NCBI RefSeq assembly: GCF_006274605.1
Contig: NZ_CP040846.1
Coordinates: 682,001-746,000, forward strand
Reading direction: 5' to 3'
From: Thermococcus indicus
Lineage (GTDB): Archaea; Methanobacteriota_B; Thermococci; Thermococcales; Thermococcaceae
Length of the DNA stretch: 64,000 nt
Shown here: piece after piece, positions 1 through 64,000 of the stretch
Position numbering within the stretch: the first letter of the stretch is position 1
How the letters are laid out: each line of letters opens with the position of its first letter
Notes under the pieces: model-generated
Databases searched by the model: none
Told to the model about the DNA's origin: nothing
Seen by the model: the letters and a program-made list of their open reading frames with translations, nothing else
Translations under genes and position numbers: made by a program

Positions 1-251
1 GTGATTATGATGACGTTGCGCCTGTCCTTTATCAGCGTTCCCTCGGTTTCTTCGAGCGGGGTCTTTATGGGGACCTTCTCGATTTCCATGGTCTTCGTCA
101 GCTCGTAGGCCATGTAGCGGCCGAGCTTGACGAGGCCCTTCCTGAAGGCTATCGGCCCGGTTCTCTCGTCCCTGAGCTCCGTCAGTATCTCCATGATGAA
201 GGGGCTGTCCTCAAAGGAGTAAACACCTTCCCAGCGTCCGTCCCTCTTCAT
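1..251 (-). CDS. upp: Uracil phosphoribosyltransferase, N-terminal part
   Basis: Cytosolic pyrimidine salvage enzyme that makes UMP from uracil and PRPP. Only the first 83 codons lie in the window; the gene runs off the left edge, so the PRPP-binding motif is not visible. The N-terminus ([18 protein letters not shown], then [20 protein letters not shown] and RNVIIIT) matches the Thermococcales Upp N-terminus as I remember it. The ATG at 251 is preceded by GGTGAGAG. It lies upstream of the first MATE gene on the same strand with a 69-base gap. The call rests on recognising the N-terminal third. Confidence 0.82.
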
Positions 252-320
252 GCTCTCACCGAAACCCCTTCGGTGGGGGGTTTATTAGGCTTCCGTCTGC
301 CAATTCAACCCCATAATGTA

Positions 321-1754
321 TCAGTTTTTTGACTGATCCTCGATGATGCGCATCATCCAGGTGCCGCGCAGGAACCAGGCAAGGGCCACTATCGCCGCTA
401 TGAAGTTGCTCATTCCCATGCCGAAGAACACACCTTTGCTCGTGAAGTCGAAGAGCTCCGCGAGAGGTATCGTGATTCCCAGGACTGTGATGGCCCCTAT
501 GTAACCGAAGGCGTAGCTGAGGGGAATCCTCAGTCCCCAGAGGCGGAATATTCCAAGGGCCATACTCTTCTTGGTATGGCCTGCGGAGCTGAAGGTTCTG
601 TTCACGACTATGAAGATGCCGTTGAAGAATGGCACGGAGATCAGGAAGTACTTGAGAACCACCGCGCTCTCTCTGATGACCGCTGGATCGTTAAGGAAGA
701 ATCGGAATATCTCTACTCGGAAGGCACCTATCACAAGAACCGCGAGGCTCGCTATGGTAAAGTTTATTACCATCGTCCTCTCCGCTATCTTCTTTGCCCT
801 CCCGTAGTTCTCCGCCCCGACGTTCTGGGCTATCATGGTTCCCATCGCCATGCTTATACCCCTCGATATGCCCGTCAGGAAGTTCACAAGGCGGGTGGTT
901 ATGGTGTAGGCCGCGTAGGTAACGTCGCCAAAGCCGAAGATGATTCTCGTGAGTATAACGAAGCCGAAGCTGTTTGCGGACTGGCCTATACTCGAGGGGA
1001 GGCCGACTCTGAAGAGCTTTCCGTAAAATTCGAAGTCCGGCCTGAGGCTTTCGAGGCTCAGGCTTATTCCAACGCGGTCCGTGAAGAGGAGGTAGAGTCC
1101 AATGGCCGCTCCGACGACGTTGGCTATGACGGTCGCCAGCGCCACCCCGGCCACGCCGAGCTCAGGGAAGCCCAGCCAGCCGAAGATGAAGAGGGGGTCC
1201 AGGGCTATGTTTATCAGCACGGTGAGGAGCGTTATCTTGACGGGCGTCTTTGTGTCGCCCGCGGCCCTCATGAGGGCACCAAAGGCCATGAACGCGAAGG
1301 AGAACGGCAGTCCAAGGAAAACTATGGTGGCGTAGGTCAGGGAGTAGGGGTACACGTTCTCGCTCACGCGCATAAAGTGGAGGGCGTAGGGGAGGATCAG
1401 GAGGGCTGTCACAGCCGTCGCGACCGAGAAGAACGTCATGAGTGAGTAGAGCGCCCCCGCGGAGCGGTTGGCCTTGTCGTACTCTTCCGCTCCAATGTAC
1501 TGACCGACGAAGGCGAAGCCAGCGGTTGTGAAGCCCATCCCGAGGGCCATCAAAGTGCCTATTATCGGCCACACGGTTCCGGGGGCGGATAAGGCTTCCC
1601 TGCCGAGCTTCCCCAGCCAGAAGGTGTCCGTTATGTTGTACACCACCTGAACCAGGTTGTTTACTATGAGCGGTCCCGCGAGGATGAGGAGGGTTTTCTC
1701 TATCGGGCCATTCAGTATCTGGTCCCTCATTCTCTGGATTTTCTCGCCCTTCAT
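321..1754 (-). CDS. MATE family multidrug efflux transporter (copy 1)
   Basis: Twelve-helix membrane exporter of the MATE/DinF family, expected to expel organic cations or drugs using an ion gradient. Visible signs are the N-terminal LAGPLIVNNLVQVVYNITDT motif, repeated hydrophobic segments and a length of 477 residues, normal for the family. The C-terminal half repeats the N-terminal fold. It is closely similar to the second MATE gene at 2676-4079, down to the opening MKGE-(K/R)-I-(Q/E)-RMRDQI and closing RIIEDxS. I chose the ATG at 1754 because it aligns with that paralogue; a GTG six bases upstream at 1760 is also possible. The substrate is unknown. Confidence 0.9.
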   Translation of the reverse strand: MKGEKIQRMRDQILNGPIEKTLLILAGPLIVNNLVQVVYNITDTFWLGKLGREALSAPGTVWPIIGTLMALGMGFTTAGFAFVGQYIGAEEYDKANRSAGALYSLMTFFSVATAVTALLILPYALHFMRVSENVYPYSLTYATIVFLGLPFSFAFMAFGALMRAAGDTKTPVKITLLTVLINIALDPLFIFGWLGFPELGVAGVALATVIANVVGAAIGLYLLFTDRVGISLSLESLRPDFEFYGKLFRVGLPSSIGQSANSFGFVILTRIIFGFGDVTYAAYTITTRLVNFLTGISRGISMAMGTMIAQNVGAENYGRAKKIAERTMVINFTIASLAVLVIGAFRVEIFRFFLNDPAVIRESAVVLKYFLISVPFFNGIFIVVNRTFSSAGHTKKSMALGIFRLWGLRIPLSYAFGYIGAITVLGITIPLAELFDFTSKGVFFGMGMSNFIAAIVALAWFLRGTWMMRIIEDQSKN

Positions 1755-1793
1755 CTTCACTCAGACCGCAATCGAAACGCTGCTATAAAAGGT

Positions 1794-2642
1794 TTATGAT
1801 TTTTCCTGGCCGCAGATTGTCCTCAAAAACGTCCTCAGGAAGTCAAGCCCACCCCCATGGTTGACCACTCCCGGATGAACCGAGAGGTAGAAAGGAATCC
1901 CCTCCTCAGATGCTTTCCTGTAGTCATGGAGGGCGACGGACAGTCTGTCGTCCACCTGGTTCTCACCTATGTACCACGTGTACTCACGGTTCCATATCCT
2001 CTGCCGGGTTCCGTTGGGGAGTATGAGCCAGTTGGGCATGACAACGGTGAGGTTGTGCTCCAGAATGGCCCGGAGGGATTCGTTGTTGAGCGCCCACGCG
2101 GGCGGGAGAAAAAGGGTGAGGTTGCCGAACCCGAGGGAGCTCAACAGTGCTGTGGCGTTGTCAAGCTTCTCGTTCGCCGTCTCGTAGGAGCAGTTGAACT
2201 CGTGGTAGGTGTGCCCGTAGCCGTGGAGCTCCACCCTGTAGCCCCTCCGCTGAAGTTCATGGAGATAGTTCACAAAATCTGGGTGGTCCAGGAGGCTCCA
2301 CTCGTCCCCGTAGTGGGTGGTGTCAAAGACCGGAATCACGAAAAGAACCGTCCTGTTGGAGTAGTTGTACTCATCGAGAACCGCTATAATCTGCCTGATG
2401 TCATCGAAGTAGTATGGGGTAACGTCGTGGACGAGGATTAATGGCCGCTCGTTGTGGGTTTTCCGTTCCTCTTTTCCGACCGTGATTCCCGAGGTGCTCT
2501 CGCTTTGGTTTGTGCTGTGGGAAAATCCCCCGTCCCGGGGTAGGGTGTACGGAGCGTTATGGGCGATGCTTCCGGCTATAACCGTCAGAACGGCCAGGAT
2601 GATGAGCATGAGGGCGAGGTGCCTGGTCCCCAAGGGGTTCAC
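1794..2642 (-). CDS. DUF2334 polysaccharide deacetylase-like protein, membrane anchored
   Basis: A 282-residue protein with one hydrophobic N-terminal segment (about residues 9-27), a polar Ser/Thr linker and a NodB-like domain from about residue 66. The HDVTP motif at 72-76 and the later ELHGYGHTYHEF segment supply the Asp and His residues expected of DUF2334 deacetylase-like enzymes. It probably sits on the outer face of the membrane and acts on glycans, but no substrate can be read from sequence. The start is a GTG at 2642; a later in-frame Met inside the hydrophobic segment is less likely. It lies between two MATE paralogues on the same strand, 39 and 33 bases from its neighbours, so co-transcription is plausible. 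Confidence 0.75.
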   Translation of the reverse strand: MNPLGTRHLALMLIILAVLTVIAGSIAHNAPYTLPRDGGFSHSTNQSESTSGITVGKEERKTHNERPLILVHDVTPYYFDDIRQIIAVLDEYNYSNRTVLFVIPVFDTTHYGDEWSLLDHPDFVNYLHELQRRGYRVELHGYGHTYHEFNCSYETANEKLDNATALLSSLGFGNLTLFLPPAWALNNESLRAILEHNLTVVMPNWLILPNGTRQRIWNREYTWYIGENQVDDRLSVALHDYRKASEEGIPFYLSVHPGVVNHGGGLDFLRTFLRTICGQEKS

Positions 2643-2675
2643 CGGGTGATACTCTGCACCCGAATAATAAAAAGT

Positions 2676-4079
2676 TTACTGTCCGGGGGAGTGGTCCTCG
2701 ATGATGCGGCTCATCCAGCTCCCGGTCAGGAACCAGGCGAGCGCAACAACCGCGCCGAGAACGTTGCTCAGACCCATCCCCAGCCACATTCCGGCGGTGT
2801 CCTTCATGAGGATTCCAAGGCCGTAGCTGAGGGGAAGCCTCAGCCCCCAGAGGCGGAGCATGCTCAGCACCATGCTCTTCTTGGTGTGTCCTGAACTCTG
2901 GAAGACGTTGTTTACCGCCGAGAATATGCCGAAGAAGGGCAGCGATGCGGAGAAGTACTTGACGACCTTCGCACTCTCCGTTATTATCGCGGGGTCGTTG
3001 ATGAAGAAGCTGAATATCTCGACGCGGAAGAGGGCGAAGAGGAGCGTCCCAACGCTCAGGATGGCAAAGTTTATCGCCATCGTCCTCTCGGCTATGGTTT
3101 TGGCCCTGTCGTAGAGCTTCGCACCGACAGTCTGGCCGACCATCGTGCCCATGGCCATGCTTATTCCGTCCGAGAAGGCGAACATGAAGTTGGTGAGCCT
3201 GTTGGTTATCGAATACGTCGCAAAGGCCACGTCGGCGTCTCCGAACTGGCCGCCCAGGGTGAAGATTATCCTGGTGAGTATGACGAAGCCGAGGGCGGTG
3301 GTTGAGGAGCCTATACTGGATGGTATGCCCACGCGGAAGATGCGCTTGTAGAACTCCGGGTCCGGCTTGAGACTCTCACGGGTGAGGTGTATGCCAACCC
3401 TCCCCGTGAAGAGGAGGTATCCACCAACGAGGGAGCCAAGGCTGTTGGAGAGCATCGTGGCTACGGCAGCACCGACGACTCCCAGCTCCGGAAAGCCCGC
3501 CCAGCCGAAGATGAAGAACGGATCCAGGACCAGGTTGAGAAGCACGGTGGCTATGTTTATCTTGACGGGCGTTTTGGTGTCGCCTATAGCCCTTAGGAGG
3601 AAGTTGAAGGCGAAGAGGGTGAAGGAAAAAGGTATTCCCGCGAATATGACGCGGGTGTAGTCGAGGGCGTAGGGATAGACTGTATCGCTCACGTTCATAA
3701 ACCCGAGGAGGTACGGGGCGGAGACCACGCCGAATACCCCAACCCCAATCGCGAAGAGCATCATGAGGGAGTAGAGCGCTCCAGCGGCACGGTTGGCCTT
3801 GTCGTACTCCTTTGCCCCTACGTACTGGCTGACGAAGGCAAAGCCTGCCGTTGCGAAGCCCATCCCCAGTGCCATGAAAAACCACACCAGAGGCCACGCC
3901 GTTCCAGGTGCTGCAAGCTCCTCCCTTCCGAGCTTACCCAGCCAGAACGTGTCGGTGAGATTGTACAGTACCTGAACGAGCTGGTTTACGATTAGCGGAT
4001 AGGCTAGCAGGATGAGCGTTTTAACTATCGGTCCGCTAACTATCTGGTCCCGCATCCTCTCTATCCTTTCGCCCTTCAT
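2676..4079 (-). CDS. MATE family multidrug efflux transporter (copy 2)
   Basis: Second MATE exporter, 467 residues and about twelve membrane helices. It opens with MKGERIERMRDQIVSGPIV and carries the family motif LAYPLIVNQLVQVLYNLTDT. It is clearly a paralogue of the gene at 321-1754. The ATG at 4079 follows a TATA-like stretch (tataaaaagtttattg on the plus strand, 4101-4116) in the upstream gap. The pair flanks a DUF2334 deacetylase-like gene, so the three may form one transcription unit. The substrate cannot be inferred. Confidence 0.9.
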   Translation of the reverse strand: MKGERIERMRDQIVSGPIVKTLILLAYPLIVNQLVQVLYNLTDTFWLGKLGREELAAPGTAWPLVWFFMALGMGFATAGFAFVSQYVGAKEYDKANRAAGALYSLMMLFAIGVGVFGVVSAPYLLGFMNVSDTVYPYALDYTRVIFAGIPFSFTLFAFNFLLRAIGDTKTPVKINIATVLLNLVLDPFFIFGWAGFPELGVVGAAVATMLSNSLGSLVGGYLLFTGRVGIHLTRESLKPDPEFYKRIFRVGIPSSIGSSTTALGFVILTRIIFTLGGQFGDADVAFATYSITNRLTNFMFAFSDGISMAMGTMVGQTVGAKLYDRAKTIAERTMAINFAILSVGTLLFALFRVEIFSFFINDPAIITESAKVVKYFSASLPFFGIFSAVNNVFQSSGHTKKSMVLSMLRLWGLRLPLSYGLGILMKDTAGMWLGMGLSNVLGAVVALAWFLTGSWMSRIIEDHSPGQ

Positions 4080-4212
4080 TGAGATGGCTATCGAAACGTT
4101 GGTATAAAAAGTTTATTGTGGATAAAAGAGCCAGCCCATGGAAGAACGGCGATATCCGGATTCAGAAAACGTCTACCAAAAACGAATAGATAGAAAAGAG
4201 GGGTGGAAGGCT

Positions 4213-6564
4213 TCACTCGCGGAGGGCCTTCCTGGCGGCCTCAAGCCTGAGCCTGGCCTCTTCCCTGGCGACGGTCTTCCTGACGAGCTCGACGGCGTCC
4301 GGGTTGGCGCTGACGCTGTCGATGCCGAGCCTGACGAGGAGCTTGACCATCCTCGGGTCGCTGCCGGCCTGGCCGCAGATGCTGGTCTCGACGCCGTGCT
4401 TCTTGCAGACCTTGATGACGTTCTCGATGAGCTTGAGAACGGCCGGGTGCTTCTCGTCGTAGAGCTTGAAGACGCGCTCGTTGTCCCTGTCGATGGCGAG
4501 GGTGTACTGGGTGAGGTCGTTGGTACCGAAGCTGACGAAGTCAAGGCCCTCCTTGATGAGGTCTTCGATGATGAGGGCGCTGGCCGGGGTCTCGATCATG
4601 ACGCCCCACTCGACGTCCTTGTGCGGAACGAGGCCGACCTCAAGGGCGATCTCCTTGGCCTTCCTGACCTGCTCCGGGTGGCTGACGAGCGGGAGCATGA
4701 CGCCGATGTTGTCGTAGCCCTCGTCGACGAGCCTCTTGATGGCCTTGAACTCGGCCCTGAGGAGCTCCGGCTGGTCGAGACCGCGCCTGATTCCTCTCCA
4801 GCCGAGCATCGGGTTCCTCTCGTCCGGCTCCTCCTCTCCGCCCGGAAGCTCGCGGAACTCGTTGGTCGGAGCGTCGAGGGTCCTGTACCAGACGCGCCTC
4901 GGGTAGAAGGCCTCGACGACGGTCCTGATGCCCTCGACGAGCTTCTCGACGAGCTCCTCCTCCTTGCCCTCCCTGATGAACTTGATCGGGTGGGCACCGA
5001 TGCCGAGGATCATGTGCTCGGCCCTGAGGAGACCGACACCGTCGGCGCCGGTGGCGGCGGCGCGCTCAGCGACCTCCGGCATGGAGACGTTGACCTTGAC
5101 CTCGGTGGCGGTGACGAGCGGGGCACCAGCAACGACGACCTGGCCTCCAGCCTTCTCTTCCTCCTCCTTCTTGACGAGGCTCTTGACTATGCCCTCGTAG
5201 ACGACACCCCTGGTACCGTCGACGGTGACGAGCATGCCGTCCTTGAGGAGCTTGGTGGCCTCCTTGGTACCGACGACGGCCGGGATGCCGAGCTCACGGC
5301 TGACGATGGCGGCGTGGCAGGTTCTTCCGCCCTCATCGGTGACTATAGCGGAGGCCCTCTTCATGGCCGGGACCATGTCCGGGTTGGTCATGGTGGTGAC
5401 GAGGACGTCGCCCTCCTTGACCTTGTCGATCTCGCTCGCCTCGAATATGACGACAACCTTACCGGCACCAACGCCGGGTGAAGCTCCAAGACCCTTGAGA
5501 AGGACGTTCATCTCCTCGGTCATCTCAGCCTCCTCCGTTTTAACCTCATCCTTAAGGGTGGTGATCGGCCTGGACTGGACGATGTAGAGCTTGCCGTCGT
5601 CCTTGTCGTAGGCCCACTCGATGTCCTGCGGCCAGCCGTAGTGCTCCTCGATCTTGGCACCGATCTTGGCGACCTCGATGATCTGCTCCTCGGTGAGAAC
5701 CTGCTTCTCAACCCACTCGGGGCCGAGGTGGTCGGCGACCTTGACGTAAACGGTGCCCTTGCCGGTCTCCGGGTTGCGGACGACCATGACTTCCTTCTTG
5801 GCGATGTACTTCTCCTTTATCTTCCAGGTGCCCTTCTCGACGATGTACTCGTCCGGGGAAACGCTGCCGCTGACGACGGCCTCACCGAGGCCCCAGGCGG
5901 CGTTTATCATTATCTCGCTCCTGTCGTTGGTGACCGGGTTGGCGGTGAACATAACACCGCTGGTCTCGCTGTTGACCATCTTCTGGACGACGGCGCTGAG
6001 GTAAACCTTGCTGTGGTCGAAGCCCTGCTTGGCCCTGTAGAAGGTGGCCCTGGCGGTCCAGAGGCTGGCCCAGCACTTCTTGACCTTGTCTATAACGTCA
6101 TCAACGCCGTAGACGTCGAGGTAGGTCTCCTGCTGGCCGGCGAAGGAAGCCTCCGGGAGGTCCTCGGCGGTAGCGGAGCTCCTAACGGCGACGTAAACGG
6201 CGTCCTTGTTGTACCTGGCGCTGAGCTTCTTGTAGGCGTCCTCAATCTCCTGGGCGATCTCGGGGAGCATCGGGAGCTCGATTATCTTCTGCCTGATCTT
6301 GGCGGTGTTCTCCTGGAGCTGTTTGCTGTCATCGACGTTGGTCTCGGCGATGACGCCCATAATCCAGTCCTGGAGAACGGTACCGTCCTCAAGCTTAACG
6401 TTCTCGACGAAGTACTTGTAGGCCTCGGCGGTAACACAGAATCCGGGCGGGACGGGTATTCCCGCGTTGGTCATTTCTCCGAGGTTGGCACCCTTTCCAC
6501 CGACGAGGGGAACGTCGGTCTTCCTGAGGTCCTCAAACCATCTTATAAACTTGTATTCGCTCAT
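4213..6564 (-). CDS. ppsA: Phosphoenolpyruvate synthase
   Basis: Pyruvate, water dikinase (783 residues), the cytosolic enzyme that interconverts pyruvate + ATP and PEP + AMP + Pi. It is the gluconeogenic entry point and may also work in the glycolytic direction in Thermococcales. Three domains are visible: an N-terminal ATP-binding domain (LVGGKGANLGEM near residues 20-31), the swivelling phosphohistidine domain with GGRTCHA (His417), and a C-terminal PEP-binding TIM barrel with the catalytic Cys730 in SICGQAGSD. The ATG at 6564 has GGAGGG upstream. The promoter appears as TTTTAAATATG on the minus strand near 6613-6623. High GC3 produces long spurious antisense ORFs here. Confidence 0.97.
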   Translation of the reverse strand: MSEYKFIRWFEDLRKTDVPLVGGKGANLGEMTNAGIPVPPGFCVTAEAYKYFVENVKLEDGTVLQDWIMGVIAETNVDDSKQLQENTAKIRQKIIELPMLPEIAQEIEDAYKKLSARYNKDAVYVAVRSSATAEDLPEASFAGQQETYLDVYGVDDVIDKVKKCWASLWTARATFYRAKQGFDHSKVYLSAVVQKMVNSETSGVMFTANPVTNDRSEIMINAAWGLGEAVVSGSVSPDEYIVEKGTWKIKEKYIAKKEVMVVRNPETGKGTVYVKVADHLGPEWVEKQVLTEEQIIEVAKIGAKIEEHYGWPQDIEWAYDKDDGKLYIVQSRPITTLKDEVKTEEAEMTEEMNVLLKGLGASPGVGAGKVVVIFEASEIDKVKEGDVLVTTMTNPDMVPAMKRASAIVTDEGGRTCHAAIVSRELGIPAVVGTKEATKLLKDGMLVTVDGTRGVVYEGIVKSLVKKEEEEKAGGQVVVAGAPLVTATEVKVNVSMPEVAERAAATGADGVGLLRAEHMILGIGAHPIKFIREGKEEELVEKLVEGIRTVVEAFYPRRVWYRTLDAPTNEFRELPGGEEEPDERNPMLGWRGIRRGLDQPELLRAEFKAIKRLVDEGYDNIGVMLPLVSHPEQVRKAKEIALEVGLVPHKDVEWGVMIETPASALIIEDLIKEGLDFVSFGTNDLTQYTLAIDRDNERVFKLYDEKHPAVLKLIENVIKVCKKHGVETSICGQAGSDPRMVKLLVRLGIDSVSANPDAVELVRKTVAREEARLRLEAARKALRE

Positions 6565-6698
6565 GCGAATCCCTCCACAATCGTTTACTGCGGGTGATAT
6601 ATCGAAGGTTCATATTTAAAATTAACTATCCAGAGGTGTTCTCCAGCGTACAGGAATGAAAGGGAAAGCTAATGTGTCCATCGGCGCTTTAAGGTACC

Positions 6699-8108
6699 CT
6701 AATTCTCCTTTCTGGCGTATATCTTGAACTTTCCGTTGTAGAACTCCATGGCGAGGTCATAGTTTCCGCTCTCCTCGATGTTTAGATGGTCAGTCGGCTC
6801 CTTCAGTATAATGATGTCGTAGTACCCCCTGAAGATTTTGTCCCGGACGCTCTTCCTGTCGAGCAGCATATCCACGGCGGCGTGGGGATAGTAAAAGCCC
6901 GCCACCGTGTACATGTCCGGTGAGACGAGGATTCTTTCCCCATCGTAGTTTGTCACTGCGTAGCCCATGACCTCAGACTTGTATCTCCCGAACTCGTTCC
7001 ACGTCTCCTTCAGCCCCGCCGCCCGGACAGCTACGGGCACCGTTAGTATCAGCGCAAGGATGAGGACGACAAGGGCCGTGTGGCCTGCCCCGATTCTCCT
7101 TCCTGTTCTCTCAGAGATTGCAGTAATGTGGTCAGCGGCCAGCCACACTCCCTCCGCCGCCAGTATCCCAATCGCAGGCGAGAGGAACGTTATGAAGCGC
7201 GTCTCCTTGTGGGTGACGGTAAGTATTCCCATGAGCCCCACGAGAAGCCAGCTTATGAGCAGCCAGCCTTCGTCATCCTTTTTGAGCCTGATGAAGCCCA
7301 GGACTGCGAGTGCAGGGAGCAGAAGGCCAACGTCCTCACGGAGCAGGTGCAGGTAGTCCGAAACCGAAACGGGCCTGTCGAGCGTCACCACCCTCGATGC
7401 CACGCTGAACGGTCTGAAGGGACCGCCGTAGTGCAGGTGCCCCATGTAAAGCCATGGGGCGAGGGTGAGGCCGAGGAGGGTGAAGCCGACCCAGTACTCC
7501 CTCTTCTTGACCCATCCCCAGTGGTCCGTGAGCCACAGATACGCTATGAATACTCCGAGTATGGAAAGCCCGGTGTAGCGGGTCAGGATGGCGAGGCCCG
7601 CGGATACGAAGGACATGTATATCCTGTGGGGAGCGCCCCGCTTTCTGCCCGTGTAGAGCAGATAGACCGCCAGGGTGTAGAAGAATGTAAATTCGCTGTG
7701 CACGAGCTCCCTGGTTGCCATGGTGAACGCCAGGGGGTTGAAGATGTAGAACAGACTCGCGGCGATGCCTTTGAAGGGGTTCCCGAACATCTCCACCGCG
7801 AGCAGATAGGTTAGAGCGGCGGTTAATGCGAAGAACAGCATCGAGACCGTCCGGGCAGCGGTGAGCTGTGAGTACGGCTCATGGATGGAGCGGTATGGGA
7901 TAGAGAGGGTGTACGGGTAGAGCGGCGGCCGGTACATCATGTAGACCCCCTGGTAGGTGAAGTCCGTGATGTCCTCCGCGAGGTTCCTTGCGATGTCTAT
8001 GTAAAGCGCGCCGTCGTATGTTACGGTGTTTGACGGGGGCATCGTCAGCAGGCTGACGCACAGGGCCAGGAGGAATGGAACCAGGAATATCAGTGACTTC
8101 TTTTCCAT
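6699..8108 (-). CDS. ArnT/PMT-like membrane glycosyltransferase (GT-C fold)
   Basis: Polytopic membrane protein of 469 residues resembling lipid-phosphate-sugar dependent glycosyltransferases of the GT-C class. The first extracellular loop carries YDGALYIDIARNL, in the position of the catalytic Asp of this class, followed by MMYRPPLYPYTL. About ten to twelve hydrophobic segments follow, then a soluble C-terminal tail. It is expected to transfer a sugar from a dolichol carrier on the outer face of the membrane. It is the last gene of a four-gene overlapping operon; its ATG lies 19 bases inside the preceding gene, which indicates translational coupling. The sugar and acceptor are unknown. Confidence 0.75.
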   Translation of the reverse strand: MEKKSLIFLVPFLLALCVSLLTMPPSNTVTYDGALYIDIARNLAEDITDFTYQGVYMMYRPPLYPYTLSIPYRSIHEPYSQLTAARTVSMLFFALTAALTYLLAVEMFGNPFKGIAASLFYIFNPLAFTMATRELVHSEFTFFYTLAVYLLYTGRKRGAPHRIYMSFVSAGLAILTRYTGLSILGVFIAYLWLTDHWGWVKKREYWVGFTLLGLTLAPWLYMGHLHYGGPFRPFSVASRVVTLDRPVSVSDYLHLLREDVGLLLPALAVLGFIRLKKDDEGWLLISWLLVGLMGILTVTHKETRFITFLSPAIGILAAEGVWLAADHITAISERTGRRIGAGHTALVVLILALILTVPVAVRAAGLKETWNEFGRYKSEVMGYAVTNYDGERILVSPDMYTVAGFYYPHAAVDMLLDRKSVRDKIFRGYYDIIILKEPTDHLNIEESGNYDLAMEFYNGKFKIYARKEN

Positions 8109-9208
8109 ACGTCCACCTCCACCGACAGGTACGCCAGGAAAGCCATGGCTGAGAGGAAGAACGCGTCCACCCCAATCGGGACCATCAGGGTCATGAGGGT
8201 CACCGACAGGACCGCGGTTGGTCTTCTCCTCTCCGCGTCCGCGAGTGCCATCCCCAGGAAGGCCCCCTCAATCAGTCCAAGGAGCCCGAAATCGTAGGCG
8301 GGCTGGCCGAAAAGCGTGTACGTGTACCCGACGTCCCGTCCAAAGAGGGAGCCGACGTAGCCCTTGGGATCGGTTGAGAACAGTATTCCCCTCTTCCCCC
8401 AGGGCATTCCGAGGTGAAAGAGCCTTTCGTAAACCGTGTACGTCACACCGGGTCTGTAGAGGAGGGTCTCAAAGAACCCCAGGCTCCATCCGGGATACGT
8501 CCGGACGGTGGTGTAGTACCTTATCACAAACACCGCGAGGAGGGTTAGGAGCACGGCCCCGATTATGAAGTAGCTCCTCTTCTGGATACCCGTCTTTGGA
8601 TTCCCCTGCTGCACCATCCGCAGGAAATAGGCCAACGCTACCGCCAGCCCTATCGTCCGGAAGGTCGAGACCGCCGCTATCGCCTCCCCAAGGAGGAACA
8701 TCCTGAAGTCCGGCTTCAGGGACAGCACAACAACCGTGAAGTAACCCGCCGCCAGGTAGAACAGCCTGAAAACGGAGTACCTTGCCTCGGGCCTGAGAAT
8801 GGGCACGGCCCCCGCTGCTATAGGTATTATAAAGAGCACGAGCACGACGAAGGTCAGGATGATCCGGAGCTCCCTGCGGGCGTTCTCGGGGTTACTCTCA
8901 ACGCCGCGCGCTTCGTAGTGTATAATCACCTCTGTGGCTCCGATTATAGCTATTGCCAGGATGAGGCCCCACCACCCAAGGAGGGACAGAACGACAACCA
9001 GCACTGCCAGGTAAAGCTTGGTCTTGTAATCATCCCCAAGCTTTCCGCTCAGGCGATACGAAACCGCGATAGCCCCGAGAAACGTCAGTGCGTATGCCAG
9101 GGGTGCCGCCTCAGGCCCGGGTGTGAGGTCTGAGTACACGGTTTTTGAAATCAGGGCCGTGATGAGGTAAAGAATGGCCGACGCCCAGAAGACGGTGCTG
9201 AGCCTCAT
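8090..9208 (-). CDS. Polytopic membrane protein, oligosaccharide polymerase-like
   Basis: A 372-residue protein with about ten hydrophobic segments and no soluble domain. It is distantly similar to the next upstream product (9205-10209), especially over the region GYVGSLFGRDVGYTYTLFG and the following GLLGLIEGAFLGM. The helix pattern and a large central extracellular loop resemble archaeal O-antigen/oligosaccharide repeat-unit polymerases, but no diagnostic motif is visible, so this is an inference. The start at 9208 gives a 4-base ATGA overlap with the upstream gene; the longer reading from 9247 would overlap it by 43 bases and is less likely. It sits next to a GT-C glycosyltransferase. Confidence 0.55.
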   Translation of the reverse strand: MRLSTVFWASAILYLITALISKTVYSDLTPGPEAAPLAYALTFLGAIAVSYRLSGKLGDDYKTKLYLAVLVVVLSLLGWWGLILAIAIIGATEVIIHYEARGVESNPENARRELRIILTFVVLVLFIIPIAAGAVPILRPEARYSVFRLFYLAAGYFTVVVLSLKPDFRMFLLGEAIAAVSTFRTIGLAVALAYFLRMVQQGNPKTGIQKRSYFIIGAVLLTLLAVFVIRYYTTVRTYPGWSLGFFETLLYRPGVTYTVYERLFHLGMPWGKRGILFSTDPKGYVGSLFGRDVGYTYTLFGQPAYDFGLLGLIEGAFLGMALADAERRRPTAVLSVTLMTLMVPIGVDAFFLSAMAFLAYLSVEVDVWKRSH

Positions 9209-10209
9209 GACCCGATCCCACCGGGTTCCCTCTTGGCGCGCCTCCACCCTGTGATGATTATGTACGCCCCGAGGCCGAAGAGAAGGTACACCGGGAGGTC
9301 GAGTATCCCGGTCTCGACGCCGACGATACCGTAGGCTAGGGTTGAATAGTAGATGGTCATCGTAACCGGATGAACTGCCCTTCCAATCATACCGTAGTAA
9401 ACGCCGAGCAGAAATCCCTCGATGACCGCAAACACTCCAAAGTCCAGATACATGCCGCCGAGGAGGGTGGGAGTTATGGTGACGCCAGTGTGCACGTATA
9501 GGAACTTAGCCACAAGTCCTCTGGGAGAATAGCCCCCTGCAAGGTACGATTTTATTCCAGACCACTGAAGGTAGCCGTGGTAGAGGCCCTTCCAGCCTGC
9601 CCTCCATACTATGATATCAAGGACTGAAGTTGAACTCTGAACCCGCGTCCACAGGCTTCCCAGTGTTTCGCCCCTGAGGAACGTTATCCCAAGTCCGAGG
9701 ACAATGAGGGCCGCTATGGCGGCGGCAGCGTGTTGGAGTCTGATCCTTCCCTCTCTCCTCATCCCTTCGTAGTACGCGGCGCCGAGGGCTATAACGCTGA
9801 CGAGGACGGGGGTTCTGTAGGCGTAGAGCGCGACCGCTATGGGATAAACCAGGGCGTATCTCCTTCCCCTCAGAAATAGGTATACGCTGGAGGGCACGCC
9901 GAGGAAATATGTAAGTGCGGTGAGTCTGGGGTTGAGGCTGGTCCTGACCGCGGGGTTGAGGATGGGAACGCTCCGGAGCATCAGAATCTGCAGCCCTATT
10001 ATCGCTATCGAGATCCAGAACGCCCATACTATGTACCTCTCATCGATATCCAGCCCCCGGTCGTCCCATCCTATCTCGGCTCCCCTGTAAATCCCTAGAA
10101 TTATTGAAACCGCAAACGCCACGCCCATCGCCATCGTCTTCGGCTCTGCCAGGCCGAGGGATATGAATCCTATGAACAGCAATGGGATGAGGAGGGGCAG
10201 TTCCTTCAT
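9205..10209 (-). CDS. Polytopic membrane protein, oligosaccharide polymerase-like (paralogue)
   Basis: A 334-residue protein with about ten hydrophobic segments. Its C-terminal half contains GGYSPRGLVAKFLYVHTG and GGMYLDFGVFAVIEGFLLG, which align by eye with the downstream product at 8090-9208, so the two are probably ancient duplicates. The topology resembles Wzy-type oligosaccharide polymerases; I see no catalytic signature that proves it. The start codon overlaps the upstream stop as ATGA (10206-10209), and its own stop overlaps the downstream start in the same way. Confidence 0.55.
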   Translation of the reverse strand: MKELPLLIPLLFIGFISLGLAEPKTMAMGVAFAVSIILGIYRGAEIGWDDRGLDIDERYIVWAFWISIAIIGLQILMLRSVPILNPAVRTSLNPRLTALTYFLGVPSSVYLFLRGRRYALVYPIAVALYAYRTPVLVSVIALGAAYYEGMRREGRIRLQHAAAAIAALIVLGLGITFLRGETLGSLWTRVQSSTSVLDIIVWRAGWKGLYHGYLQWSGIKSYLAGGYSPRGLVAKFLYVHTGVTITPTLLGGMYLDFGVFAVIEGFLLGVYYGMIGRAVHPVTMTIYYSTLAYGIVGVETGILDLPVYLLFGLGAYIIITGWRRAKREPGGIGS

Positions 10210-10871
10210 CCAGTCCTCACCTCAATGATCTTCAGGGGCAGGTTTCTCTCATCCGAGTTCACAATGAGTGTCCCGTAGAGGTACACCCTGTAGTCGCCAA
10301 GGTACTCCCTGAGGAACTCTACCGGCACCATGTTGGTGCTTATAACCGCCCCGTTGCCGCTCACCTGGTTTATTGTGACGGAGCCGTATGAGAGGTAGTC
10401 GGCCCGGTACTTGAGCATCCCGAGCTGTATTGGGCTTATCTCTCCCTCTATGTAGATTATGCCGCTGAACCTCTCGGAGTAGGCGTCAACGGTTATGTTA
10501 TCGATTATACCGTTCAGCTCCCCCAGCCGCGGGGGAAGCTCGTAGACGTAGACCTTTCCGCGGTAGTCCACCTTTATGAGCCTGGCCCTTAGGTCTTCCT
10601 TCGTGGCGCTTGGACCTCCCACGCTCAGCACCTTTCCACCGGATATGATGTTTATCGTTGATCCTCGGACGCTCAGAAGTGTTCCTGTAACGGTCTCCCC
10701 TTCAACGGTCTCCACGGTTATCGTTACGTTGAACCCCTTGGTCAGGAGTCCGAAGGCATGGTTGGCGGCCTCGTATATTTCGCCGCCCTGATAATGTTGC
10801 GTGTAGTAATTGAAAGCCACCCCGAGGATCGCCACGACCACAACAGCGGCTAAAACCTTCTCTCTGTTCAT
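10206..10871 (-). CDS. Membrane-anchored protein of unknown function, first gene of the glycan operon
   Basis: A 221-residue protein with a single N-terminal membrane segment (about residues 7-17, VLAAVVVVAIL), followed by a predicted extracellular domain rich in beta-type sequence (FNVTITVETVEGETVTGTLL and similar). I do not recognise the family. It starts the four-gene operon that ends with the GT-C transferase, and its position suggests a role in building or attaching a surface glycan. A TATA-like element lies 44-56 bases upstream of the ATG at 10871. Confidence 0.6.
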   Translation of the reverse strand: MNREKVLAAVVVVAILGVAFNYYTQHYQGGEIYEAANHAFGLLTKGFNVTITVETVEGETVTGTLLSVRGSTINIISGGKVLSVGGPSATKEDLRARLIKVDYRGKVYVYELPPRLGELNGIIDNITVDAYSERFSGIIYIEGEISPIQLGMLKYRADYLSYGSVTINQVSGNGAVISTNMVPVEFLREYLGDYRVYLYGTLIVNSDERNLPLKIIEVRTG

Positions 10872-10914
10872 ACGCTCTCACCACGCTACCCGCTGAGTCC
10901 ATGTGCCGCCCGGC

Positions 10915-10927
10915 GGTTTTTATATGT
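10915..10927 (-). promoter_or_regulatory. TATA box for the glycan operon
   Basis: Reading the minus strand, ACATATAAAAACC is a good archaeal TATA element. Initiation about 25 bases downstream would give a leader of roughly 25-30 bases before the ATG at 10871. This is a match by eye; no start site has been measured. Confidence 0.5.
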
Positions 10928-11099
10928 TTTTGTGGATTTTATACTCCTTGCATTTGTGTTGTGATATTTTTAAAATTGCAGTGTATGGTGTTCCATGATG
11001 GTACCAACACAGCGTGATTAAGTCTCCAATGCCCATAAATAGCCACTAATGGTGTTACATGGGTGGCTAATCCTTTTTTATTACTCCCACGAACGAAAT

Positions 11100-11108
11100 C
11101 TTTATATT
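11100..11108 (+). promoter_or_regulatory. TATA box for the subtilase gene
   Basis: The element CTTTATATT preceded by CGAAAT (BRE-like) lies about 50 bases before the ATG at 11158. Initiation near 11130 would leave a leader of about 27 bases containing the ribosome site GGAGGTG (11146-11152). The whole gap 10872-11157 (286 bases) is AT-rich and holds only this promoter and the divergent one at 10915; I found no gene or RNA in it. Confidence 0.5.
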
Positions 11109-11157
11109 CATGCGGCATTTACAGTATGGGTGACCATTACAACATGGAGGTGTCAGG

Positions 11158-14100
11158 ATGAATCGGAAGGCCTTGAGTCTTTTGATTGTTGTAGTGATGG
11201 TGCTGGCGGTGGTTCCGGCAGCGTTGCCAGTAGCGTCTGCTGGGACAACATTGTCTGCCACTAACCAATCTGCACTCACGGGTAGCAGTGATTCTCAGCC
11301 CACTTATCCGGTGGTTTCCAAAGAAGTCTCAACAGCTGCTCTGAATGCAATCATGGCAGGTCAGCCAAACATGGTTCTTATAGTCAGGGTGAAGGACGGA
11401 AAACTTGAAGAGGCCAAAAGTGAGCTTGAGGCACTTGGTGCGAAGGTTCTCGATGAGAACAAGATTCTCAACATGCTTCTCATAAAGATCAAGCCCGAGA
11501 AGGTCAAGGAGCTGAACTATGTTTCAGTGCTTGAGAGGGCGTGGCTGAACAAAGAGCGGAAGCTCGTACCCCCCGACACTAGGGAGGTTCTCTCAACCAA
11601 AACCAATGCCCTCCCAGGAAAAGCTGAGCCCAAGATGTACAACAGCACCTGGGTAATAAACGCGCTTCAGTTCATACAGGACATCGGCTATGACGGAAAT
11701 GGAACCGTTGTTGCTGTTCTCGACACTGGAGTTGACCCGAATCACCCTTTCCTGAACATAACTCCAGAGGGGAAGAAAAAGATAATAGACTGGCGGGACT
11801 TTACGGACGAGGGATACGTGGATACCCAGTACCAGTTTGACGATGTTACCAATGGTGTCCTTATAGTAAACAAGACGTTTGTCGTCTTCGCTGGCCTTAA
11901 AGTAAACAGCTCAACCGGCTACATGGAGTACGTTACCGAGACTCTGCACATAGACAACGTCACAATCGGCGGCATAACCTCCGCCAACGGAGTTTATCAC
12001 TTCGGTCTCCTCCCGGAGAGGTACTTCGACCTGAACTTTGACGGCGACACCGACGACTTTTACCCGGTGCTTCTCGTTAACTCAAGCGGGAATGGCTATG
12101 ATGTGGCATACGTTGATACTGACCTTGACTTCGACTTCACAGATGAGGTGCCACTTGGGCAGTACAATGAGACTTATGACGTTGCTGTTTTCAGCTACTC
12201 TAACTATGGGCCCCTTAACTATGTTCTTGCGGAGATAGACCCCAGTGGAAGCTATGCCATCTTTGGATGGGACGGTGGGGAGCACGGAACCCACGTTGCT
12301 GGAACCATAGCCGGCTACGACAGCAACAACGATGCATGGGACTGGTTGAGCCAGTACAGTGGTACCTATCTGGAGTGGTGGACTGAAGCTAAGATTCAGG
12401 ACTTCAACCTAGACACCACCCAGGGTGTTGCTCCAGGAGCGCAGATAATGGCTGTTAGAGTCCTTACGAGTGCGGGAAGAGGTACGCTTTGGGATATCCT
12501 TGATGGAATGACATATGCTGCAACACACGGTGCCGATGTCATAAGCATGAGTCTGGGTGGCAATGATCCGTTGCTTGATGGCACCGACCTAGAGAGCCTC
12601 GCGGTGGACGAGCTAACCGAGAAATATGGCGTTGTGTTCGTTATAGCTGCGGGTAACGAGGGACCTGGTATAAACATAGTGGGCAGACCCGGAGTTGCCT
12701 CAAAAGCGATAACCGTTGCGGCTGCAGTTGTTCCAATAGAGTATGAGACGTACATAACGTTCTACTATGGAGGATACTACTACGGTGAACCAGATATCTT
12801 CTTCCAAAATAGTTATTATGCAAGAGACACCGGCTATGATAACATAAGAATCGCATACTTCTCCAGCAGGGGTCCAAGGGTAGATGGAGGTTTCAAGCCT
12901 GATATAGCAGCTCCTGGATACTGGATATACTCCTCAATTCCAATGTGGAGCAAAGGTAAGTATGCCCCAGCACCCGCGGCGTATTTCATGCCGGGAACCT
13001 CAATGGCAACTCCACACGTCAGCGGTGTCGTTGCACTCCTCATAAGCGGTGCAAAGGCCGAGGGGGTAGACTACTGTCCGGAAAAGATAAAGAAAGCCCT
13101 AGAAAGCGGCGCCACCTGGCTTGAGGGCGACCCGTACCTAGGACAGGAGTACACTGAGCTCGACCAGGGACACGGTCTCGTGAACGTTACCAAGTCATGG
13201 GATATTCTGAAGGCAATGGCCGGAATGAAGCTTCCGATGGTTGACCACTGGGCGAACAAGTCATACAGCGACTTCGCCGAATACCTCGGCGTTGACGTGA
13301 TAAAGGGCCTCTACGCCAGGAACTCGGTGCCGAAGACAGTTGACTGGCACATCAAATACGTCGGGGACACCAAGTACAGAACGTTCAACGTCTATGCAAC
13401 CGAGCCGTGGATAGAGGTTCCGGTAAGCAGCATTACCCTTGTGAACAACACGGACTTCGTCCTTACAGTTGACTACGACACTACCGGTTTAGCTCCGGGT
13501 CTTTACGTCGGCAGAATAATAATTGACGACCCAACCACCCCCGTCATCGACGACGAGATCTTGAATACCATTGTCATCCCGGAGAACTTCACCGAGGAGA
13601 ACAACTACACGCTTAAGTGGGAGGATTCCAACGGGGCCCATATGCAGACTCACCACTTTGTTAGAATCCCGAAGAACGTTAATGGGCTTTGGACAGAGGT
13701 TGAATACAGTAATTACCTTGCGTACGGTATATATGCTCCCTACGGAATGTATGTGTTCCCGTACCAAGTCTCCACCGAGCCATATGTTGTTACAAACCCA
13801 GTACCTGGGGTATGGGAACTAGTGACTTCAGGATTCAACTGGGAGTACCCAACGGGATACGTTGGAAACCTCACTGCTTCCATCTACGGCGTCAACGTAA
13901 CGCCCGACGTCTGGCAGGTCAGCAGGGTGTACGGAGACAACAACACCAACTTCACTGTTAAGTTCAGCATAAAGAACATTTACGCCCTAATTAACGCGAG
14001 CATCGTCGCTATCGGCCTTGGAACGTACAGCGCGAGCATTGAGAGCGTTGCTGACGGTGAGTACTTCATAAAGGGCATCGAGGTTCCGGAGGGAGTCAGG

Positions 14101-15525
14101 CAGCTTAAGATAAAGATAGGTAATCCAAGCGTAAAGAATGCAGACCTCGACCTGTACCTCTACAACAGCAAAGGTAAGGAAGTCGTTGATCCGGACACTT
14201 ACGTAGGTCCAACTGCTAATGAAGAGATAGTCGTTGATTATCCGGCTTCAGGAAATTACTCAATTGTCGTTGAAGGCTTCGACGTTAAGGACGAGAACGG
14301 CAATCCAACGACGACGACCTTTGATCTAGTTGTCCAGATGGTTGTGGACAACGGCAACATTAAGCTCGATAAAAGCAGTGTTATTCTTGGAATTGGAGAG
14401 AGTGCCAATGTTACAGCCAATATAACAATTCCAAAGGACATGTCTGCGGGAGTTTACTCTGGGCTCATTGAAGTACTTGACCTCAACATCTATCGGGACG
14501 TCTATGATTACTGGTTTAGCACATCAATAGACTCAGGTTACTCTGAAAGCGAGGCAGATGAAATAGCAAGTGAAATAGCACACCAAGAAGCAGTACTTAC
14601 AACGGTTCCAATAACCCTCATCGTTGACAAGGCGACCATGGCCGTTGGCATTGACTCCACAACTGCAGTTCTCAGTGAGCCTAAAGAGTTCAAGCTGACG
14701 GTGAAGAACGCCGTCAATGGAGAGCCCGTCCCCAATGCGACCGTTGAAATTGAGGGTGTTAAGTACACCACCAACGAAAACGGTACCGTCAAGTTCAACT
14801 ATACTGCGACGAGCTTTGAGGACACTATTGACGTAACGGTAACCGCCGACAACTTTGTTACCTACGAGGGCTCCTTCAAGCTTACAGTTAGTGAACCCGA
14901 AACTAAACCTGTGACCAAGCCATCTGCGGCTGTTGCATCGGAAGAGCCAGGAGCCAATGTTCAGTTCGACCCAGAGGAGGACATGACGGTTAAGGGCAAT
15001 GAGGTTACATTAACAGTCAATGGAAGCACTGGAAAAACGGCCACAATCATGGTCAAACTGCCAAAAGGTGCACAGATTAGGGAGGTATCTGCTGAACCAG
15101 AGGGGCACCTTGTCGACTGGTGGACTGAGGACGGCGAGAAGGCGACTTACCTCTTCGTGAAGGTTAGATTTGCATCCCCCGTCACTGTATCAGTAAAGTA
15201 CAGTGTGCCGACTAGGTCATCCATCCCGACCCTCAACTTCATCGGCTACCGCTACTACAACATGTACCTCGAGCAGTTCAACGAGCTCTACCAGAAGGCC
15301 CTCGAGCTCGGCGTCGACAACGAGACCCTCCAGCAGGCCCTCAGCCACAATGAAACCGCCGCAGAGTACTACAGGACTGCGGAGGAAATCGCGGGCGGCA
15401 ACATGCTGCTCAACCTCGGGGACATCAAGCTGCTCCTGCCGCTGAGGCAGGCATACCTCCACGAGATGAAGGCAGTGAAGATACTCCAGAAGGCCATTGA
15501 GGAACTCGAAGGCTCAGAGGGCTGA
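11158..15525 (+). CDS. Secreted pyrolysin-like subtilisin-family serine protease
   Basis: Large exported S8 protease of 1455 residues, resembling pyrolysin of Pyrococcus furiosus and stetterlysin. Residues 1-28 form a signal peptide ending ASA, followed by a propeptide that aligns with subtilase inhibitor-like domains. The catalytic triad is clear: Asp189 in VLDTGVDPNHP, His376 in EHGTHVAGT and Ser615 in GTSMATPH, with Asn500 (AAGNEGPG) forming the oxyanion hole. The long insert between Asp and His is typical of pyrolysin. Beta-sandwich domains follow, then a C-terminal alpha-helical segment from about residue 1360 (YYNMYLEQFNELYQKALELG), similar to C-terminal segments of Thermococcales amylopullulanases. 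It probably degrades peptides extracellularly at the cell envelope. It appears monocistronic, with a T-rich stretch after the stop. Confidence 0.95.
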   Translation: MNRKALSLLIVVVMVLAVVPAALPVASAGTTLSATNQSALTGSSDSQPTYPVVSKEVSTAALNAIMAGQPNMVLIVRVKDGKLEEAKSELEALGAKVLDENKILNMLLIKIKPEKVKELNYVSVLERAWLNKERKLVPPDTREVLSTKTNALPGKAEPKMYNSTWVINALQFIQDIGYDGNGTVVAVLDTGVDPNHPFLNITPEGKKKIIDWRDFTDEGYVDTQYQFDDVTNGVLIVNKTFVVFAGLKVNSSTGYMEYVTETLHIDNVTIGGITSANGVYHFGLLPERYFDLNFDGDTDDFYPVLLVNSSGNGYDVAYVDTDLDFDFTDEVPLGQYNETYDVAVFSYSNYGPLNYVLAEIDPSGSYAIFGWDGGEHGTHVAGTIAGYDSNNDAWDWLSQYSGTYLEWWTEAKIQDFNLDTTQGVAPGAQIMAVRVLTSAGRGTLWDILDGMTYAATHGADVISMSLGGNDPLLDGTDLESLAVDELTEKYGVVFVIAAGNEGPGINIVGRPGVASKAITVAAAVVPIEYETYITFYYGGYYYGEPDIFFQNSYYARDTGYDNIRIAYFSSRGPRVDGGFKPDIAAPGYWIYSSIPMWSKGKYAPAPAAYFMPGTSMATPHVSGVVALLISGAKAEGVDYCPEKIKKALESGATWLEGDPYLGQEYTELDQGHGLVNVTKSWDILKAMAGMKLPMVDHWANKSYSDFAEYLGVDVIKGLYARNSVPKTVDWHIKYVGDTKYRTFNVYATEPWIEVPVSSITLVNNTDFVLTVDYDTTGLAPGLYVGRIIIDDPTTPVIDDEILNTIVIPENFTEENNYTLKWEDSNGAHMQTHHFVRIPKNVNGLWTEVEYSNYLAYGIYAPYGMYVFPYQVSTEPYVVTNPVPGVWELVTSGFNWEYPTGYVGNLTASIYGVNVTPDVWQVSRVYGDNNTNFTVKFSIKNIYALINASIVAIGLGTYSASIESVADGEYFIKGIEVPEGVRQLKIKIGNPSVKNADLDLYLYNSKGKEVVDPDTYVGPTANEEIVVDYPASGNYSIVVEGFDVKDENGNPTTTTFDLVVQMVVDNGNIKLDKSSVILGIGESANVTANITIPKDMSAGVYSGLIEVLDLNIYRDVYDYWFSTSIDSGYSESEADEIASEIAHQEAVLTTVPITLIVDKATMAVGIDSTTAVLSEPKEFKLTVKNAVNGEPVPNATVEIEGVKYTTNENGTVKFNYTATSFEDTIDVTVTADNFVTYEGSFKLTVSEPETKPVTKPSAAVASEEPGANVQFDPEEDMTVKGNEVTLTVNGSTGKTATIMVKLPKGAQIREVSAEPEGHLVDWWTEDGEKATYLFVKVRFASPVTVSVKYSVPTRSSIPTLNFIGYRYYNMYLEQFNELYQKALELGVDNETLQQALSHNETAAEYYRTAEEIAGGNMLLNLGDIKLLLPLRQAYLHEMKAVKILQKAIEELEGSEG

Positions 15526-15611
15526 TGCCCTCAACTTTCTTCCTTTCTCGATTTTTATCCGACGCACCAACCCTTTTAAACCTGCCCGCGTTTCTCACTC
15601 CGGTGGCGCTC

Positions 15612-15911
15612 ATGATATACGTTAAGATATACCGGGTCCAGGGGGAGGTTCTCCTGGCGGCCTGCGACGAGGAGCTCCTTGGAAAGACCTTCAGGGAGGG
15701 CGACCTCAAGCTCGAGGTCAAGGAGCGGTTTTATAGGGGGGAGCTGGTCGAGGAAGACGCCTTGGGGCCCCTGCTGCGCGAAGCCACGATAGCCAACCTC
15801 ACCGGCGAACGCTGTGTCTCCAAGGCAATAGAGCTCGGCTACGTTGATGAAGACAGGGTCCTCAGAATTCAGGGTGTTCCACACGCACAGATGGCCCGGC
15901 TCTTCCTCTGA
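15612..15911 (+). CDS. DUF424 family protein
   Basis: A 99-residue conserved archaeal protein of unknown function. Recognisable features are the opening MIYVKIYRVQGEVLLAACDE and the segment LTGERCVSKAIELGYV typical of DUF424. The ATG at 15612 follows GGTGGCGCTC; the longer open frame from 15525 would overlap the subtilase stop region and lacks a ribosome site. A TATA-like CTTTTAAACC lies near 15573-15582. It sits just upstream of the NMD3 gene, which has its own promoter. Confidence 0.85.
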   Translation: MIYVKIYRVQGEVLLAACDEELLGKTFREGDLKLEVKERFYRGELVEEDALGPLLREATIANLTGERCVSKAIELGYVDEDRVLRIQGVPHAQMARLFL

Positions 15912-15956
15912 GCTACCTTTTTAAACCTCTCCCCGCACCAACCACCGGTGAGAGAG

Positions 15957-17123
15957 ATGAGCGAGAGGTTCTGCTACAGGTGCGGGATAAGCGAGAGCGA
16001 AGGAGGGCCGCTGATAGATGGACTCTGCCAGGTCTGCTTCAGAAAGGAGAACCCGGTTTTGCTGATTGAGAGCGAGATCAACACGGAACTCTGCCAGAAC
16101 TGCGGGAGCTACAGGAAGAGGGGCGTCTGGGTTGATCCAGCGAGCTATGACCTTGAGGAGCTTATATTCGAGGTGGCCGAAAACGCCCTCCTTGAGGCCC
16201 TCGAGGATTCCTTCAGCGAGAAAACCGTGGAGTACGAGGTGGTCTCCCCGGAGGAGCTTGACGAAATTGACGAGCTTCCAGTTGGACGGGCCGCGGTGGC
16301 CTTTGAACCCTCTGACTTTCACCTTGAACACTTTCCGGCAATAGTGACCTACGGGGTTCGTGTAAAGGCCAGGATTCACGAGCTCCAGCGCGAGCTCCAC
16401 GACGAGACCAGGTACGTTACGGTCTATGTTCGCCAGACCGTCTGTCCGCGCTGTTCCAAGTTCCTCGGCGGCTACTTCGAGGCCATACTCCAGGTCCGTG
16501 CCGAGGGCAGGCCGCTGACTGAGGAGGAACGGAAGGCCATAGGAAAGCTCGTCGAGGAGAAGGTGGACGAGATAATGCGCAGGGACAGGATGGGCTTCAT
16601 CCAGGACACCATAGAGAAGGAGGAAGGCATGGACTTCTACATGGGCTCGACTTCAAGTGCCAGGAAACTCGCCCAGGCGATAAAGGAGCGCTTTGGCGGA
16701 ACGATAAGCGAGGCCTACGAGCTGGTCGGCGTTGACAGACAGACCAGTAAGGAGGTTCACCGCGCGAGCGTGAGCATCAGGATTCCGAAGTTTCAAAGGG
16801 GGGACCTGGTGACGGACAGGCGCGGCAACGTTTACACCGTGGAGAATGTGGACGGAAAGGGTATGACGCTCACCAACCTGGTCACCCGTGAGACGGAGCG
16901 CCGCGACTGGAAGACCGTGAAGAGGGAGGGCATAGATGCGGTGGAGGGCGAAAGAAAGGAAGCCATGGTGACCAGTATAACCCCGACCGAGGTCCAGCTA
17001 ATGGACATGGAGACGTATGAAACCTATGAACTGGAGAAGCCGCGCATGGAGCTCAGAGAAGGCGAGGTCTATCGCATGGTGGAGGTTAAGGGCAGGAAGT
17101 ACTTCCTCGGAAGAAAGGAATGA
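15957..17123 (+). CDS. NMD3 family ribosome-associated protein
   Basis: Archaeal homologue of NMD3, the eukaryotic 60S export adaptor; in archaea it is thought to act in large-subunit maturation. The 388-residue protein opens with MSERFCYRCGISESEGG and has three CxxC zinc-binding segments (CYRC, CQVC/CQNC, CPRC) within the first 170 residues, followed by the family's KH-like and beta-rich domains. The ATG at 15957 has GGTGAG upstream; a GTG nine bases earlier is the alternative. The TATA element CTTTTTAAACC is at about 15917-15927. Confidence 0.88.
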   Translation: MSERFCYRCGISESEGGPLIDGLCQVCFRKENPVLLIESEINTELCQNCGSYRKRGVWVDPASYDLEELIFEVAENALLEALEDSFSEKTVEYEVVSPEELDEIDELPVGRAAVAFEPSDFHLEHFPAIVTYGVRVKARIHELQRELHDETRYVTVYVRQTVCPRCSKFLGGYFEAILQVRAEGRPLTEEERKAIGKLVEEKVDEIMRRDRMGFIQDTIEKEEGMDFYMGSTSSARKLAQAIKERFGGTISEAYELVGVDRQTSKEVHRASVSIRIPKFQRGDLVTDRRGNVYTVENVDGKGMTLTNLVTRETERRDWKTVKREGIDAVEGERKEAMVTSITPTEVQLMDMETYETYELEKPRMELREGEVYRMVEVKGRKYFLGRKE

Positions 17124-17149
17124 CCCGTTTCTGTCCCACCAATCTTTTT

Positions 17150-17166
17150 AACCTTGGGTTTTGAAC
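17150..17166 (+). promoter_or_regulatory. SurR-type operator in the nsr/cdr promoter
   Basis: On the minus strand the sequence GTTCAAAACCCAAGGTT matches GTT-N3-AAC-N5-GTT exactly. It overlaps the end of the TATA box (tctttttaac, 17143-17152) and lies before the start codon at 17184, a position where the redox-sensitive regulator SurR would block transcription. SurR control of the homologous sulfur reductase in Pyrococcus is established; the site here is identified by eye. Confidence 0.68.
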
Positions 17167-17183
17167 CTCTTCTGGTGATGCTC

Positions 17184-18509
17184 ATGGAGAAGACGGTGGT
17201 TATCATAGGCGGTGGAGCGGCTGGAATGAGCGCCGCGTCTCGCGTTAAGAGGCTCAAACCCGAGTGGGACGTCAAGGTCTTCGAGGCAACGGAGTGGGTC
17301 AGCCACGCCCCCTGCGGCGTGCCCTACGTCGTTGAGGGCATCTCGCCGAAGGAGAAGCTCATGCACTATCCGCCCGAGGTCTTCATCAAGAAGAGGGGCA
17401 TAGACCTTCACATGAGGGCGGAGGTCATTGAGGTTGACCAGGGGGCGGTCAGGGTCAGGGAACCCGATGGGGAGCACACCTACGGGTGGGACTACCTCGT
17501 CTTCGCCAACGGTGCTTCCCCCCAGGTTCCGGCCATAGATGGCTGCGGCCTTGAGGGGGTTTTCACCGCGGATCTTCCGCCCGACGCAGTCGCGATAAGG
17601 GAGTACATGGAAAAGCACGATGTCAGGAACGTTGCTGTCATTGGAACGGGCTACATAGCCCTTGAAATGGCCGAGGCCTTCGTCGCCCAGGGTAAGAACG
17701 TCACCCTCATCGGCAGAAGCGAGCGCATCCTCAGAAAGACGTTTGACGGGGAGATCACCGAGGTCGTTGAGGAGAAACTCAAAGCCCACCTCAACCTCCG
17801 CCTTCAGGAACTGACGATGCGCTTTGAGGGCGATGGAAAAGTCGAGAGAGTTATCACGGACGCCAATGAGTACCCCGCGGATATGGTGATCGTGGCGACT
17901 GGCATAAAGCCCAACACCGAGCTCGCGAGGGAGCTGGGGGTCAGGATTGGAGAGACCGGGGCCATCTGGACCAACGAGAGGATGGAAACCAGCGTCGAGA
18001 ACGTCTACGCCGCCGGAGACGTTGCCGAGACGAGGCACCTGATAACCGGCAGGCGCGTCTGGATCCCGCTTGCCCCGCCAGGAAACAAGATGGGGTACGT
18101 TGCCGGAAGCAACATCGCCGGAAGGGACGTGGTCTTCCCGGGCGTTCTTGGAACGAGCATAACCAAGTTCCTTGACCTCGAAATAGGAAAAACCGGTCTA
18201 ACCGAGGCGGAGGCCATCAGGGAGGGCTACGACGTCAGGACGGCCTTCATAAAAGCGGGCACGAAGCCACATTATTATCCTGGTTCGAAGCAGATATGGC
18301 TGAAGGGAGTGGTTGACAACGAGACGAACAGACTCCTCGGCGTTCAGGCCGTCGGCGCCGAGATACTGCCGAGAATAGACACCGCTGCAACGATGCTCAC
18401 CGCGGGATTCACGACGAGGGATGCCTTCTTCACGGATCTGGCCTACGCACCGCCCTTCGCGCCAGTATGGGACCCGCTCATAGTCCTCGCCAGGGTTCTC
18501 AAGTTTTAA
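17184..18509 (+). CDS. CoA-disulfide reductase / CoA-dependent NAD(P)H sulfur oxidoreductase
   Basis: FAD-dependent pyridine nucleotide-disulfide oxidoreductase of 441 residues, very similar to the CoA-disulfide reductase of Pyrococcus horikoshii and NSR of P. furiosus. It transfers electrons from NAD(P)H to CoA disulfide or, with CoA, to elemental sulfur. Visible are the FAD-binding [16 protein letters not shown] (5-20), the single redox Cys44 in SHAPCGVPY, the NAD-binding [12 protein letters not shown] near residue 155, the second FAD motif [10 protein letters not shown] and the C-terminal [15 protein letters not shown]. The ATG at 17184 was chosen over upstream codons because GGTGAT lies four bases before it. 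The promoter contains a SurR-type site downstream of TATA. Confidence 0.9.
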
Positions 18510-18514
18510 CCCCC

Positions 18515-19759
18515 TTACTTTTTCAGAAGGGCGATGCTGGCCCCCAGCAGGAGCAGTCCCGCTCCAAATATTGGGGCGAAGCCGACGGTGGATGCGGCAA
18601 GGCCGCCGAGGGCGCTACCAGTAATGTACCCCGCCGAGCCCACGACGTTGTAGGTTCCCATCGCGCTGCCCTTCTCCTTTTCTCCGGCCCTCTCACTAAC
18701 TATGGCAGTCGAGGAGATTCCGATGAAGGCCCAGGAGTAGCCCGCCAGGATGTAGGAGGCAAAGGCCAGCGGGAGCAGCGCTGGGGAGACCAGGGTCCCG
18801 AGCACCATTGCCGCGAAGGCCCCGGCGCGGAGGAGCAGTCCCCTTCTCAGCACTCCTTCCTTTCCGCCCCCCATCGCGGCCCCGACGCGGGTGTAGTTCA
18901 TCGCCGAGACCGCGGAGTTGGCGATGAGCGCCAGGTACACGACCTCCCTAGTGTAGCCCTCGCTCGTGAGGAGCACCGGCATCTGGGGGAAGTAGAGGCC
19001 CGCCGAGATCCAGAAGAGCAGGAATGCTACGTAGAACCTCCCCAGGCCCTCCGGAAGGCTGAAGTTTGTGTGAAGTATGAAGCTGGGGAAGTAGCGGGCC
19101 TTCTCAACCACGTAGTTGCCGAACGCCTTGATGGAGCGTCTGTTGATGTATATCGGAGCCTCCCGTATCATCCGCTCCCCCATAAAGACCGAGGGCAGGC
19201 CCAGGATGGCGAAAGCGATAAACAGCTGGGGCATGGTCAGGAACCTCGACAGGCCGAAACCGAGGACTAGACCGAGGACCCACCCCCAGCCGCTTATCTC
19301 GTTGAACTTGCCGATGGCGTGGTCCCAGCTGTGCTTCCTGACGCTCCGTAGCACGAGCGCTATGGGGACCGATAGGGTGGAGGCGAGGAAGAATGCGTAG
19401 GCAGTGTTTACCGCGATGAGCTGGGCCGGGGTCTTCACGAAGGCCATCGCCGTGAGGAAGAGCGGAACGCTGGCAAAGCCGAGGAGTATGAACGGCTTTC
19501 TCCTCAGCATCCTGTCGCTCACCCTGCCCCAGAACAGTGCGCCTAGCATCGAGGCTAAGCTGGAGAGGGCGAAGGTCAATCCAACGGTTGAGGCGTTTCC
19601 CCCGAGTTCCAGGAGGTAGAGGCTAACCAGGGCGGAGCTTCCCCCGGTGGCCACCTTGAAGGGCACGAAGGAGTAGAACCATCCCGGCATCTTGGGGATG
19701 TAGCGGTAGCGGTTCGCTACCGATGCGTTCCTCACCGCGACGGCAACTCTCTGGCTCAT
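18515..19759 (-). CDS. MFS family transporter
   Basis: Polytopic membrane carrier of 414 residues with about twelve helices. The loop between helices 2 and 3 contains GRVSDRMLRRKPFILLG, which matches the major facilitator signature GxxxDRxGRR. The N-terminal 30 residues are polar. The ATG at 19759 has GGTGG upstream, and a TATA element CTTTTTAAACC lies near 19791-19801 on the minus strand. It converges with the sulfur reductase gene, with only 5 bases between stops. The substrate is unknown. Confidence 0.88.
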   Translation of the reverse strand: MSQRVAVAVRNASVANRYRYIPKMPGWFYSFVPFKVATGGSSALVSLYLLELGGNASTVGLTFALSSLASMLGALFWGRVSDRMLRRKPFILLGFASVPLFLTAMAFVKTPAQLIAVNTAYAFFLASTLSVPIALVLRSVRKHSWDHAIGKFNEISGWGWVLGLVLGFGLSRFLTMPQLFIAFAILGLPSVFMGERMIREAPIYINRRSIKAFGNYVVEKARYFPSFILHTNFSLPEGLGRFYVAFLLFWISAGLYFPQMPVLLTSEGYTREVVYLALIANSAVSAMNYTRVGAAMGGGKEGVLRRGLLLRAGAFAAMVLGTLVSPALLPLAFASYILAGYSWAFIGISSTAIVSERAGEKEKGSAMGTYNVVGSAGYITGSALGGLAASTVGFAPIFGAGLLLLGASIALLKK

Positions 19760-19879
19760 TTTTCCACCTGAGGCCTCCCGGAGTTCGGTTTGGTTTAAAA
19801 AGATTCGTGATGCAGAAAATACCGTGATGTCCAGAACGGTTCATTCGGCGGGCTGGAATAGGGAAGGAAGAAGAAACCC

Positions 19880-20620
19880 TCATATTTCGAGGACGTATTT
19901 CCGGCTCTCGTCGGAGAAGCCCCTGAAGCAACCGAGCTTCAGCTGGAGTATCGCCCTTTCAACGTTCACGACCTTCATCGAGGCCACGTGGGTCACTCCG
20001 GTGCCCCTGAGGAACTCGGGGAGAACCTGTCCCGTGGGGCCGGTCAGGAGAAAAATCCTGGCGTTCTTTGCCCTGTCGAGGAGCATGTCCAGGGTTCCGT
20101 TGATCATGCAGGATGCGCTAGCCACCACGGCGTCCACCTCCGGCAGGAGCCAGTACTCCAGGGAATCGCTCAGCGTCTCCCTGTCCCAGAGCTTCGGGTT
20201 TCTCTCGAAGACGTAGAGCTTGAATCCCTTCTCCCGCAGGCCCCTGACTATCGGCGGCATATTCCCGATGACGGCTACCTTTTCGATGTCGCTATCGAGC
20301 AGTTCCACGGCGTCAATCCACTTCGCACTGCCGAAGTCGATGTAGTACTGCGAAACCGCGTTTATCGCAGCCAGACCGAGGGACCTCTCGATGATGTTGA
20401 GGCTGTCGGCCTTTTCAATGAACGCCTCCAGCGCGGGCTCCTCGATGGAGTTGTCGAATCTTCCTATCTCCTCGGGGAGGGTCATTGCAACGCCGAGGGC
20501 CTTGCCCTCAGGCCCCTCGACCAGAACCCAGGTGTAGGGCAGGCCGAAGGAGAAGTCCAGAACATTGAGCTCTTCATCGATGAGCCTCAGGGCCTTTTTC
20601 TTGAATTCGGTCAGTAGCAT
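19880..20620 (-). CDS. DUF364 family protein (putative metal-chelation enzyme fold)
   Basis: A 246-residue protein resembling the DUF4213/DUF364 family. The C-terminal half is a Rossmann-like domain with KVAVIGNMPPIVRGLREKG and the conserved VDAVVASASCMINGTLD and LTGPTGQVLPEFL segments; the N-terminal half is the smaller DUF4213-like domain. Family members have been proposed to handle heavy metals, but the function is not proven. GAGGTG precedes the ATG at 20620. The neighbours give no pathway clue. Confidence 0.78.
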   Translation of the reverse strand: MLLTEFKKKALRLIDEELNVLDFSFGLPYTWVLVEGPEGKALGVAMTLPEEIGRFDNSIEEPALEAFIEKADSLNIIERSLGLAAINAVSQYYIDFGSAKWIDAVELLDSDIEKVAVIGNMPPIVRGLREKGFKLYVFERNPKLWDRETLSDSLEYWLLPEVDAVVASASCMINGTLDMLLDRAKNARIFLLTGPTGQVLPEFLRGTGVTHVASMKVVNVERAILQLKLGCFRGFSDESRKYVLEI

Positions 20621-20709
20621 ACGAACACCTCACTCTCCGGCTGTTAGTACCATGTTACCCTTACCTCTTCTGATTTTGAACCTTCCGTCTGGGCAAACCT
20701 TATACGCTT

Positions 20710-20723
20710 TTAGGTTAACCTAA
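20710..20723. promoter_or_regulatory. 14-bp perfect palindrome in the radical SAM promoter
   Basis: TTAGGTTAACCTAA is a perfect 14-bp palindrome placed between the TATA element (CCTTATACGC, near 20698-20707) and the start codon at 20737. A dimeric repressor bound here would block initiation. I cannot assign it to a known regulator. Confidence 0.4.
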
Positions 20724-20736
20724 TTCCGGTGGTGAC

Positions 20737-21687
20737 ATGATAGCCTTCGGTCCGGTTCCATCGAGGAGACTTGGCAGGAGTCTCGGGATAAACAACATAC
20801 CCGACAAGGTCTGCAGCTATGCATGCGTTTACTGCCAGATAGGCAGAACTTTGCGGATGGAGGTTGAAAGGAGAGCCTTTTACGATCCGGAGCTGATCTT
20901 CGAGGAGGTTTCGAGGAAGGTCGGGGAGGCTGAAGCGGCCGGGGAGAGGATAGACTACATCACCTTCGTTCCCGACGGGGAGCCGACGCTCGACGTAAAC
21001 CTCTCCAAGGAGGTGGAGATGCTGAAAACCCTCGGAATACCCCTGGCGATACTCACGAACTCCTCGCTGATATGGCGCGAAGACGTCAGGGAGGAGCTTC
21101 TTGAGTTCGACTTCGTCTCGCTCAAGCTCGACGCGGTGAGCGAGCCCCTCTGGCGCAGGGTGGACAGACCGCACAAGAGCCTCAGCCTTGAGAAAATCCT
21201 CGAGGGTATGCTGACCTTTGCGGACGGCTTTGGGGGGAAGCTCGTCACCGAGACCATGCTGATAAACGTTGACTATGGTGACGAGCTCGAAAAGATTGCC
21301 GACTTTCTGGCGGAGCTCAAGCCGGACAAGGCCTATATAGGGATCCCCACGAGGCCCCCAGCAGAGAGATGGGTTGAACCAGCTGACGAAAGGACGATAC
21401 ACATGGCCTACCGGCTGTTTTCAGAGCGGCTCGGAGGGAATCGGGTTGAGTATCTCATAGGCTACGAGGGAAACGCCTTCGCCTCAACAGGGAACATCAG
21501 GGAAGACCTGCTGAGCATTACGGCAGTTCACCCGATGAGGGAGGAGGCCGTGAGGGAGCTCCTGAGAAAAGCAGGGGCTGACTGGGACGTGGTGGAGGAA
21601 CTCCTCAGGGACGGAAAGCTGATCGAACTCGAATACGGGGGAAGGCGCTTCTACATGCGCGCCCTCCCGAGCAGGAGAAAACCTTAA
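20737..21687 (+). CDS. Radical SAM protein (COG0731-like)
   Basis: A 316-residue [4Fe-4S]-dependent S-adenosylmethionine radical enzyme. The cluster motif is CSYACVYCQ at about residues 28-36, preceded by MIAFGPVPSRRLGRSLGINN, typical of the COG0731 group. The glycine-rich SAM contact FVPDGEPTLD follows near residue 88. The substrate is not known; members are related to wyosine enzymes but this one lacks the flavodoxin domain. GGTGGTG precedes the ATG. The promoter carries a perfect palindrome, so expression is probably controlled. Confidence 0.85.
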   Translation: MIAFGPVPSRRLGRSLGINNIPDKVCSYACVYCQIGRTLRMEVERRAFYDPELIFEEVSRKVGEAEAAGERIDYITFVPDGEPTLDVNLSKEVEMLKTLGIPLAILTNSSLIWREDVREELLEFDFVSLKLDAVSEPLWRRVDRPHKSLSLEKILEGMLTFADGFGGKLVTETMLINVDYGDELEKIADFLAELKPDKAYIGIPTRPPAERWVEPADERTIHMAYRLFSERLGGNRVEYLIGYEGNAFASTGNIREDLLSITAVHPMREEAVRELLRKAGADWDVVEELLRDGKLIELEYGGRRFYMRALPSRRKP

Positions 21688-21719
21688 TTATTCGGGAAAC
21701 TAGTTCATCGGGGAGGCCC

Positions 21720-23165
21720 ATGTGCGAGTACACCTACGAGAACGGGCAGAAGTGCAGGCTGAAGCCCATCGAGGGCTCCGCCTACTGTCCCCTCCACATA
21801 CCTTACGACGAGGGCGAGAGGCTTCTGGGGGATGAAATAAAACGGGTGAAGGAGGAGGCTTTTCTCAAAAGGCTCAATGCAGGCCAGACCTATTTTGAGG
21901 GCGTTTACCTCTACGATGTCAAAATAAGCGATTTCAAAGCCGAGAAGCCGATAGTCTTCAAAAACTCACAGGTCAGGACGATACTCTTCGACGGCGTTAA
22001 CGTGCCGGGTGTGACCTTCTACAATTCCACCGTGGGCAGGCTGGTCGTCTTTGAGAGCGAGCTCGGAACGTTCACCGTTCACGGTTCCCACGTCTTCGGC
22101 CTGAACCTGCTCCGCGTTGGGTTCTCCAACTCGGTCTACATCAGGAATTCGAGCGTTCGCTACGTCATGATAAACTCGACCGAGTACACCGGCAAGGGGG
22201 AGGAGGGCGAGAGGGAGTACGGGGAGCGCAGAACCGCGACCGGGAGGATAGAGCTGAGCGACCTGAGTGAAGTCCGCAGGATTGGAATAAACGTCCGCTA
22301 TCCCCTCCTGCGGAAGATCCTCGAGGAGCATGGAATAAAGCCATCCGAATCGCGCGAAAGGGCCGTTAAGGCCACCGCCCTCGTTCTCCGGAACATAGGC
22401 TTCGACCAGTCGGCGCGCTTCAAGAGGCAGGTCAGGCTGAGCGTGCGGAGATTCCACGGCAACCTCGTGCTCGAGAACCTCAACGTCTTCGGTCACGCCG
22501 AAATCCTTGGAAGCTGGCTCAGGAATCCCGAGTTCGTGCACACGAGGGTCATGGGCAACCTGATATTCCGGAAGGTATCCTTCCACGGCGACTTCGCCTG
22601 GAACTCCACGGTTCTGCCCAACATTCCTGTGGAACTCAACGTCGAGGGCTTCGTTGAGGTCGAGGATTGCAGGTTCAACAGCCACCGAGCGGCTGAGGTT
22701 CTCTACCGCCTCGCCAGGATAAGCTGGGAGCGGAACGGGGACTTCGAGAGGGCCGACCGGTACTACTATCTGGAGATGGTGGCCAAGAGAAACTCCCGGC
22801 TGAGCGGCAGGGGAAGGGGCATTAAAAGGCTCTTCATGAGGATGGAGGCGCTCTTCGAGTGGCTCTTCGCGGATTTGACCTGTAAATACGGCACCGACTG
22901 GAAGAGGCCAATACTGATATGGCTTGCGGCTGTTAACGTCTTCTTCCCCATCTTATTCTTCCTGACGCGGAGCGTCGAGGGCATCTCTGGGGCTATGGGC
23001 TTCCTCGACTACGAGTACTTCAGCGTTGTCACCGCGACGACCCTCGGCTACGGCGACTACCACCCGATAGGGATGGGCAGGGTAATAGCCTCCGTGGAAG
23101 CCCTGTTTGGCATGTTCATGTGGGCGGTTTTCCTGACTGTGTTCGCGAGGAGATACATGAGGTGA
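21720..23165 (+). CDS. K+ channel with zinc-knuckle and pentapeptide-like N-terminal domain
   Basis: A 481-residue membrane protein in three parts. Residues 1-27 hold a Cys/His motif (C2, C12, C23 and H26) that could bind zinc. Residues 60 to about 345 form a repetitive beta-rich region with periodic hydrophobic and Asn residues, like a pentapeptide-type solenoid. The C-terminal 90 residues have two membrane helices flanking a pore loop with TTLGYGD (440-446), the K+ channel selectivity filter. The protein is therefore a two-helix K+ channel with a large cytoplasmic, possibly ligand-sensing domain in place of the usual RCK domain. It begins 32 bases after the radical SAM gene and ends 4 bases before the next gene. 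Confidence 0.8.
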   Translation: MCEYTYENGQKCRLKPIEGSAYCPLHIPYDEGERLLGDEIKRVKEEAFLKRLNAGQTYFEGVYLYDVKISDFKAEKPIVFKNSQVRTILFDGVNVPGVTFYNSTVGRLVVFESELGTFTVHGSHVFGLNLLRVGFSNSVYIRNSSVRYVMINSTEYTGKGEEGEREYGERRTATGRIELSDLSEVRRIGINVRYPLLRKILEEHGIKPSESRERAVKATALVLRNIGFDQSARFKRQVRLSVRRFHGNLVLENLNVFGHAEILGSWLRNPEFVHTRVMGNLIFRKVSFHGDFAWNSTVLPNIPVELNVEGFVEVEDCRFNSHRAAEVLYRLARISWERNGDFERADRYYYLEMVAKRNSRLSGRGRGIKRLFMRMEALFEWLFADLTCKYGTDWKRPILIWLAAVNVFFPILFFLTRSVEGISGAMGFLDYEYFSVVTATTLGYGDYHPIGMGRVIASVEALFGMFMWAVFLTVFARRYMR

Positions 23166-23169
23166 GAGG

Positions 23170-24303
23170 ATGATAGGTCTTATAATCAATCCCATAGCCG
23201 GAATGGGCGGGAAGGTGGCACTGAAGGGCACAGACGGAGTCGTTGAGGAGGCCGTGAGGAGAGGAGCTAAGCCTATTGCCCAGGACCTTGTGAGGCTCTT
23301 TTTGGAGGAGCTTTCCCACTACGATGAGGCCGGTGGAATAAGGTTCATTACGGGCCCGGGCCCTTTAGGAGAAGACGTTCTCAAGGAGTTTGACTTTGAG
23401 TTCGGGGTGATACGACACAGGGAAATCCGCTACCGGGAGGTCGATGGGGCTAGGATACCGGACACAACATCGGACGATACCAGGGAGCTTGCGAGAAGGA
23501 TGCGTGGGAAGGTTGACCTCCTCCTCTTTGCTGGCGGTGATGGGACGGCCAGGGATGTGGTTGAGGCAATCGATGAGAATCTCCCGATCCTTGGAATCCC
23601 AACGGGCGTTAAGATGTACTCGGGGGTTTTTGCATATTCCCCGGAAGACGCGGCAAGGGTTCTGGTGGATTTTCTCCACGGGCGCGCCAGGCTGGAGGAG
23701 CGTGAGGTGAGGGACATAGATGAAGACGCCTACCGCCACGACGAGGTTAAGGCAAGAACCTACGGGAAGGCCATCGTCCCGGTTGTCGAGACCCTTGTGC
23801 AGGGCAGCAAGGAGAGAATCCCCCTCAGCGAGGAAGACGAGCTTGAGGCGATCGCTGAAGCCGTCGCCGAGGAAATCCTGGAGAACGATGGAATATACTT
23901 CCTTGGCTCCGGTTCGACGGTGAAGAGGATAAAGGAGGGACTGGGAATAGAGGGAACCCTTCTCGGGGTGGACGTTGTTGAGGTGAAGGACGGCAAGGTC
24001 AGGCTCGTTGTCAAAGATGCCACAGAGGAAGACTTGCTCCGTTTTGCCGATAGAGAACCCAGGGTGGTTGTCACGGTTATAGGCGGCCTCGGGTTCCTCT
24101 TCGGGCGGGGCAATCAGCAGTTCTCGGCCGAGGTGTTGAGGAGGATTCCCAGGGAAAACATAACAGTCGTTGCCACCCCTTCCAAGCTCGAAAACGGCCC
24201 GCTCAGGGTTTACACTGGGAACAGGGAGGTGGATGAGAAGCTGCGCGGATACATGAAGGTCAGGGTGAGTCCCTGGATGGAGAGGATGGTGAGGGTCGTT
24301 TAG
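23170..24303 (+). CDS. ATP-NAD kinase-like protein (COG3199)
   Basis: A 377-residue protein of the NAD kinase/diacylglycerol kinase superfamily. It begins IGLIINPIAGMGGKVALKG, contains the diagnostic LLLFAGGDGTARDV near residue 120, and ends with the conserved C-terminal domain (VTVIGGLGFLFGRGNQQFS). COG3199 members are annotated as ATP-NAD kinase or AcoX-like and the true substrate is uncertain. It starts 4 bases after the channel gene (ribosome site GGTGAGAGG), so the two are co-transcribed. An IS element is inserted directly after its stop codon. Confidence 0.83.
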   Translation: MIGLIINPIAGMGGKVALKGTDGVVEEAVRRGAKPIAQDLVRLFLEELSHYDEAGGIRFITGPGPLGEDVLKEFDFEFGVIRHREIRYREVDGARIPDTTSDDTRELARRMRGKVDLLLFAGGDGTARDVVEAIDENLPILGIPTGVKMYSGVFAYSPEDAARVLVDFLHGRARLEEREVRDIDEDAYRHDEVKARTYGKAIVPVVETLVQGSKERIPLSEEDELEAIAEAVAEEILENDGIYFLGSGSTVKRIKEGLGIEGTLLGVDVVEVKDGKVRLVVKDATEEDLLRFADREPRVVVTVIGGLGFLFGRGNQQFSAEVLRRIPRENITVVATPSKLENGPLRVYTGNREVDEKLRGYMKVRVSPWMERMVRVV

Positions 24304-24315
24304 GCGAGTGAACTA

Positions 24316-24335
24316 CCCCGTCCTTTCGGGCGGGG
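24316..24335 (-). ncRNA. Right-end hairpin, probable 3' end of the TnpB guide (omega) RNA
   Basis: On the minus strand CCCCGCCC-GAAA-GGACGGGG forms an 8-bp stem (one G-T pair) with a GAAA loop, directly downstream of tnpB. By analogy with IS605 elements, the guide RNA would run from the end of tnpB through this hairpin and then into flanking DNA that acts as the guide, here the 3' end of the preceding gene. The RNA itself is inferred. Confidence 0.5.
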
Positions 24336-24344
24336 CTTCCTGCT

Positions 24345-25520
24345 TCATCGGGAAGACTTGCCCCGTGACGACAGCCTGATAGGGCACGAAACGGGGTAGA
24401 GGTCTTCCCTCCACAGGCAATCCGGGCCGTCCCAGCCCTTCATCCAAATATAGAACGAAGCGTTCAAATCCCTGTCCATCTCCAATTCAGACCCACACCT
24501 CGGGCACACAAAAACCCTGTCAGAAAGCCCCAACTCCTCAACGACGAACCCACAGCGGGAGCAAGTCCTCGAAGTGTGGGCAGGCTCAACGAAAACGACC
24601 CTCCGACCAGCCCTCCCAGCCTTGTCGGAGAGTATTCTAACGAATTCCTTCAAAGCCGAATCAAGGAAACGACGCTTGAACCCCTTGGAGGAGCCGTTTT
24701 CCACGATGTTTTTAGCGTCCAACTCCTCAAGGACTATGACGTCATAATTCCTGACGTAGTAGAGGGCGAGCTTGTGGAGGAAGTCCCTCCTCTGGTTGTA
24801 AAGCTTCTCATAAGCCTTCGCCAGCTTCACCCTTGCCTTCTCCAAGTTCTTTGAACCCTTTTGTTTCCTCGAAAGTTGCCGCTGGAGTTTCTTAATCCGC
24901 TCAAGGGATTTCTCCAAGAAGAGCGGGTTTTCAAAGGCGTTCCCATCGCTGTCGGTTGCGAAGTATCTAACACCCAAATCAATCCCTACAGTTCTCCCTG
25001 TTTCTGGAAGCGGTTCTGGTTCCTCCTCAACCTGAAAGATTGCGTACCACTTTCCGCTCCTCGTCCTCTTGATGATGACGCCCTTCACTTTGCCCTTAAT
25101 CCTGCGGTGGAGCTTGATGGGGAATTCGCCAATTTTTGAGAGGTGCAGTCTCTTCCGCTCCTCATCGAGCTTGAAGCCGCTCTGGTTGTAGTTTAGAATC
25201 TTCCAGCTATTGGGCGAGGTTTTGTAGCGTAGTTTTCCGACTTTGTGGCCCCTTTTCTTGAGCTCGTTCAGGGCTTTCAGGTTTGACCAGAGCTGGTGGT
25301 TCACCATTTGGAGGACTTTCGAATACACGTTGTTGAGTTCGGGGTTTTCCTTCTTCAGCTCGACGATGAGTCTTTGAGTATCGTACTTCCGGAGACTTGG
25401 GTTCTCTCGCTTGGCCTTCAAGAGCTGGTTGTAGAGCCATCTGCACAGTTCCATGTGCTGGATCATTGTTTCTTGTTGGGTTTTTGATGGGTAAATGCGG
25501 AAGCGGTAGGAGGTTATCAC
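24345..25520 (-). CDS. tnpB: TnpB, RNA-guided nuclease of IS605 family
   Basis: A 391-residue RuvC-like nuclease that in related elements cuts DNA under guidance of an RNA from the element's right end. All catalytic elements are present: Asp181 in VGIDLGV, Glu265 in VIVLEELDAKN and DRDLNAS at 349-355, plus a four-cysteine zinc finger (Cys320, 323, 339, 342). The start is a GTG at 25520 that overlaps the tnpA stop as GTGA, so translation is coupled. The length is normal and no frameshift is seen, so the protein is probably active. Confidence 0.93.
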   Translation of the reverse strand: MITSYRFRIYPSKTQQETMIQHMELCRWLYNQLLKAKRENPSLRKYDTQRLIVELKKENPELNNVYSKVLQMVNHQLWSNLKALNELKKRGHKVGKLRYKTSPNSWKILNYNQSGFKLDEERKRLHLSKIGEFPIKLHRRIKGKVKGVIIKRTRSGKWYAIFQVEEEPEPLPETGRTVGIDLGVRYFATDSDGNAFENPLFLEKSLERIKKLQRQLSRKQKGSKNLEKARVKLAKAYEKLYNQRRDFLHKLALYYVRNYDVIVLEELDAKNIVENGSSKGFKRRFLDSALKEFVRILSDKAGRAGRRVVFVEPAHTSRTCSRCGFVVEELGLSDRVFVCPRCGSELEMDRDLNASFYIWMKGWDGPDCLWREDLYPVSCPIRLSSRGKSSR

Positions 25521-25927
25521 TTCCTCTCACCTTGGCTTTCGACGTATGCCTTGAGAACGTCGAGTGTCACTTGGCCTGAAGTAGCGAGGAAGTATGAAGG
25601 CGACCAGAAAGCGTTCCTCCACAGTTTCTCCTTCACTTCGGGGAAGTTTCTGCGTATCTCCCGTGAGGTTATGGTCTTGAGGGCGTTGATGTATTTTGGT
25701 ATGTTGAGGGTTGGTTTTGCCTTGAAGAGTATGTGAACGTGGTCTTGGTCGGTTTCTATGGCGAGGATTTCTACCTCGTGCGTTTCTGAGATTTCGTGGA
25801 TTTTCTGTTTTAGGAAATCTATTATTCTGTCGTCTGTAAAGACTCTTTTCCTGTATTTAACGACTAAAATTAGGTGGTAGTACAGTGCGTAAACTGAGTG
25901 GGCTCCTTTGTCGAGTTTGTATTTCAT
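25517..25927 (-). CDS. tnpA: TnpA, IS200-type Y1 transposase
   Basis: A 136-residue single-strand transposase that cuts and joins element ends as single-stranded DNA. The HUH-type metal site is His63-Val-His65 in DQDHVHILFK. The catalytic tyrosine is probably Tyr128 in LKAYVESQ near the C-terminus, where Y1 enzymes place it. It opens with the family's YALYYHLILVVKYRK. The full length and intact motifs suggest activity. The start codon lies inside the left arm of the inverted repeat at 25926-25953. Confidence 0.93.
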   Translation of the reverse strand: MKYKLDKGAHSVYALYYHLILVVKYRKRVFTDDRIIDFLKQKIHEISETHEVEILAIETDQDHVHILFKAKPTLNIPKYINALKTITSREIRRNFPEVKEKLWRNAFWSPSYFLATSGQVTLDVLKAYVESQGERK

Positions 25928-25953
25928 AGTTATCCCATATTCGCTATAACTAT
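25926..25953. repeat. 8-bp inverted repeat at the tnpA start (left-end hairpin candidate)
   Basis: ATAGTTAT (25926-25933) and ATAACTAT (25946-25953) are perfect inverted copies separated by 12 bases. IS200/605 left ends carry subterminal hairpins recognised by TnpA, so this is a reasonable candidate. It overlaps the tnpA start codon and could also affect its translation. Confidence 0.5.
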
Positions 25954-26076
25954 GGAAGTTATTTAAGGGTTTCGGGCTCTCATCCCCTCCCTTTCGGAAA
26001 GGGACTTCCCGCCCGATTGGTTAAAGAACCAGAAGCCGTTTATAGAACCTCTCCCTATTCTCAATCGGTGAACCGC

Positions 26077-26976
26077 ATGAAGTACAGCCGTATAGCGGTT
26101 AGGCTCTTTGAGAGGGAGGGTGAGGATACCTTCTACGACCCCGTTTACCACGGCAGGACTCTCAAGGTCTTTGGAATGGATGAGTGGCCTGGAAAGGCGC
26201 TGAAATACTTCGCGGATAGGTACCGGGAGATTGACTACGGGGTCGTTATCTTCGACACGGAGGGAGACTTCCCGGAGGAGGGCTTTGAAACCATCATCAG
26301 GGTGAAGGACGGAGGGGAAACCGGCCTCGACCCCATAGCCCTCGCGGGGAAGGGCCTTCTCGACGGCTACACAGCTGCAACGATAGTCCAGACCGTTTAC
26401 GGACTCGACAGAACCCTGACGGACAGGCTCTACGCCGATTTCCTTGCCGGGAAGGTGAAGAGCGTTCCCGAGGCAGCGAAGTCGGACGGAAAATACGCGG
26501 AGGTTATCCGGGAAAGCTACACACCTTTGGACGAGGCCTTCTACTCCGGAAAACCTCCTGAGTTCGGAAAGAATATCCTGGTGGAGCTGGGGGAGACCTA
26601 CAGCATAACCCTCGCGGGCATAGCTTTCCTAGTGGTGAGTGCCGTGGTCAGGCACAGACGGAACACCATGATAGGCGTCAACGATGCGGCCGTTTTAGCC
26701 TACACCACGGCGGGCGGTGCGGCCATACCTTTGATAACGAGGCCTATACGGGCGAGGGTGACGGTTCTAGCAACCCAGTACGCGATAGACTCGATAATGA
26801 ATCTGGCCGGCCCGAGCCTGGTTCTCTACCACGACCCGGACACCCAGAGCGTCATCTACGAGACGAACGGCGTCCCGCCGGGCCCGATGAGGAAGCACGT
26901 CCACAAGGGGGAGGCGGCCTTCATCTACCGCACTCCGGAGACGATAAACGTGGAGTGGGGAGAGTTCCTCCCCTAA
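26077..26976 (+). CDS. Conserved protein of unknown function
   Basis: A 299-residue protein that I do not recognise. The N-terminal half looks like a soluble alpha/beta domain (VVIFDTEGDFPEEGFETIIRV). The C-terminal half has moderately hydrophobic stretches (ITLAGIAFLVVSAVV and VLAYTTAGGAAIPLITRP) that could be buried or membrane-associated, and ends with a His-rich KHVHKGEAAFIYRTP. The start at 26077 is supported by GGTGA at 26067-26071 and a TATA element GTTTATAGAA near 26038-26047; an upstream in-frame start at 26017 falls before that promoter. Its stop overlaps the convergent cysteine desulfurase stop. Confidence 0.65.
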   Translation: MKYSRIAVRLFEREGEDTFYDPVYHGRTLKVFGMDEWPGKALKYFADRYREIDYGVVIFDTEGDFPEEGFETIIRVKDGGETGLDPIALAGKGLLDGYTAATIVQTVYGLDRTLTDRLYADFLAGKVKSVPEAAKSDGKYAEVIRESYTPLDEAFYSGKPPEFGKNILVELGETYSITLAGIAFLVVSAVVRHRRNTMIGVNDAAVLAYTTAGGAAIPLITRPIRARVTVLATQYAIDSIMNLAGPSLVLYHDPDTQSVIYETNGVPPGPMRKHVHKGEAAFIYRTPETINVEWGEFLP

Positions 26977-28172
26977 CTTCTCAAACTTTTCATCAGCTCC
27001 TCCATGACGCCGAGGAAGGTCTCAACTTCTTCGAGGCTGTTGTAGACGTGGAACGAGGCTCTAACCGTACCGTTTATTCCGAGCCTCTTCATGACGGGCA
27101 GAGCACAGTGGTGGCCGCTCCTCACCATGATGTTGTGGTTGTCGAGGACCGCGGCAACGTCGTGGGGGTGAAGGCCGGGGACGTTGAAGCTCACCACACC
27201 GGCATGCTTCCTCAGGTTCCTCGGCCCGTACCACGGCACTTCAAGCTCATCGAGGCCCTCTGTTATTCTCTTGACTAGCTTGTGCTCCTGTCTTTCGATC
27301 TTGTCTACCCCTATTTTCTCGATGTACCTTATTCCTGCGGCGAGGCCTATTGCACCGCCTATGTTTGGTGTCCCCGCCTCGAACCTTTCCGGCGGCTCGG
27401 TCAGCTTGTAGCCCTCCAGTCCAACGTCCTCTATCGTTCCCCCGCCTATCAGTGGAGGCTCAAAAGCCTCAAAGAACTCCTCGTTGATGTAGAGAACGCC
27501 TATGCCAGTTGGTCCCATCGGCCCCTTGTGGCCGGAAAGCCCCAGGAAATCCGCTTGGAGCTTCCTCACGTCCACCTCCATATGGCCGGCGCTCTGGGCG
27601 GCATCGACGACGAATATCGCTCCAGCTTCTTTGGCCATCTTGCCGAGCTCCTCGACCTCGTGGATAACTCCGAGGGCGTTGGAGACGTGCTGAACAGCGA
27701 CCAGCTTCGCGCCCTTAATCTTCTTCTCCGCGTCGCTCAAATCTAGGTTGCCCTCGTCGTCGCCTTCTATGTACTCAAGCTTGAGGCCGAGCTTTTTCGC
27801 TAACCTCTGCCAGGGGAGCAGATCAGAGTGGTGCTCGTAGGGGGTCGTCACTATCCTGTCGCCGGGCTTGAATATGCCCTCCAGACCGAGGGCAACCAGA
27901 TTGAGGCTCTCGCTGGTGTTCTTGGTGAAGACTATCTCCTCGAACTTGGCGTTGAGGAAATCTGCAACCACCTTTCTGCTCTCCTCGTACTTGTGGGTCG
28001 CCATCTGGGAGAGCCTGTGTATTCCCCTGTGGACGTTGGCGCGGTACCTGAGGTAGTACTCGTCCATCGCCTCTATAACAGGCTTCGGCGTGAGTGAAGT
28101 GGCCGTGTTGTCGAAGTATATGACCTCCTCGGTCAGCGGAATGTCCTTCCTAACATCCTCAGGAATTTTCAT
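26973..28172 (-). CDS. SufS/CsdA-like cysteine desulfurase
   Basis: A 399-residue class V aminotransferase-fold enzyme that removes sulfur from cysteine for Fe-S cluster or thio-cofactor assembly. Evidence is the N-terminal VIYFDNTATSLTPKPVIEAM, the PLP-binding Lys216 in LSGHKGPMGPTG and the persulfide-carrying Cys356 in SGHHCALP, in the group II (SufS) arrangement. The length is typical. The ATG overlaps the upstream stop as ATGA, so it is coupled to the 97-residue protein before it. The nearby hyp cluster would need Fe-S sulfur, but the link is inferred. Confidence 0.92.
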   Translation of the reverse strand: MKIPEDVRKDIPLTEEVIYFDNTATSLTPKPVIEAMDEYYLRYRANVHRGIHRLSQMATHKYEESRKVVADFLNAKFEEIVFTKNTSESLNLVALGLEGIFKPGDRIVTTPYEHHSDLLPWQRLAKKLGLKLEYIEGDDEGNLDLSDAEKKIKGAKLVAVQHVSNALGVIHEVEELGKMAKEAGAIFVVDAAQSAGHMEVDVRKLQADFLGLSGHKGPMGPTGIGVLYINEEFFEAFEPPLIGGGTIEDVGLEGYKLTEPPERFEAGTPNIGGAIGLAAGIRYIEKIGVDKIERQEHKLVKRITEGLDELEVPWYGPRNLRKHAGVVSFNVPGLHPHDVAAVLDNHNIMVRSGHHCALPVMKRLGINGTVRASFHVYNSLEEVETFLGVMEELMKSLRS

Positions 28173-28462
28173 GAAATCACCTCCAGAACTCCAGCGCAGT
28201 CGTATATTATTCGAGCGAGCTCCTCGCCCTTCTTTGAGTCCTCGAGGAGCTTGATTATTATCTTGCCACTTGGATAGACACTCGTCTCGTAGCCATCCAT
28301 CTCAAGGATCAGCATCATGCCCGGCAGGAGCTTCTTCACGGTGTAACCCTTCTCCCTCAGGCACTGGGCAGTTCTCGTCAGGTCTATCTTCACCTGGCGC
28401 TCCCAAGAATAGCCGCTTATGACGACTCCCTTCATCGTTACGCAGGGCTTTGCGATTATCAT
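28169..28462 (-). CDS. Small conserved protein coupled to the cysteine desulfurase
   Basis: A 97-residue protein of unknown family. It has an alpha/beta pattern, two cysteines (CVTMKG near the N-terminus and IIYDCAG near the C-terminus) and a YPSGKIIIKL strand reminiscent of TBP-like or helix-grip folds, though I cannot assign it. The ATG at 28462 has GGTGGGG upstream; a GTG nine bases earlier is possible. Its stop overlaps the desulfurase start as ATGA, which suggests a functional pairing. Confidence 0.65.
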   Translation of the reverse strand: MIIAKPCVTMKGVVISGYSWERQVKIDLTRTAQCLREKGYTVKKLLPGMMLILEMDGYETSVYPSGKIIIKLLEDSKKGEELARIIYDCAGVLEVIS

Positions 28463-28552
28463 CTTCCCCACCGGTTCGAAATTGGAAAAAGAGCCTTATA
28501 CGGCTTTCCCAAACCGAAGGTTAAGGACAAAAGTGGGAATCAGGAAAAGGGC

Positions 28553-29569
28553 TCAGCAGACCCTCGGAACCGGGTCTCCGGCCGGCGGCTCAAGGAAGCG
28601 TTTTCCTCCTATTCCCGTCTCGACCAGAACTTTACCTCTGTAGTCCCCTATGACCTCACCTATTACCGCCGCGTTCCTACCCTTCTCAGTGCGCCTCATA
28701 GCTTCCAGCGCTTCCTCCGCGTGCTCCCTTGGAACGACCATGACGACCTTGCCCTCGTTGGCGACATCGAAGGGGCTTATTCCGAGCATGTCGCTCGCGG
28801 CCCTGACCTCCGGCCTGACGGGGACATCTGCCTCCCTTATGAGTATGCCCACGTTGGCCTTCCTCGCCATCTCGTTGAGGGCGTTGCTCAAGCCACCCCT
28901 GGTTGGGTCCTTCATCGCATGAACCTTCTCCCAGCCTATTGCTTTGGCTACCGCCTCAACGACCTCCCATATAGGGGCAACGTCACTCTCAAGCTCGGTC
29001 TCGAAGGCTATGCCTTCCCTATGGCTCATCAAAGCTATCCCGTGGTCGCCAACGGTGCCGCTGACGAGAACGACGTCGCCAACTTTCGCCCCGGCGTCGC
29101 TCACCGGCCTCTCGGCGATTCCGATTCCTGCCGTTATGACAAAGATACCTATCCCGTCCTCGACGACCTTGGTGTCACCGGTGACTATGGGAACGGGCAC
29201 CTCCTTGGCGGTCTCGTCCATTGAGCGGAGGATTCTCTTCAGGTCTTCCCCGTCGAAGCCTTCGCCAATTATCATGGAGTTGGCTAGGGCGAGGGGCTTT
29301 GCTCCCATAACTGCTAGATCGTTCACCGTCCCGCTGACGGCCAATCTACCAATGTCTCCGCCCGGGAAGAAGAGCGGCCTGACCGTGTGGCCGTCTATCG
29401 TGAAGACGATGTGCTTATCGCCAAAGGGTATCGTTGCCCCGTCGTCAAGGGCGTCTAAGCCTATCCCCCCGGCCGATTTTAGGCTCAGGTTTTTGAGTAT
29501 AACGTCCCTCAGGAGCTCTTCCATTATCTCTCCGCCTGCCCCGTGTTCGAGCTTTATCTTCTCAACCAT
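28553..29569 (-). CDS. hypE: Hydrogenase maturation factor HypE
   Basis: HypE dehydrates the thiocarbamate on its C-terminal cysteine to a thiocyanate, the source of the CN ligands of the [NiFe] centre. The 338-residue protein has the PurM-like ATP-binding fold (KLEHGAGGEIMEELL at the start, GTVNDLAVMGA, MKDPTRGGLSNALNE) and ends with the required PRVC. I chose the ATG at 29569 because GGAGG lies seven bases before it and HypE of Thermococcus kodakarensis is 338 residues as I recall; an ATG at 29575 overlaps the upstream stop and is the alternative. It is coupled to a HEPN/MNT pair. Confidence 0.95.
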   Translation of the reverse strand: MVEKIKLEHGAGGEIMEELLRDVILKNLSLKSAGGIGLDALDDGATIPFGDKHIVFTIDGHTVRPLFFPGGDIGRLAVSGTVNDLAVMGAKPLALANSMIIGEGFDGEDLKRILRSMDETAKEVPVPIVTGDTKVVEDGIGIFVITAGIGIAERPVSDAGAKVGDVVLVSGTVGDHGIALMSHREGIAFETELESDVAPIWEVVEAVAKAIGWEKVHAMKDPTRGGLSNALNEMARKANVGILIREADVPVRPEVRAASDMLGISPFDVANEGKVVMVVPREHAEEALEAMRRTEKGRNAAVIGEVIGDYRGKVLVETGIGGKRFLEPPAGDPVPRVC

Positions 29570-29571
29570 AC

Positions 29572-29967
29572 TCATTCCTCCAAAAAGCCTTTGAATGAGA
29601 GGTAACGCCTCGTGAATTCAAGGAACTCCTCGGCGTGCTTAATCTGTTGCAGGGATGTTTCCTCAGGGATGTCGTTCATCACAGAGTAGTCACCTACCTG
29701 CCTCACCTCAAAGGCAAGCGTGATGTAGGTAAAGAACTTGTGGGGAACTTCGCCGGTCTTCACGAACTCCCTTCCGAGGAGGGCTATAACAGCGGAATGC
29801 TTCGAAACGCTTATCCCCTTCGTTAGCAGAATGGCCTCAGCGCAGTAGAACATGGTATAATAAGCCCTTGAAACCGCGAAGTCGTACATGCCACTCTCGT
29901 GGAGTGTTCTTGCCGCTTCGAGACTTCTCTCTGCCTTATTAATCATCAAAGGAATTCTCTCTTTCAT
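29572..29967 (-). CDS. HEPN domain protein (pair 1)
   Basis: A 131-residue all-helical protein with the HEPN pattern (RSLEAARTLHESGMYDFAVSRAYYTMFYCAEAILL). In HEPN/MNT modules this partner is a ribonuclease toxin or a nucleotide-binding accessory. The classical R-x4-6-H RNase motif is not obvious, so activity is uncertain. The start overlaps the MNT stop by 4 bases (ATGA), and its own stop overlaps an ATG of hypE. This places a putative toxin-antitoxin module in the same transcript as hypE. Confidence 0.82.
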   Translation of the reverse strand: MKERIPLMINKAERSLEAARTLHESGMYDFAVSRAYYTMFYCAEAILLTKGISVSKHSAVIALLGREFVKTGEVPHKFFTYITLAFEVRQVGDYSVMNDIPEETSLQQIKHAEEFLEFTRRYLSFKGFLEE

Positions 29968-30290
29968 ATCCTGACCCCCTCGGTATTAACGTTCCATATC
30001 AACGGGTCGCTCGACATTTTGGGGTTCTCAACGTATGGAATCAGTGAGAACACAACACCGTACTTCAGAACCAATTCCGCCGAAAGCTCGCCAATTCTTT
30101 CAAGTTTCTCGACGCTCGGCCAGTTCTTGACCACCACCAGAACATCAACGTCGCTGTCTTCCCTCGCCTCTCCCCTCGCGTAGGAGCCGAAGAGGATGAC
30201 CTCCACCAAGTCATCGCCGAGAATTTCTTGCAGGCTGGACTTTACCTCGCGCAGGATCTTTTCCAGTTCTTCTCTCTGGATTACGGGCAT
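29964..30290 (-). CDS. MNT nucleotidyltransferase domain protein (pair 1)
   Basis: A 108-residue minimal nucleotidyltransferase with ILFGSYARGEAREDSDVDVLVVV, which supplies the GSxxR and SDxD metal-binding residues. In HEPN/MNT systems the MNT protein neutralises HEPN, in some cases by AMPylation. The ATG at 30290 with GGTGTGAG upstream was chosen over the GTG three bases earlier. It overlaps the HEPN gene by 4 bases. Confidence 0.82.
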   Translation of the reverse strand: MPVIQREELEKILREVKSSLQEILGDDLVEVILFGSYARGEAREDSDVDVLVVVKNWPSVEKLERIGELSAELVLKYGVVFSLIPYVENPKMSSDPLIWNVNTEGVRI

Positions 30291-30339
30291 CACTCACACC
30301 CATCTAATGATTGCCTTTTTCTGGTTAAATCCTTTCCCT

Positions 30340-32658
30340 TTACAGCATCAGGTCCTCCCTCGTGAGGTATCCCTCGAGGTAAAGTCCGCCGAGGAAGGCC
30401 TGGCCGACGTTTATCCCGTTATCGCCGCGCGGAACCTCGTGGGTCGTGTGGAAGCTCAAGCCGGCGGCCTCAACGATCTTTCTGGCGGTCTTGACTATCA
30501 GCTCGTTGAAGGCGACGCCGCCGCTTATTCCAACGTTCTTGACCCCGAACTCCTTAGCTTTCTCCACGGCGGTTTCTGCGAAGGCCCTTCCGAGGGCGAG
30601 GTGGAGGGAGTAGGCTATGTCCGCCGGGCTGGCTGTGTCGATGACGTCGAGTGCCTGGGCAAAGAGCTCTTCCACCCTTATCAGCTCTCCCTCAACGGGA
30701 ACCTCAAACTTCAGATCGTTCTTCCCGCGCATCGCGAAGCTCTCCAGCTTCATCGCCGGCTCGCCTTCGTAGTGCCTTCTGTACGCCACGTTGAGGAGAA
30801 CAGAGAATGCATCCAGCACCCTGCCGGTTGAGGAGGCGTAGCCCGTGTTGACCTCCTTTGCCAGCTGGGTAAGTATTACCTCGAACTCCACCTTTCCGTA
30901 GCGGAGGCTCTCGATGGCCTTCGGGCAGCATCTCTCTATTATCCCCTCGAGCTCATCTATGCTGTAAACCTTGCTCAGAATACCCATCAGGGCCCTTAGC
31001 GGGTAGTAACTGGCCAAATCTCCGCCCGGGAGCGGGTAGTAGTCTATGTGGGCCAATCTCTCAACGTCCTCGTAGCTCAGGTATATTACCTCGCCGCCCC
31101 AGGTGTTTCCATCCGTCCCGTAGCCGACGCCGTCAACGGCTATGCCTATCATCTCGTCCAGCTTCCGCTCGGCCATGACGCTCGCTATGTGTGCGTAGTG
31201 GTGCTGCACCTGGAGGAACTCCACGTTCAGCTCGTTGGCCATCTCCATGGCCAGCTTTGTCGTGTTGTAGCTCGGGTGCAGGTCGGCTATTATGAGGTCG
31301 AACCCGTCCACGCGGAGGATTCTCTTGAAGTGTTCTATGGCCTCTCCCATGAACTCGAGGACTTCGACCTTCGAGGTGTTCCCGATGTACTGGCTGGGGT
31401 AAACCTTCCCGTTTTTGGCGACGCCGAAGGCGTTGAGAAGCTCCGCCCCGACGGCCAAGCCGCGGTAGTTGAAGGGTATCTCTACGGGCAGCGGCACGAA
31501 GCCGCGGGAGCGCCTTATCACCGCCCTCCTTCCGTTGACGAACCTGATGACGCTGTCATCCGCGCGGTTGAGTATCTTCCTGTTGTGGAGGAGGAAGTAG
31601 TCCGCGACATCCTTCAGCTCCTCGAAGGCCCGGTCGTTGTCCTTGACCATCGGCATTCCCGGGTAGTTCGCAGAGGTCATGACGTAGACTTTGCTTTTGC
31701 TCCAGTGGAAGAGTATGTAATGCGTTCCCGCGTAGGGGAGCATGACGCCTATGGTGTGAAGTCCCGGCGCGAGGTTCTCCGGCAGGGGAAACGGCTCCTT
31801 CTTGCGGAGCGTTACTATTGGCCTCCTGTAGGAGGTCAGCTCCTCGAGTTCCTCTCTGCTTAAGAAGGAGAACTCCTCAATCGTCTCGACGTCCTTCGCC
31901 ATTATCGCGAAGGGCTTCTGGGGTCTGTGGGTTCTCCTCCTCAGCTCCGCAACAGCTTCCTCGTTGGTGGCGTCACAGGCGAGGTGTATTCCACCGATCC
32001 CCTTGATGGCGACGATGTAGCCCTTGTCTATCAGCTCCGCCGCCTTTTTCAGCGGGTCGCCGATGATTTCATCTCCATCATTCGTGTAGAGCCGGTAGCT
32101 CGGCCCGCAGACCGGACAGCAGACGGGTTCCGCATGGTAGCGCCTGTTGAGAGGATCCCTGTACTCGCTCTCGCAGTAGTCGCACATCGGGAACTCTCTC
32201 ATCGTGGTGTTGATTCTATCGTAGGGCAGATCCTCGATGATTGTAAACCTGGGCCCACAGTTGGTGCAGACGATGAAGGGATACATATAGCGCTTGTCCG
32301 TCGGGTCAAAGAGCTCCCTCAGACAGTCTTCACAGATGGCTATATCGGGCGGGATTATCGAGTCCCCGCCTTCCCCGCCCTGGGAGCTCTTCTCGATGTA
32401 GAAGCGGTCGAAGCCCTGGGGTGGAAGCTCCCTCTTTCTTATTGTCTCTATCCGCGCGAGTGGGGGAAGCTTCTCCCTGAGGTCTCGCAGAAAAGACTCT
32501 ACCTCCTCCTCCCTGCCCTCGACGACTATCTCAACCCCCGCATCGCCGAGGTTCTTGACGTAGCCCCTCAGGTTGTTTTCATGGGCGATTCTGTAGACGA
32601 AGGGCCGAAATCCGACGGCCTGAACGATGCCCTGAACGTGAAGCCGGTAAGCCTTCAT
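30340..32658 (-). CDS. hypF: Hydrogenase maturation carbamoyltransferase HypF
   Basis: HypF transfers a carbamoyl group from carbamoyl phosphate, via carbamoyl-AMP, to HypE. The 772-residue protein shows the full domain order: N-terminal acylphosphatase domain (HVQGIVQAVGFRPFVYR), two zinc fingers (CxxC-x18-CxxC type, CEDC through CGPR and CDYC through CGPS), a YrdC-like domain (AAELIDKGYIVAIKGIGGIHLACD) and a C-terminal Kae1-like domain with HHYAH and GISGGVAFNE. The ATG at 32658 follows GGTGAGAGGA; a GTG at 32667 is less likely. The promoter has TATA at 32691-32700 and an exact SurR consensus just upstream, predicting activation without sulfur. Confidence 0.96.
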   Translation of the reverse strand: MKAYRLHVQGIVQAVGFRPFVYRIAHENNLRGYVKNLGDAGVEIVVEGREEEVESFLRDLREKLPPLARIETIRKRELPPQGFDRFYIEKSSQGGEGGDSIIPPDIAICEDCLRELFDPTDKRYMYPFIVCTNCGPRFTIIEDLPYDRINTTMREFPMCDYCESEYRDPLNRRYHAEPVCCPVCGPSYRLYTNDGDEIIGDPLKKAAELIDKGYIVAIKGIGGIHLACDATNEEAVAELRRRTHRPQKPFAIMAKDVETIEEFSFLSREELEELTSYRRPIVTLRKKEPFPLPENLAPGLHTIGVMLPYAGTHYILFHWSKSKVYVMTSANYPGMPMVKDNDRAFEELKDVADYFLLHNRKILNRADDSVIRFVNGRRAVIRRSRGFVPLPVEIPFNYRGLAVGAELLNAFGVAKNGKVYPSQYIGNTSKVEVLEFMGEAIEHFKRILRVDGFDLIIADLHPSYNTTKLAMEMANELNVEFLQVQHHYAHIASVMAERKLDEMIGIAVDGVGYGTDGNTWGGEVIYLSYEDVERLAHIDYYPLPGGDLASYYPLRALMGILSKVYSIDELEGIIERCCPKAIESLRYGKVEFEVILTQLAKEVNTGYASSTGRVLDAFSVLLNVAYRRHYEGEPAMKLESFAMRGKNDLKFEVPVEGELIRVEELFAQALDVIDTASPADIAYSLHLALGRAFAETAVEKAKEFGVKNVGISGGVAFNELIVKTARKIVEAAGLSFHTTHEVPRGDNGINVGQAFLGGLYLEGYLTREDLML

Positions 32659-32707
32659 TCCTCTCACCGGTTTCTTCTTGGTAATCCGGGCCTTTATAGG
32701 TTTCTAA

Positions 32708-32724
32708 AACCAAAAGTTAAAAAC
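32708..32724 (-). promoter_or_regulatory. SurR-type activator site upstream of hypF
   Basis: On the minus strand GTTTTTAACTTTTGGTT matches GTT-N3-AAC-N5-GTT exactly. It ends about 8 bases upstream of the hypF TATA element (CCTATAAAGG, 32691-32700), the position from which SurR activates hydrogenase genes in Pyrococcus. Identified by eye. Confidence 0.68.
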
Positions 32725-32733
32725 CGGGGAGGA

Positions 32734-32750
32734 GTTTTCAACCTTTGGTG
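32734..32750 (+). promoter_or_regulatory. Second SurR-like site between hypD and hypF
   Basis: GTTTTCAACCTTTGGTG contains the GTT-N3-AAC core and differs from the extended consensus only in the final base. It ends directly at the hypD stop codon (32751) and lies 10 bases from the exact site, so the two may bind SurR together. Confidence 0.45.
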
Positions 32751-33869
32751 TCAGAACAAAGCTCCGTACTTGTAGAAGATGCTGCAGGTTCCTTCGTATG
32801 AGACCATGCACGGCCCTATTGGGCTCCGCGGCGTGCATGTCTTGCCGAAGTGCGGGCACTGGGGAGGCAGCGCCAGACCGCGAAGGATGGCGCCGCAGAT
32901 GCAGCCCTTTTCGAGGTCTGGAAGCTTTGGAACCTCCGGGTCGTAGTACGTCCTTATCTCCAGCTCTTTCCATTCCTTCTTCAGCTCAAGCCCGCTTTCG
33001 GGTATGGTTCCGAGGGCGCGCCACCTGGCGTCGGTGACGTCGAAGAACTTATCGATAAGCCTCTGAGCCGTTACGTTGCCCTCGTACTTGACAACCCTCG
33101 TGTACTCGTTGAGTATCTTCACCTCGCCGTTCTTAACCATCCGTATGAGGAGCAGAATAGCCATCAGCATGTCCACGGGCTCGAAGCCCGCTATGACCTG
33201 CGGTATGCCGTAGTCGGTCGTTATGTACTCCCAGCCTCTAACGCCTATTATCGTTGAGACGTGACCCGGGTCTATGAGCCCGTGGAAGCGCGTTCCGGCC
33301 TTCACGAGGGCCTCAACGGCTGGGGGAGTTAGGCGGTGGACGGAGTATATCTTGAAGTTTTCAAGCCCCTCCTCCACGACGGCGTTCAGCATTCCAGCGG
33401 CTGGGGCAGTAGTCGTCTCAAAGCCGGGACTGAAGTGCACGACAGTTCTGTCGGGGTTCTCCTTGGCAATCCTGTAGGTGTCGAATATGGAATAGACGAC
33501 CCTGACATCGTAGCCCTCGCTCTTGAGGTCCGCAAAGCTTCCAAGGGGAGTTGGGATTTTGTACATGTCCCCGAAGGTGGTCAGGATTATCCTATCTCCC
33601 TCCGCGTAGGCCTCCTTCATTATCTCGCGCATCTTGACGATGTCCTCGACGGGGGTTATGCAGACAGGACAGCCCGGCCCGCTGACTATCTTGACGTTCT
33701 CCGGCAAAAGCGAGCGTATTCCGGAGCGGGTTACGGTATCCTCGTGCGTCCCGCAGACGTGCATGAAGCGGAGCTCATCGAGACCCTTCGCCTCCTCGCG
33801 TATCTTCCTCACGACCTTCTGGGCCAGCTCCCTGTCCTTGAAGGCGTTCAGGACGTCGGTCACGTTCAT
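32751..33869 (-). CDS. hypD: Hydrogenase maturation factor HypD
   Basis: HypD is the [4Fe-4S] scaffold on which, with HypC, the Fe(CN)2CO unit is assembled. The 372-residue protein has the conserved cysteine motifs FMHVCGTHE, SGPGCPVCITP and, near the C-terminus, GCICGAILRGLALPPQCPHFGKTC. The ATG at 33869 overlaps the hypC stop as ATGA; a much longer frame from 34088 covers hypC in the wrong frame and is not real. The length matches HypD of T. kodakarensis as I recall it. Confidence 0.96.
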   Translation of the reverse strand: MNVTDVLNAFKDRELAQKVVRKIREEAKGLDELRFMHVCGTHEDTVTRSGIRSLLPENVKIVSGPGCPVCITPVEDIVKMREIMKEAYAEGDRIILTTFGDMYKIPTPLGSFADLKSEGYDVRVVYSIFDTYRIAKENPDRTVVHFSPGFETTTAPAAGMLNAVVEEGLENFKIYSVHRLTPPAVEALVKAGTRFHGLIDPGHVSTIIGVRGWEYITTDYGIPQVIAGFEPVDMLMAILLLIRMVKNGEVKILNEYTRVVKYEGNVTAQRLIDKFFDVTDARWRALGTIPESGLELKKEWKELEIRTYYDPEVPKLPDLEKGCICGAILRGLALPPQCPHFGKTCTPRSPIGPCMVSYEGTCSIFYKYGALF

Positions 33870-34090
33870 CCCTCCAATGCCCGCTCGACCTCTGCCCACG
33901 CCTCGAGTATCTCCAGTGCCCTCTTCTCGTCGAGCCTCTCTATCGCGAAGCCCGTGTGAACTATGACGTAGTTCCCAACCTCGACGTTCGGAAGCAAATC
34001 CAGGCGAACCTCCCGCCTCACGCCTCCAAAATCTACAACCGCGGTTTTTCCGTCGATTTCGATGATCTTTCCCGGAATCGCTAAGCACAT
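33866..34090 (-). CDS. hypC: Hydrogenase maturation chaperone HypC
   Basis: Small chaperone (74 residues) that carries the Fe(CN)2CO moiety from HypD to the hydrogenase large subunit. The start at 34090 is fixed by biology: HypC must begin Met-Cys, and this start gives MCLAIPGKIIEID with the essential Cys2. An upstream GTG at 34099 would bury that cysteine. GTGAGGGAA precedes the ATG. It is translationally coupled to hypD. Confidence 0.95.
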   Translation of the reverse strand: MCLAIPGKIIEIDGKTAVVDFGGVRREVRLDLLPNVEVGNYVIVHTGFAIERLDEKRALEILEAWAEVERALEG

Positions 34091-34138
34091 TTCCCTCACC
34101 TGTGATTAGTTCGCGGCCGCCTTTTTAGGGGTTTTTTA

Positions 34139-34155
34139 AACCTCTGGTTTTCAAC
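34139..34155 (-). promoter_or_regulatory. SurR-type activator site upstream of hypCD
   Basis: On the minus strand GTTGAAAACCAGAGGTT matches GTT-N3-AAC-N5-GTT exactly and runs into the TATA element GGTTTAAAAAAC (34131-34142). It overlaps the stop codon of the upstream protease gene (34151-34153). The upstream placement predicts activation of hypCD when sulfur is absent. Confidence 0.65.
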
Positions 34156-34624
34156 CACCTCCGAGGGCCCCGGCCAGCGATTCTGCGAGTGTTTTCGCCC
34201 GTTCGATTATAATCTCGCTCGGCTCTTGGAAGAGGCCCAGAACGGCCGGCTGGCAGCCGATGAGGACGAACTCCGCGTTGAGGCGTGTCTTCAGGTAGCC
34301 CACCAGAACCTTGAGCGGCAGGCTGTGGGTCGAGACGGCCTCGCCGAGGGTTCCCTCCGGATCGGCGACTATGACTTCCCCGTGCTCCCCGCCGAAGTCA
34401 ACGGCATCGACGAAGATAACCAGGTCGGGCTTGAAGTTGGTTATTTTTCCGGTGTAGCTCTCCGGAACCTCGCCGCAGTTCAGAACGAGGACGTTTGGGC
34501 TATTCACGAGTTCTTTCAGCCTCTCGGCGACGATGACGCCGAAGGCATCGTCCCCCCTAACATCGTTACCTATGCCACAGACGACGACCCGCTTGGCCTT
34601 CCTGAGGAGTTCGGGGAGCTCCAT
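34151..34624 (-). CDS. Hydrogenase maturation protease (HycI/HyaD-like)
   Basis: A 157-residue endopeptidase that removes the C-terminal extension of a [NiFe]-hydrogenase large subunit after nickel insertion. It has the family motif VVVCGIGNDVRGDDAFGV near residues 13-30, with Glu/Asp residues expected to read nickel occupancy, and VIFVDAVDFGGEHGE in the middle. Which hydrogenase it serves cannot be told. It lies 3 bases after the HEPN gene of pair 2 and directly before the hypC promoter. Confidence 0.88.
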   Translation of the reverse strand: MELPELLRKAKRVVVCGIGNDVRGDDAFGVIVAERLKELVNSPNVLVLNCGEVPESYTGKITNFKPDLVIFVDAVDFGGEHGEVIVADPEGTLGEAVSTHSLPLKVLVGYLKTRLNAEFVLIGCQPAVLGLFQEPSEIIIERAKTLAESLAGALGGG

Positions 34625-34627
34625 AAT

Positions 34628-34999
34628 TCATTCCTCCATCCGCTGAATGATAAAATCCAAAACCTGTTTCGCGATTTTTATCGCTTCCTCCGCCAGTTCT
34701 TTTGGTACGGTGTGGTAACCGGGATATCTGACTTCGACGGCAAAGTCCGAGAGATAGTGAGCCCCGAGGTTATAGAGCTCCTCAAAAGAGGGGTCTATTT
34801 CCTTACACCTTTCAATGAGGTACGCTATGTCGTGGGTTCTTACCAGCGGTTTATCATTTTTAAGAAGGAATGCCTTCAGGAACTTCTCAACGGCCTGCTG
34901 GGCGTGAAATGCAGCGTAGTCCGGAATATCGTTCTCCACTGCGAGTTCGGCTAACTTGAGGTCGTCTTCTCCCTTTCGTATCCAATCGAGGTAGCTCAT
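34628..34999 (-). CDS. HEPN domain protein (pair 2)
   Basis: A 123-residue helical protein with clear HEPN features (WIRKGEDDLKLAELAVEND and YAAFHAQQAVEKFLKAFLL). It overlaps the MNT gene by 4 bases (ATGA) and is followed after 3 bases by the hydrogenase protease gene. It differs in sequence from the HEPN protein of pair 1, so this is a separate module and not a recent duplicate. Confidence 0.85.
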   Translation of the reverse strand: MSYLDWIRKGEDDLKLAELAVENDIPDYAAFHAQQAVEKFLKAFLLKNDKPLVRTHDIAYLIERCKEIDPSFEELYNLGAHYLSDFAVEVRYPGYHTVPKELAEEAIKIAKQVLDFIIQRMEE

Positions 35000-35328
35000 A
35001 CGGGGATACCCTCCCGAAGGGCGTAGTAGTAGATGTACTCCTTTGAGTCCCTGAGCCTTTCAAGCTCCTCTTTGGATACAACGAGGATGTCCATGGCGAG
35101 GCCCTTCTTTGCCAGCCTCTTCCTTATTTCTCCAGTAAGATGCAGTCTTTTTTTCCATTCCACCCTGCCATCTGTGACGAGCAGAATATCCCAGTCACTG
35201 CCTTCTTTAGCGGTGCCCTTGGCCCTTGACCCAAAGAGTATTATCTCAACTACACCGACTCCCTGCTCCCCGCAGACGTTAATAACTGTATCATGGATCA
35301 GCTTCCGCACTTCCACACTTCCACCCAT
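34996..35328 (-). CDS. MNT nucleotidyltransferase domain protein (pair 2)
   Basis: A 110-residue nucleotidyltransferase-fold protein with VEIILFGSRAKGTAKEGSDWDILLV, which has the GSxxK/R and SDxD residues. It is the likely antitoxin of the HEPN partner. The ATG at 35328 lacks a good ribosome site; a GTG at 35316 preceded by GGTGG is a credible alternative that would shorten the protein by four residues. Confidence 0.83.
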   Translation of the reverse strand: MGGSVEVRKLIHDTVINVCGEQGVGVVEIILFGSRAKGTAKEGSDWDILLVTDGRVEWKKRLHLTGEIRKRLAKKGLAMDILVVSKEELERLRDSKEYIYYYALREGIPV

Positions 35329-35362
35329 TAAGCTTTGTTATGAAGAAAAGAAAAACCCTTCG

Positions 35363-36094
35363 CTAAATCTCCTCCACGACTTTCCTTATCCTCTCTGCGA
35401 AATTCGTCTTTAACAGTTCGTCCGGCTTTCCTATCTTCCCTTCCAAGTCTCTGTACAGCGGTATGCCGGCCAGATATGGCACGTCGAACCTCTTAGCCAG
35501 CTCCTCTATGTCCTTTTCCTCGTCCAGCTTGAGGTTCTCGATAATTCCGAGGATTCTGTGTTCCCTCTCCCCCAGCAGGGTCAAAAGCTTCTCAACGACG
35601 TTAATGGAGAGCTTTGACGGCGTTGCAACGACGAGGAACTCGCCTCTCTTGAGGAACCTCAGCACGTCGAGGAACTGGTCGCCGAGGCCGGGCGGCATGT
35701 CTATGATGAGGTAGTCCAGCTCGTCCCAGCGCGTTATGGCGAGGAGCTCTATGAGGGCGTCGCTTATCTCCATGCCCCTCATGGGCGTCGGCTTGTCCTC
35801 GGAGTAGTAGACGATGCTCATGAACTTTATCCCGTGAACCGTCGGCGGGATTACGCCGTACTCCTCCTCCGGGAACTCCTCCGGCTCGAAGCCGAGGATA
35901 ACGTGGTCGCTTGCGCCGTGGAAGTCGAGGTCGAGCAGGCCGACCTTGTGGCCCTTCTCGGCTAAAACGAGGGCGAGAGTGGTCGAAACCAGCGACTTTC
36001 CAACCCCGCCCTTTCCGCTGACAACGGGGATTATGCGCTTCACCTTCTCAAGGCGAGCCTCTATGCCCTTGACGCGCGGGTCTATGCTTATCAT
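35363..36094 (-). CDS. hypB: HypB, Mrp/MinD-type ATPase for nickel delivery
   Basis: A 243-residue P-loop ATPase with the deviant Walker A VSGKGGVGKS near residues 26-35, VGLLDLDFHGASDHV and a LIIDMPPGLGDQ motif. It belongs to the Mrp/MinD family, not to the GTPase family of bacterial HypB. In T. kodakarensis the homologue (HypB-AT) forms a complex with HypA and drives nickel transfer using ATP. The ATGA overlap with hypA supports this role. The Mrp proteins of Fe-S assembly are related, so the name rests on the hypA linkage. Confidence 0.88.
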   Translation of the reverse strand: MISIDPRVKGIEARLEKVKRIIPVVSGKGGVGKSLVSTTLALVLAEKGHKVGLLDLDFHGASDHVILGFEPEEFPEEEYGVIPPTVHGIKFMSIVYYSEDKPTPMRGMEISDALIELLAITRWDELDYLIIDMPPGLGDQFLDVLRFLKRGEFLVVATPSKLSINVVEKLLTLLGEREHRILGIIENLKLDEEKDIEELAKRFDVPYLAGIPLYRDLEGKIGKPDELLKTNFAERIRKVVEEI

Positions 36095-36510
36095 GCCTCC
36101 CCCTCCTTCTCGATCTTTATGCCGCTTATGTAAACTCCCCTACCCTTGACCACCTCGAAGTCCCTGCTTCCGCACTTCGGACAGGCGAGGAAGGCGTGAA
36201 CGACCTCGGGAATGAAGTGTATGTCCTCCTTTATGCGCTCGTCGAAGCTTCCCTTCACTTCCTTCAGTTTCCACTCGTGGCCGCAGTCGCGGCACTTGAA
36301 GACCGCCTCTTCTTCGATGAACTCTATCTCCGCTCCCTCTCCAATGGTCCCCTTGAGGAGCTCCTTCATCGCGAACTCGACTATCTCGGCGTTGACGTCC
36401 TGAAGTTCTCCCAGGACAACCTGAACGGCAAGGAGCTTCGACGCGCCTTCCTTTTCGGCGTAATCCAGAGCGGTTCTAACTATACCATCGGCGAGTGCCC
36501 ACTCGTGCAT
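36091..36510 (-). CDS. hypA: Hydrogenase nickel insertion protein HypA
   Basis: HypA binds nickel and inserts it into the hydrogenase large subunit with HypB. The 139-residue protein has the nickel-binding N-terminus Met1-His2-Glu3 (MHEWALADGIV) and a zinc site made by Cys73/Cys76 and the ACPKCG pair near residues 110-113. The ATG at 36510 has GGAGGGATTGGG upstream. The promoter has a TATA element at 36544-36553 and an exact SurR consensus at 36560-36576. It is followed by hypB with an overlap. Confidence 0.96.
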   Translation of the reverse strand: MHEWALADGIVRTALDYAEKEGASKLLAVQVVLGELQDVNAEIVEFAMKELLKGTIGEGAEIEFIEEEAVFKCRDCGHEWKLKEVKGSFDERIKEDIHFIPEVVHAFLACPKCGSRDFEVVKGRGVYISGIKIEKEGEA

Positions 36511-36559
36511 CCCAATCCCTCCGTTTAGATTTTGTTCCCGGACGCTTAAAAATGGGCGG

Positions 36560-36576
36560 GTTTCAAACCTTGGGTT
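36560..36576 (+). promoter_or_regulatory. SurR-type activator site upstream of hypAB
   Basis: GTTTCAAACCTTGGGTT matches GTT-N3-AAC-N5-GTT on the plus strand. It lies 6 bases upstream of the hypA TATA element and overlaps the stop codon of the preceding membrane gene (36563-36565). The orientation of the third half-site is reversed relative to the hypF and hypC sites. Confidence 0.62.
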
Positions 36577-37513
36577 TTATTGCTTCCCATTCCCTGAGCT
36601 TCCACGCGAGAACCGCGAAGGTGGCCACGCCGAGGAGGGCCTCCCCCCTCACGCCGTTGAGCTCAAGGATCATGTCGTAAGGAACGAACCAGAAGGCCAG
36701 GAAGCCAAGGACGAGAGCGTACTTTCTCTTTTCGTCCAGGCGGGCCGGCGTGGAGTAAAAGTGGAGGGCCACCAGGAGTCCGAGGATGGAGGGCACAACG
36801 GGGTGCACTGGGGAGTGTGGGAAGGCCGTGAATATAAAGAACAACGCGAAGGAAACTCCGAAACCATAGACGAAGGGATGTCCCCTCGGAATGCTGCGCT
36901 TGAAGATGGCCTCCCTTTTTACCCGCCTTGCGAGGAACAGCAGGAGTGCCGTGAGGACGATGGTGAGGGAATACTGGACTGCGGGCGGACGGTATGGGGC
37001 GAGGAACGTGAAGAAAGCCGCTCCGGACACAATAAATGAGGCAGATGCGAGCGCAGTTCCTCTTTTTCCAAGAAGCCGTTCTTCCTCGAACTCCGGGTAG
37101 AGGGCATCTACCACCATTATCGGAACCGCTATGCTCATCAGGGAGTGGAATATCGTCAGCCACACCGCCCAAATCGTGTTAACTCCCCAGGCTCTTCCAT
37201 AAACACCCAAGATACCCAAATCCGGCCACTCCGGATTGAACCACGACTTTATGACGAGCCCCTCCTCCACGATGCCGTAGACGAAGCCGAGGAGCATGAG
37301 CCTCAGGTAGTTCCTCCCCCACCGAACCCACGCCTCGCGGGCGAGGAGAACACCTGCACCGTAGTAGGCCCACAGGAACGGAAACGAGAGGGGGTTCGTG
37401 AGGACCTCAAGCGGTGGAGTCGAACCGCTGAGCACCTCGGCGAAGAAGGGGAGAGTAACGAAAGTAAGAGAGCAACTTTGATAGTCTTTTCCATGGTGGA
37501 ATATTCGCTTCAT
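36563..37513 (-). CDS. Polytopic membrane protein with a probable N-terminal frameshift
   Basis: A 316-codon frame encoding about ten hydrophobic segments, with a striking YGIVEEGLVIKSWFNPEWPDLG loop. The function is unknown. The N-terminus in this frame (MKRIFHHGKDYQSCSLTFVTLPFF) is polar and odd. In another frame an ATG at 37494 begins MEKTIKVALLLSLLSP, a good first membrane segment, and one extra base in the GGGG run at 37448-37451 would join it to FFAEVLSGSTPPLEV. This suggests a single-base loss or a sequencing error. Against that, the polar start overlaps the upstream stop as ATGA. Confidence 0.6.
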   Translation of the reverse strand: MKRIFHHGKDYQSCSLTFVTLPFFAEVLSGSTPPLEVLTNPLSFPFLWAYYGAGVLLAREAWVRWGRNYLRLMLLGFVYGIVEEGLVIKSWFNPEWPDLGILGVYGRAWGVNTIWAVWLTIFHSLMSIAVPIMVVDALYPEFEEERLLGKRGTALASASFIVSGAAFFTFLAPYRPPAVQYSLTIVLTALLLFLARRVKREAIFKRSIPRGHPFVYGFGVSFALFFIFTAFPHSPVHPVVPSILGLLVALHFYSTPARLDEKRKYALVLGFLAFWFVPYDMILELNGVRGEALLGVATFAVLAWKLREWEAIKPKV

Positions 37514-38520
37514 TTGGCTTTATGTTTTGTCCCCACCAACTTCACCGTTTTTATCCCCGTGACCAGCCATATCACTAAGAGGAGCCAGTAGAGGAGGAAG
37601 CCGAAGTTAACGATGGCGTTTATCTCGAAGGCTGTTCCAACGTTGAAGGTGGCACTGACGTAGGCGCCGAGGGGGAATATGAACGCCCACCAGGCGAGGC
37701 TGTAGGGGAGGTTGAGCTTCCTGACGTAGTGGAGCGTCATCAGGATCGCCATGACGAGCCACCATACGCCGAAGCCCCAGAAGAGCAGACCGAAGACTAA
37801 GAACGGCTCCTTCACCGTTATGAAATCGCTCGCCTTGACCAGAGCGTAGAGGGTGCTCGTCCCCGCTCCGATGGGGCCCAGGTTTATCCATATTGACGGG
37901 GCTATTCCGCAGGGCATCGGCTCGTGGCGGATGAATCGGAGCATCACCAGCGCGAACAGGGCCAGGTAGAGGAAGAAGCCGGAGCCCCAGGCGAAGACGT
38001 TGATGAGGGCCATGATTTCCCTCGCCGTTCCGCTCGTCAGCGTCATCAGCTTGGCGCCGCTTATCGGGATGACTATCAGACCCACGGGCGGGATGAACCA
38101 CGCCGGTGTTATGGCCTTGGTGTCAATTCCCTCGCAGGTGAAGAAGAGGTACGGGATGAGGAACGCGAAGAATATCGTCAGCGGGACGCCTGCCAGCCAG
38201 AAGGCCCACGCGAGCGTGGTGTTTCCGAATATCATCAGGTAGTCAGCCGAGAGGATCAGCATAGCTATCGCGATGGTGCCGTAGAAGTTGCCGAGCACAG
38301 GATGGTGGAGGTCTCTGAGGGCGTCTTCTCTGTATTCCATCCATCTCAGAACCCAGGGCACCAGCAGAACGAAGAACAAAACCGTGTTGAGGTAGGTCAG
38401 GAGCTCGGCGAAGTTTCCGAGGGGCGGGAGTTTCCATGAGTAAGCCTTGCTCACGAGGGCCAGGGCGCCGGTTCCCATAACGCTCGCGAACCAGCTCGGC
38501 GCGAAGTCTTTGATTCCCAT
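37510..38520 (-). CDS. TDT family transporter (TehA/SLAC1-like)
   Basis: A 336-residue membrane protein with about ten helices resembling the tellurite-resistance/dicarboxylate transporter (TDT) family and SLAC1-type anion channels. It opens IKDFAPSWFASVMGTGALA, the family's typical first helix, and has HHPVLGNFYGT. The substrate is not predictable (C4-dicarboxylates, sulfite or other anions are known in the family). GGTGG precedes the ATG. A 10-bp inverted repeat lies in its promoter region (38533-38556). Confidence 0.82.
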   Translation of the reverse strand: MGIKDFAPSWFASVMGTGALALVSKAYSWKLPPLGNFAELLTYLNTVLFFVLLVPWVLRWMEYREDALRDLHHPVLGNFYGTIAIAMLILSADYLMIFGNTTLAWAFWLAGVPLTIFFAFLIPYLFFTCEGIDTKAITPAWFIPPVGLIVIPISGAKLMTLTSGTAREIMALINVFAWGSGFFLYLALFALVMLRFIRHEPMPCGIAPSIWINLGPIGAGTSTLYALVKASDFITVKEPFLVFGLLFWGFGVWWLVMAILMTLHYVRKLNLPYSLAWWAFIFPLGAYVSATFNVGTAFEINAIVNFGFLLYWLLLVIWLVTGIKTVKLVGTKHKAK

Positions 38521-38532
38521 ACGACCACCAAA

Positions 38533-38556
38533 TTAAATGAAAAAAATTTCATTTAA
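38533..38556. promoter_or_regulatory. 10-bp inverted repeat in the TDT transporter promoter
   Basis: TTAAATGAAA (38533-38542) and TTTCATTTAA (38547-38556) are perfect inverted copies separated by AAAA. The repeat covers the TATA-like region (TTTTTAAATG on the minus strand) upstream of the ATG at 38520, so it may be an operator. It could also form a hairpin in a transcript reading through from the NifX-like gene. Confidence 0.4.
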
Positions 38557-38564
38557 AAATTTTT

Positions 38565-38936
38565 TTACTGGTGTTTCGTCGCCTCTATTCTCTCCCTCCA
38601 GTGGGAGTCGACCTCAAGAACCTGGTGTATGAAGGCCTCAACGACGTCTTTGACCCTTCCGTAGGCCCCGGTGACGACGGTGATGCCAAGGCTCTCGAAG
38701 TATGCCATGGCCTTTCTGCCCATTCCGTAGGCAAGCACGACTTCCCCGCCGTGGTCCTTCACGAAGTTTGGAATGTCTCCAGGGCCGTGCTCCTCGAAGG
38801 GAACCTCGACGACTTCGGCGCCCTTGATGGTGCCATCATCAACCTCAACGAACGCGAAATATTTAGCCCGGCCGAAGTGCTCGCAGACCTCGCTCTCCAG
38901 CCCTCTCTCGTCCTTCAGGGGAACCGCGATTCTCAT
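38565..38936 (-). CDS. NifX/NifB-type dinitrogenase cofactor domain protein
   Basis: A 123-residue protein of the NifX/NafY/NifB C-terminal domain family, which in nitrogen fixers binds metal clusters. It has MRIAVPLKDERGLESEVCEHFGRAKYF and the GGEVVLAYGMGRKAMAYFESLGI segment. Thermococcales lack nitrogenase, so a general Fe-S or metal-cluster role is more likely. GTGGTGG precedes the ATG; TATA (TTTATATGTG on the minus strand) is near 38966-38975, with a perfect palindrome directly upstream. Confidence 0.88.
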   Translation of the reverse strand: MRIAVPLKDERGLESEVCEHFGRAKYFAFVEVDDGTIKGAEVVEVPFEEHGPGDIPNFVKDHGGEVVLAYGMGRKAMAYFESLGITVVTGAYGRVKDVVEAFIHQVLEVDSHWRERIEATKHQ

Positions 38937-38977
38937 GGAACCACCACTATTATGAAAAGACCTTCACATATAAAGCT

Positions 38978-38991
38978 TGTGCATATGCACA
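38978..38991. promoter_or_regulatory. 14-bp perfect palindrome upstream of the NifX-like gene
   Basis: TGTGCATATGCACA is a perfect palindrome whose edge lies 3 bases upstream of the TATA element of the NifX-like gene. This is the position of an activator site in archaea. The regulator is unknown. Confidence 0.4.
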
Positions 38992-39019
38992 CTAGTTCCG
39001 GGAGAAGATAAAAGGGGAA

Positions 39020-39979
39020 TCAGAGCTCCGCTTCGCCGAGGAACTCCAGGAGGTCGAGCAGGCGCTGGTCCTTGACCTTTTCCAGGGCTTTGCTCGCCTC
39101 CTCTCCCTCTATTTTGCCGTCCTTGTAAAGTGCTATGGCCTTCACCGCCTCAAAGAAGTCGCTCAGCTCAGGGAGCGCCCTGGCGAACATGTCCATGTGA
39201 AGGTAAACCGTCTCGAAATCGTCTTCGAGCATCAGCTGCCAGAGGATATCCATCAGTGATCCGAAGGCCACGTCCTCGTAGTCCGAGCCCCTGGCGTTGA
39301 CGAGGGCGTAGAGACACTCCTGCAAAGCGGCCTCGTAGTTCTCGTCCTCCTCGAATATTTCCTCGAAGCTCAGGTGTATCTCCACGAGAAGGTCTTTTTT
39401 GTCCTCCGCCAGCGGGAGCAGTCCTGCAAGCATGGCCTTTGCCTCGTAGGTCTCACCCGCCTCGAATACCACGTAGGCCCTGTGTATGTCTATTCTGAGA
39501 ATCTCCTCCTCTTTTCCGAGTTCTTTGTAGATGTCCTTTGCTTTCTCCATCAGCTCGATTGCCTTTTCGTACTCCTGAAGCTCCTCGTGGATGAGGGCCA
39601 TGCTGTAATACACCTTCGCCACGTTCTCTTTGTTGCCCCTTGCGGTTTCCTCTTCCAGGAGGGAGCGGTGGAGGTCGAAGCTCTTCTCAAGCTCTCCGAT
39701 GAGGTAGTACAGATCCGCCAGCTCGAACTTAATCTCAAAGGTGTCTTCCTCTTCGACCAGCTTCTCAAACTCGCTCAGCTTGTCCACACCGAGGAGTTCG
39801 TGGAAGTAGTAAACGGTGAGCTTGTACAGTTCGAAATCACCACACTCCAGGGCGAGCTTTTCGGCCTTTTCGAGGACATCCTTAAGCTCCTCGTCGCCCA
39901 GCTCGTCAACCCTGTGGTACAGAAGGTCTGCGACCTTTTTGCAGTCCTTTTCCTCGATTGCCTTCAGAATCTCCTCCAT
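39020..39979 (-). CDS. TPR-repeat protein
   Basis: A 319-residue acidic, fully helical protein built from tetratricopeptide-like repeats, for example NVAKVYYSMALIHEELQEYEKAIELMEKA near residues 125-153. It has no signal peptide and probably acts as a cytoplasmic scaffold; no partner can be named. GAGGTG lies upstream of the ATG at 39979. The TnpB reading frame ends only 20 bases upstream, and the element seems to have inserted next to this gene's promoter (GCGTTAAATACTC on the minus strand, near 40012-40024). Confidence 0.78.
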   Translation of the reverse strand: MEEILKAIEEKDCKKVADLLYHRVDELGDEELKDVLEKAEKLALECGDFELYKLTVYYFHELLGVDKLSEFEKLVEEEDTFEIKFELADLYYLIGELEKSFDLHRSLLEEETARGNKENVAKVYYSMALIHEELQEYEKAIELMEKAKDIYKELGKEEEILRIDIHRAYVVFEAGETYEAKAMLAGLLPLAEDKKDLLVEIHLSFEEIFEEDENYEAALQECLYALVNARGSDYEDVAFGSLMDILWQLMLEDDFETVYLHMDMFARALPELSDFFEAVKAIALYKDGKIEGEEASKALEKVKDQRLLDLLEFLGEAEL

Positions 39980-39999
39980 ATCAGAACACCTCAGAATAA

Positions 40000-41364
40000 T
40001 TAGCCGTCCAGAGTATTTAACGCTTTGCTGACCTCCTCCCCGTTCTGAGGGGTTAACCCCCTCGCCATTGGCAGGGAGGTTTGAGGGGTCTCATTTAGAT
40101 CCACAACAAAGCGGATCTTCGACCCCCCGGGGAGGGTCTTCTCCCCGTTACCCCTACCTCCCGCAAGAGCGGAGAGGCTCGGGGTTATGGTTTTCACCGC
40201 CTTCCTCAAAATGTTAAACGCTCCAACTAAATCAGCGTTCATCACAACGCCCTCTCCGTGGCACTTAAACAAACCCCTAAAAATTCTTCCATTAGAATGG
40301 CGTTGGCCACAGAGGGGGCAAGTTTGAGAAGTGAAGGCCTCACCAACAACCAAAACCTGAATACCATACTCCTCAGCAACCTCAGTTAAGCGTTTAACAA
40401 CATAATTAAAACGCCAGACGTGAGAGAGGAGGAAGTTTTGCCTTTTGCCCTTATCAGAATTCCTCGCTATGCCCTTGGGATAACCAACTACAATTCTCGA
40501 AACGCCCAAGTGGTAGAGTTTTTCGACGGTTTGCCTTACGGCAGTGTTAACGTAGTGCTTTGCCTGAAGTTTTGCTTTATTGTGCATCTTCCTGAGTTTT
40601 CTACTCGTCTTAGCACCAGATTTGTTGAGTTTTGACTGATACTCTGCAATCTTCTTCCGCCAGTAAAAATCAATGCTTTTGAGGGGTCTCCCATTCACGA
40701 GGAAGCTTTCTCCATTTTCAACATAAACGGCCATTAAGTTGTTCACTCCAAGGTCTATCCCCGCTGAAAGGTTTCCTTTCGGAGTTCTAGGAACGTTTAC
40801 CCATTCTTTGCCCTCAAGTTTTTCCTCGACAGTAAAGCTGATGTGAGCGTACCACTTTCTCTTTATGGAGTCGTAGGTTATTTCTAACCGCCCCTGTTTT
40901 CCCTTCAAGTGTATCCCACCCTTGAACTGGATTTCAAGTTTTTTGAACTTGCCGAGCCTCCTCAACTCGAGAACATTCCCATTAACTTTGTACTGGTCGT
41001 TCCTGAGGGGAATAATGAAGAGTTTTCTGCCGTTTTCCTCCTTGACGAATTTTGGAGGCTTTGGTTTAAACCATTTGGGGAGTTCCCCCTTCTTTTTCTT
41101 CCTGTTGAGTGAGAAGAATGAACGCCATGCTCCAGCATTCTTTCTGGCTAATTGTTGAACAGTTGAGCCCCCAATCCAGTTCTTGAACTCATAATAAGCC
41201 TCTTTTTCAGTTGTTGAGAAGTCTATTTTGCCAAATTCTTTGAATTGTTTGAGCCTCCGGTAGTTGAGTTTGTTCCAGACTACTGCTGTCGCGTGAGCTA
41301 ACTCGAAGAGAATTTCCCTCTGTTCTTTTGATGGTTGGAGTTTGACCGTTACTGCACGCCTCAT
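40000..41364 (-). CDS. Solitary TnpB-like protein with displaced RuvC glutamate
   Basis: A 454-residue IS605 OrfB/TnpB family protein without a tnpA partner. Asp204 (SAGIDLGVN) and Asp378 (VVMNADLVGAF) are present, but the usual RuvC-II Glu is Gly294 in IVVGYPKGIAR. A Glu occurs 48 residues later (Glu342 in VVGEAFTSQTCPLC), the arrangement described as a rearranged catalytic site in some TnpB and Fanzor proteins. The zinc finger has Cys349, Cys352 and Cys368 but lacks the usual fourth Cys. The last 50 or so residues look like translated right-end sequence and flanking DNA. It differs strongly from the TnpB at 24345-25520. Confidence 0.85.
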   Translation of the reverse strand: MRRAVTVKLQPSKEQREILFELAHATAVVWNKLNYRRLKQFKEFGKIDFSTTEKEAYYEFKNWIGGSTVQQLARKNAGAWRSFFSLNRKKKKGELPKWFKPKPPKFVKEENGRKLFIIPLRNDQYKVNGNVLELRRLGKFKKLEIQFKGGIHLKGKQGRLEITYDSIKRKWYAHISFTVEEKLEGKEWVNVPRTPKGNLSAGIDLGVNNLMAVYVENGESFLVNGRPLKSIDFYWRKKIAEYQSKLNKSGAKTSRKLRKMHNKAKLQAKHYVNTAVRQTVEKLYHLGVSRIVVGYPKGIARNSDKGKRQNFLLSHVWRFNYVVKRLTEVAEEYGIQVLVVGEAFTSQTCPLCGQRHSNGRIFRGLFKCHGEGVVMNADLVGAFNILRKAVKTITPSLSALAGGRGNGEKTLPGGSKIRFVVDLNETPQTSLPMARGLTPQNGEEVSKALNTLDG

Positions 41365-41420
41365 TCCAGGGTATTGTATGTGTTTTGGGCTTTAAAAAAG
41401 ATTGCTTTTCCGCTTAACGG
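40015..41420 (-). mobile_element. tnpB-only IS605-type element, approximate limits
   Basis: The element seems to contain only the TnpB-like gene with its promoter (CTTTTTTAAAGCCC on the minus strand near 41388-41401) and a GC-rich right end (blocks CCCC/GGGG at 40029-40085). The limits are estimates: the left limit is where the TPR gene promoter begins. Without tnpA it could move only with help from a transposase in trans. Confidence 0.5.
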
Positions 41421-41494
41421 CTAATTTGCCTTAGAGTACACCCCCTAAAGAACTAGACTTGCGAAAAGAGAAACGTCAAAATTAAACGGGAGGC

Positions 41495-44488
41495 TCAGCG
41501 CCTCCTCCGAAGGACGAGGAGCGCCGCTAAGATGACGATTATTCCCGGTCCGCAAGTGCCCCCTGACTCGGTTGGGGAGGGCTGGGCGCTGGAGGAACTC
41601 GAACTTGAAGAGCTGGTTGTCCCACTCGGCGTGCTCGACGTCGTCTCGGATGGGGTGGCCGGAGCTTCGGTTGATGTCGTCTCGGTTGGGGAGGGGCTCT
41701 CCTCAGGTTTAACCGTGATGGTGATTCTCCTGACGTCCTCCCCTCCGCCGTCGTCCCTCACCTTCAGGGTTACCGTGTAGTTGCCGGCCCTCTCAAAGAC
41801 GTGCACCGGTTCGGCCTCGCTCGATGTGCTTCCGTCTCCGAAGTCCCAGTTCCAGCTCACTACCTCTCCGTCCCTGTCGTAGGATTTGTCCGCGAAGCTT
41901 ATCTCCTCCCCGGCCTTCGGCTCCTTTGGCAGGAATGCGAAGTCCGCGGTCGGCGGATAGTTCTGTGGCTCAACGGTTATCTCCTTGTAGTAGGTTCCCT
42001 TCAGTCCGCTCTCATCTTCGACGGTCAGCATAACCGTGTAGGAGCCGGGGTTCGTGTAGGCATGCCGCGGGTTCCTCTCATTTGAGGTTGAGCCATCGCC
42101 GAAGTTCCAGCTCCACTTGGCAACGCTTCCATCCGGATCCATGGAACTGTCCGTGAAGCTAACCTCTTCTCCGGCCCGGATCTTCGCGGGCGAATAGCTG
42201 AAGAGCGCCGTTGGCTTCTCGTTGGGTAGCACCTTGAGGTTCGCCGAGCACGTGGAGTTTGCTCCCCACGGGTCGTAGACCCGTAGAAGAGCCGTGTACG
42301 TTCCCTCTTCACTGTACCTGTATCCAACCTCCGTGGAGTTGCCCTCGACGATGTTTCCATCGCCGAAGTCCAGCTCCCAGCGGAGGGAGTCGTTGTTCGG
42401 GTCGGTAAGGTCGAGCGAGAACGTCACGTCGAGGGGGTTCTTCCCCTGGCTCGGAGAGGCGGAAATCGAGCATTCGGGAGGTTTGTTAAAGACCTTGATG
42501 AGAGTTGTGAGGTCTATCTTGAAGAAGCCGAAGTTGAAGACTATGGGGCTCACCTCCCTCGTGAGGTAGTAGTCTCCCCTGCTCGGCACGTAGAAGTCCA
42601 GGACGAGATGTCCGTCCTCGCTGTCAGTGTATATCACGCCCGTGGCGTTGTACCATTTGCTCCTATCCTCTATCCGGCCCGAGTAGGACACCAAGACGCT
42701 GGTCTCGTCGGAGAAGGTTACCTCGTGGGTGCTGACCCTTTCGTAGCCGTAGTTGCCCTCTATCGTGCCCTCAACGGTGCCTATTCCCTTCACTCCGCCC
42801 CCGCCTTTTACGTTCAGCGAGACTCCAACGGTGAAAGTGTTCCTGCTCTTTTTCCAGTTCAGCTGCTTGGTGTACTGCTCGTAGGCGCTTCCGACCTTTC
42901 CGGCCTCAATCGTGAAGACCCCGAGAACGTTCTCGGCATCGTAGTTCTTTAGCTCGGTTATCTTTGTGGGGTAGGTGTTCAGGTCGCCTATCTCGTGAAG
43001 GCTGGAATCGTAGTTGACGAAATGGACGTTCGGCGGGCCCTTTGGAACGCTCACGAGTATGTACTGCTGCTCGCCGTTGATTACCGCCAGCTCGGGCGGG
43101 CTTATTATCGGGAACTCGTAGAGCTCATAGTCGGTGCTGACATAAAGCGCCCCATCCGCCATGTCCGAGAGCAGGTCGTAGGTGACGGTCGTCTCGTAGG
43201 ACTCGCCCCGTTCCCTCTCCATCTTGACGCCGAGGGATGTCTTTATGGACAGCTCTGTTCCGCCTCCGAGGCTTTTGCTTCCGGTCGTTATTTTGAGTCC
43301 CATGCTCATCTTTACGTCGTGGGTGGCCTTTATGGTCGCGACGGTCTTCTCACCGTGCTTGGTCTTGTACTCGGCGTAGAATATCCCCGTCTCGTTTATC
43401 ACGTCAAAGTCCACAGGCGGCGCGTTGATGGCGGCTATTACCTCGTTCACCACGCTCATAGTTGCCCTGTTGGGCGGTCCGACCACTATGGAGTCTCCGT
43501 TCACATCCCCCGCCGCCAGACCGGCCCCGTACGTGAACTCCGTCTCCAAACCGTCTGGTCCGTTCAGGAGGTCTCCCCCCATGTTGTAGGCCTTGACGCG
43601 GCCGTTCTGTGATGCCCAGAGTATCTCATCGACCCCGTCGGTGTTTACATCACCGAGGGCTATCCTGTCGCCCTTCTGGAAGGGGATTGTGAACTTCGCT
43701 ATCTGAACGGCCTTGTACTGACTGTTCTCTTTGGTGAGCGAGAAGATGTGGATGCCCCTCGTTGAGAGGTCCTGGCTCGCTATGACTATCTCGTCCAGCC
43801 CGTCGAGGTTTACATCCCCCGTGGCCATCTCGTCCCTCGCCTTCAGGTTGAAGTGATCCTCCGTGGAAAAGCTCCCCAAGACGTTGCCGCTTGTGTCGTA
43901 AACCGTCACCATGTCCTCGTCGTAGTCCGCGTGCACTATCTCAGCTCTGCCGTCGCCGTCGAAGTCTCCCGCACCGATGGAGTCCCCTATCTCAAAGTCC
44001 TCGACCTTGAACTCGTTCAGGACGTTGAAGCCCTCGTCGAAAACCTTTATCCAGTTGTTCCTGTCGGCGAAAATTATCTCCGCCTTTCCATCCCCATTCA
44101 CGTCCCCGCAGGCCAGGTCGTCTCCTTGCTCAAAGTTTACGTCGTGTTTTCCAAGTTCTGACCCTTCCATCGTGTAGATGTATATCTTGTCCGTGCTCCG
44201 GTCACCCTGAATTATTTCCGCCCGTCCATCGCCGTTAACGTCGCAAGAAACGAGCTCGTCCCATTTTTCATATCCCGTGTGGAACTTTCCCAAGAGGCCA
44301 CCGGTCTCGTTCTCATAGGTCCAGAAGTAGTCTCCCCTATCGCCTATGATGATTTCCTCGTTTGCTATCACCATTCCCCCGGAGCCGTAGAGAAGGTCCG
44401 CATCCTCGGCTCTTACGGGATGCAGGGGCACGGTAAGTAGGGAGATAGTAACAAATAGCAAAATCAAAAGGGCAGTTCTCGTTTTCAT
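41495..44488 (-). CDS. Large secreted PKD-domain surface protein with CGP-CTERM anchor
   Basis: A 997-residue exported protein. It begins with a signal peptide (about 1-27, ending VRA) and then FG-GAP/VCBS-type repeats with recurring D-x-N/D-x-D-G loops (GDVNGDGKAEI, GDFDGDGRAEI) over residues 40-350, likely a Ca-binding beta-propeller. A beta-rich middle region follows, then three PKD domains (two with WxFGDG cores) around 670-930, a Ser/Thr/Pro linker, and the C-terminal CGPGIIVILAALLVLRRRR. That tail matches the CGP-CTERM sorting signal of Thermococcales, so the protein is probably processed and anchored at the cell surface. A ligand is unknown. Confidence 0.85.
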   Translation of the reverse strand: MKTRTALLILLFVTISLLTVPLHPVRAEDADLLYGSGGMVIANEEIIIGDRGDYFWTYENETGGLLGKFHTGYEKWDELVSCDVNGDGRAEIIQGDRSTDKIYIYTMEGSELGKHDVNFEQGDDLACGDVNGDGKAEIIFADRNNWIKVFDEGFNVLNEFKVEDFEIGDSIGAGDFDGDGRAEIVHADYDEDMVTVYDTSGNVLGSFSTEDHFNLKARDEMATGDVNLDGLDEIVIASQDLSTRGIHIFSLTKENSQYKAVQIAKFTIPFQKGDRIALGDVNTDGVDEILWASQNGRVKAYNMGGDLLNGPDGLETEFTYGAGLAAGDVNGDSIVVGPPNRATMSVVNEVIAAINAPPVDFDVINETGIFYAEYKTKHGEKTVATIKATHDVKMSMGLKITTGSKSLGGGTELSIKTSLGVKMERERGESYETTVTYDLLSDMADGALYVSTDYELYEFPIISPPELAVINGEQQYILVSVPKGPPNVHFVNYDSSLHEIGDLNTYPTKITELKNYDAENVLGVFTIEAGKVGSAYEQYTKQLNWKKSRNTFTVGVSLNVKGGGGVKGIGTVEGTIEGNYGYERVSTHEVTFSDETSVLVSYSGRIEDRSKWYNATGVIYTDSEDGHLVLDFYVPSRGDYYLTREVSPIVFNFGFFKIDLTTLIKVFNKPPECSISASPSQGKNPLDVTFSLDLTDPNNDSLRWELDFGDGNIVEGNSTEVGYRYSEEGTYTALLRVYDPWGANSTCSANLKVLPNEKPTALFSYSPAKIRAGEEVSFTDSSMDPDGSVAKWSWNFGDGSTSNERNPRHAYTNPGSYTVMLTVEDESGLKGTYYKEITVEPQNYPPTADFAFLPKEPKAGEEISFADKSYDRDGEVVSWNWDFGDGSTSSEAEPVHVFERAGNYTVTLKVRDDGGGEDVRRITITVKPEESPSPTETTSTEAPATPSETTSSTPSGTTSSSSSSSSSAQPSPTESGGTCGPGIIVILAALLVLRRRR

Positions 44489-44660
44489 AAAATTTGCCCC
44501 CTTTCCGGTTTAGGTTTACATGGATCCGCAGAAAAGCAGACCTACGTAAACCCATAATACCATTGGCCTTTGAAATATAAAAGAGTTTTCATCCACGTGT
44601 TACCCCCTTGGAGGGAAATGGTGTAGAGAGCTTTTTAAGCCTCCACCCTTATGCTGTAAC

Positions 44661-45605
44661 ATGCTTGAAGTGATTTTCCTCGGCACCGGTGGGATAATGC
44701 CGACGCGCGAGAGGAACGTTCCAGCTATTGCCCTCCGCTATAAAGGTGAGGTTATACTCTTCGACGCCGGAGAGGGCACGATGAGACAGATGAACACCGC
44801 AAAGCTCAGCCCGATGAAGGTTGAGAAGATCTTCATAACTCACTTCCACGGCGACCACTACCTCGGTCTGGCGGCTCTGATACAGACGATGAACCTCTGG
44901 GACAGGGAAAGGCCCCTCCACATCTACGGTCCAAAATACACCTTCGAGTTCGTCCAGCACTTTCTTAACAGCGGCTTCTTCAGGCCGGGCTTCGATATAC
45001 ACGTGCATGAGCTCGGAGAGACGAGGCTGAAGTTCGGTGATTACGAAATCTGGAGCTTTAAAGTAGAGCATGGGATTCCGGCTCTGGGATACGTTTTTAA
45101 GGAAAAAGACCGGCGCGGGAAGTTCCTGCCGGAGAAGCTGAGAGAATACGGCCTGAGCGAGGGACCGATACTCGGGAAGCTCGAGCGTGAAGGTAAAATC
45201 GAGTGGAACGGGAAAACGATTTACCTCGAGGACGTCACCGGGCCGAGGAGAAAAGGCCTCAAGATAGCTTACACCGGCGACACCGAGCCGACTGAGAGGG
45301 TAAGGCTCTTCGCCGAGAGGGCGGACCTCCTGATCCACGAGGCGACGTATCTGAATCCCGCCCATAGAGGCGACAGCTACCACTCGACGGTTGAGGAGGC
45401 CTGTGAAGTCGCTAAAAAGGCCAAGGTAAAGCTCCTCGCCCTCTTCCACAGGGCCTTTCGCTACACCTACGACGAGTACCTGAGCGAGGCCTCGCGGATA
45501 TGCAGGGACCTCGGAGTGGATTTCATCGTCCCGAGGGACTTCGACGTATTGACGTTTAAATCGGGCGAATTGGGCGTGAGAAACCTTCTGGAGGAGAGAG
45601 GATGA
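44661..45605 (+). CDS. rnz: Ribonuclease Z
   Basis: tRNA 3'-processing endonuclease (314 residues) of the metallo-beta-lactamase fold. Motifs are IFLGTGGIMPT, the zinc-binding THFHGDHYLG near residues 59-68, LIHEATY and a C-terminal LFHRAFRY with the conserved Asp/His. The length is typical for the short form. The ATG at 44661 follows a TATA-like GCTTTTTAAGC near 44630-44640, so the leader is very short. It is the first gene of an overlapping cluster with a TraB protein and a zinc ribbon protein. Confidence 0.96.
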   Translation: MLEVIFLGTGGIMPTRERNVPAIALRYKGEVILFDAGEGTMRQMNTAKLSPMKVEKIFITHFHGDHYLGLAALIQTMNLWDRERPLHIYGPKYTFEFVQHFLNSGFFRPGFDIHVHELGETRLKFGDYEIWSFKVEHGIPALGYVFKEKDRRGKFLPEKLREYGLSEGPILGKLEREGKIEWNGKTIYLEDVTGPRRKGLKIAYTGDTEPTERVRLFAERADLLIHEATYLNPAHRGDSYHSTVEEACEVAKKAKVKLLALFHRAFRYTYDEYLSEASRICRDLGVDFIVPRDFDVLTFKSGELGVRNLLEERG

Positions 45606-46303
45606 GCTATCTTCGCTACGTCAGGCTCATAGGCACGATGCACGTTTCGCCGAAGAGCAGGGAGGAAGTTATCAGGACGATACTCAATGAAAAACCCCAT
45701 GCCGTTGCGATAGAGCTCGACAGGGCGCGCTTCCTGGCCATGAACGAGAACCGGAGGATGACCTTCGAGGATGCCCTCCGCTTCGGCAGGAAGGGGCTGA
45801 TAAACTACGCTTTAGCCAAGGTGGAGGAGAAGCTTGGCGAGGAGTTCGGGATGAAGCCCGGTGAGGAGATGAAAGCAGCCATAAGCGCCGCTCAAGCCCT
45901 TGGCGTTCCCCTTTACCTCATAGACGAGGATATAAACGTCATACTCTCCAAGATAGCCGCCGCCCCGGGGAGGGAGAAGCTTCTCATGGCCCTGGAGGCT
46001 CTGGGAATATTCCTGCCCGTCAGGCTCGGCGAGCCCTCCGACCCAATGGCCGAGTATCGGCTCATGATGGTTCAGTTCCAGAGGAGATATCCCTACCTCT
46101 ACCGCGTTCTGGTGGAGGAACGCAACGAGGTCATGGCGAGGAACCTCATTTCAATAGTCGAGAACCTAAGGCTCCGGGGAATTAAAAAGCCTAAGGTTAT
46201 AGCCGTCGTCGGTCTCGGCCACAAGCCGGGGATAGAGCACATCCTTGACAGGGCGAAGGAGCGGAGGTTCCGCTCACCCTACTGGACCGCGGGGGTGGTG
46301 TGA
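45602..46303 (+). CDS. TraB/PrgY family protein (soluble form)
   Basis: A 233-residue protein with TraB-like features: RLIGTMHVSPKSREEV at the start, AVAIELDRARFLAM and a C-terminal VIAVVGLGHKPGIEHIL. It is shorter than many archaeal TraB proteins and lacks their C-terminal membrane helices. The family is proposed to be protease-like, and the function in archaea is unknown. Its ATG overlaps the rnz stop by 4 bases. Confidence 0.82.
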   Translation: MSYLRYVRLIGTMHVSPKSREEVIRTILNEKPHAVAIELDRARFLAMNENRRMTFEDALRFGRKGLINYALAKVEEKLGEEFGMKPGEEMKAAISAAQALGVPLYLIDEDINVILSKIAAAPGREKLLMALEALGIFLPVRLGEPSDPMAEYRLMMVQFQRRYPYLYRVLVEERNEVMARNLISIVENLRLRGIKKPKVIAVVGLGHKPGIEHILDRAKERRFRSPYWTAGVV

Positions 46304-46479
46304 TGGAGAGAAGGCATCTGATCTGTCCGCTCTGCGGTGGGACTGATTTCAAGGTTGAGGAGGGCAAGATAGACAGCAAATGGGGCTTTACCGCCCACAA
46401 GGTCAAGATAGTCATCTGCAGGAACTGTGGCTACGTCATGATGTTCCACAAGGGGAGAACCATCTGGGACTTCGACTGA
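46303..46479 (+). CDS. Small zinc-ribbon protein
   Basis: A 58-residue protein with two CxxC pairs, CPLCGG near residues 8-13 and CRNCGY in the second half, spaced like a zinc ribbon. It ends with GRTIWDFD. The start shares one base with the TraB stop (TGATG), and GGGGGTGG lies upstream, so it is translated from the rnz-TraB transcript. The function is unknown; a nucleic-acid or protein-binding role is a guess. Confidence 0.75.
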   Translation: MERRHLICPLCGGTDFKVEEGKIDSKWGFTAHKVKIVICRNCGYVMMFHKGRTIWDFD

Positions 46480-46528
46480 TTCGTTACTTTTATATTTAGA
46501 ACCGCCACAGCATTCTTGGGGATTCACC

Positions 46529-46708
46529 ATGAAGGACAGACTCGAGAAGATGCTCAACGTCAAGATCCTTGAAATCGAGGAGCTTGAGGACAAGATAGTC
46601 GTTTACGTTCCGGAGGACCAGGTGAGGATAGCCGTTGGGAGCGGCGGTGCCGCCGTTAAGGCGGCAGAGCTTGTAATCGGCAAGAAGATCGAAGTGAAGG
46701 GCAGGTAA
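46529..46708 (+). CDS. Small KH-domain protein (NusA-like)
   Basis: A 59-residue protein, essentially one KH domain: KILEIEELEDKIVVYVPEDQ, then VRIAVGSGGAAVKAAELVIG, where GSGG sits in the GxxG loop that contacts RNA, and KIEVKGR. It resembles the KH region of NusA-type proteins. It has its own TATA element CTTTTATATTT (46488-46498) and an ATG about 30 bases downstream, so it is nearly leaderless. Confidence 0.8.
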   Translation: MKDRLEKMLNVKILEIEELEDKIVVYVPEDQVRIAVGSGGAAVKAAELVIGKKIEVKGR

Positions 46709-46725
46709 CTCTACGGGGCATTCCG

Positions 46726-47331
46726 ATGGGCTACGAACCGTGGAAGGACGTTCACAGGGGTGCTGGAAGAAGGGAGCTCGAGGATTTACTGGTTTCTTTT
46801 CTAGTCCTCGCCCTGCTGTTTTCCAACTTTGACCCCTACGCGATTCCGTACTCCGTCATCGCAGTTCTAACTGCCTTCGTCTTCCACGAGCTCGCCCACA
46901 GGCAGGTGGCGCGGCACTACGGTTACAGGGCGTACTACAAACGCTGGGACACGGGCATACTCTTGGCGCTCCTCATGGGCGTAGCGACGCGCCTTCTCAC
47001 AGGAACGGCCTGGATATTCGCCGCCCTCGGTGCCGTTCAGGTCCACGCTCCCTACGCGGTGGATTCCAGGGAGGCCTTCGGGAAGATAGCGCTCGCTGGT
47101 CCGGTCACCAACATAGCCGTCGGTGCTGCCGCTCTGGTGGCCACAAAGGCGGTGGTTCCGTTCACCCCAGTCTGGTGGGCCATCAAGACGACGGCAACGG
47201 TCAATCTGTGGCTGGCGTTTTTCAACCTGCTCCCGTTCCCGCCGCTGGATGGCTCGAAGGTCGTCCGCTGGAACGCTGGCTACTGGGCGGTCTCCATCGG
47301 CGTCGCCTACCTGCTCTTCAGATTGGTATAA
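46726..47331 (+). CDS. Site-2-protease-like M50 membrane metalloprotease
   Basis: A 201-residue integral membrane protease with zinc motif FHELAHRQVA (HExxH, near residues 53-58) and the second-half NLLPFPPLDGSKV carrying the third ligand. About five or six helices are visible and no PDZ domain. It is expected to cleave membrane-bound substrates within the bilayer; none is known. It follows the KH-domain gene by 17 bases. A glycolytic-type regulatory motif of the next gene overlaps its stop codon. Confidence 0.88.
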   Translation: MGYEPWKDVHRGAGRRELEDLLVSFLVLALLFSNFDPYAIPYSVIAVLTAFVFHELAHRQVARHYGYRAYYKRWDTGILLALLMGVATRLLTGTAWIFAALGAVQVHAPYAVDSREAFGKIALAGPVTNIAVGAAALVATKAVVPFTPVWWAIKTTATVNLWLAFFNLLPFPPLDGSKVVRWNAGYWAVSIGVAYLLFRLV

Positions 47332-47345
47332 CACCTTCGGTGATA
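47329..47345 (+). promoter_or_regulatory. Thermococcales glycolytic motif copy upstream of pgiA
   Basis: TAACACCTTCGGTGATA differs from the motif TATCAC-N5-GTGATA at one base. It lies upstream of the pgiA TATA-like element (AGGTTAAATAGG, near 47356-47367) and overlaps the stop of the protease gene. A half-site TATCAC recurs at 47382-47387 near the start codon. The regulator in this order is TrmBL1/Tgr. Confidence 0.5.
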
Positions 47346-47397
47346 CAGAAGGGAAAGGTTAAATAGGCCCAGCCTCACTTCTATCACGGTGGTTCCA

Positions 47398-49399
<2,002 letters not shown>

Positions 49400-49468
49400 G
49401 TTTCATTTCTACGCCAAAGTTAAAAACAAATGGGCCCAAGTATTGTGCAGGAATCAGGGGTGGTTACC

Positions 49469-50872
49469 ATGAAGACGCTTATTCTTGCGGGGGGCAAGGG
49501 AACGCGCCTCTGGCCGCTGAGCAGGGAGCTGATGCCGAAGCAGTTCGTTCGGTTCCTGGACGATCGTTCTCTCTTCCAGAGGACCGTGGAAAGGGTGCTC
49601 AATCTTGGGTTCTCAAAGCCGGATGAAATATTCGTCGTGACCAATAAGGCATACCGGTTCAGGGTTCTCGACGACCTGAGGGAGCTCGGCCTGGAGCTTC
49701 CGAGGGAGAATATCCTGCTCGAACCGGAGGGAAAGAACACCCTGCCGGCCATCTACTGGGGCATAAAGCAGGTTGAGGAAACCTTTGGGGATTCAATCGT
49801 CGCCGTTCTCCCAAGCGACCACCTGATAGAGGCCAACGAAGCCTATGAAAGGGCTTTCAGGAACGCGGAGAGGCTCGCCCGGGGTCATCTGGTTACCTTC
49901 GGGGTAAAGCCGACCCGGCCCCACACCGGCTACGGTTACATAAAGCCGGGCGAGGCCCTGCGGGAGGATGACGAGCTCCTCGGCTACCGCGTCGATGAGT
50001 TCAAGGAGAAGCCGGACTTCGAAACTGCCAAGCGCTACGTTGAGAACGGCTACTACTGGAACAGCGGCATGTTCATGTTTGATACCGAGGTCTTCATTGA
50101 GGAGATCCACCGACACGCCCCCGACGTGTACGAGGCCTTTGAGAACGCCGAAAGTGTGGATGAAGCCTACCGCGCCGCCCCTGATATAAGCATAGACTAC
50201 GGAATCATGGAGAAGACGGACAAGGCCGCGGTGGTACCCCTTAACGTCTACTGGAACGACCTGGGCAGCTTCGACGCCATCTATGAGGTTATGGGGAAGG
50301 ACGAGAGCGGAAATGCCGTAAAGATTGGGGGCAGGAAGTCGGAGTACATTCCCCTGAACTCCCGGAACAACCTCGTGATGACGGAGCGCCTCACCGCGAC
50401 GGTCGGTGTTGAGGATCTCATAATAATAGACACGGACGATGCCCTTCTCATCGCGCACCGCGGGGAGAGCCAGCGCGTTAAGGAGGTTTACAAACTGCTC
50501 AAGGAGCGCGGGGACGAGAGGGTCTTTGTCCACAGAACAGCTTACCGCCCCTGGGGAAGCTACACCGTCCTCGAGGAGAACGAGCGCTACAAGATAAAGC
50601 GCCTCACCGTTCTGCCAGGCAAGAAGCTCTCCCTCCAGATGCACTACCACAGGAGCGAGCACTGGGTGGTGGTTAGAGGCACGGCAAAGGTTCGCGTCGG
50701 GGAGAAGGAAATCCTCCTCCGGCCGGGTGAGAGCACGTTCATTCCGGCAGGAGTTAAGCACCGCCTTGAGAATCCCGGCAAGGTGATTCTTGAGGTCATA
50801 GAGACCCAGATTGGGGAGTACCTCGGTGAGGACGATATAGTTCGTTTTGGGGACGATTTCGGGAGGGAGTGA
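49469..50872 (+). CDS. manC: Mannose-1-phosphate guanylyltransferase / mannose-6-phosphate isomerase
   Basis: Bifunctional 467-residue enzyme that makes GDP-mannose and may interconvert fructose-6-P and mannose-6-P. The N-terminal nucleotidyltransferase has LILAGGKGTRLWPLSRELMP (4-23), and the C-terminal cupin has KKLSLQMHYHRSEHWVVVRG and GEYLGEDDIVR. The ATG at 49469 follows GGGGTGG; the in-frame start 39 bases upstream lies at the TATA region and is rejected. The gene overlaps the next gene by one base. It feeds glycan and lipid glycosylation. Confidence 0.94.
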   Translation: MKTLILAGGKGTRLWPLSRELMPKQFVRFLDDRSLFQRTVERVLNLGFSKPDEIFVVTNKAYRFRVLDDLRELGLELPRENILLEPEGKNTLPAIYWGIKQVEETFGDSIVAVLPSDHLIEANEAYERAFRNAERLARGHLVTFGVKPTRPHTGYGYIKPGEALREDDELLGYRVDEFKEKPDFETAKRYVENGYYWNSGMFMFDTEVFIEEIHRHAPDVYEAFENAESVDEAYRAAPDISIDYGIMEKTDKAAVVPLNVYWNDLGSFDAIYEVMGKDESGNAVKIGGRKSEYIPLNSRNNLVMTERLTATVGVEDLIIIDTDDALLIAHRGESQRVKEVYKLLKERGDERVFVHRTAYRPWGSYTVLEENERYKIKRLTVLPGKKLSLQMHYHRSEHWVVVRGTAKVRVGEKEILLRPGESTFIPAGVKHRLENPGKVILEVIETQIGEYLGEDDIVRFGDDFGRE

Positions 50873-51297
50873 TGATGGCCGAAGATGAGAAGGAGCCGAA
50901 GAATGAGAAGGTCAAGAACTGCGGGGATGAGTGGGAGCGGTTCAGCAGCTCGATATCTTCCCTTTCGCTCAGTCTTCTGCCCACGCTGCTCTTCGTGCTC
51001 ATAATGTCCTACATAATCGTCGTTGGCCTACAGAACGCCGATATAACCTTTACCGTTCAGGGCCAGGAGGTCACCATAACATACCCGCAGATAAACATAC
51101 CGGTGGACTATTCGGCCATAAAGAACGCGGTGGTTTACCTGTTCGCCGCGATACTTATCGGCATTCCCGTGCCCCTGCTCTCGGGCAGATGGAAGCCGCT
51201 GAAGATACTCGTCTCTCTGATTCAGGCCGGTGCCTTCGTATACGGGCTGTACATCTTCGTCATGATGATAATCAACTTTGCCAGCGCTCTAATGTGA
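50872..51297 (+). CDS. Small membrane protein between manC and the phosphohexomutase gene
   Basis: A 141-residue protein of unknown family with a charged N-terminus (about 25 residues), a hydrophobic helix near 35-53, an extracellular loop with beta character and two more helices. Three membrane helices in all are predicted by eye. Its start overlaps the manC stop (TGATG), and its stop lies 11 bases before the next start, so it belongs to the same operon. GGGAGG lies upstream; ATG at 50875 is an alternative. Confidence 0.68.
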   Translation: MMAEDEKEPKNEKVKNCGDEWERFSSSISSLSLSLLPTLLFVLIMSYIIVVGLQNADITFTVQGQEVTITYPQINIPVDYSAIKNAVVYLFAAILIGIPVPLLSGRWKPLKILVSLIQAGAFVYGLYIFVMMIINFASALM

Positions 51298-51307
51298 GGT
51301 GATTGCA

Positions 51308-52678
51308 ATGGGAAGGCTGTTCGGTACCTTTGGCGTCAGGGGAATAGCCAACGAAATGATAACTCCGGAGTTTGCCCTCAGGATGGGCATGGCCTTCGGA
51401 ACGATGCTCAGACGTGAGGGAAGGGAGAAACCCCTCGTAGTGGTCGGTATGGACACCCGCGTCAGCGGGGAGATGCTCAAGGGCGCGCTTATAAGCGGCC
51501 TTCTCAGTACCGGATGCGACGTCATAGACGTGGGAATCGCCCCCACTCCTGCGATACAGTTTGCAACGGCGCACTTCAAGGCCGACGGAGGGGCGGTAAT
51601 AACCGCTTCCCACAATCCACCCGAATACAACGGCATAAAGCTCCTCGAACCCAACGGCATGGGACTTAAGAAGGAGAGGGAGGCGGTAGTTGAGGATGTT
51701 TTCTTCAACGAGGATTTTGACAGGGCCAGGTGGGACGAGATAGGCAACGTTAGGAAGGAAGACGTCATCAGACCCTACATCGAAGCGATAAAGAGCAGGG
51801 TTGACGTTGAGGCCATCAAAAAGCGGAAGCCCTTCGTGGTTGTCGATGTCTCCAACGGCGCCGGCTCACTAACGCTCCCCTACCTTCTCAGGGAGCTCGG
51901 TTGCAAAGTGGTGAGCGTCAACGCCCACCCGGACGGCCACTTCCCGGCCAGAAACCCGGAGCCGAACGAGGAGAACCTGAGGGGTTTCATGGAAATCGTT
52001 AAGGCCCTCGGGGCGGACTTCGGCGTTGCTCAGGACGGTGACGCAGACAGAGCAGTATTCATAGACGAGAACGGGCGCTTCATTCAGGGCGACAAGACCT
52101 TCGCGCTCGTCGCTGATGCAGTTCTCAGGGAAAACGGTGGCGGACTGCTCGTCACCACCATAGCCACATCCAACCTTCTCGACGATATAGCGGAGAGGAA
52201 CAACGCGGAGGTTATTCGCACTAAGGTCGGAGACCTCATCGTGGCTAGGGCTTTGCTTGAGCACAACGGAACGATAGGGGGGGAAGAGAACGGCGGCGTT
52301 ATCTTCCCGGACTTCGTCCTCGGCAGGGACGGGGCGATGACAACGGCAAAGATAGTCGAGATCTTCGCAAAATCAGGCAAGAAGTTCAGCGAGCTGATAG
52401 ATGAGCTGCCGAAGTACCACCAGTTCAAGACGAAGAGAGAGGTTGATGGGGACAGGAAGGCCATAGTTGCCAAGGTCGCCGAGCTTGCCAGGGAGAGGGG
52501 CTACACCGTTGACACCACGGACGGAACCAAGGTGCTATTCCCCGACGGCTGGGTTTTGGTCAGGGCCAGCGGAACGGAGCCGATAATCAGGGTCTTCAGT
52601 GAGGCAAAGAGCGAGGAGAAGGCCGAGGAGTACCTCAACCTGGGACTTGAGCTCCTGGAGAAGGTAATTGAGGGTTGA
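51308..52678 (+). CDS. Phosphoglucomutase/phosphomannomutase
   Basis: Alpha-D-phosphohexomutase of 456 residues that interconverts sugar-1- and sugar-6-phosphates, here probably mannose or glucose. The catalytic phosphoserine is Ser101 in VITASHNPPEYNG; the metal site is DGDADR; the sugar loop is GGEENGG; and the C-terminal phosphate-binding loop is RASGTEPIIRVF. The ATG at 51308 follows GAGGTGAT. Following manC, it supplies mannose-1-phosphate for GDP-mannose. The substrate preference is inferred. Confidence 0.94.
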   Translation: MGRLFGTFGVRGIANEMITPEFALRMGMAFGTMLRREGREKPLVVVGMDTRVSGEMLKGALISGLLSTGCDVIDVGIAPTPAIQFATAHFKADGGAVITASHNPPEYNGIKLLEPNGMGLKKEREAVVEDVFFNEDFDRARWDEIGNVRKEDVIRPYIEAIKSRVDVEAIKKRKPFVVVDVSNGAGSLTLPYLLRELGCKVVSVNAHPDGHFPARNPEPNEENLRGFMEIVKALGADFGVAQDGDADRAVFIDENGRFIQGDKTFALVADAVLRENGGGLLVTTIATSNLLDDIAERNNAEVIRTKVGDLIVARALLEHNGTIGGEENGGVIFPDFVLGRDGAMTTAKIVEIFAKSGKKFSELIDELPKYHQFKTKREVDGDRKAIVAKVAELARERGYTVDTTDGTKVLFPDGWVLVRASGTEPIIRVFSEAKSEEKAEEYLNLGLELLEKVIEG

Positions 52679-52742
52679 TTTCCTTCTTAATTTTCTCTTA
52701 AAACCCGATAGAAGCCAAATGAAAAATAAAGAAGAAACCAAC

Positions 52743-54068
52743 TCAGCCGCTCTTTACGTAGAACCCCATTGGAATCTCCGTGGAACATGAGCTGAACCAG
52801 CCCGTCTTGAACTTGTACTTCTGGGAACTCTTGAAGGCGTGAATCATCACCGACGGGCCACTCTCTTTTATGGTTCCGTCTATTGTCACACTTCCAGCTT
52901 TCTCATACTGAACCGATGCCACTAACCCTGCAACGGGTGCAGGTGCACCAAAGGCAACGGCAATTGCACCTACTGGCATCCCCATTCCAAACTTAACGCC
53001 GCAGTCTCCACTAACTGCCTGGAACAGGTACGCCAGGGTTATTCCTTTGTTCGCTGCAAGTGGATACTGTAAGCCCTCTTTAGTAAATCTAAAGAACGTC
53101 CAGTCAAAATCCGGACTTCCAAGAGAGGTTCCACCATCCATTATGTATCCGTTGACGCCTTTACTTGCCTTTACGTCATATATCCCGATGTCTATCCTCT
53201 CCCTGCCAGTCTCACTGCAGCCGTACGCCCCCATTCCCCCGGCGCAGATGTATTCTTTTTCATGCCTGTAGTATGGTTTGGCCAGGATGTATATGTATCC
53301 CATTTTGCCCTTTGGAACGTCCACGATGTCTCCAAAGTAATAGTGGCCCTCAACCGGGACCCATTTCTTTCCGTATATTGTTACTGACGATGACAGAACC
53401 TTAACGGGGTCGCCACTCCTGAACTTTGCCTCCAAGTCGGTTCCATACGCCAGGGTCGCCGAGAACTCCGTTTTGTAGTCTGCCTTGAGCGATATGGAAG
53501 CTTGAAGCTTTCCTTTTCCGTTCCTGTTATCAATAATCAGCAGAGGAACATTAATGTAGTTCTTTGCTTCCCAGGAGTCCTCCGCGGGTCTCCATTCATA
53601 ATAGTACCCTCCTTCGCGGAGGGGCTTTGGGAGGGGGTCTTTCTCAAGAATTGTGACTGGAACCCTCTTAGTGGTTCCCTTCAAATCTTCCGCCGAGAGA
53701 AGGGTTGAACCAATGCCCCTGTGGAGGATTCCCTTTTCCCTGTCTATGACCCACACGGAAACCCTAACCCCATAGCGTTTTTCTTGGCTTATTCGGGGAA
53801 GGAGTTTCCGCAGGTTCGCTACCTTCACGATGCTTCTCGTCGTGTCGAGCTTCCATATCCCGGTGCGCTTGATTCTGTAGTGGCCGAGGGTTTTAATACC
53901 CGAGGGCGTGGCAACGTCAACCTGGACCTGAATCTCGTAGTTCCCCGAAAAGCCCCTGAGAACTCTGCCCTTCTCATCGGTCAGAACTATGGTCATTCCG
54001 TCCTTCGGAGGTACCCATTCTGCCGATACCGACGTTGCCATTAGAAGTGTTATTATTATCAACACCAT
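52743..54068 (-). CDS. Secreted protein of unknown function
   Basis: A 441-residue exported protein. The N-terminus MVLIIITLLMATSVSA is a short signal sequence without the usual positive charges. The mature part is beta-rich, with several Cys residues (YICAGGMGAYGCSETG, SGDCGVKFG, FSSCSTEIP) that could form disulfides, and a hydrophobic Gly/Ala/Pro stretch near residues 365-385. I do not recognise the family. An ATG at 54099 has GGTG directly before it but is in a different frame; removing one base between would give a normal signal peptide, so the N-terminus may be frameshifted. Confidence 0.65.
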   Translation of the reverse strand: MVLIIITLLMATSVSAEWVPPKDGMTIVLTDEKGRVLRGFSGNYEIQVQVDVATPSGIKTLGHYRIKRTGIWKLDTTRSIVKVANLRKLLPRISQEKRYGVRVSVWVIDREKGILHRGIGSTLLSAEDLKGTTKRVPVTILEKDPLPKPLREGGYYYEWRPAEDSWEAKNYINVPLLIIDNRNGKGKLQASISLKADYKTEFSATLAYGTDLEAKFRSGDPVKVLSSSVTIYGKKWVPVEGHYYFGDIVDVPKGKMGYIYILAKPYYRHEKEYICAGGMGAYGCSETGRERIDIGIYDVKASKGVNGYIMDGGTSLGSPDFDWTFFRFTKEGLQYPLAANKGITLAYLFQAVSGDCGVKFGMGMPVGAIAVAFGAPAPVAGLVASVQYEKAGSVTIDGTIKESGPSVMIHAFKSSQKYKFKTGWFSSCSTEIPMGFYVKSG

Positions 54069-54199
54069 GAAGGTTCTTATTTGTTTTATAATTGAGCATC
54101 ACCATAATGACTTATATTAATAGTATTTTTAAAGTTTTCGGCAAATTAATCGGTCGGGAACCCAATTTTTAACATAAAAACGTCAAAAAACTTGGTGGA

Positions 54200-54994
54200 C
54201 TATAGGCCTTTCCACTCTTCTAACAGTTTTCTTCCTTCTTCCACACTCCTTGGAACCGGCAGGCCCAGGCCCAGGAACAGCTCGGCCAGGGGAGGTACGT
54301 CAAGGTTGTGCCCCCTCAGAAGCTCCGGGTTTCCGAGTACCTCCTCGGGCGTTCCGACGGTGACTATTCTCCCCCCATCCATCAGGGCTATCCTGTCGCA
54401 CAGAGCCAGATAATCCGCCTCGTGGGAGGCCAGTATTACCGTCTTCCCCTCGGCCCTAAGCTCCGTTATCAGTTTCCTCATAATCTTCTTGCCTTTAAAG
54501 TCGAGGTTGGCGAAGGGCTCATCGAAGGCTATCACCTCCGGCTCCATAGCCAAGACCGTGGCTATTGCTATCCGCTTCTTCTCGCCGAAGCTCAGCTCCT
54601 TGGTTTCTCTCTCGGCGTATTCGAGCATCCCCACCTTTTCAAGCGCCCACATGACGCGCTCCCTCAGCTCCTCTCCCCTTAGACCCAGGTTGTATGGGCC
54701 GAAGGCCACGTCCTCGAACACGGTCGGCGAGAAAAGCTGGTCGTTGGGGTCCTGAAAGACTATCCCGACCTTTCTCCGTACTTCCTTCGGCTTTTTTGAA
54801 GGGTCAAGGCCGTCCACAATGACTCTGCCCTTCTTCGGCCTGAGTATGCCGTTGAGGTGCAGCATGAGGGTGCTCTTTCCCGCTCCGTTCGGCCCGAGGA
54901 AGCCGAACAGTTCTCCCCTCTCAATCGTGAGGGTTATCCCCCTAAGCACTTCTCGGCCTGAGTAGGAGAAGTGGATATCCTTCAGTTCTATCAT
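54200..54994 (-). CDS. ECF transporter ATP-binding protein CbiO/NikO-type
   Basis: A 264-residue ABC ATPase that powers the nickel/cobalt importer at the inner face of the membrane. It has Walker A GPNGAGKST (34-42), the Q-loop VFQDPNDQLFSPTV typical of ECF ATPases, the signature ELSFGEKKRIAIA and Walker B VIAFDEPFANLD. It overlaps the cbiQ stop by 4 bases (ATGA). It is the last gene of the operon. Confidence 0.92.
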   Translation of the reverse strand: MIELKDIHFSYSGREVLRGITLTIERGELFGFLGPNGAGKSTLMLHLNGILRPKKGRVIVDGLDPSKKPKEVRRKVGIVFQDPNDQLFSPTVFEDVAFGPYNLGLRGEELRERVMWALEKVGMLEYAERETKELSFGEKKRIAIATVLAMEPEVIAFDEPFANLDFKGKKIMRKLITELRAEGKTVILASHEADYLALCDRIALMDGGRIVTVGTPEEVLGNPELLRGHNLDVPPLAELFLGLGLPVPRSVEEGRKLLEEWKGL

Positions 54995-55650
54995 ATCAGC
55001 AGACCTCCTAACGCGAGCAGGGCCAGGGTTGCGGTCTTTGCATTGGGTCTCGGCTCTTCCAGGCTGGGAAACTCCCCGAAGCCCCTGGCGAGCATGGATT
55101 TGTATATTCTCCCGTTTCTGAGGTACGCCCGGACGAACACTTCACCGATGAGGGAGCCGAGTTTCCTGTAGTACTCCCCCTTTCCCACACCAAATGCCCT
55201 TGAGTCCAGGGCGCGCTTCATTCTCGTTGCCTCGTCCGTGAAGAGGTCAAGGTAGCGGTAGGTGAACGCCAGGGTTAGCGTGAGTATCTGGGGGAATCTC
55301 AGCGCTTCCATCTCGGCAAGAATCCTTGAAAAACCAACGGAGTTAGTCACGACGAGGGCCGTTCCCGCGGAGAGAAAGGCTTTTCCGAGGAGCATGAAGA
55401 AGGAGTATATCCCCTCGTGGGTTATCGGGCCGATTGGTGTTTCCAGAATGGGCTGTCCCGGGTTGAAGAGCGCCATGATGAACAGAAGCCCCTCAAAACC
55501 GAGGAGGAAGCCGAGCTTTTTGAAAAGGCTCCTCTTTGGTCTCATGATGAGGATAACCGCCAGGAAAAGGAGTCCAAAATAGGCCAGCTCTGTTGGGCTC
55601 TTTCTCGTCACAACCCCAATTGCATAAAGGAAAATGAAGGGCAGGTACAC
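54991..55650 (-). CDS. ECF transporter transmembrane protein CbiQ/NikQ-type
   Basis: A membrane coupling component (about 219 residues) with five or so helices and the cytoplasmic motif RRxxA-like ATRMKRALDSRAF followed by KSMLARGF, which contacts the ATPase. I chose a GTG at 55650, which follows the cbiN stop closely and has AAGGGTG in a suitable place; GTG at 55659 or a TTG at 55695 are other options. It lies between the cbiN-like and cbiO genes. Confidence 0.85.
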   Translation of the reverse strand: MYLPFIFLYAIGVVTRKSPTELAYFGLLFLAVILIMRPKRSLFKKLGFLLGFEGLLFIMALFNPGQPILETPIGPITHEGIYSFFMLLGKAFLSAGTALVVTNSVGFSRILAEMEALRFPQILTLTLAFTYRYLDLFTDEATRMKRALDSRAFGVGKGEYYRKLGSLIGEVFVRAYLRNGRIYKSMLARGFGEFPSLEEPRPNAKTATLALLALGGLLI

Positions 55651-55651
55651 C

Positions 55652-55900
55652 TCAGGCACCCTTGGCGAGCTTTGCCAGTCCGTAGCCAACCACAAAGGTC
55701 AGTCCAATGCCAAGCAGGCCCATGATCACGCTCTGACCCCAGGTTTCACCGTAATCGAGGGGTGCTTGATAGACCGGGTTCTCCTCAAGGCCGACCTTTT
55801 CCATCGTTGCTTCCAGTCCATCTGGGTTGCTCGATGCGAGGGGCAACACTATCGCCAGCACGACGGCTATGATTATCAGGCCTTTAAAAATCGTCCTCAT
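55652..55900 (-). CDS. PDGLE-domain ECF component (CbiN/NikN-like)
   Basis: An 82-residue protein with two membrane helices (about 5-22 and 58-78) enclosing an extracellular loop that carries the diagnostic SNPDGLEATMEKVG. Such proteins assist metal loading into CbiM/NikM. The start overlaps the cbiM stop as ATGA. PDGLE-type partners occur in both Ni and Co transporters, so the metal is not fixed by this gene. Confidence 0.9.
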   Translation of the reverse strand: MRTIFKGLIIIAVVLAIVLPLASSNPDGLEATMEKVGLEENPVYQAPLDYGETWGQSVIMGLLGIGLTFVVGYGLAKLAKGA

Positions 55901-56511
55901 GCGGGCACCCCCTCAATTGATGGAAGCTTTGCCCTTACGGCGTAGACTATCAGGACGGTGAGTATCGCCTCGCCGATTCCGATTATCGAGTGGTAGCCTG
56001 CCATCAGGGTGAGGACCTTGAGGAAGGGGAGTCTGTGGCTGAGACCTATTTCAACCGCCGCTAGGGTTGCCCCTAAGACAACGGAGAGCCATGAGGCGAG
56101 GGCTATAGCGAAGGTCTCGTTGATGCCCTTGAGCTTCGTGTAAACCGCGTAGCCTATGAACGCTCCAATAAGCCCCATGTTGAGGATGTTGGCCCCTATC
56201 GCGGTTATTCCTCCGTCCCCGAAGAGGAGCGTCTGTATGAGCAGAACCGCCGTCATGACGATAACAGCTGCATAGGGCCCGAGCATTATGGCAACCAGCG
56301 TAGCCCCAAGCAGGTGGCCGCTTACTCCTCCTATTATTGGGAAGTTGACCATCTGCGCCGCGAATATACCCGCCGCGAAGAGGCCCAGGAGGGGTATCTT
56401 CTCCTCCGGGAAGTCCTTCAGCTTCCGTACCGCGTAGGCTATTCCGGCTATCGTCATTGCGTAGGTTATGACTATAACGGGTGTACTCAACAGTCCATCC
56501 GGGATATGCAA
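55897..56511 (-). CDS. ECF transporter substrate-binding protein CbiM/NikM-type
   Basis: Integral S-component (204 residues) that binds Ni2+ or Co2+. I chose the TTG at 56511 because it gives MHIPDGLLSTPV: in this family the N-terminal amine of Met1 and His2 bind the metal, so the start is functionally decisive, and GGAGGTG lies six bases upstream. A GTG at 56520 would add three residues and displace the His. The second ligand region GGVSGHLLGATL is present. The nearby hyp genes point to nickel. Confidence 0.9.
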   Translation of the reverse strand: MHIPDGLLSTPVIVITYAMTIAGIAYAVRKLKDFPEEKIPLLGLFAAGIFAAQMVNFPIIGGVSGHLLGATLVAIMLGPYAAVIVMTAVLLIQTLLFGDGGITAIGANILNMGLIGAFIGYAVYTKLKGINETFAIALASWLSVVLGATLAAVEIGLSHRLPFLKVLTLMAGYHSIIGIGEAILTVLIVYAVRAKLPSIEGVPA

Positions 56512-56536
56512 CCTAAACACCTCCGGTGGTTTTGTT

Positions 56537-56564
56537 GTGCTATCGATTGAATAAAGAGTAGCAC
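56537..56564. promoter_or_regulatory. 6-16-6 dyad over the Ni/Co transporter start site, NikR-like geometry
   Basis: GTGCTA (56537-56542) and TAGCAC (56559-56564) are perfect inverted half-sites separated by 16 bases. NikR operators in bacteria have the form GTATGA-N16-TCATAC. The dyad lies downstream of TATA-like elements (about 56565-56587) and covers the likely start site, which suits a repressor. No nikR gene is in the window. Confidence 0.5.
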
Positions 56565-56656
56565 GAAATAAAAGTGTTTTTTAAACCGCGTATTACCAAC
56601 CAAAGGTCTGAAACGGCGTTTTAGATGAGACATCAAGAAAAGGGGATAAGTGGGGG

Positions 56657-57457
56657 TCAGAGGTAGCCCCTATCCTCTTCCTCCGGGGTGGGGGGCATCT
56701 GCTGCTCCAGCATGGCCCTCTGCATCTCCTGGACCTTCCTGAGTATCTCCTCCGTCTCCTTGGCGCGCTCTTCGAGGGCGGTCATGTCGAGCTCAAGACC
56801 GAGGATTTTGGTCACAGCCAAGAGGACGGACTTTGCGGCCTTGGCATCCACGATGTAGCCAAGACTCTCGCCGAGAAGGCTTATGCCGTACATTGAACGG
56901 AGCTTGCCCATGCCAAGCAGGAGACCCGCGGCACCGACTATCGCTCCCCCCTCGTCCTCGCGCCAGATAACCTCAACGCTGCATCCCTCAAGCTTTCTCT
57001 GATAGTACTCAACCAGTTCCTCGTGGGTTACCGCCGCTAAAACCTTCGGCTCCCCCTGGAGTTCGGGCACCTGATAGCCGCCCATTGTGATTATCTCGCG
57101 GACGCCGAACTCATTGACAAAGTCCAGCATCTTCCCCACGACCTCGAAGTGGCCGGGGCTGTCGGTGGGCGGAACCTGCTGGTCGCCGGTGATGATTATG
57201 ATGTCCCTGCCGTTCTCGTCGGGGTTCTTCCAGTAGTAGAATTCGTTCTTCATGAGCTCAACGACGGAGTTCTTCTTTATGAGAACCTGATGCATGAAGT
57301 GTGGTGAGTAGAGGTCTGCGAACTTGACCGCGTTGAGCTCCTGAATGAGGTGCTCCGCGGCTAGCTTTCCGACCAGGCCTATCCCGGGGAGACCCTCTAT
57401 GAAGACCGGGTCCCTGAGTTCTGGCCTCTCGTAGACGTGAATCACGGACTCCTTCAT
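56657..57457 (-). CDS. PAC2 family protein (proteasome assembly chaperone-like)
   Basis: A 266-residue PAC2-domain protein with RDPVFIEGLPGIGLVGKLAAEHLI at the start, IITMGGYQVPEL and GAAGLLLGMGKL. Archaeal members resemble proteasome assembly chaperones. The C-terminal 45 residues are helical and charged (KETEEILRKVQEMQRAML), possibly a coiled coil. It starts one base after the nop10 stop and is the last gene of the translation-related operon. Confidence 0.85.
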   Translation of the reverse strand: MKESVIHVYERPELRDPVFIEGLPGIGLVGKLAAEHLIQELNAVKFADLYSPHFMHQVLIKKNSVVELMKNEFYYWKNPDENGRDIIIITGDQQVPPTDSPGHFEVVGKMLDFVNEFGVREIITMGGYQVPELQGEPKVLAAVTHEELVEYYQRKLEGCSVEVIWREDEGGAIVGAAGLLLGMGKLRSMYGISLLGESLGYIVDAKAAKSVLLAVTKILGLELDMTALEERAKETEEILRKVQEMQRAMLEQQMPPTPEEEDRGYL

Positions 57458-57458
57458 C

Positions 57459-57638
57459 TCAATCCCTCCCTGCTATGCCCAGCTGCTCGCGCTTCAGCCT
57501 TCTCCGGTACTCGCCGTAGGGGTCCTCCGGTGAAAAGCGCGGTGGATGTGCCACCTTGGTCTTCTCACCGCAGACGGGACATATCTCCTTCAGCGTGTAG
57601 CGCCCGCAGCCGGGGCACTTCCTGATCCGGAAGTGCAT
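57459..57638 (-). CDS. H/ACA ribonucleoprotein protein Nop10
   Basis: A 59-residue protein of the H/ACA box pseudouridylation complex, which bridges Cbf5 and the guide RNA. The zinc ribbon (KCPGCGRYTLKEICPVCGEK) and the conserved AHPPRFSPEDPYGEYRR are complete. The start at 57638 (MHFRIRKCP) is favoured over an ATG three bases upstream by comparison with Pyrococcus Nop10. The start overlaps the aIF2-alpha stop. Confidence 0.95.
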   Translation of the reverse strand: MHFRIRKCPGCGRYTLKEICPVCGEKTKVAHPPRFSPEDPYGEYRRRLKREQLGIAGRD

Positions 57639-58465
57639 CATGAACCCCTCTTCTTAACCTTCTTAATGCGCTTCTCCTTCCTGATGAGCGTCGCTTCACC
57701 GCCGGCTTCCTTTATGACGCGGAGTATCTCCTCGGCTATGTTCTCAAGGACCTCCTCCGCCTTGTAGTAGTCCGGGGCGGTGATGTCTATCCTGTACCTC
57801 GGTGCTCCCTGGTAGGAGAACTTGACGTCTATCTCCTTCTCCTCGTTGGCCCTGTCGCGGGCCCTTATGAGGGCTTCCCTGATTATCTCGATGCCGTCGG
57901 GCTTCGGGACCGTTATCTCAAACTCCGCGTCGATCGTAACGGTTGGAATCTCGACGTAGGCCTCGATTATCGGCTTCAGGGCCTCCGCCCACTCGTCGCT
58001 GATGAGGTCCTTGAGGACGTCCATGCCGTTCTGGGCGGCGTCTTCAAAGGCGGCGTAAACCTCGCCGTACTCCTCCTCGAGGGGAACCCAGACCTCGCGC
58101 CAGGCCGTTTCGAAGTCCTTCCCTATCTTCTCGGCCGCCATCTTGAGGAGGTTCTCGGCCTTCTGGGCGCGCTTGTACTCCTGGAGCTTGGCCTTCCTCT
58201 GCTGCTGGTTCACCCTCTTGAGGCTCAGGTCAATGTGCCCCTTGCTCGGGTCAACGCGTATAACTTTGGCGACTATCTTCTGGCCCTCTTTAACGTGGTC
58301 CCTGATGTTCTTGACCCAGGTGGAGGCGACCTCGCTTATGTGCATGAATCCCTCCTTTCCGGGGTACTCGTCGAGCTTGAGAAATGCACCGTAAGGGTGA
58401 ATGCTCTTGACGGTAGCAACCACGAACTCTCCCTCTTCGGGGTACTCTTTGGCTTTCCTCGGCAT
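57638..58465 (-). CDS. Translation initiation factor aIF2 subunit alpha
   Basis: Alpha subunit of archaeal IF2, which carries Met-tRNA to the small ribosomal subunit. The 275-residue protein has the N-terminal S1 domain (GEFVVATVKSIHPYGAFLKLDEYPG, then EGFMHISEVA), a helical middle domain and the C-terminal alpha-beta domain. The ATG at 58465 follows GAGGTGG. A TATA element CTTTAAATACC near 58512-58522 in the 101-base gap after S27e may give it its own promoter. Confidence 0.95.
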   Translation of the reverse strand: MPRKAKEYPEEGEFVVATVKSIHPYGAFLKLDEYPGKEGFMHISEVASTWVKNIRDHVKEGQKIVAKVIRVDPSKGHIDLSLKRVNQQQRKAKLQEYKRAQKAENLLKMAAEKIGKDFETAWREVWVPLEEEYGEVYAAFEDAAQNGMDVLKDLISDEWAEALKPIIEAYVEIPTVTIDAEFEITVPKPDGIEIIREALIRARDRANEEKEIDVKFSYQGAPRYRIDITAPDYYKAEEVLENIAEEILRVIKEAGGEATLIRKEKRIKKVKKRGS

Positions 58466-58566
58466 TACAACCACCTCTAATTTTCTCTGCCTGGGTAAGT
58501 TACGAAAAGAGGTATTTAAAGTTTAGCAGAAGCCTCCGGGCACGGAGGCAAAGGAAAGGGAAAGGT

Positions 58567-58764
58567 TCACTCGAGAACCTCGAGTATCTTGGCCTTGATG
58601 ACGCCCTTTCCGCCGGTCGGCTCGACGAGGGTCGCGCCGCAGACGAGGCAGCGGACGGTGGTTGCCGGGTTGCTGAAGACTATCTGCTCGTTGCCGCAGT
58701 CGATGCACTTGACGCGGAGGAACCTGCTCCTCGGCATCGGGATAAGGTTCTTCGGGAGCGCCAT
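58567..58764 (-). CDS. Ribosomal protein S27e
   Basis: A 65-residue zinc-ribbon protein of the small subunit: [18 protein letters not shown] and [17 protein letters not shown] give the four cysteines. It starts [18 protein letters not shown], as in other Thermococcales. It follows L44e by 3 bases; GGAGGTG precedes the ATG. Confidence 0.96.
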
Positions 58765-58767
58765 GGA

Positions 58768-59052
58768 TCACACCTCCACCAGCTCAAACTTCTTAACGCG
58801 GAAGCCCTGTCCCCTGGTGTGGGCCTTGCCGCAGACGGTGCACCTAAAGCGGAGGTCGAGCTTCTTGACCGGCTTCTCCCTTCCGGCCGGGTTCGGCCTT
58901 GGGAAACCGCGGTAACCCTTCATGATCCTGCGGAAGCGCCTCTGGCCCTGGCTGAGCTCGCTCCTCGGTCTCTTCTTGACCTTCTCGACCTTGTGGATAG
59001 TGTGCTTCTTACAGTAGGGGCAGTAAGTCCTTATCTGCTTCGGATACTTCAT
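58768..59052 (-). CDS. Ribosomal protein L44e
   Basis: A 94-residue large-subunit zinc protein that contacts the E site. It has [19 protein letters not shown] near the N-terminus and [19 protein letters not shown] near the C-terminus. The ATG at 59052 has GGAGGTGAG upstream. A long GC-rich leader precedes it. It heads the operon L44e-S27e-(aIF2-alpha-Nop10-PAC2). Confidence 0.96.
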
Positions 59053-59172
59053 TCTCTCACCTCCACGCAGAGGCCCGGTGGGTTCCTACTCGCCCCAGCC
59101 TCGGACACCCCCGAGCCGTGAGGCATGATAGTGCCTGCAAACCCCGGTAGCCGCGAGGCTTTAAAAAAGTTT
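59053..59172 (-). promoter_or_regulatory. Promoter and GC-rich structured leader of the L44e operon
   Basis: On the minus strand a strong TATA ACTTTTTTAAAGCC (59159-59172) is followed by about 100 bases of GC-rich sequence before the ATG. This part can form stems such as CTCGG...CCGAG and GAGGC...GCCTC with an inner TGGG/CCCA. CCTC...GAGG would pair with the ribosome site GGAGG. Most genes here have short leaders, so this could be a control region or contain a small RNA; it is not assigned. Confidence 0.4.
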
Positions 59173-59238
59173 TTGCTTGCGCGAACCACGGGCACCCAGT
59201 ATAAAGTTGAATTGGGAAAAGAACGGGCGGAAATGCCC

Positions 59239-59418
59239 TCACTCGGCGGGTGCGTAGTAGCAGCGCTTCGGTGAGATGATTTTGCCCTCCTTTTTGAGAA
59301 CCTTAATGGCTTTATCTACCTCTTTCTTATCGATTCCAGCGAGCTCTGCTATCTCCTTGCTCTTGAGGGGCTTTCCGGCCTCCTTCAAAACCTTGAAAAC
59401 GAGTTCAACCTCTGCCAT
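59239..59418 (-). CDS. Small winged-helix DNA-binding protein
   Basis: A 59-residue protein that is essentially one winged helix-turn-helix: VELVFKVLKEAGKPLKSKEIAELAGIDKKEVDKAIKVLKKEGKI, then a wing with SPKRCYYAP. The ATG at 59418 follows GGGTGACG; a GTG nine bases upstream is possible. It may act as a transcription regulator; no target is known. The gene stands alone between L44e and the LysO genes. Confidence 0.8.
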   Translation of the reverse strand: MAEVELVFKVLKEAGKPLKSKEIAELAGIDKKEVDKAIKVLKKEGKIISPKRCYYAPAE

Positions 59419-59479
59419 CTTCGTCACCCCATGGGTTTGTCAATAGAACCTAAGACGTTTGAACTTAAAAGATTATTGG

Positions 59480-60061
59480 TCAGAACTGTAGTATGAACGG
59501 GACCACGAACGGCACCAGCGCGGTGAGAACGAAGCCGTGGACGAAGGCTATAAGCGCGACCTCGCTGCCCCCGAACTTCGTCATTATCGGCAGCGTCGTG
59601 TCCATAGTGGTTGCGCCGCCCATGGAAACCGCCAGTTCCTTTCGCATCTTCCCGATGGCGACGGGGTACAGGAGGACGGTGAATATCTCCCTGGTGAGGT
59701 TGGCCAGAAAGCCGAGGGTGCCGTAGACGGCAGAGTACTGAGCTATCAGGGGGCCGGTGATGCTGTACCAGCCGCAGCCGGCGGCAACTGCAAGCCCCCA
59801 CCTGAGTTCTATCCCCAGGAGAAGGGAAGCTGCGAAGCCTCCGAGGAGCGAGCCCAGAAGGGTGCCGAGGGGCAGTTTTATGGCCAGCCTTCCGAGCTTC
59901 CTGATCTCCCCCAGGCGAAAGCTCTGACCGAGGTCTATTCCGATTATCAGTATCAGCAGGTAGAGCATGACCTCGTAGAGGTTGCCGAATTCAGGGGCAT
60001 AGAAGTGCCCGGTGAGTATACCCGCAATCAGTGCGACCAGAACGTAGACAAGGAACCTCAT
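59480..60061 (-). CDS. LysO-type lysine exporter, C-terminal part
   Basis: A 193-residue membrane protein corresponding to the larger, C-terminal part of LysO (DUF340) exporters. Conserved stretches are LLILIIGIDLGQS, AAGCGWYSITGPLIA, LGFLANLTREIFTVLLYP and GGATTMDTTLPIMTKFGG. In bacteria LysO is one polypeptide of about 300 residues; here the N-terminal part is a separate gene. The ATG at 60061 overlaps the upstream stop as ATGA, so the two chains are made together. Confidence 0.85.
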   Translation of the reverse strand: MRFLVYVLVALIAGILTGHFYAPEFGNLYEVMLYLLILIIGIDLGQSFRLGEIRKLGRLAIKLPLGTLLGSLLGGFAASLLLGIELRWGLAVAAGCGWYSITGPLIAQYSAVYGTLGFLANLTREIFTVLLYPVAIGKMRKELAVSMGGATTMDTTLPIMTKFGGSEVALIAFVHGFVLTALVPFVVPFILQF

Positions 60062-60303
60062 TCTCTTCCCCCCACGATGAGAGCGATTCCAACGCTTCCC
60101 GCTATGGTCAGGGCCGCGAAGACGATGGATGAGCTGATGAGCCACAGGGCGTCTATCTTCACCTTCCCCGCCTCCACGCCCATGAAGAATATCAGGAGCA
60201 GAAGTGCGGCGCTCATGGGGGCGTCAACGTTCACCTTGCGCCCTTTCCTGCGGAGAACGTAGCCTATGAGAACGCCCGCGATTAGTGGGATGAAGATGTT
60301 CAT
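60058..60303 (-). CDS. LysO-type lysine exporter, N-terminal part
   Basis: An 81-residue protein with two or three membrane helices (MNIFIPLIAGVLIGYVLRRK, then ALLLLIFFMGVEAGKV). It resembles the N-terminal DUF340 segment of LysO. A TATA-like CATTTATTAACC near 60321-60332 lies so close that the mRNA is probably leaderless. The sRNA candidate ends 38 bases upstream. It presumably assembles with the C-terminal part. Confidence 0.78.
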   Translation of the reverse strand: MNIFIPLIAGVLIGYVLRRKGRKVNVDAPMSAALLLLIFFMGVEAGKVKIDALWLISSSIVFAALTIAGSVGIALIVGGRE

Positions 60304-60308
60304 GTAAA

Positions 60309-60326
60309 AACCTTCCTCTGAAGGTT
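60309..60326 (-). terminator. Hairpin plus T-run between the sRNA candidate and lysO
   Basis: Minus-strand AACCTTC-AGAG-GAAGGTT followed by TTT forms a 7-bp stem. It could end the small RNA transcript, or act as an operator, since it overlaps the TATA/start region of the lysO genes. Confidence 0.35.
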
Positions 60327-60340
60327 AATAAATGTATCGA

Positions 60341-60407
60341 GGGGCTCGGAGGGTGTTCACGTCATCATCCGTGAGCTTTCAGTTTGCTTGCTAATCGTCA
60401 TCGCCCT
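60341..60407 (-). ncRNA. Probable C/D box guide sRNA
   Basis: Read on the minus strand: terminal stem GGGC, C box GCGATGA (60398-60404), a 15-base guide, D' box CTGA (60379-60382), an 11-base spacer, C' box ATGATGA (60362-60368), a 12-base guide (60350-60361), a D-like box CCGA (60346-60349) and closing GCCC (60342-60345). The order, the 12-base D guide, the stem and a TATA element GGTTTAAAAATGC about 25 bases upstream all fit an archaeal 2'-O-methylation guide. Weak points are the non-standard D box and the long D' guide. No target has been identified. Confidence 0.5.
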
Positions 60408-60491
60408 TAACCCGTTACAGTCACGCATTTTTAAACCTATGCGGGCAAAGGTTTTTTACGACAACCATTCATCATTCAAATGGTGGTTCAC

Positions 60492-61691
60492 ATGATTCGT
60501 GCATCCGAACGGGCCATGGGCATCGAATACGCCATAAGGGACGTTGTTCTCCCGGCGAGGGAACTTGAAAAGAAGGGAATAAAGGTAATAAGGCTCAACA
60601 TAGGCGATCCGGGCAAGTTTGATTTTCAGCCGCCAGAACACATGAGGGACGCGTACTGCAAGGCCATTCAGGATGGGCACAATTACTACGGACCGAGCGA
60701 AGGCATTCCCGAGCTGAGGGAAGCTATAGTGGAGCGTGAGAGGAAGAAGAACGGCGTTGACATAGCTCCCGACGACGTCCGCGTTACCGCAGCAGTCACA
60801 GAGGCGCTGCAGTTCATATTCGGCGCTCTTCTCAACCCCGGCGACAACATCCTCGTCCCGAGTCCCAGCTACCCACCCTACGTTGGCCTCGTCAGGTTCT
60901 ACGGTGGAATCGCCAACGAGTACCTCACCGTGGAAGAAAATGGTTGGCAGCCCGACATAGATGATATGAGGAAGAAGATTAACGATAGAACAAAGGCCAT
61001 AGCGGTAATCAACCCGAATAATCCAACGGGAGCTCTTTACGAGAAAAAGACGATTAAGGAGATGCTGGACCTTGCCGGCGAATACGATCTGCCAGTGATA
61101 AGCGACGAGATATACGACCTCATGACCTACGATGGCAAGCACGTTTCTCCGGGTTCTCTCACGAAGGATGTCCCGGTTATAGTAATGAACGGCATGTCCA
61201 AGGTCTACTTTGCCACCGGCTGGCGTCTCGGCTACTTCTACTACGTTGACCCCGAAAACAGGCTTGCAGAAGTAAAAGAGGCCATAGACAAGATGGCCAG
61301 GATAAGGCTGTGTCCCAATACACCAGCTCAGTTTGCTGCCGTGGCCGGCCTCACGGGGCCGATGGACTACCTCGATGAGTACATGGCTAAACTCAGGGAG
61401 AGGAGGGACTACATCTACAAGCGCCTCAACGAGATTCCGGGGATAAGCACCACCAAGCCCCAGGGAGCCTTCTACATCTTCCCGAGGATAGAGGAGCGCT
61501 CCAAGTGGAAGAGCGACAAGGACTTCGTTTTGGATGCCCTCCATGAGGCCCACGTGCTCTTTGTCCACGGCTCCGGTTTTGGCTACGCCGGCGAGTGGCA
61601 CTTCAGAGCAGTCTTCCTGCCACCGGTTGAGATACTTGAGGAGGCCATGAACAACTTCGAGGCCTTCATGAGAAAGAGGCTTTCTGGGTGA
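60492..61691 (+). CDS. Alanine aminotransferase
   Basis: PLP-dependent class I aminotransferase (399 residues) closely resembling the alanine aminotransferase of P. furiosus, which converts pyruvate + glutamate to alanine + 2-oxoglutarate, a major sink for reductant in Thermococcales. Visible are RLNIGDPGKFDFQPPEHM, AINPNNPTGALYEKK-type substrate loop (VINPNNPTGALYE), SDEIYD and the PLP Lys237 in NGMSKVYFATGWRLGY. The ATG at 60492 (MIRASER) follows GGTGG and matches the Pyrococcus start; an ATG at 60480 is also in frame. Confidence 0.94.
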   Translation: MIRASERAMGIEYAIRDVVLPARELEKKGIKVIRLNIGDPGKFDFQPPEHMRDAYCKAIQDGHNYYGPSEGIPELREAIVERERKKNGVDIAPDDVRVTAAVTEALQFIFGALLNPGDNILVPSPSYPPYVGLVRFYGGIANEYLTVEENGWQPDIDDMRKKINDRTKAIAVINPNNPTGALYEKKTIKEMLDLAGEYDLPVISDEIYDLMTYDGKHVSPGSLTKDVPVIVMNGMSKVYFATGWRLGYFYYVDPENRLAEVKEAIDKMARIRLCPNTPAQFAAVAGLTGPMDYLDEYMAKLRERRDYIYKRLNEIPGISTTKPQGAFYIFPRIEERSKWKSDKDFVLDALHEAHVLFVHGSGFGYAGEWHFRAVFLPPVEILEEAMNNFEAFMRKRLSG

Positions 61692-61732
61692 ACTCTTGTC
61701 TTTTTTCTCTCCTGGCTTTCCTCTTCTCCAAG

Positions 61733-61762
61733 CCTCGCCCTTCAGGACTGGGGGAGATGAGG
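61733..61762. repeat. Possible remnant of an IS605 right end
   Basis: The stretch CGCCCTTCAGGACTGGGGGAG in imperfect hairpin form resembles the right-end hairpin of the IS605 element at 24316-24335 (CCCCG..CTTTCGGGCGGGG). It lies after the aminotransferase stop, downstream of a T-run (61699-61710) that probably ends transcription. The likeness is by eye and weak. Confidence 0.3.
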
Positions 61763-61779
61763 ACCATTAAAAAGAGAGA

Positions 61780-61983
61780 TCAGCCGCCGGAAACTACCGG
61801 GATAACCTCAACGTAGTCGCCGTCCTTCACGTTCTCGTCTTCAAGTGCTACCCTCCCGTTGAGCTTTGCTATGGCGCTCTCGGTGTTGAATCCGACCTCA
61901 CGGAGAACGTCGGCCACCTTCATGCCCTTCTGCCACTCGACCTCAGTCTCGATTCCCCTTCCCAGGACCTTGACCTTGATCAT
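61780..61983 (-). CDS. MoaD/ThiS-family ubiquitin-like protein
   Basis: A 67-residue beta-grasp protein ending in Gly-Gly (IPVVSGG), the tail required for adenylation and thiocarboxylate formation. It could serve as a sulfur carrier (ThiS or MoaD type) or as a small archaeal modifier (SAMP). The pattern MIKVKVLGRGIETEVEW, VADVLREVG and LNGRVALEDENVKDGDYVEV is typical. GGTGGTGAG precedes the ATG. It stands alone, so its partner enzyme is not revealed. Confidence 0.85.
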   Translation of the reverse strand: MIKVKVLGRGIETEVEWQKGMKVADVLREVGFNTESAIAKLNGRVALEDENVKDGDYVEVIPVVSGG

Positions 61984-62038
61984 CTCTCACCACCTTCATG
62001 AACTCCGAGGGAGTCTTTTATAAACCCGCCGGAAGCCA

Positions 62039-62054
62039 AAAAACTTAAAAACCC
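62039..62054 (+). promoter_or_regulatory. TATA element for tRNA-Ser and tRNA-Cys
   Basis: AAAAACTTAAAAACCC lies about 35-45 bases upstream of the tRNA-Ser 5' end, a good position for a shared archaeal promoter for both tRNAs, which are only 21 bases apart. Confidence 0.5.
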
Positions 62055-62085
62055 TCCCCGGCTCATATAACCTGGGCACGGGAGT

Positions 62086-62171
62086 GCCGCGGTAGCCTAG
62101 CCTGGTAGGGCGCCGGCCTGCTAAGCCGGTGGCCGTTGGCCACAGGGGTTCAAATCCCCTCCGCGGCGCCA
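62086..62171 (+). tRNA. tRNA-Ser (GCT)
   Basis: A full cloverleaf with a long variable arm: acceptor GCCGCGG pairs with CCGCGGC; the anticodon stem CCGGC/GCCGG encloses loop CTGCTAA, anticodon GCT (reads AGC/AGU). The long extra arm (GGCCGTTGGCC region) identifies a class II serine tRNA. The discriminator is G and CCA is encoded (62169-62171). Confidence 0.96.
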
Positions 62172-62192
62172 AAATCTTTCTCCGGGTCGAAT

Positions 62193-62267
62193 GCCGGGAT
62201 AGCCTAGAGGCGAGGCGGTGGACTGCAGATCCGCTTTACGGGGGTTCAAATCCCCCTCCCGGCTCCA
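62193..62267 (+). tRNA. tRNA-Cys (GCA)
   Basis: Acceptor GCCGGGA pairs with TCCCGGC; the D stem is GCCT/AGGC; anticodon stem GTGGA/TCCGC with loop CTGCAGA gives anticodon GCA; the T arm is GGGGG-TTCAAAT-CCCCC. The discriminator is T and CCA is encoded. It lies 21 bases after tRNA-Ser in the same direction. Confidence 0.96.
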
Positions 62268-62988
62268 TAACAAACTTTTGCAAGGCAAAAGTTTGATCAA
62301 AAGTTTGTGATTCCTTTTGAAAAGTGTGTTCTAGAGTGGATTTCTTTGAAAACTCCTTTTGGACAGAAAGATGATTTATTCCAAGGAGTGTTTCAGGAGG
62401 GTTCAAGCGTTTTTGGCGCTCCTTCGGAGCGCGGTTCAAGTGGAACCCACGTGAAAAAGCTTTATTTTCGATGACTCAACCTTCTAAAGGTTGAGTTTGG
62501 ACTTGAAATCCCTTCTGCAAAGGAGCTTTACCACGAATCACAAACTTTTGGTGAAGCTTTTTCTAAAAGCTTCCTGTACTCTCAAACCCCCGAGATGGGG
62601 CTTCGCCCCACAACCCCGTTTCTATTTAAACTACTGGGGGGCTAACGCCCCCACACTCCTAGAACTTTGCCTGTGCAGGGTTGCTCGATAGAGATGCATC
62701 AAAGCTGGTATGCTTTTTGCACCTGGTTCGTTGGGGGGTTTGACTTCTAAATTGGCAATTTCAAAGTGTGTTTTCATGTTTGAGCGCCCTTCGGGCGCCC
62801 TTTTAAAGCAAACACTCATTAAGTCTCCCACCGTGAGTGCAAACCCCTTTCAAACACAACTCTTGAAGAAGCATGCCGACTTTTGACTACTCCTTTTTTG
62901 AACAGTTAAACCCTTTTGATCAACCTTTGCTCAAGCAAAGCTTGCCGGGGAACAAACCATAAATACCTCCCCGCTTACCTTACCTTCG
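62268..62988. other. Gene-free hairpin-rich island between tRNA-Cys and nreA
   Basis: No convincing gene is found in 721 bases, the longest such stretch in the window, and it is visibly more AT-rich than its surroundings. It holds at least eight perfect hairpins, nearly all with 3-base loops: 62271-62295, 62416-62432, 62475-62495, 62553-62573, 62596-62610, 62637-62652 (4-base loop), 62784-62798 and 62932-62944. A 15-base inverted repeat joins 62298-62312 and 62536-62550, and AAAGTGTGTT recurs at 62321 and 62763. The origin is unknown; position after a tRNA makes mobile-element remnants possible. The nreA promoter (CATAAATACC near 62958-62967) is at the right edge. Confidence 0.6.
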
Positions 62989-64000
62989 ATGAGCGCCCCG
63001 GTCTTCAACTCAAAACTCTGTGCGGTCTGCAAGGGCAGAAAGCTCCTCTGCGGAAGACCCACCTGCCCGATTCTTGAACGCTTCAGGGTAGCCCGCACCG
63101 TCGAGCAGAGATTGAACAAACGCCACCTATTCGGCTCTTCTCCGCCGAGCATTTTCGTTGGTGAGTACGGCTACCCAAAGGTTAGAATTGGTCCCCTCGT
63201 GCCGCCGATTGAGGGAAACACCAGCCACCTCGACAGCCCGCTGAAATGGGAGGACAAGACGATAAAGGACATCCTCTACTACCGTTCCCTTCTCGTCATG
63301 GGTGAGACCAAAGCGGATGTCCACGTGAGGCGGAGCGGCAGGATACTCGGCGAGGTTCAGGAGCTGGCGATGTCGATAAAGCCTGTTGACAGCGAGATTC
63401 TGCTGAAGAAAAAGCCCGTCCTTAAAGTCCTCCCAAGCGAGTTTGCCCCACCTATAGGGCCGAAGGCCGAGCTTCTTGACTTCGAACTGACCGAGAATCC
63501 CCGCATTCCGCGGAGGACGGATTACGTTGTCAGCGACGAGCTGAAAGCCGAGCAGGCCATAATGCGCCTCTATAACTGGGGCTTCGACGAGTACTACATT
63601 ATAAGACTCCTCTCGGCTGGACTTCTCGGGGTAGACAAAAAGCTCGTTCCAACGAGGTGGAGTATAACGGCCGTCCAGGACACCATAGGCAAAAACCTGA
63701 GGCGCGAGATTCTCCACTATCCAGAGATTAACGACTACGAGGTCTACTTCTACCGATTCCTTGGAAACCGCTACGCTGTTCTCCTGATTCCGGAGAGCTA
63801 TGCCTTCGAGCTTCTGGAGGTATGGCTGAAGGGTTCTCTCTTCGGGGCTGGCGAGCCCAGCGTTATTCATGACTACGAGGACTTCCGGGGAAGAAAGGAG
63901 TACGTGAAAGAAACAGCCGGAGCATATCACGCCGCAAGGCTGAGCGTCCTTGAAGCCCTGAGAGCAAGGAGAAGACAGGCAAGGATAGTGGTCTTCCGCG
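62989..64000 (+). CDS. nreA: Archaeal DNA repair protein NreA, partial
   Basis: At least 337 residues of an Nre-family protein, which runs off the right edge. NreA proteins act in DNA damage repair with PCNA in haloarchaea. Evidence is the N-terminal zinc motif LCAVCKGRKLLCGRPTCP, then FGSSPPSIFVGEYGYPKVRIGPL and the later ENPRIPRRTDYVVSDE, all typical of the family. The ATG at 62989 lies close downstream of a TATA element, so the mRNA is probably leaderless. The C-terminal PCNA-binding motif would be outside the window. Confidence 0.88.
   Translation, partial: MSAPVFNSKLCAVCKGRKLLCGRPTCPILERFRVARTVEQRLNKRHLFGSSPPSIFVGEYGYPKVRIGPLVPPIEGNTSHLDSPLKWEDKTIKDILYYRSLLVMGETKADVHVRRSGRILGEVQELAMSIKPVDSEILLKKKPVLKVLPSEFAPPIGPKAELLDFELTENPRIPRRTDYVVSDELKAEQAIMRLYNWGFDEYYIIRLLSAGLLGVDKKLVPTRWSITAVQDTIGKNLRREILHYPEINDYEVYFYRFLGNRYAVLLIPESYAFELLEVWLKGSLFGAGEPSVIHDYEDFRGRKEYVKETAGAYHAARLSVLEALRARRRQARIVVFR

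Follow-up and report, generated by a model that had tools for sequence, protein, structure and literature searches.

Does the promoter of the CoA-disulfide/sulfur reductase gene nsr in Thermococcus indicus carry an operator for the regulator SurR, and is it placed so that the gene would stay repressed until sulfur is available? The window, meaning the whole 64-kb stretch of DNA analysed here, has a SurR-type motif just before this gene, which a preliminary description had read as a repressor site. It is highly probable that this motif serves SurR as an operator at the nsr promoter and that repression there would be relieved by sulfur; we infer binding, repression, redox release and the transcription start from relatives. 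The preliminary reading is supported in this respect, but it left unsaid that Nsr is a described SurR target.

The nsr gene and the site in its promoter

The gene had been described as a CoA-disulfide/sulfur reductase, and its matches agree. The product aligns over its full length with TIGR03385 (CoA-disulfide reductase) at 585.3 bits, above the curated cut-off of 578.8, and the closest PDB chains are 4fx9 and 3kd9, both coenzyme A disulfide reductase. Cys44 (in APCG) aligns with the cysteine of these two chains, a residue that is catalytic in this family. By these matches the gene is a Thermococcaceae CoA-disulfide reductase / NAD(P)H sulfur reductase (Nsr); the protein has no visible difference from TIGR03385, 4fx9 and 3kd9, and its activity is predicted. 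Matches to nsr occur in all 94 family genomes, and a close orthologue (at least 70% identity) is found in 91, the remaining three genomes being 61-77% complete. Besides the close orthologue there is a paralogue with about 36% identity (L074), and the 130 bp upstream of it lack the exact motif. T. onnurineus TON_0305 is a described homologue of the Nsr PF1186 (PMC4463584), and the one-copy pattern across the family genomes suggests that both are orthologous to the window gene.

Table 1. Features of the nsr promoter and SurR motifs at the hyp genes (window positions)
Feature	Position	Strand	Basis
nsr / CoA-disulfide reductase, 441 aa	17184..18509	+	TIGR03385 and PDB matches
TATA-like element TTTTTAA, nsr promoter	17145..17151	+	read from sequence; TTTTAA kept in 83/89 orthologous upstream regions
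SurR long motif GTTCAAAACCCAAGGTT (predicted operator)	17150..17166	-	exact match; 74/89 orthologous promoters; per-column information content
SurR core GTTn3AAC, nsr promoter	17158-17166	-	part of long motif
Third half-site of nsr SurR motif	17150-17152	-	shared with TATA
Extended form GGTTN3AACCN3GGTT, same nsr site	17150..17167	-	exact match, G000:C1:699150-699167
Shine-Dalgarno-like GGTGAT	17174..17179	+	read from sequence; GGTG conserved in orthologues
SurR long motif before hypF (TIGR00143), upstream of TATA (activator position)	32708..32724	-	exact match; placement
SurR long motif before hypC-D (hypC: TIGR00074), upstream of TATA (activator position)	34139..34155	-	exact match; placement
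SurR long motif before hypA (NF003008; gene on minus strand), upstream of TATA (activator position)	36560..36576	+	exact match; placement

A pattern scan of the window finds the claimed GTT-N3-AAC-N5-GTT as an exact minus-strand match, which reads AAC (17150-52)-CTTGG-GTT (17158-60)-TTG-AAC (17164-66) on the plus strand. The motif overlaps the end of TATA, as had been noted, since both A's of its outer AAC are common to TTTTTAA. From there it lies downstream of TATA, in the geometry of a repressor site, and its 9-bp core ends 17 bp upstream of the ATG (17166 to 17184), so that it precedes the start codon as described. It is the one long motif within 130 bp upstream of nsr. Measured transcription starts in T. 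kodakarensis lie about 23 bp downstream of TATA (PMC4247193), a spacing that would place the nsr start near 17170-17174 and make the motif span approximately -22 to -6.

SurR control of Nsr is already known for Thermococcales, and the sequence confirms this sulfur switch at the same gene in T. indicus. A 2009 paper on P. furiosus reportedly described repression of nsr by SurR in vitro. The relevant passages of PMC12162507 state that SurR sites upstream of TATA activate, that those downstream of TATA repress, and that Nsr is repressed by SurR (also a passage of PMC6316755); the repressor role first proposed from the placement agrees with this rule. In the T. piezophilus table (PMC8595942), the motif of Nsr (A7C91_RS06865) stands 17 bp before the start codon, as it does in the window. 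The nsr operators of T. piezophilus and P. furiosus (PF1186) have the same regulator, target gene and GTTn3AAC core as the site described here; in the T. piezophilus table the site is entered in its short form, whereas the window site also has an exact third half-site, which is no difference in kind. In T. onnurineus, P. furiosus and Palaeococcus pacificus, Nsr goes up on sulfur (PMC6981617, PMC4463584). A P. furiosus Nsr deletion grew on sulfur with no obvious defect (as cited in a passage of PMC6981617), suggesting that the physiological weight of Nsr is limited.

Under this scheme, reduced SurR would sit on the palindromic core in the absence of sulfur, together with the third half-site that merges with TATA. 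Covering about -22 to -6 of the expected start, it may keep TBP/TFB or RNA polymerase off the promoter. Elemental sulfur would then oxidise the CxxC of SurR, the protein would leave the DNA, and nsr would be transcribed. The same release would switch off the hyp and hydrogenase promoters, where SurR is expected to act upstream of TATA.

It is also conceivable, if unlikely, that SurR binds but that a single site is too weak for strong repression, and that nsr is fine-tuned or otherwise controlled as well. Some promoters need both upstream and downstream sites for repression (Hidese 2017, as cited in a passage of PMC12162507), nsr has its single motif, and the response of Nsr to sulfur in relatives is moderate, being 2.4-fold in Palaeococcus pacificus (PMC6981617). 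One site is, however, the usual arrangement at Nsr, and PMC12162507 lists Nsr as SurR-repressed.

Conservation of the site and its chance rate

Motif counts are far weaker evidence than the recurrence of the site at one position in orthologous promoters. Among 89 orthologous upstream regions from Thermococcaceae, the window's own included and all read from the aligned start, 74 have the exact long motif within about 80 bp of the start and 77 have the 9-bp core there, and neither occurs between -300 and -100 in any of the 89. The other 15 promoters are without the exact long motif, some clearly so, and SurR wiring at nsr is therefore not universal. Column information was calculated for 40 promoters thinned for similarity, with TTTTAA as anchor. 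The six core letters away from TATA have 1.1-1.7 bits each, and most letters between the conserved ones only 0.15-0.6 bits. Three letters depart from this: the opening C and closing G of the n5 spacer reach 1.1-1.2 bits, and one T in the n3 spacer reaches 1.1 bits. According to PMC8595942, SurR occurs in Thermococcales only; the Archaeoglobales orthologues have the long motif in 0/16 cases and the short motif in 2/16.

A genome-wide count, which had been suggested as a measure of the chance rate, gives 42 exact long motifs in T. indicus, against 14 for the reversed control pattern. About 30 of the 42 are in promoter-like places, many of them before hydrogen and sulfur genes, as sorted by hand from the DNA stretches around each match. 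The window alone has four, where dinucleotide shuffles have a mean of 0.36 and none of 100 reaches four. Summed over 66 of the more complete family genomes the count is 2253 against 908 (2.5-fold), and in the window's own genus group it is 1568 against 384. Enrichment fades in the AT-rich groups g5 (153 against 168) and g6 (19 against 40), where the whole-genome count is a weak test.

The nsr match might be due to chance, or be a by-product of core-promoter composition, with TTTTTAAC followed by a T-rich stretch. The overlap of the third half-site with TATA and the modest family-wide excess would be expected from this. However, the information is concentrated in core letters that lie away from TATA, most of the intervening letters are not conserved, and a letter-shuffled pattern appears in 0.04 of the 89 promoters on average, compared with 74 for the real one. 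Only two of the 135 TTTWWA sites in the window lead into the core, namely the one at nsr and the hypC site in mirror image, and the Archaeoglobales orthologues, as given above, are without the long motif. Position-specific conservation and the controls reject chance and composition, which we regard as extremely improbable.

SurR and its other predicted sites

SurR is encoded in the genome at G000:C1:862748-863455, divergent from pdo as in the known regulon of Thermococcales. The product matches the NCBIfam SurR model NF047699 at 403 bits (cut-off 250) and PF0095 in the PDB (E 1e-91), and it has the N-terminal CxxC switch as C24-T-E-C27; an alignment of 21 examples shows both this CxxC and the helix-turn-helix conserved. 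The presence of the regulator and the exact motif in most orthologous promoters bear out the earlier designation of a SurR-type site. The surR promoter has a motif just upstream of its own TATA, in agreement with the self-activation of SurR stated in a passage of PMC12162507.

The motifs at the hyp genes also lie upstream of TATA (Table 1). With the nsr motif downstream of TATA, this fits the earlier statement that SurR acts oppositely on hydrogenase and sulfur-reduction genes in P. furiosus, and a single 64-kb window is predicted to hold both signs of regulation, with nsr repressed and the hyp genes activated. The resemblance to the SurR regulon of Thermococcales extends to motifs at the surR, hyp, sulfhydrogenase and Mrp-type cluster promoters and to the placement of activator sites upstream and the repressor site downstream of TATA. 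It differs in details only, namely C-N3-G in the n5 spacer and the loss of the nsr site in a few lineages.

With some two dozen HTH_20-like matches in the genome, a different winged-helix protein that recognises the same palindrome could be the one bound at nsr. This is very improbable, because the same motif with its C/G extension occurs at the promoters just named, which make up the described SurR regulon, and because SurR is present in 92 of 94 family genomes, including all 74 near-complete ones.

The extended motif and lineages without the nsr site

The preferred reading, a SurR operator at nsr, can be stated with a sharper motif. In the 94 Thermococcaceae genomes, GGTTN3AACCN3GGTT matches 379 times and its reversed control 19 times, a stronger contrast than that of the published long form, which indicates that many sites have C-N3-G as their n5 spacer and that this spacer is not free. 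This preference may be familiar to specialists from binding-site selections. Regulon predictions that use the sharper motif, in which many of the best sites show C-N3-G, would contain fewer false positives.

In several genomes the site at nsr is lost or altered. The outlying lineage G093 (contig MTLP01000028.1; L122, L147, L174) keeps SurR and the surR motif; the SurR core is missing from the nsr promoter of this lineage, whose genome shows no excess of the long motif (19 against 40 controls). In G045 (L131), G050 (L128/L151) and G055 (L124/L150), the block of TATA and motif is absent before nsr. A small reading frame immediately precedes nsr in G050 and G055, with no exact motif nearby, and the two apparently form an operon that lacks a SurR site. 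Neither surR nor nsr has an exact motif in G058.

A wider proposal, put forward tentatively and with some doubt, is that the nsr operator is stricter and has three parts, GGTTN3AACCN3GGTT, with the TATA box itself as third half-site, so that SurR and TBP would compete for the same bases. This operator would mark the core of the regulon, and in G093, G045, G050 and G055 nsr would have escaped sulfur control, with SurR retained.

Other exact long motifs stand before genes of various kinds. One is upstream of a further CoADR-like flavoprotein, which shares 32% identity with Nsr and is possibly the NPSOR-type enzyme (L049:1568-1584; G000:C1:585067-585083). Four others precede two proteins with no NCBIfam match, an amino-acid-racemase gene and an AhpD-like gene (L053:1570-1586, L054:1504-1520, L060:1474-1490, L072:1547-1563), targets that we would not expect in the SurR regulon.
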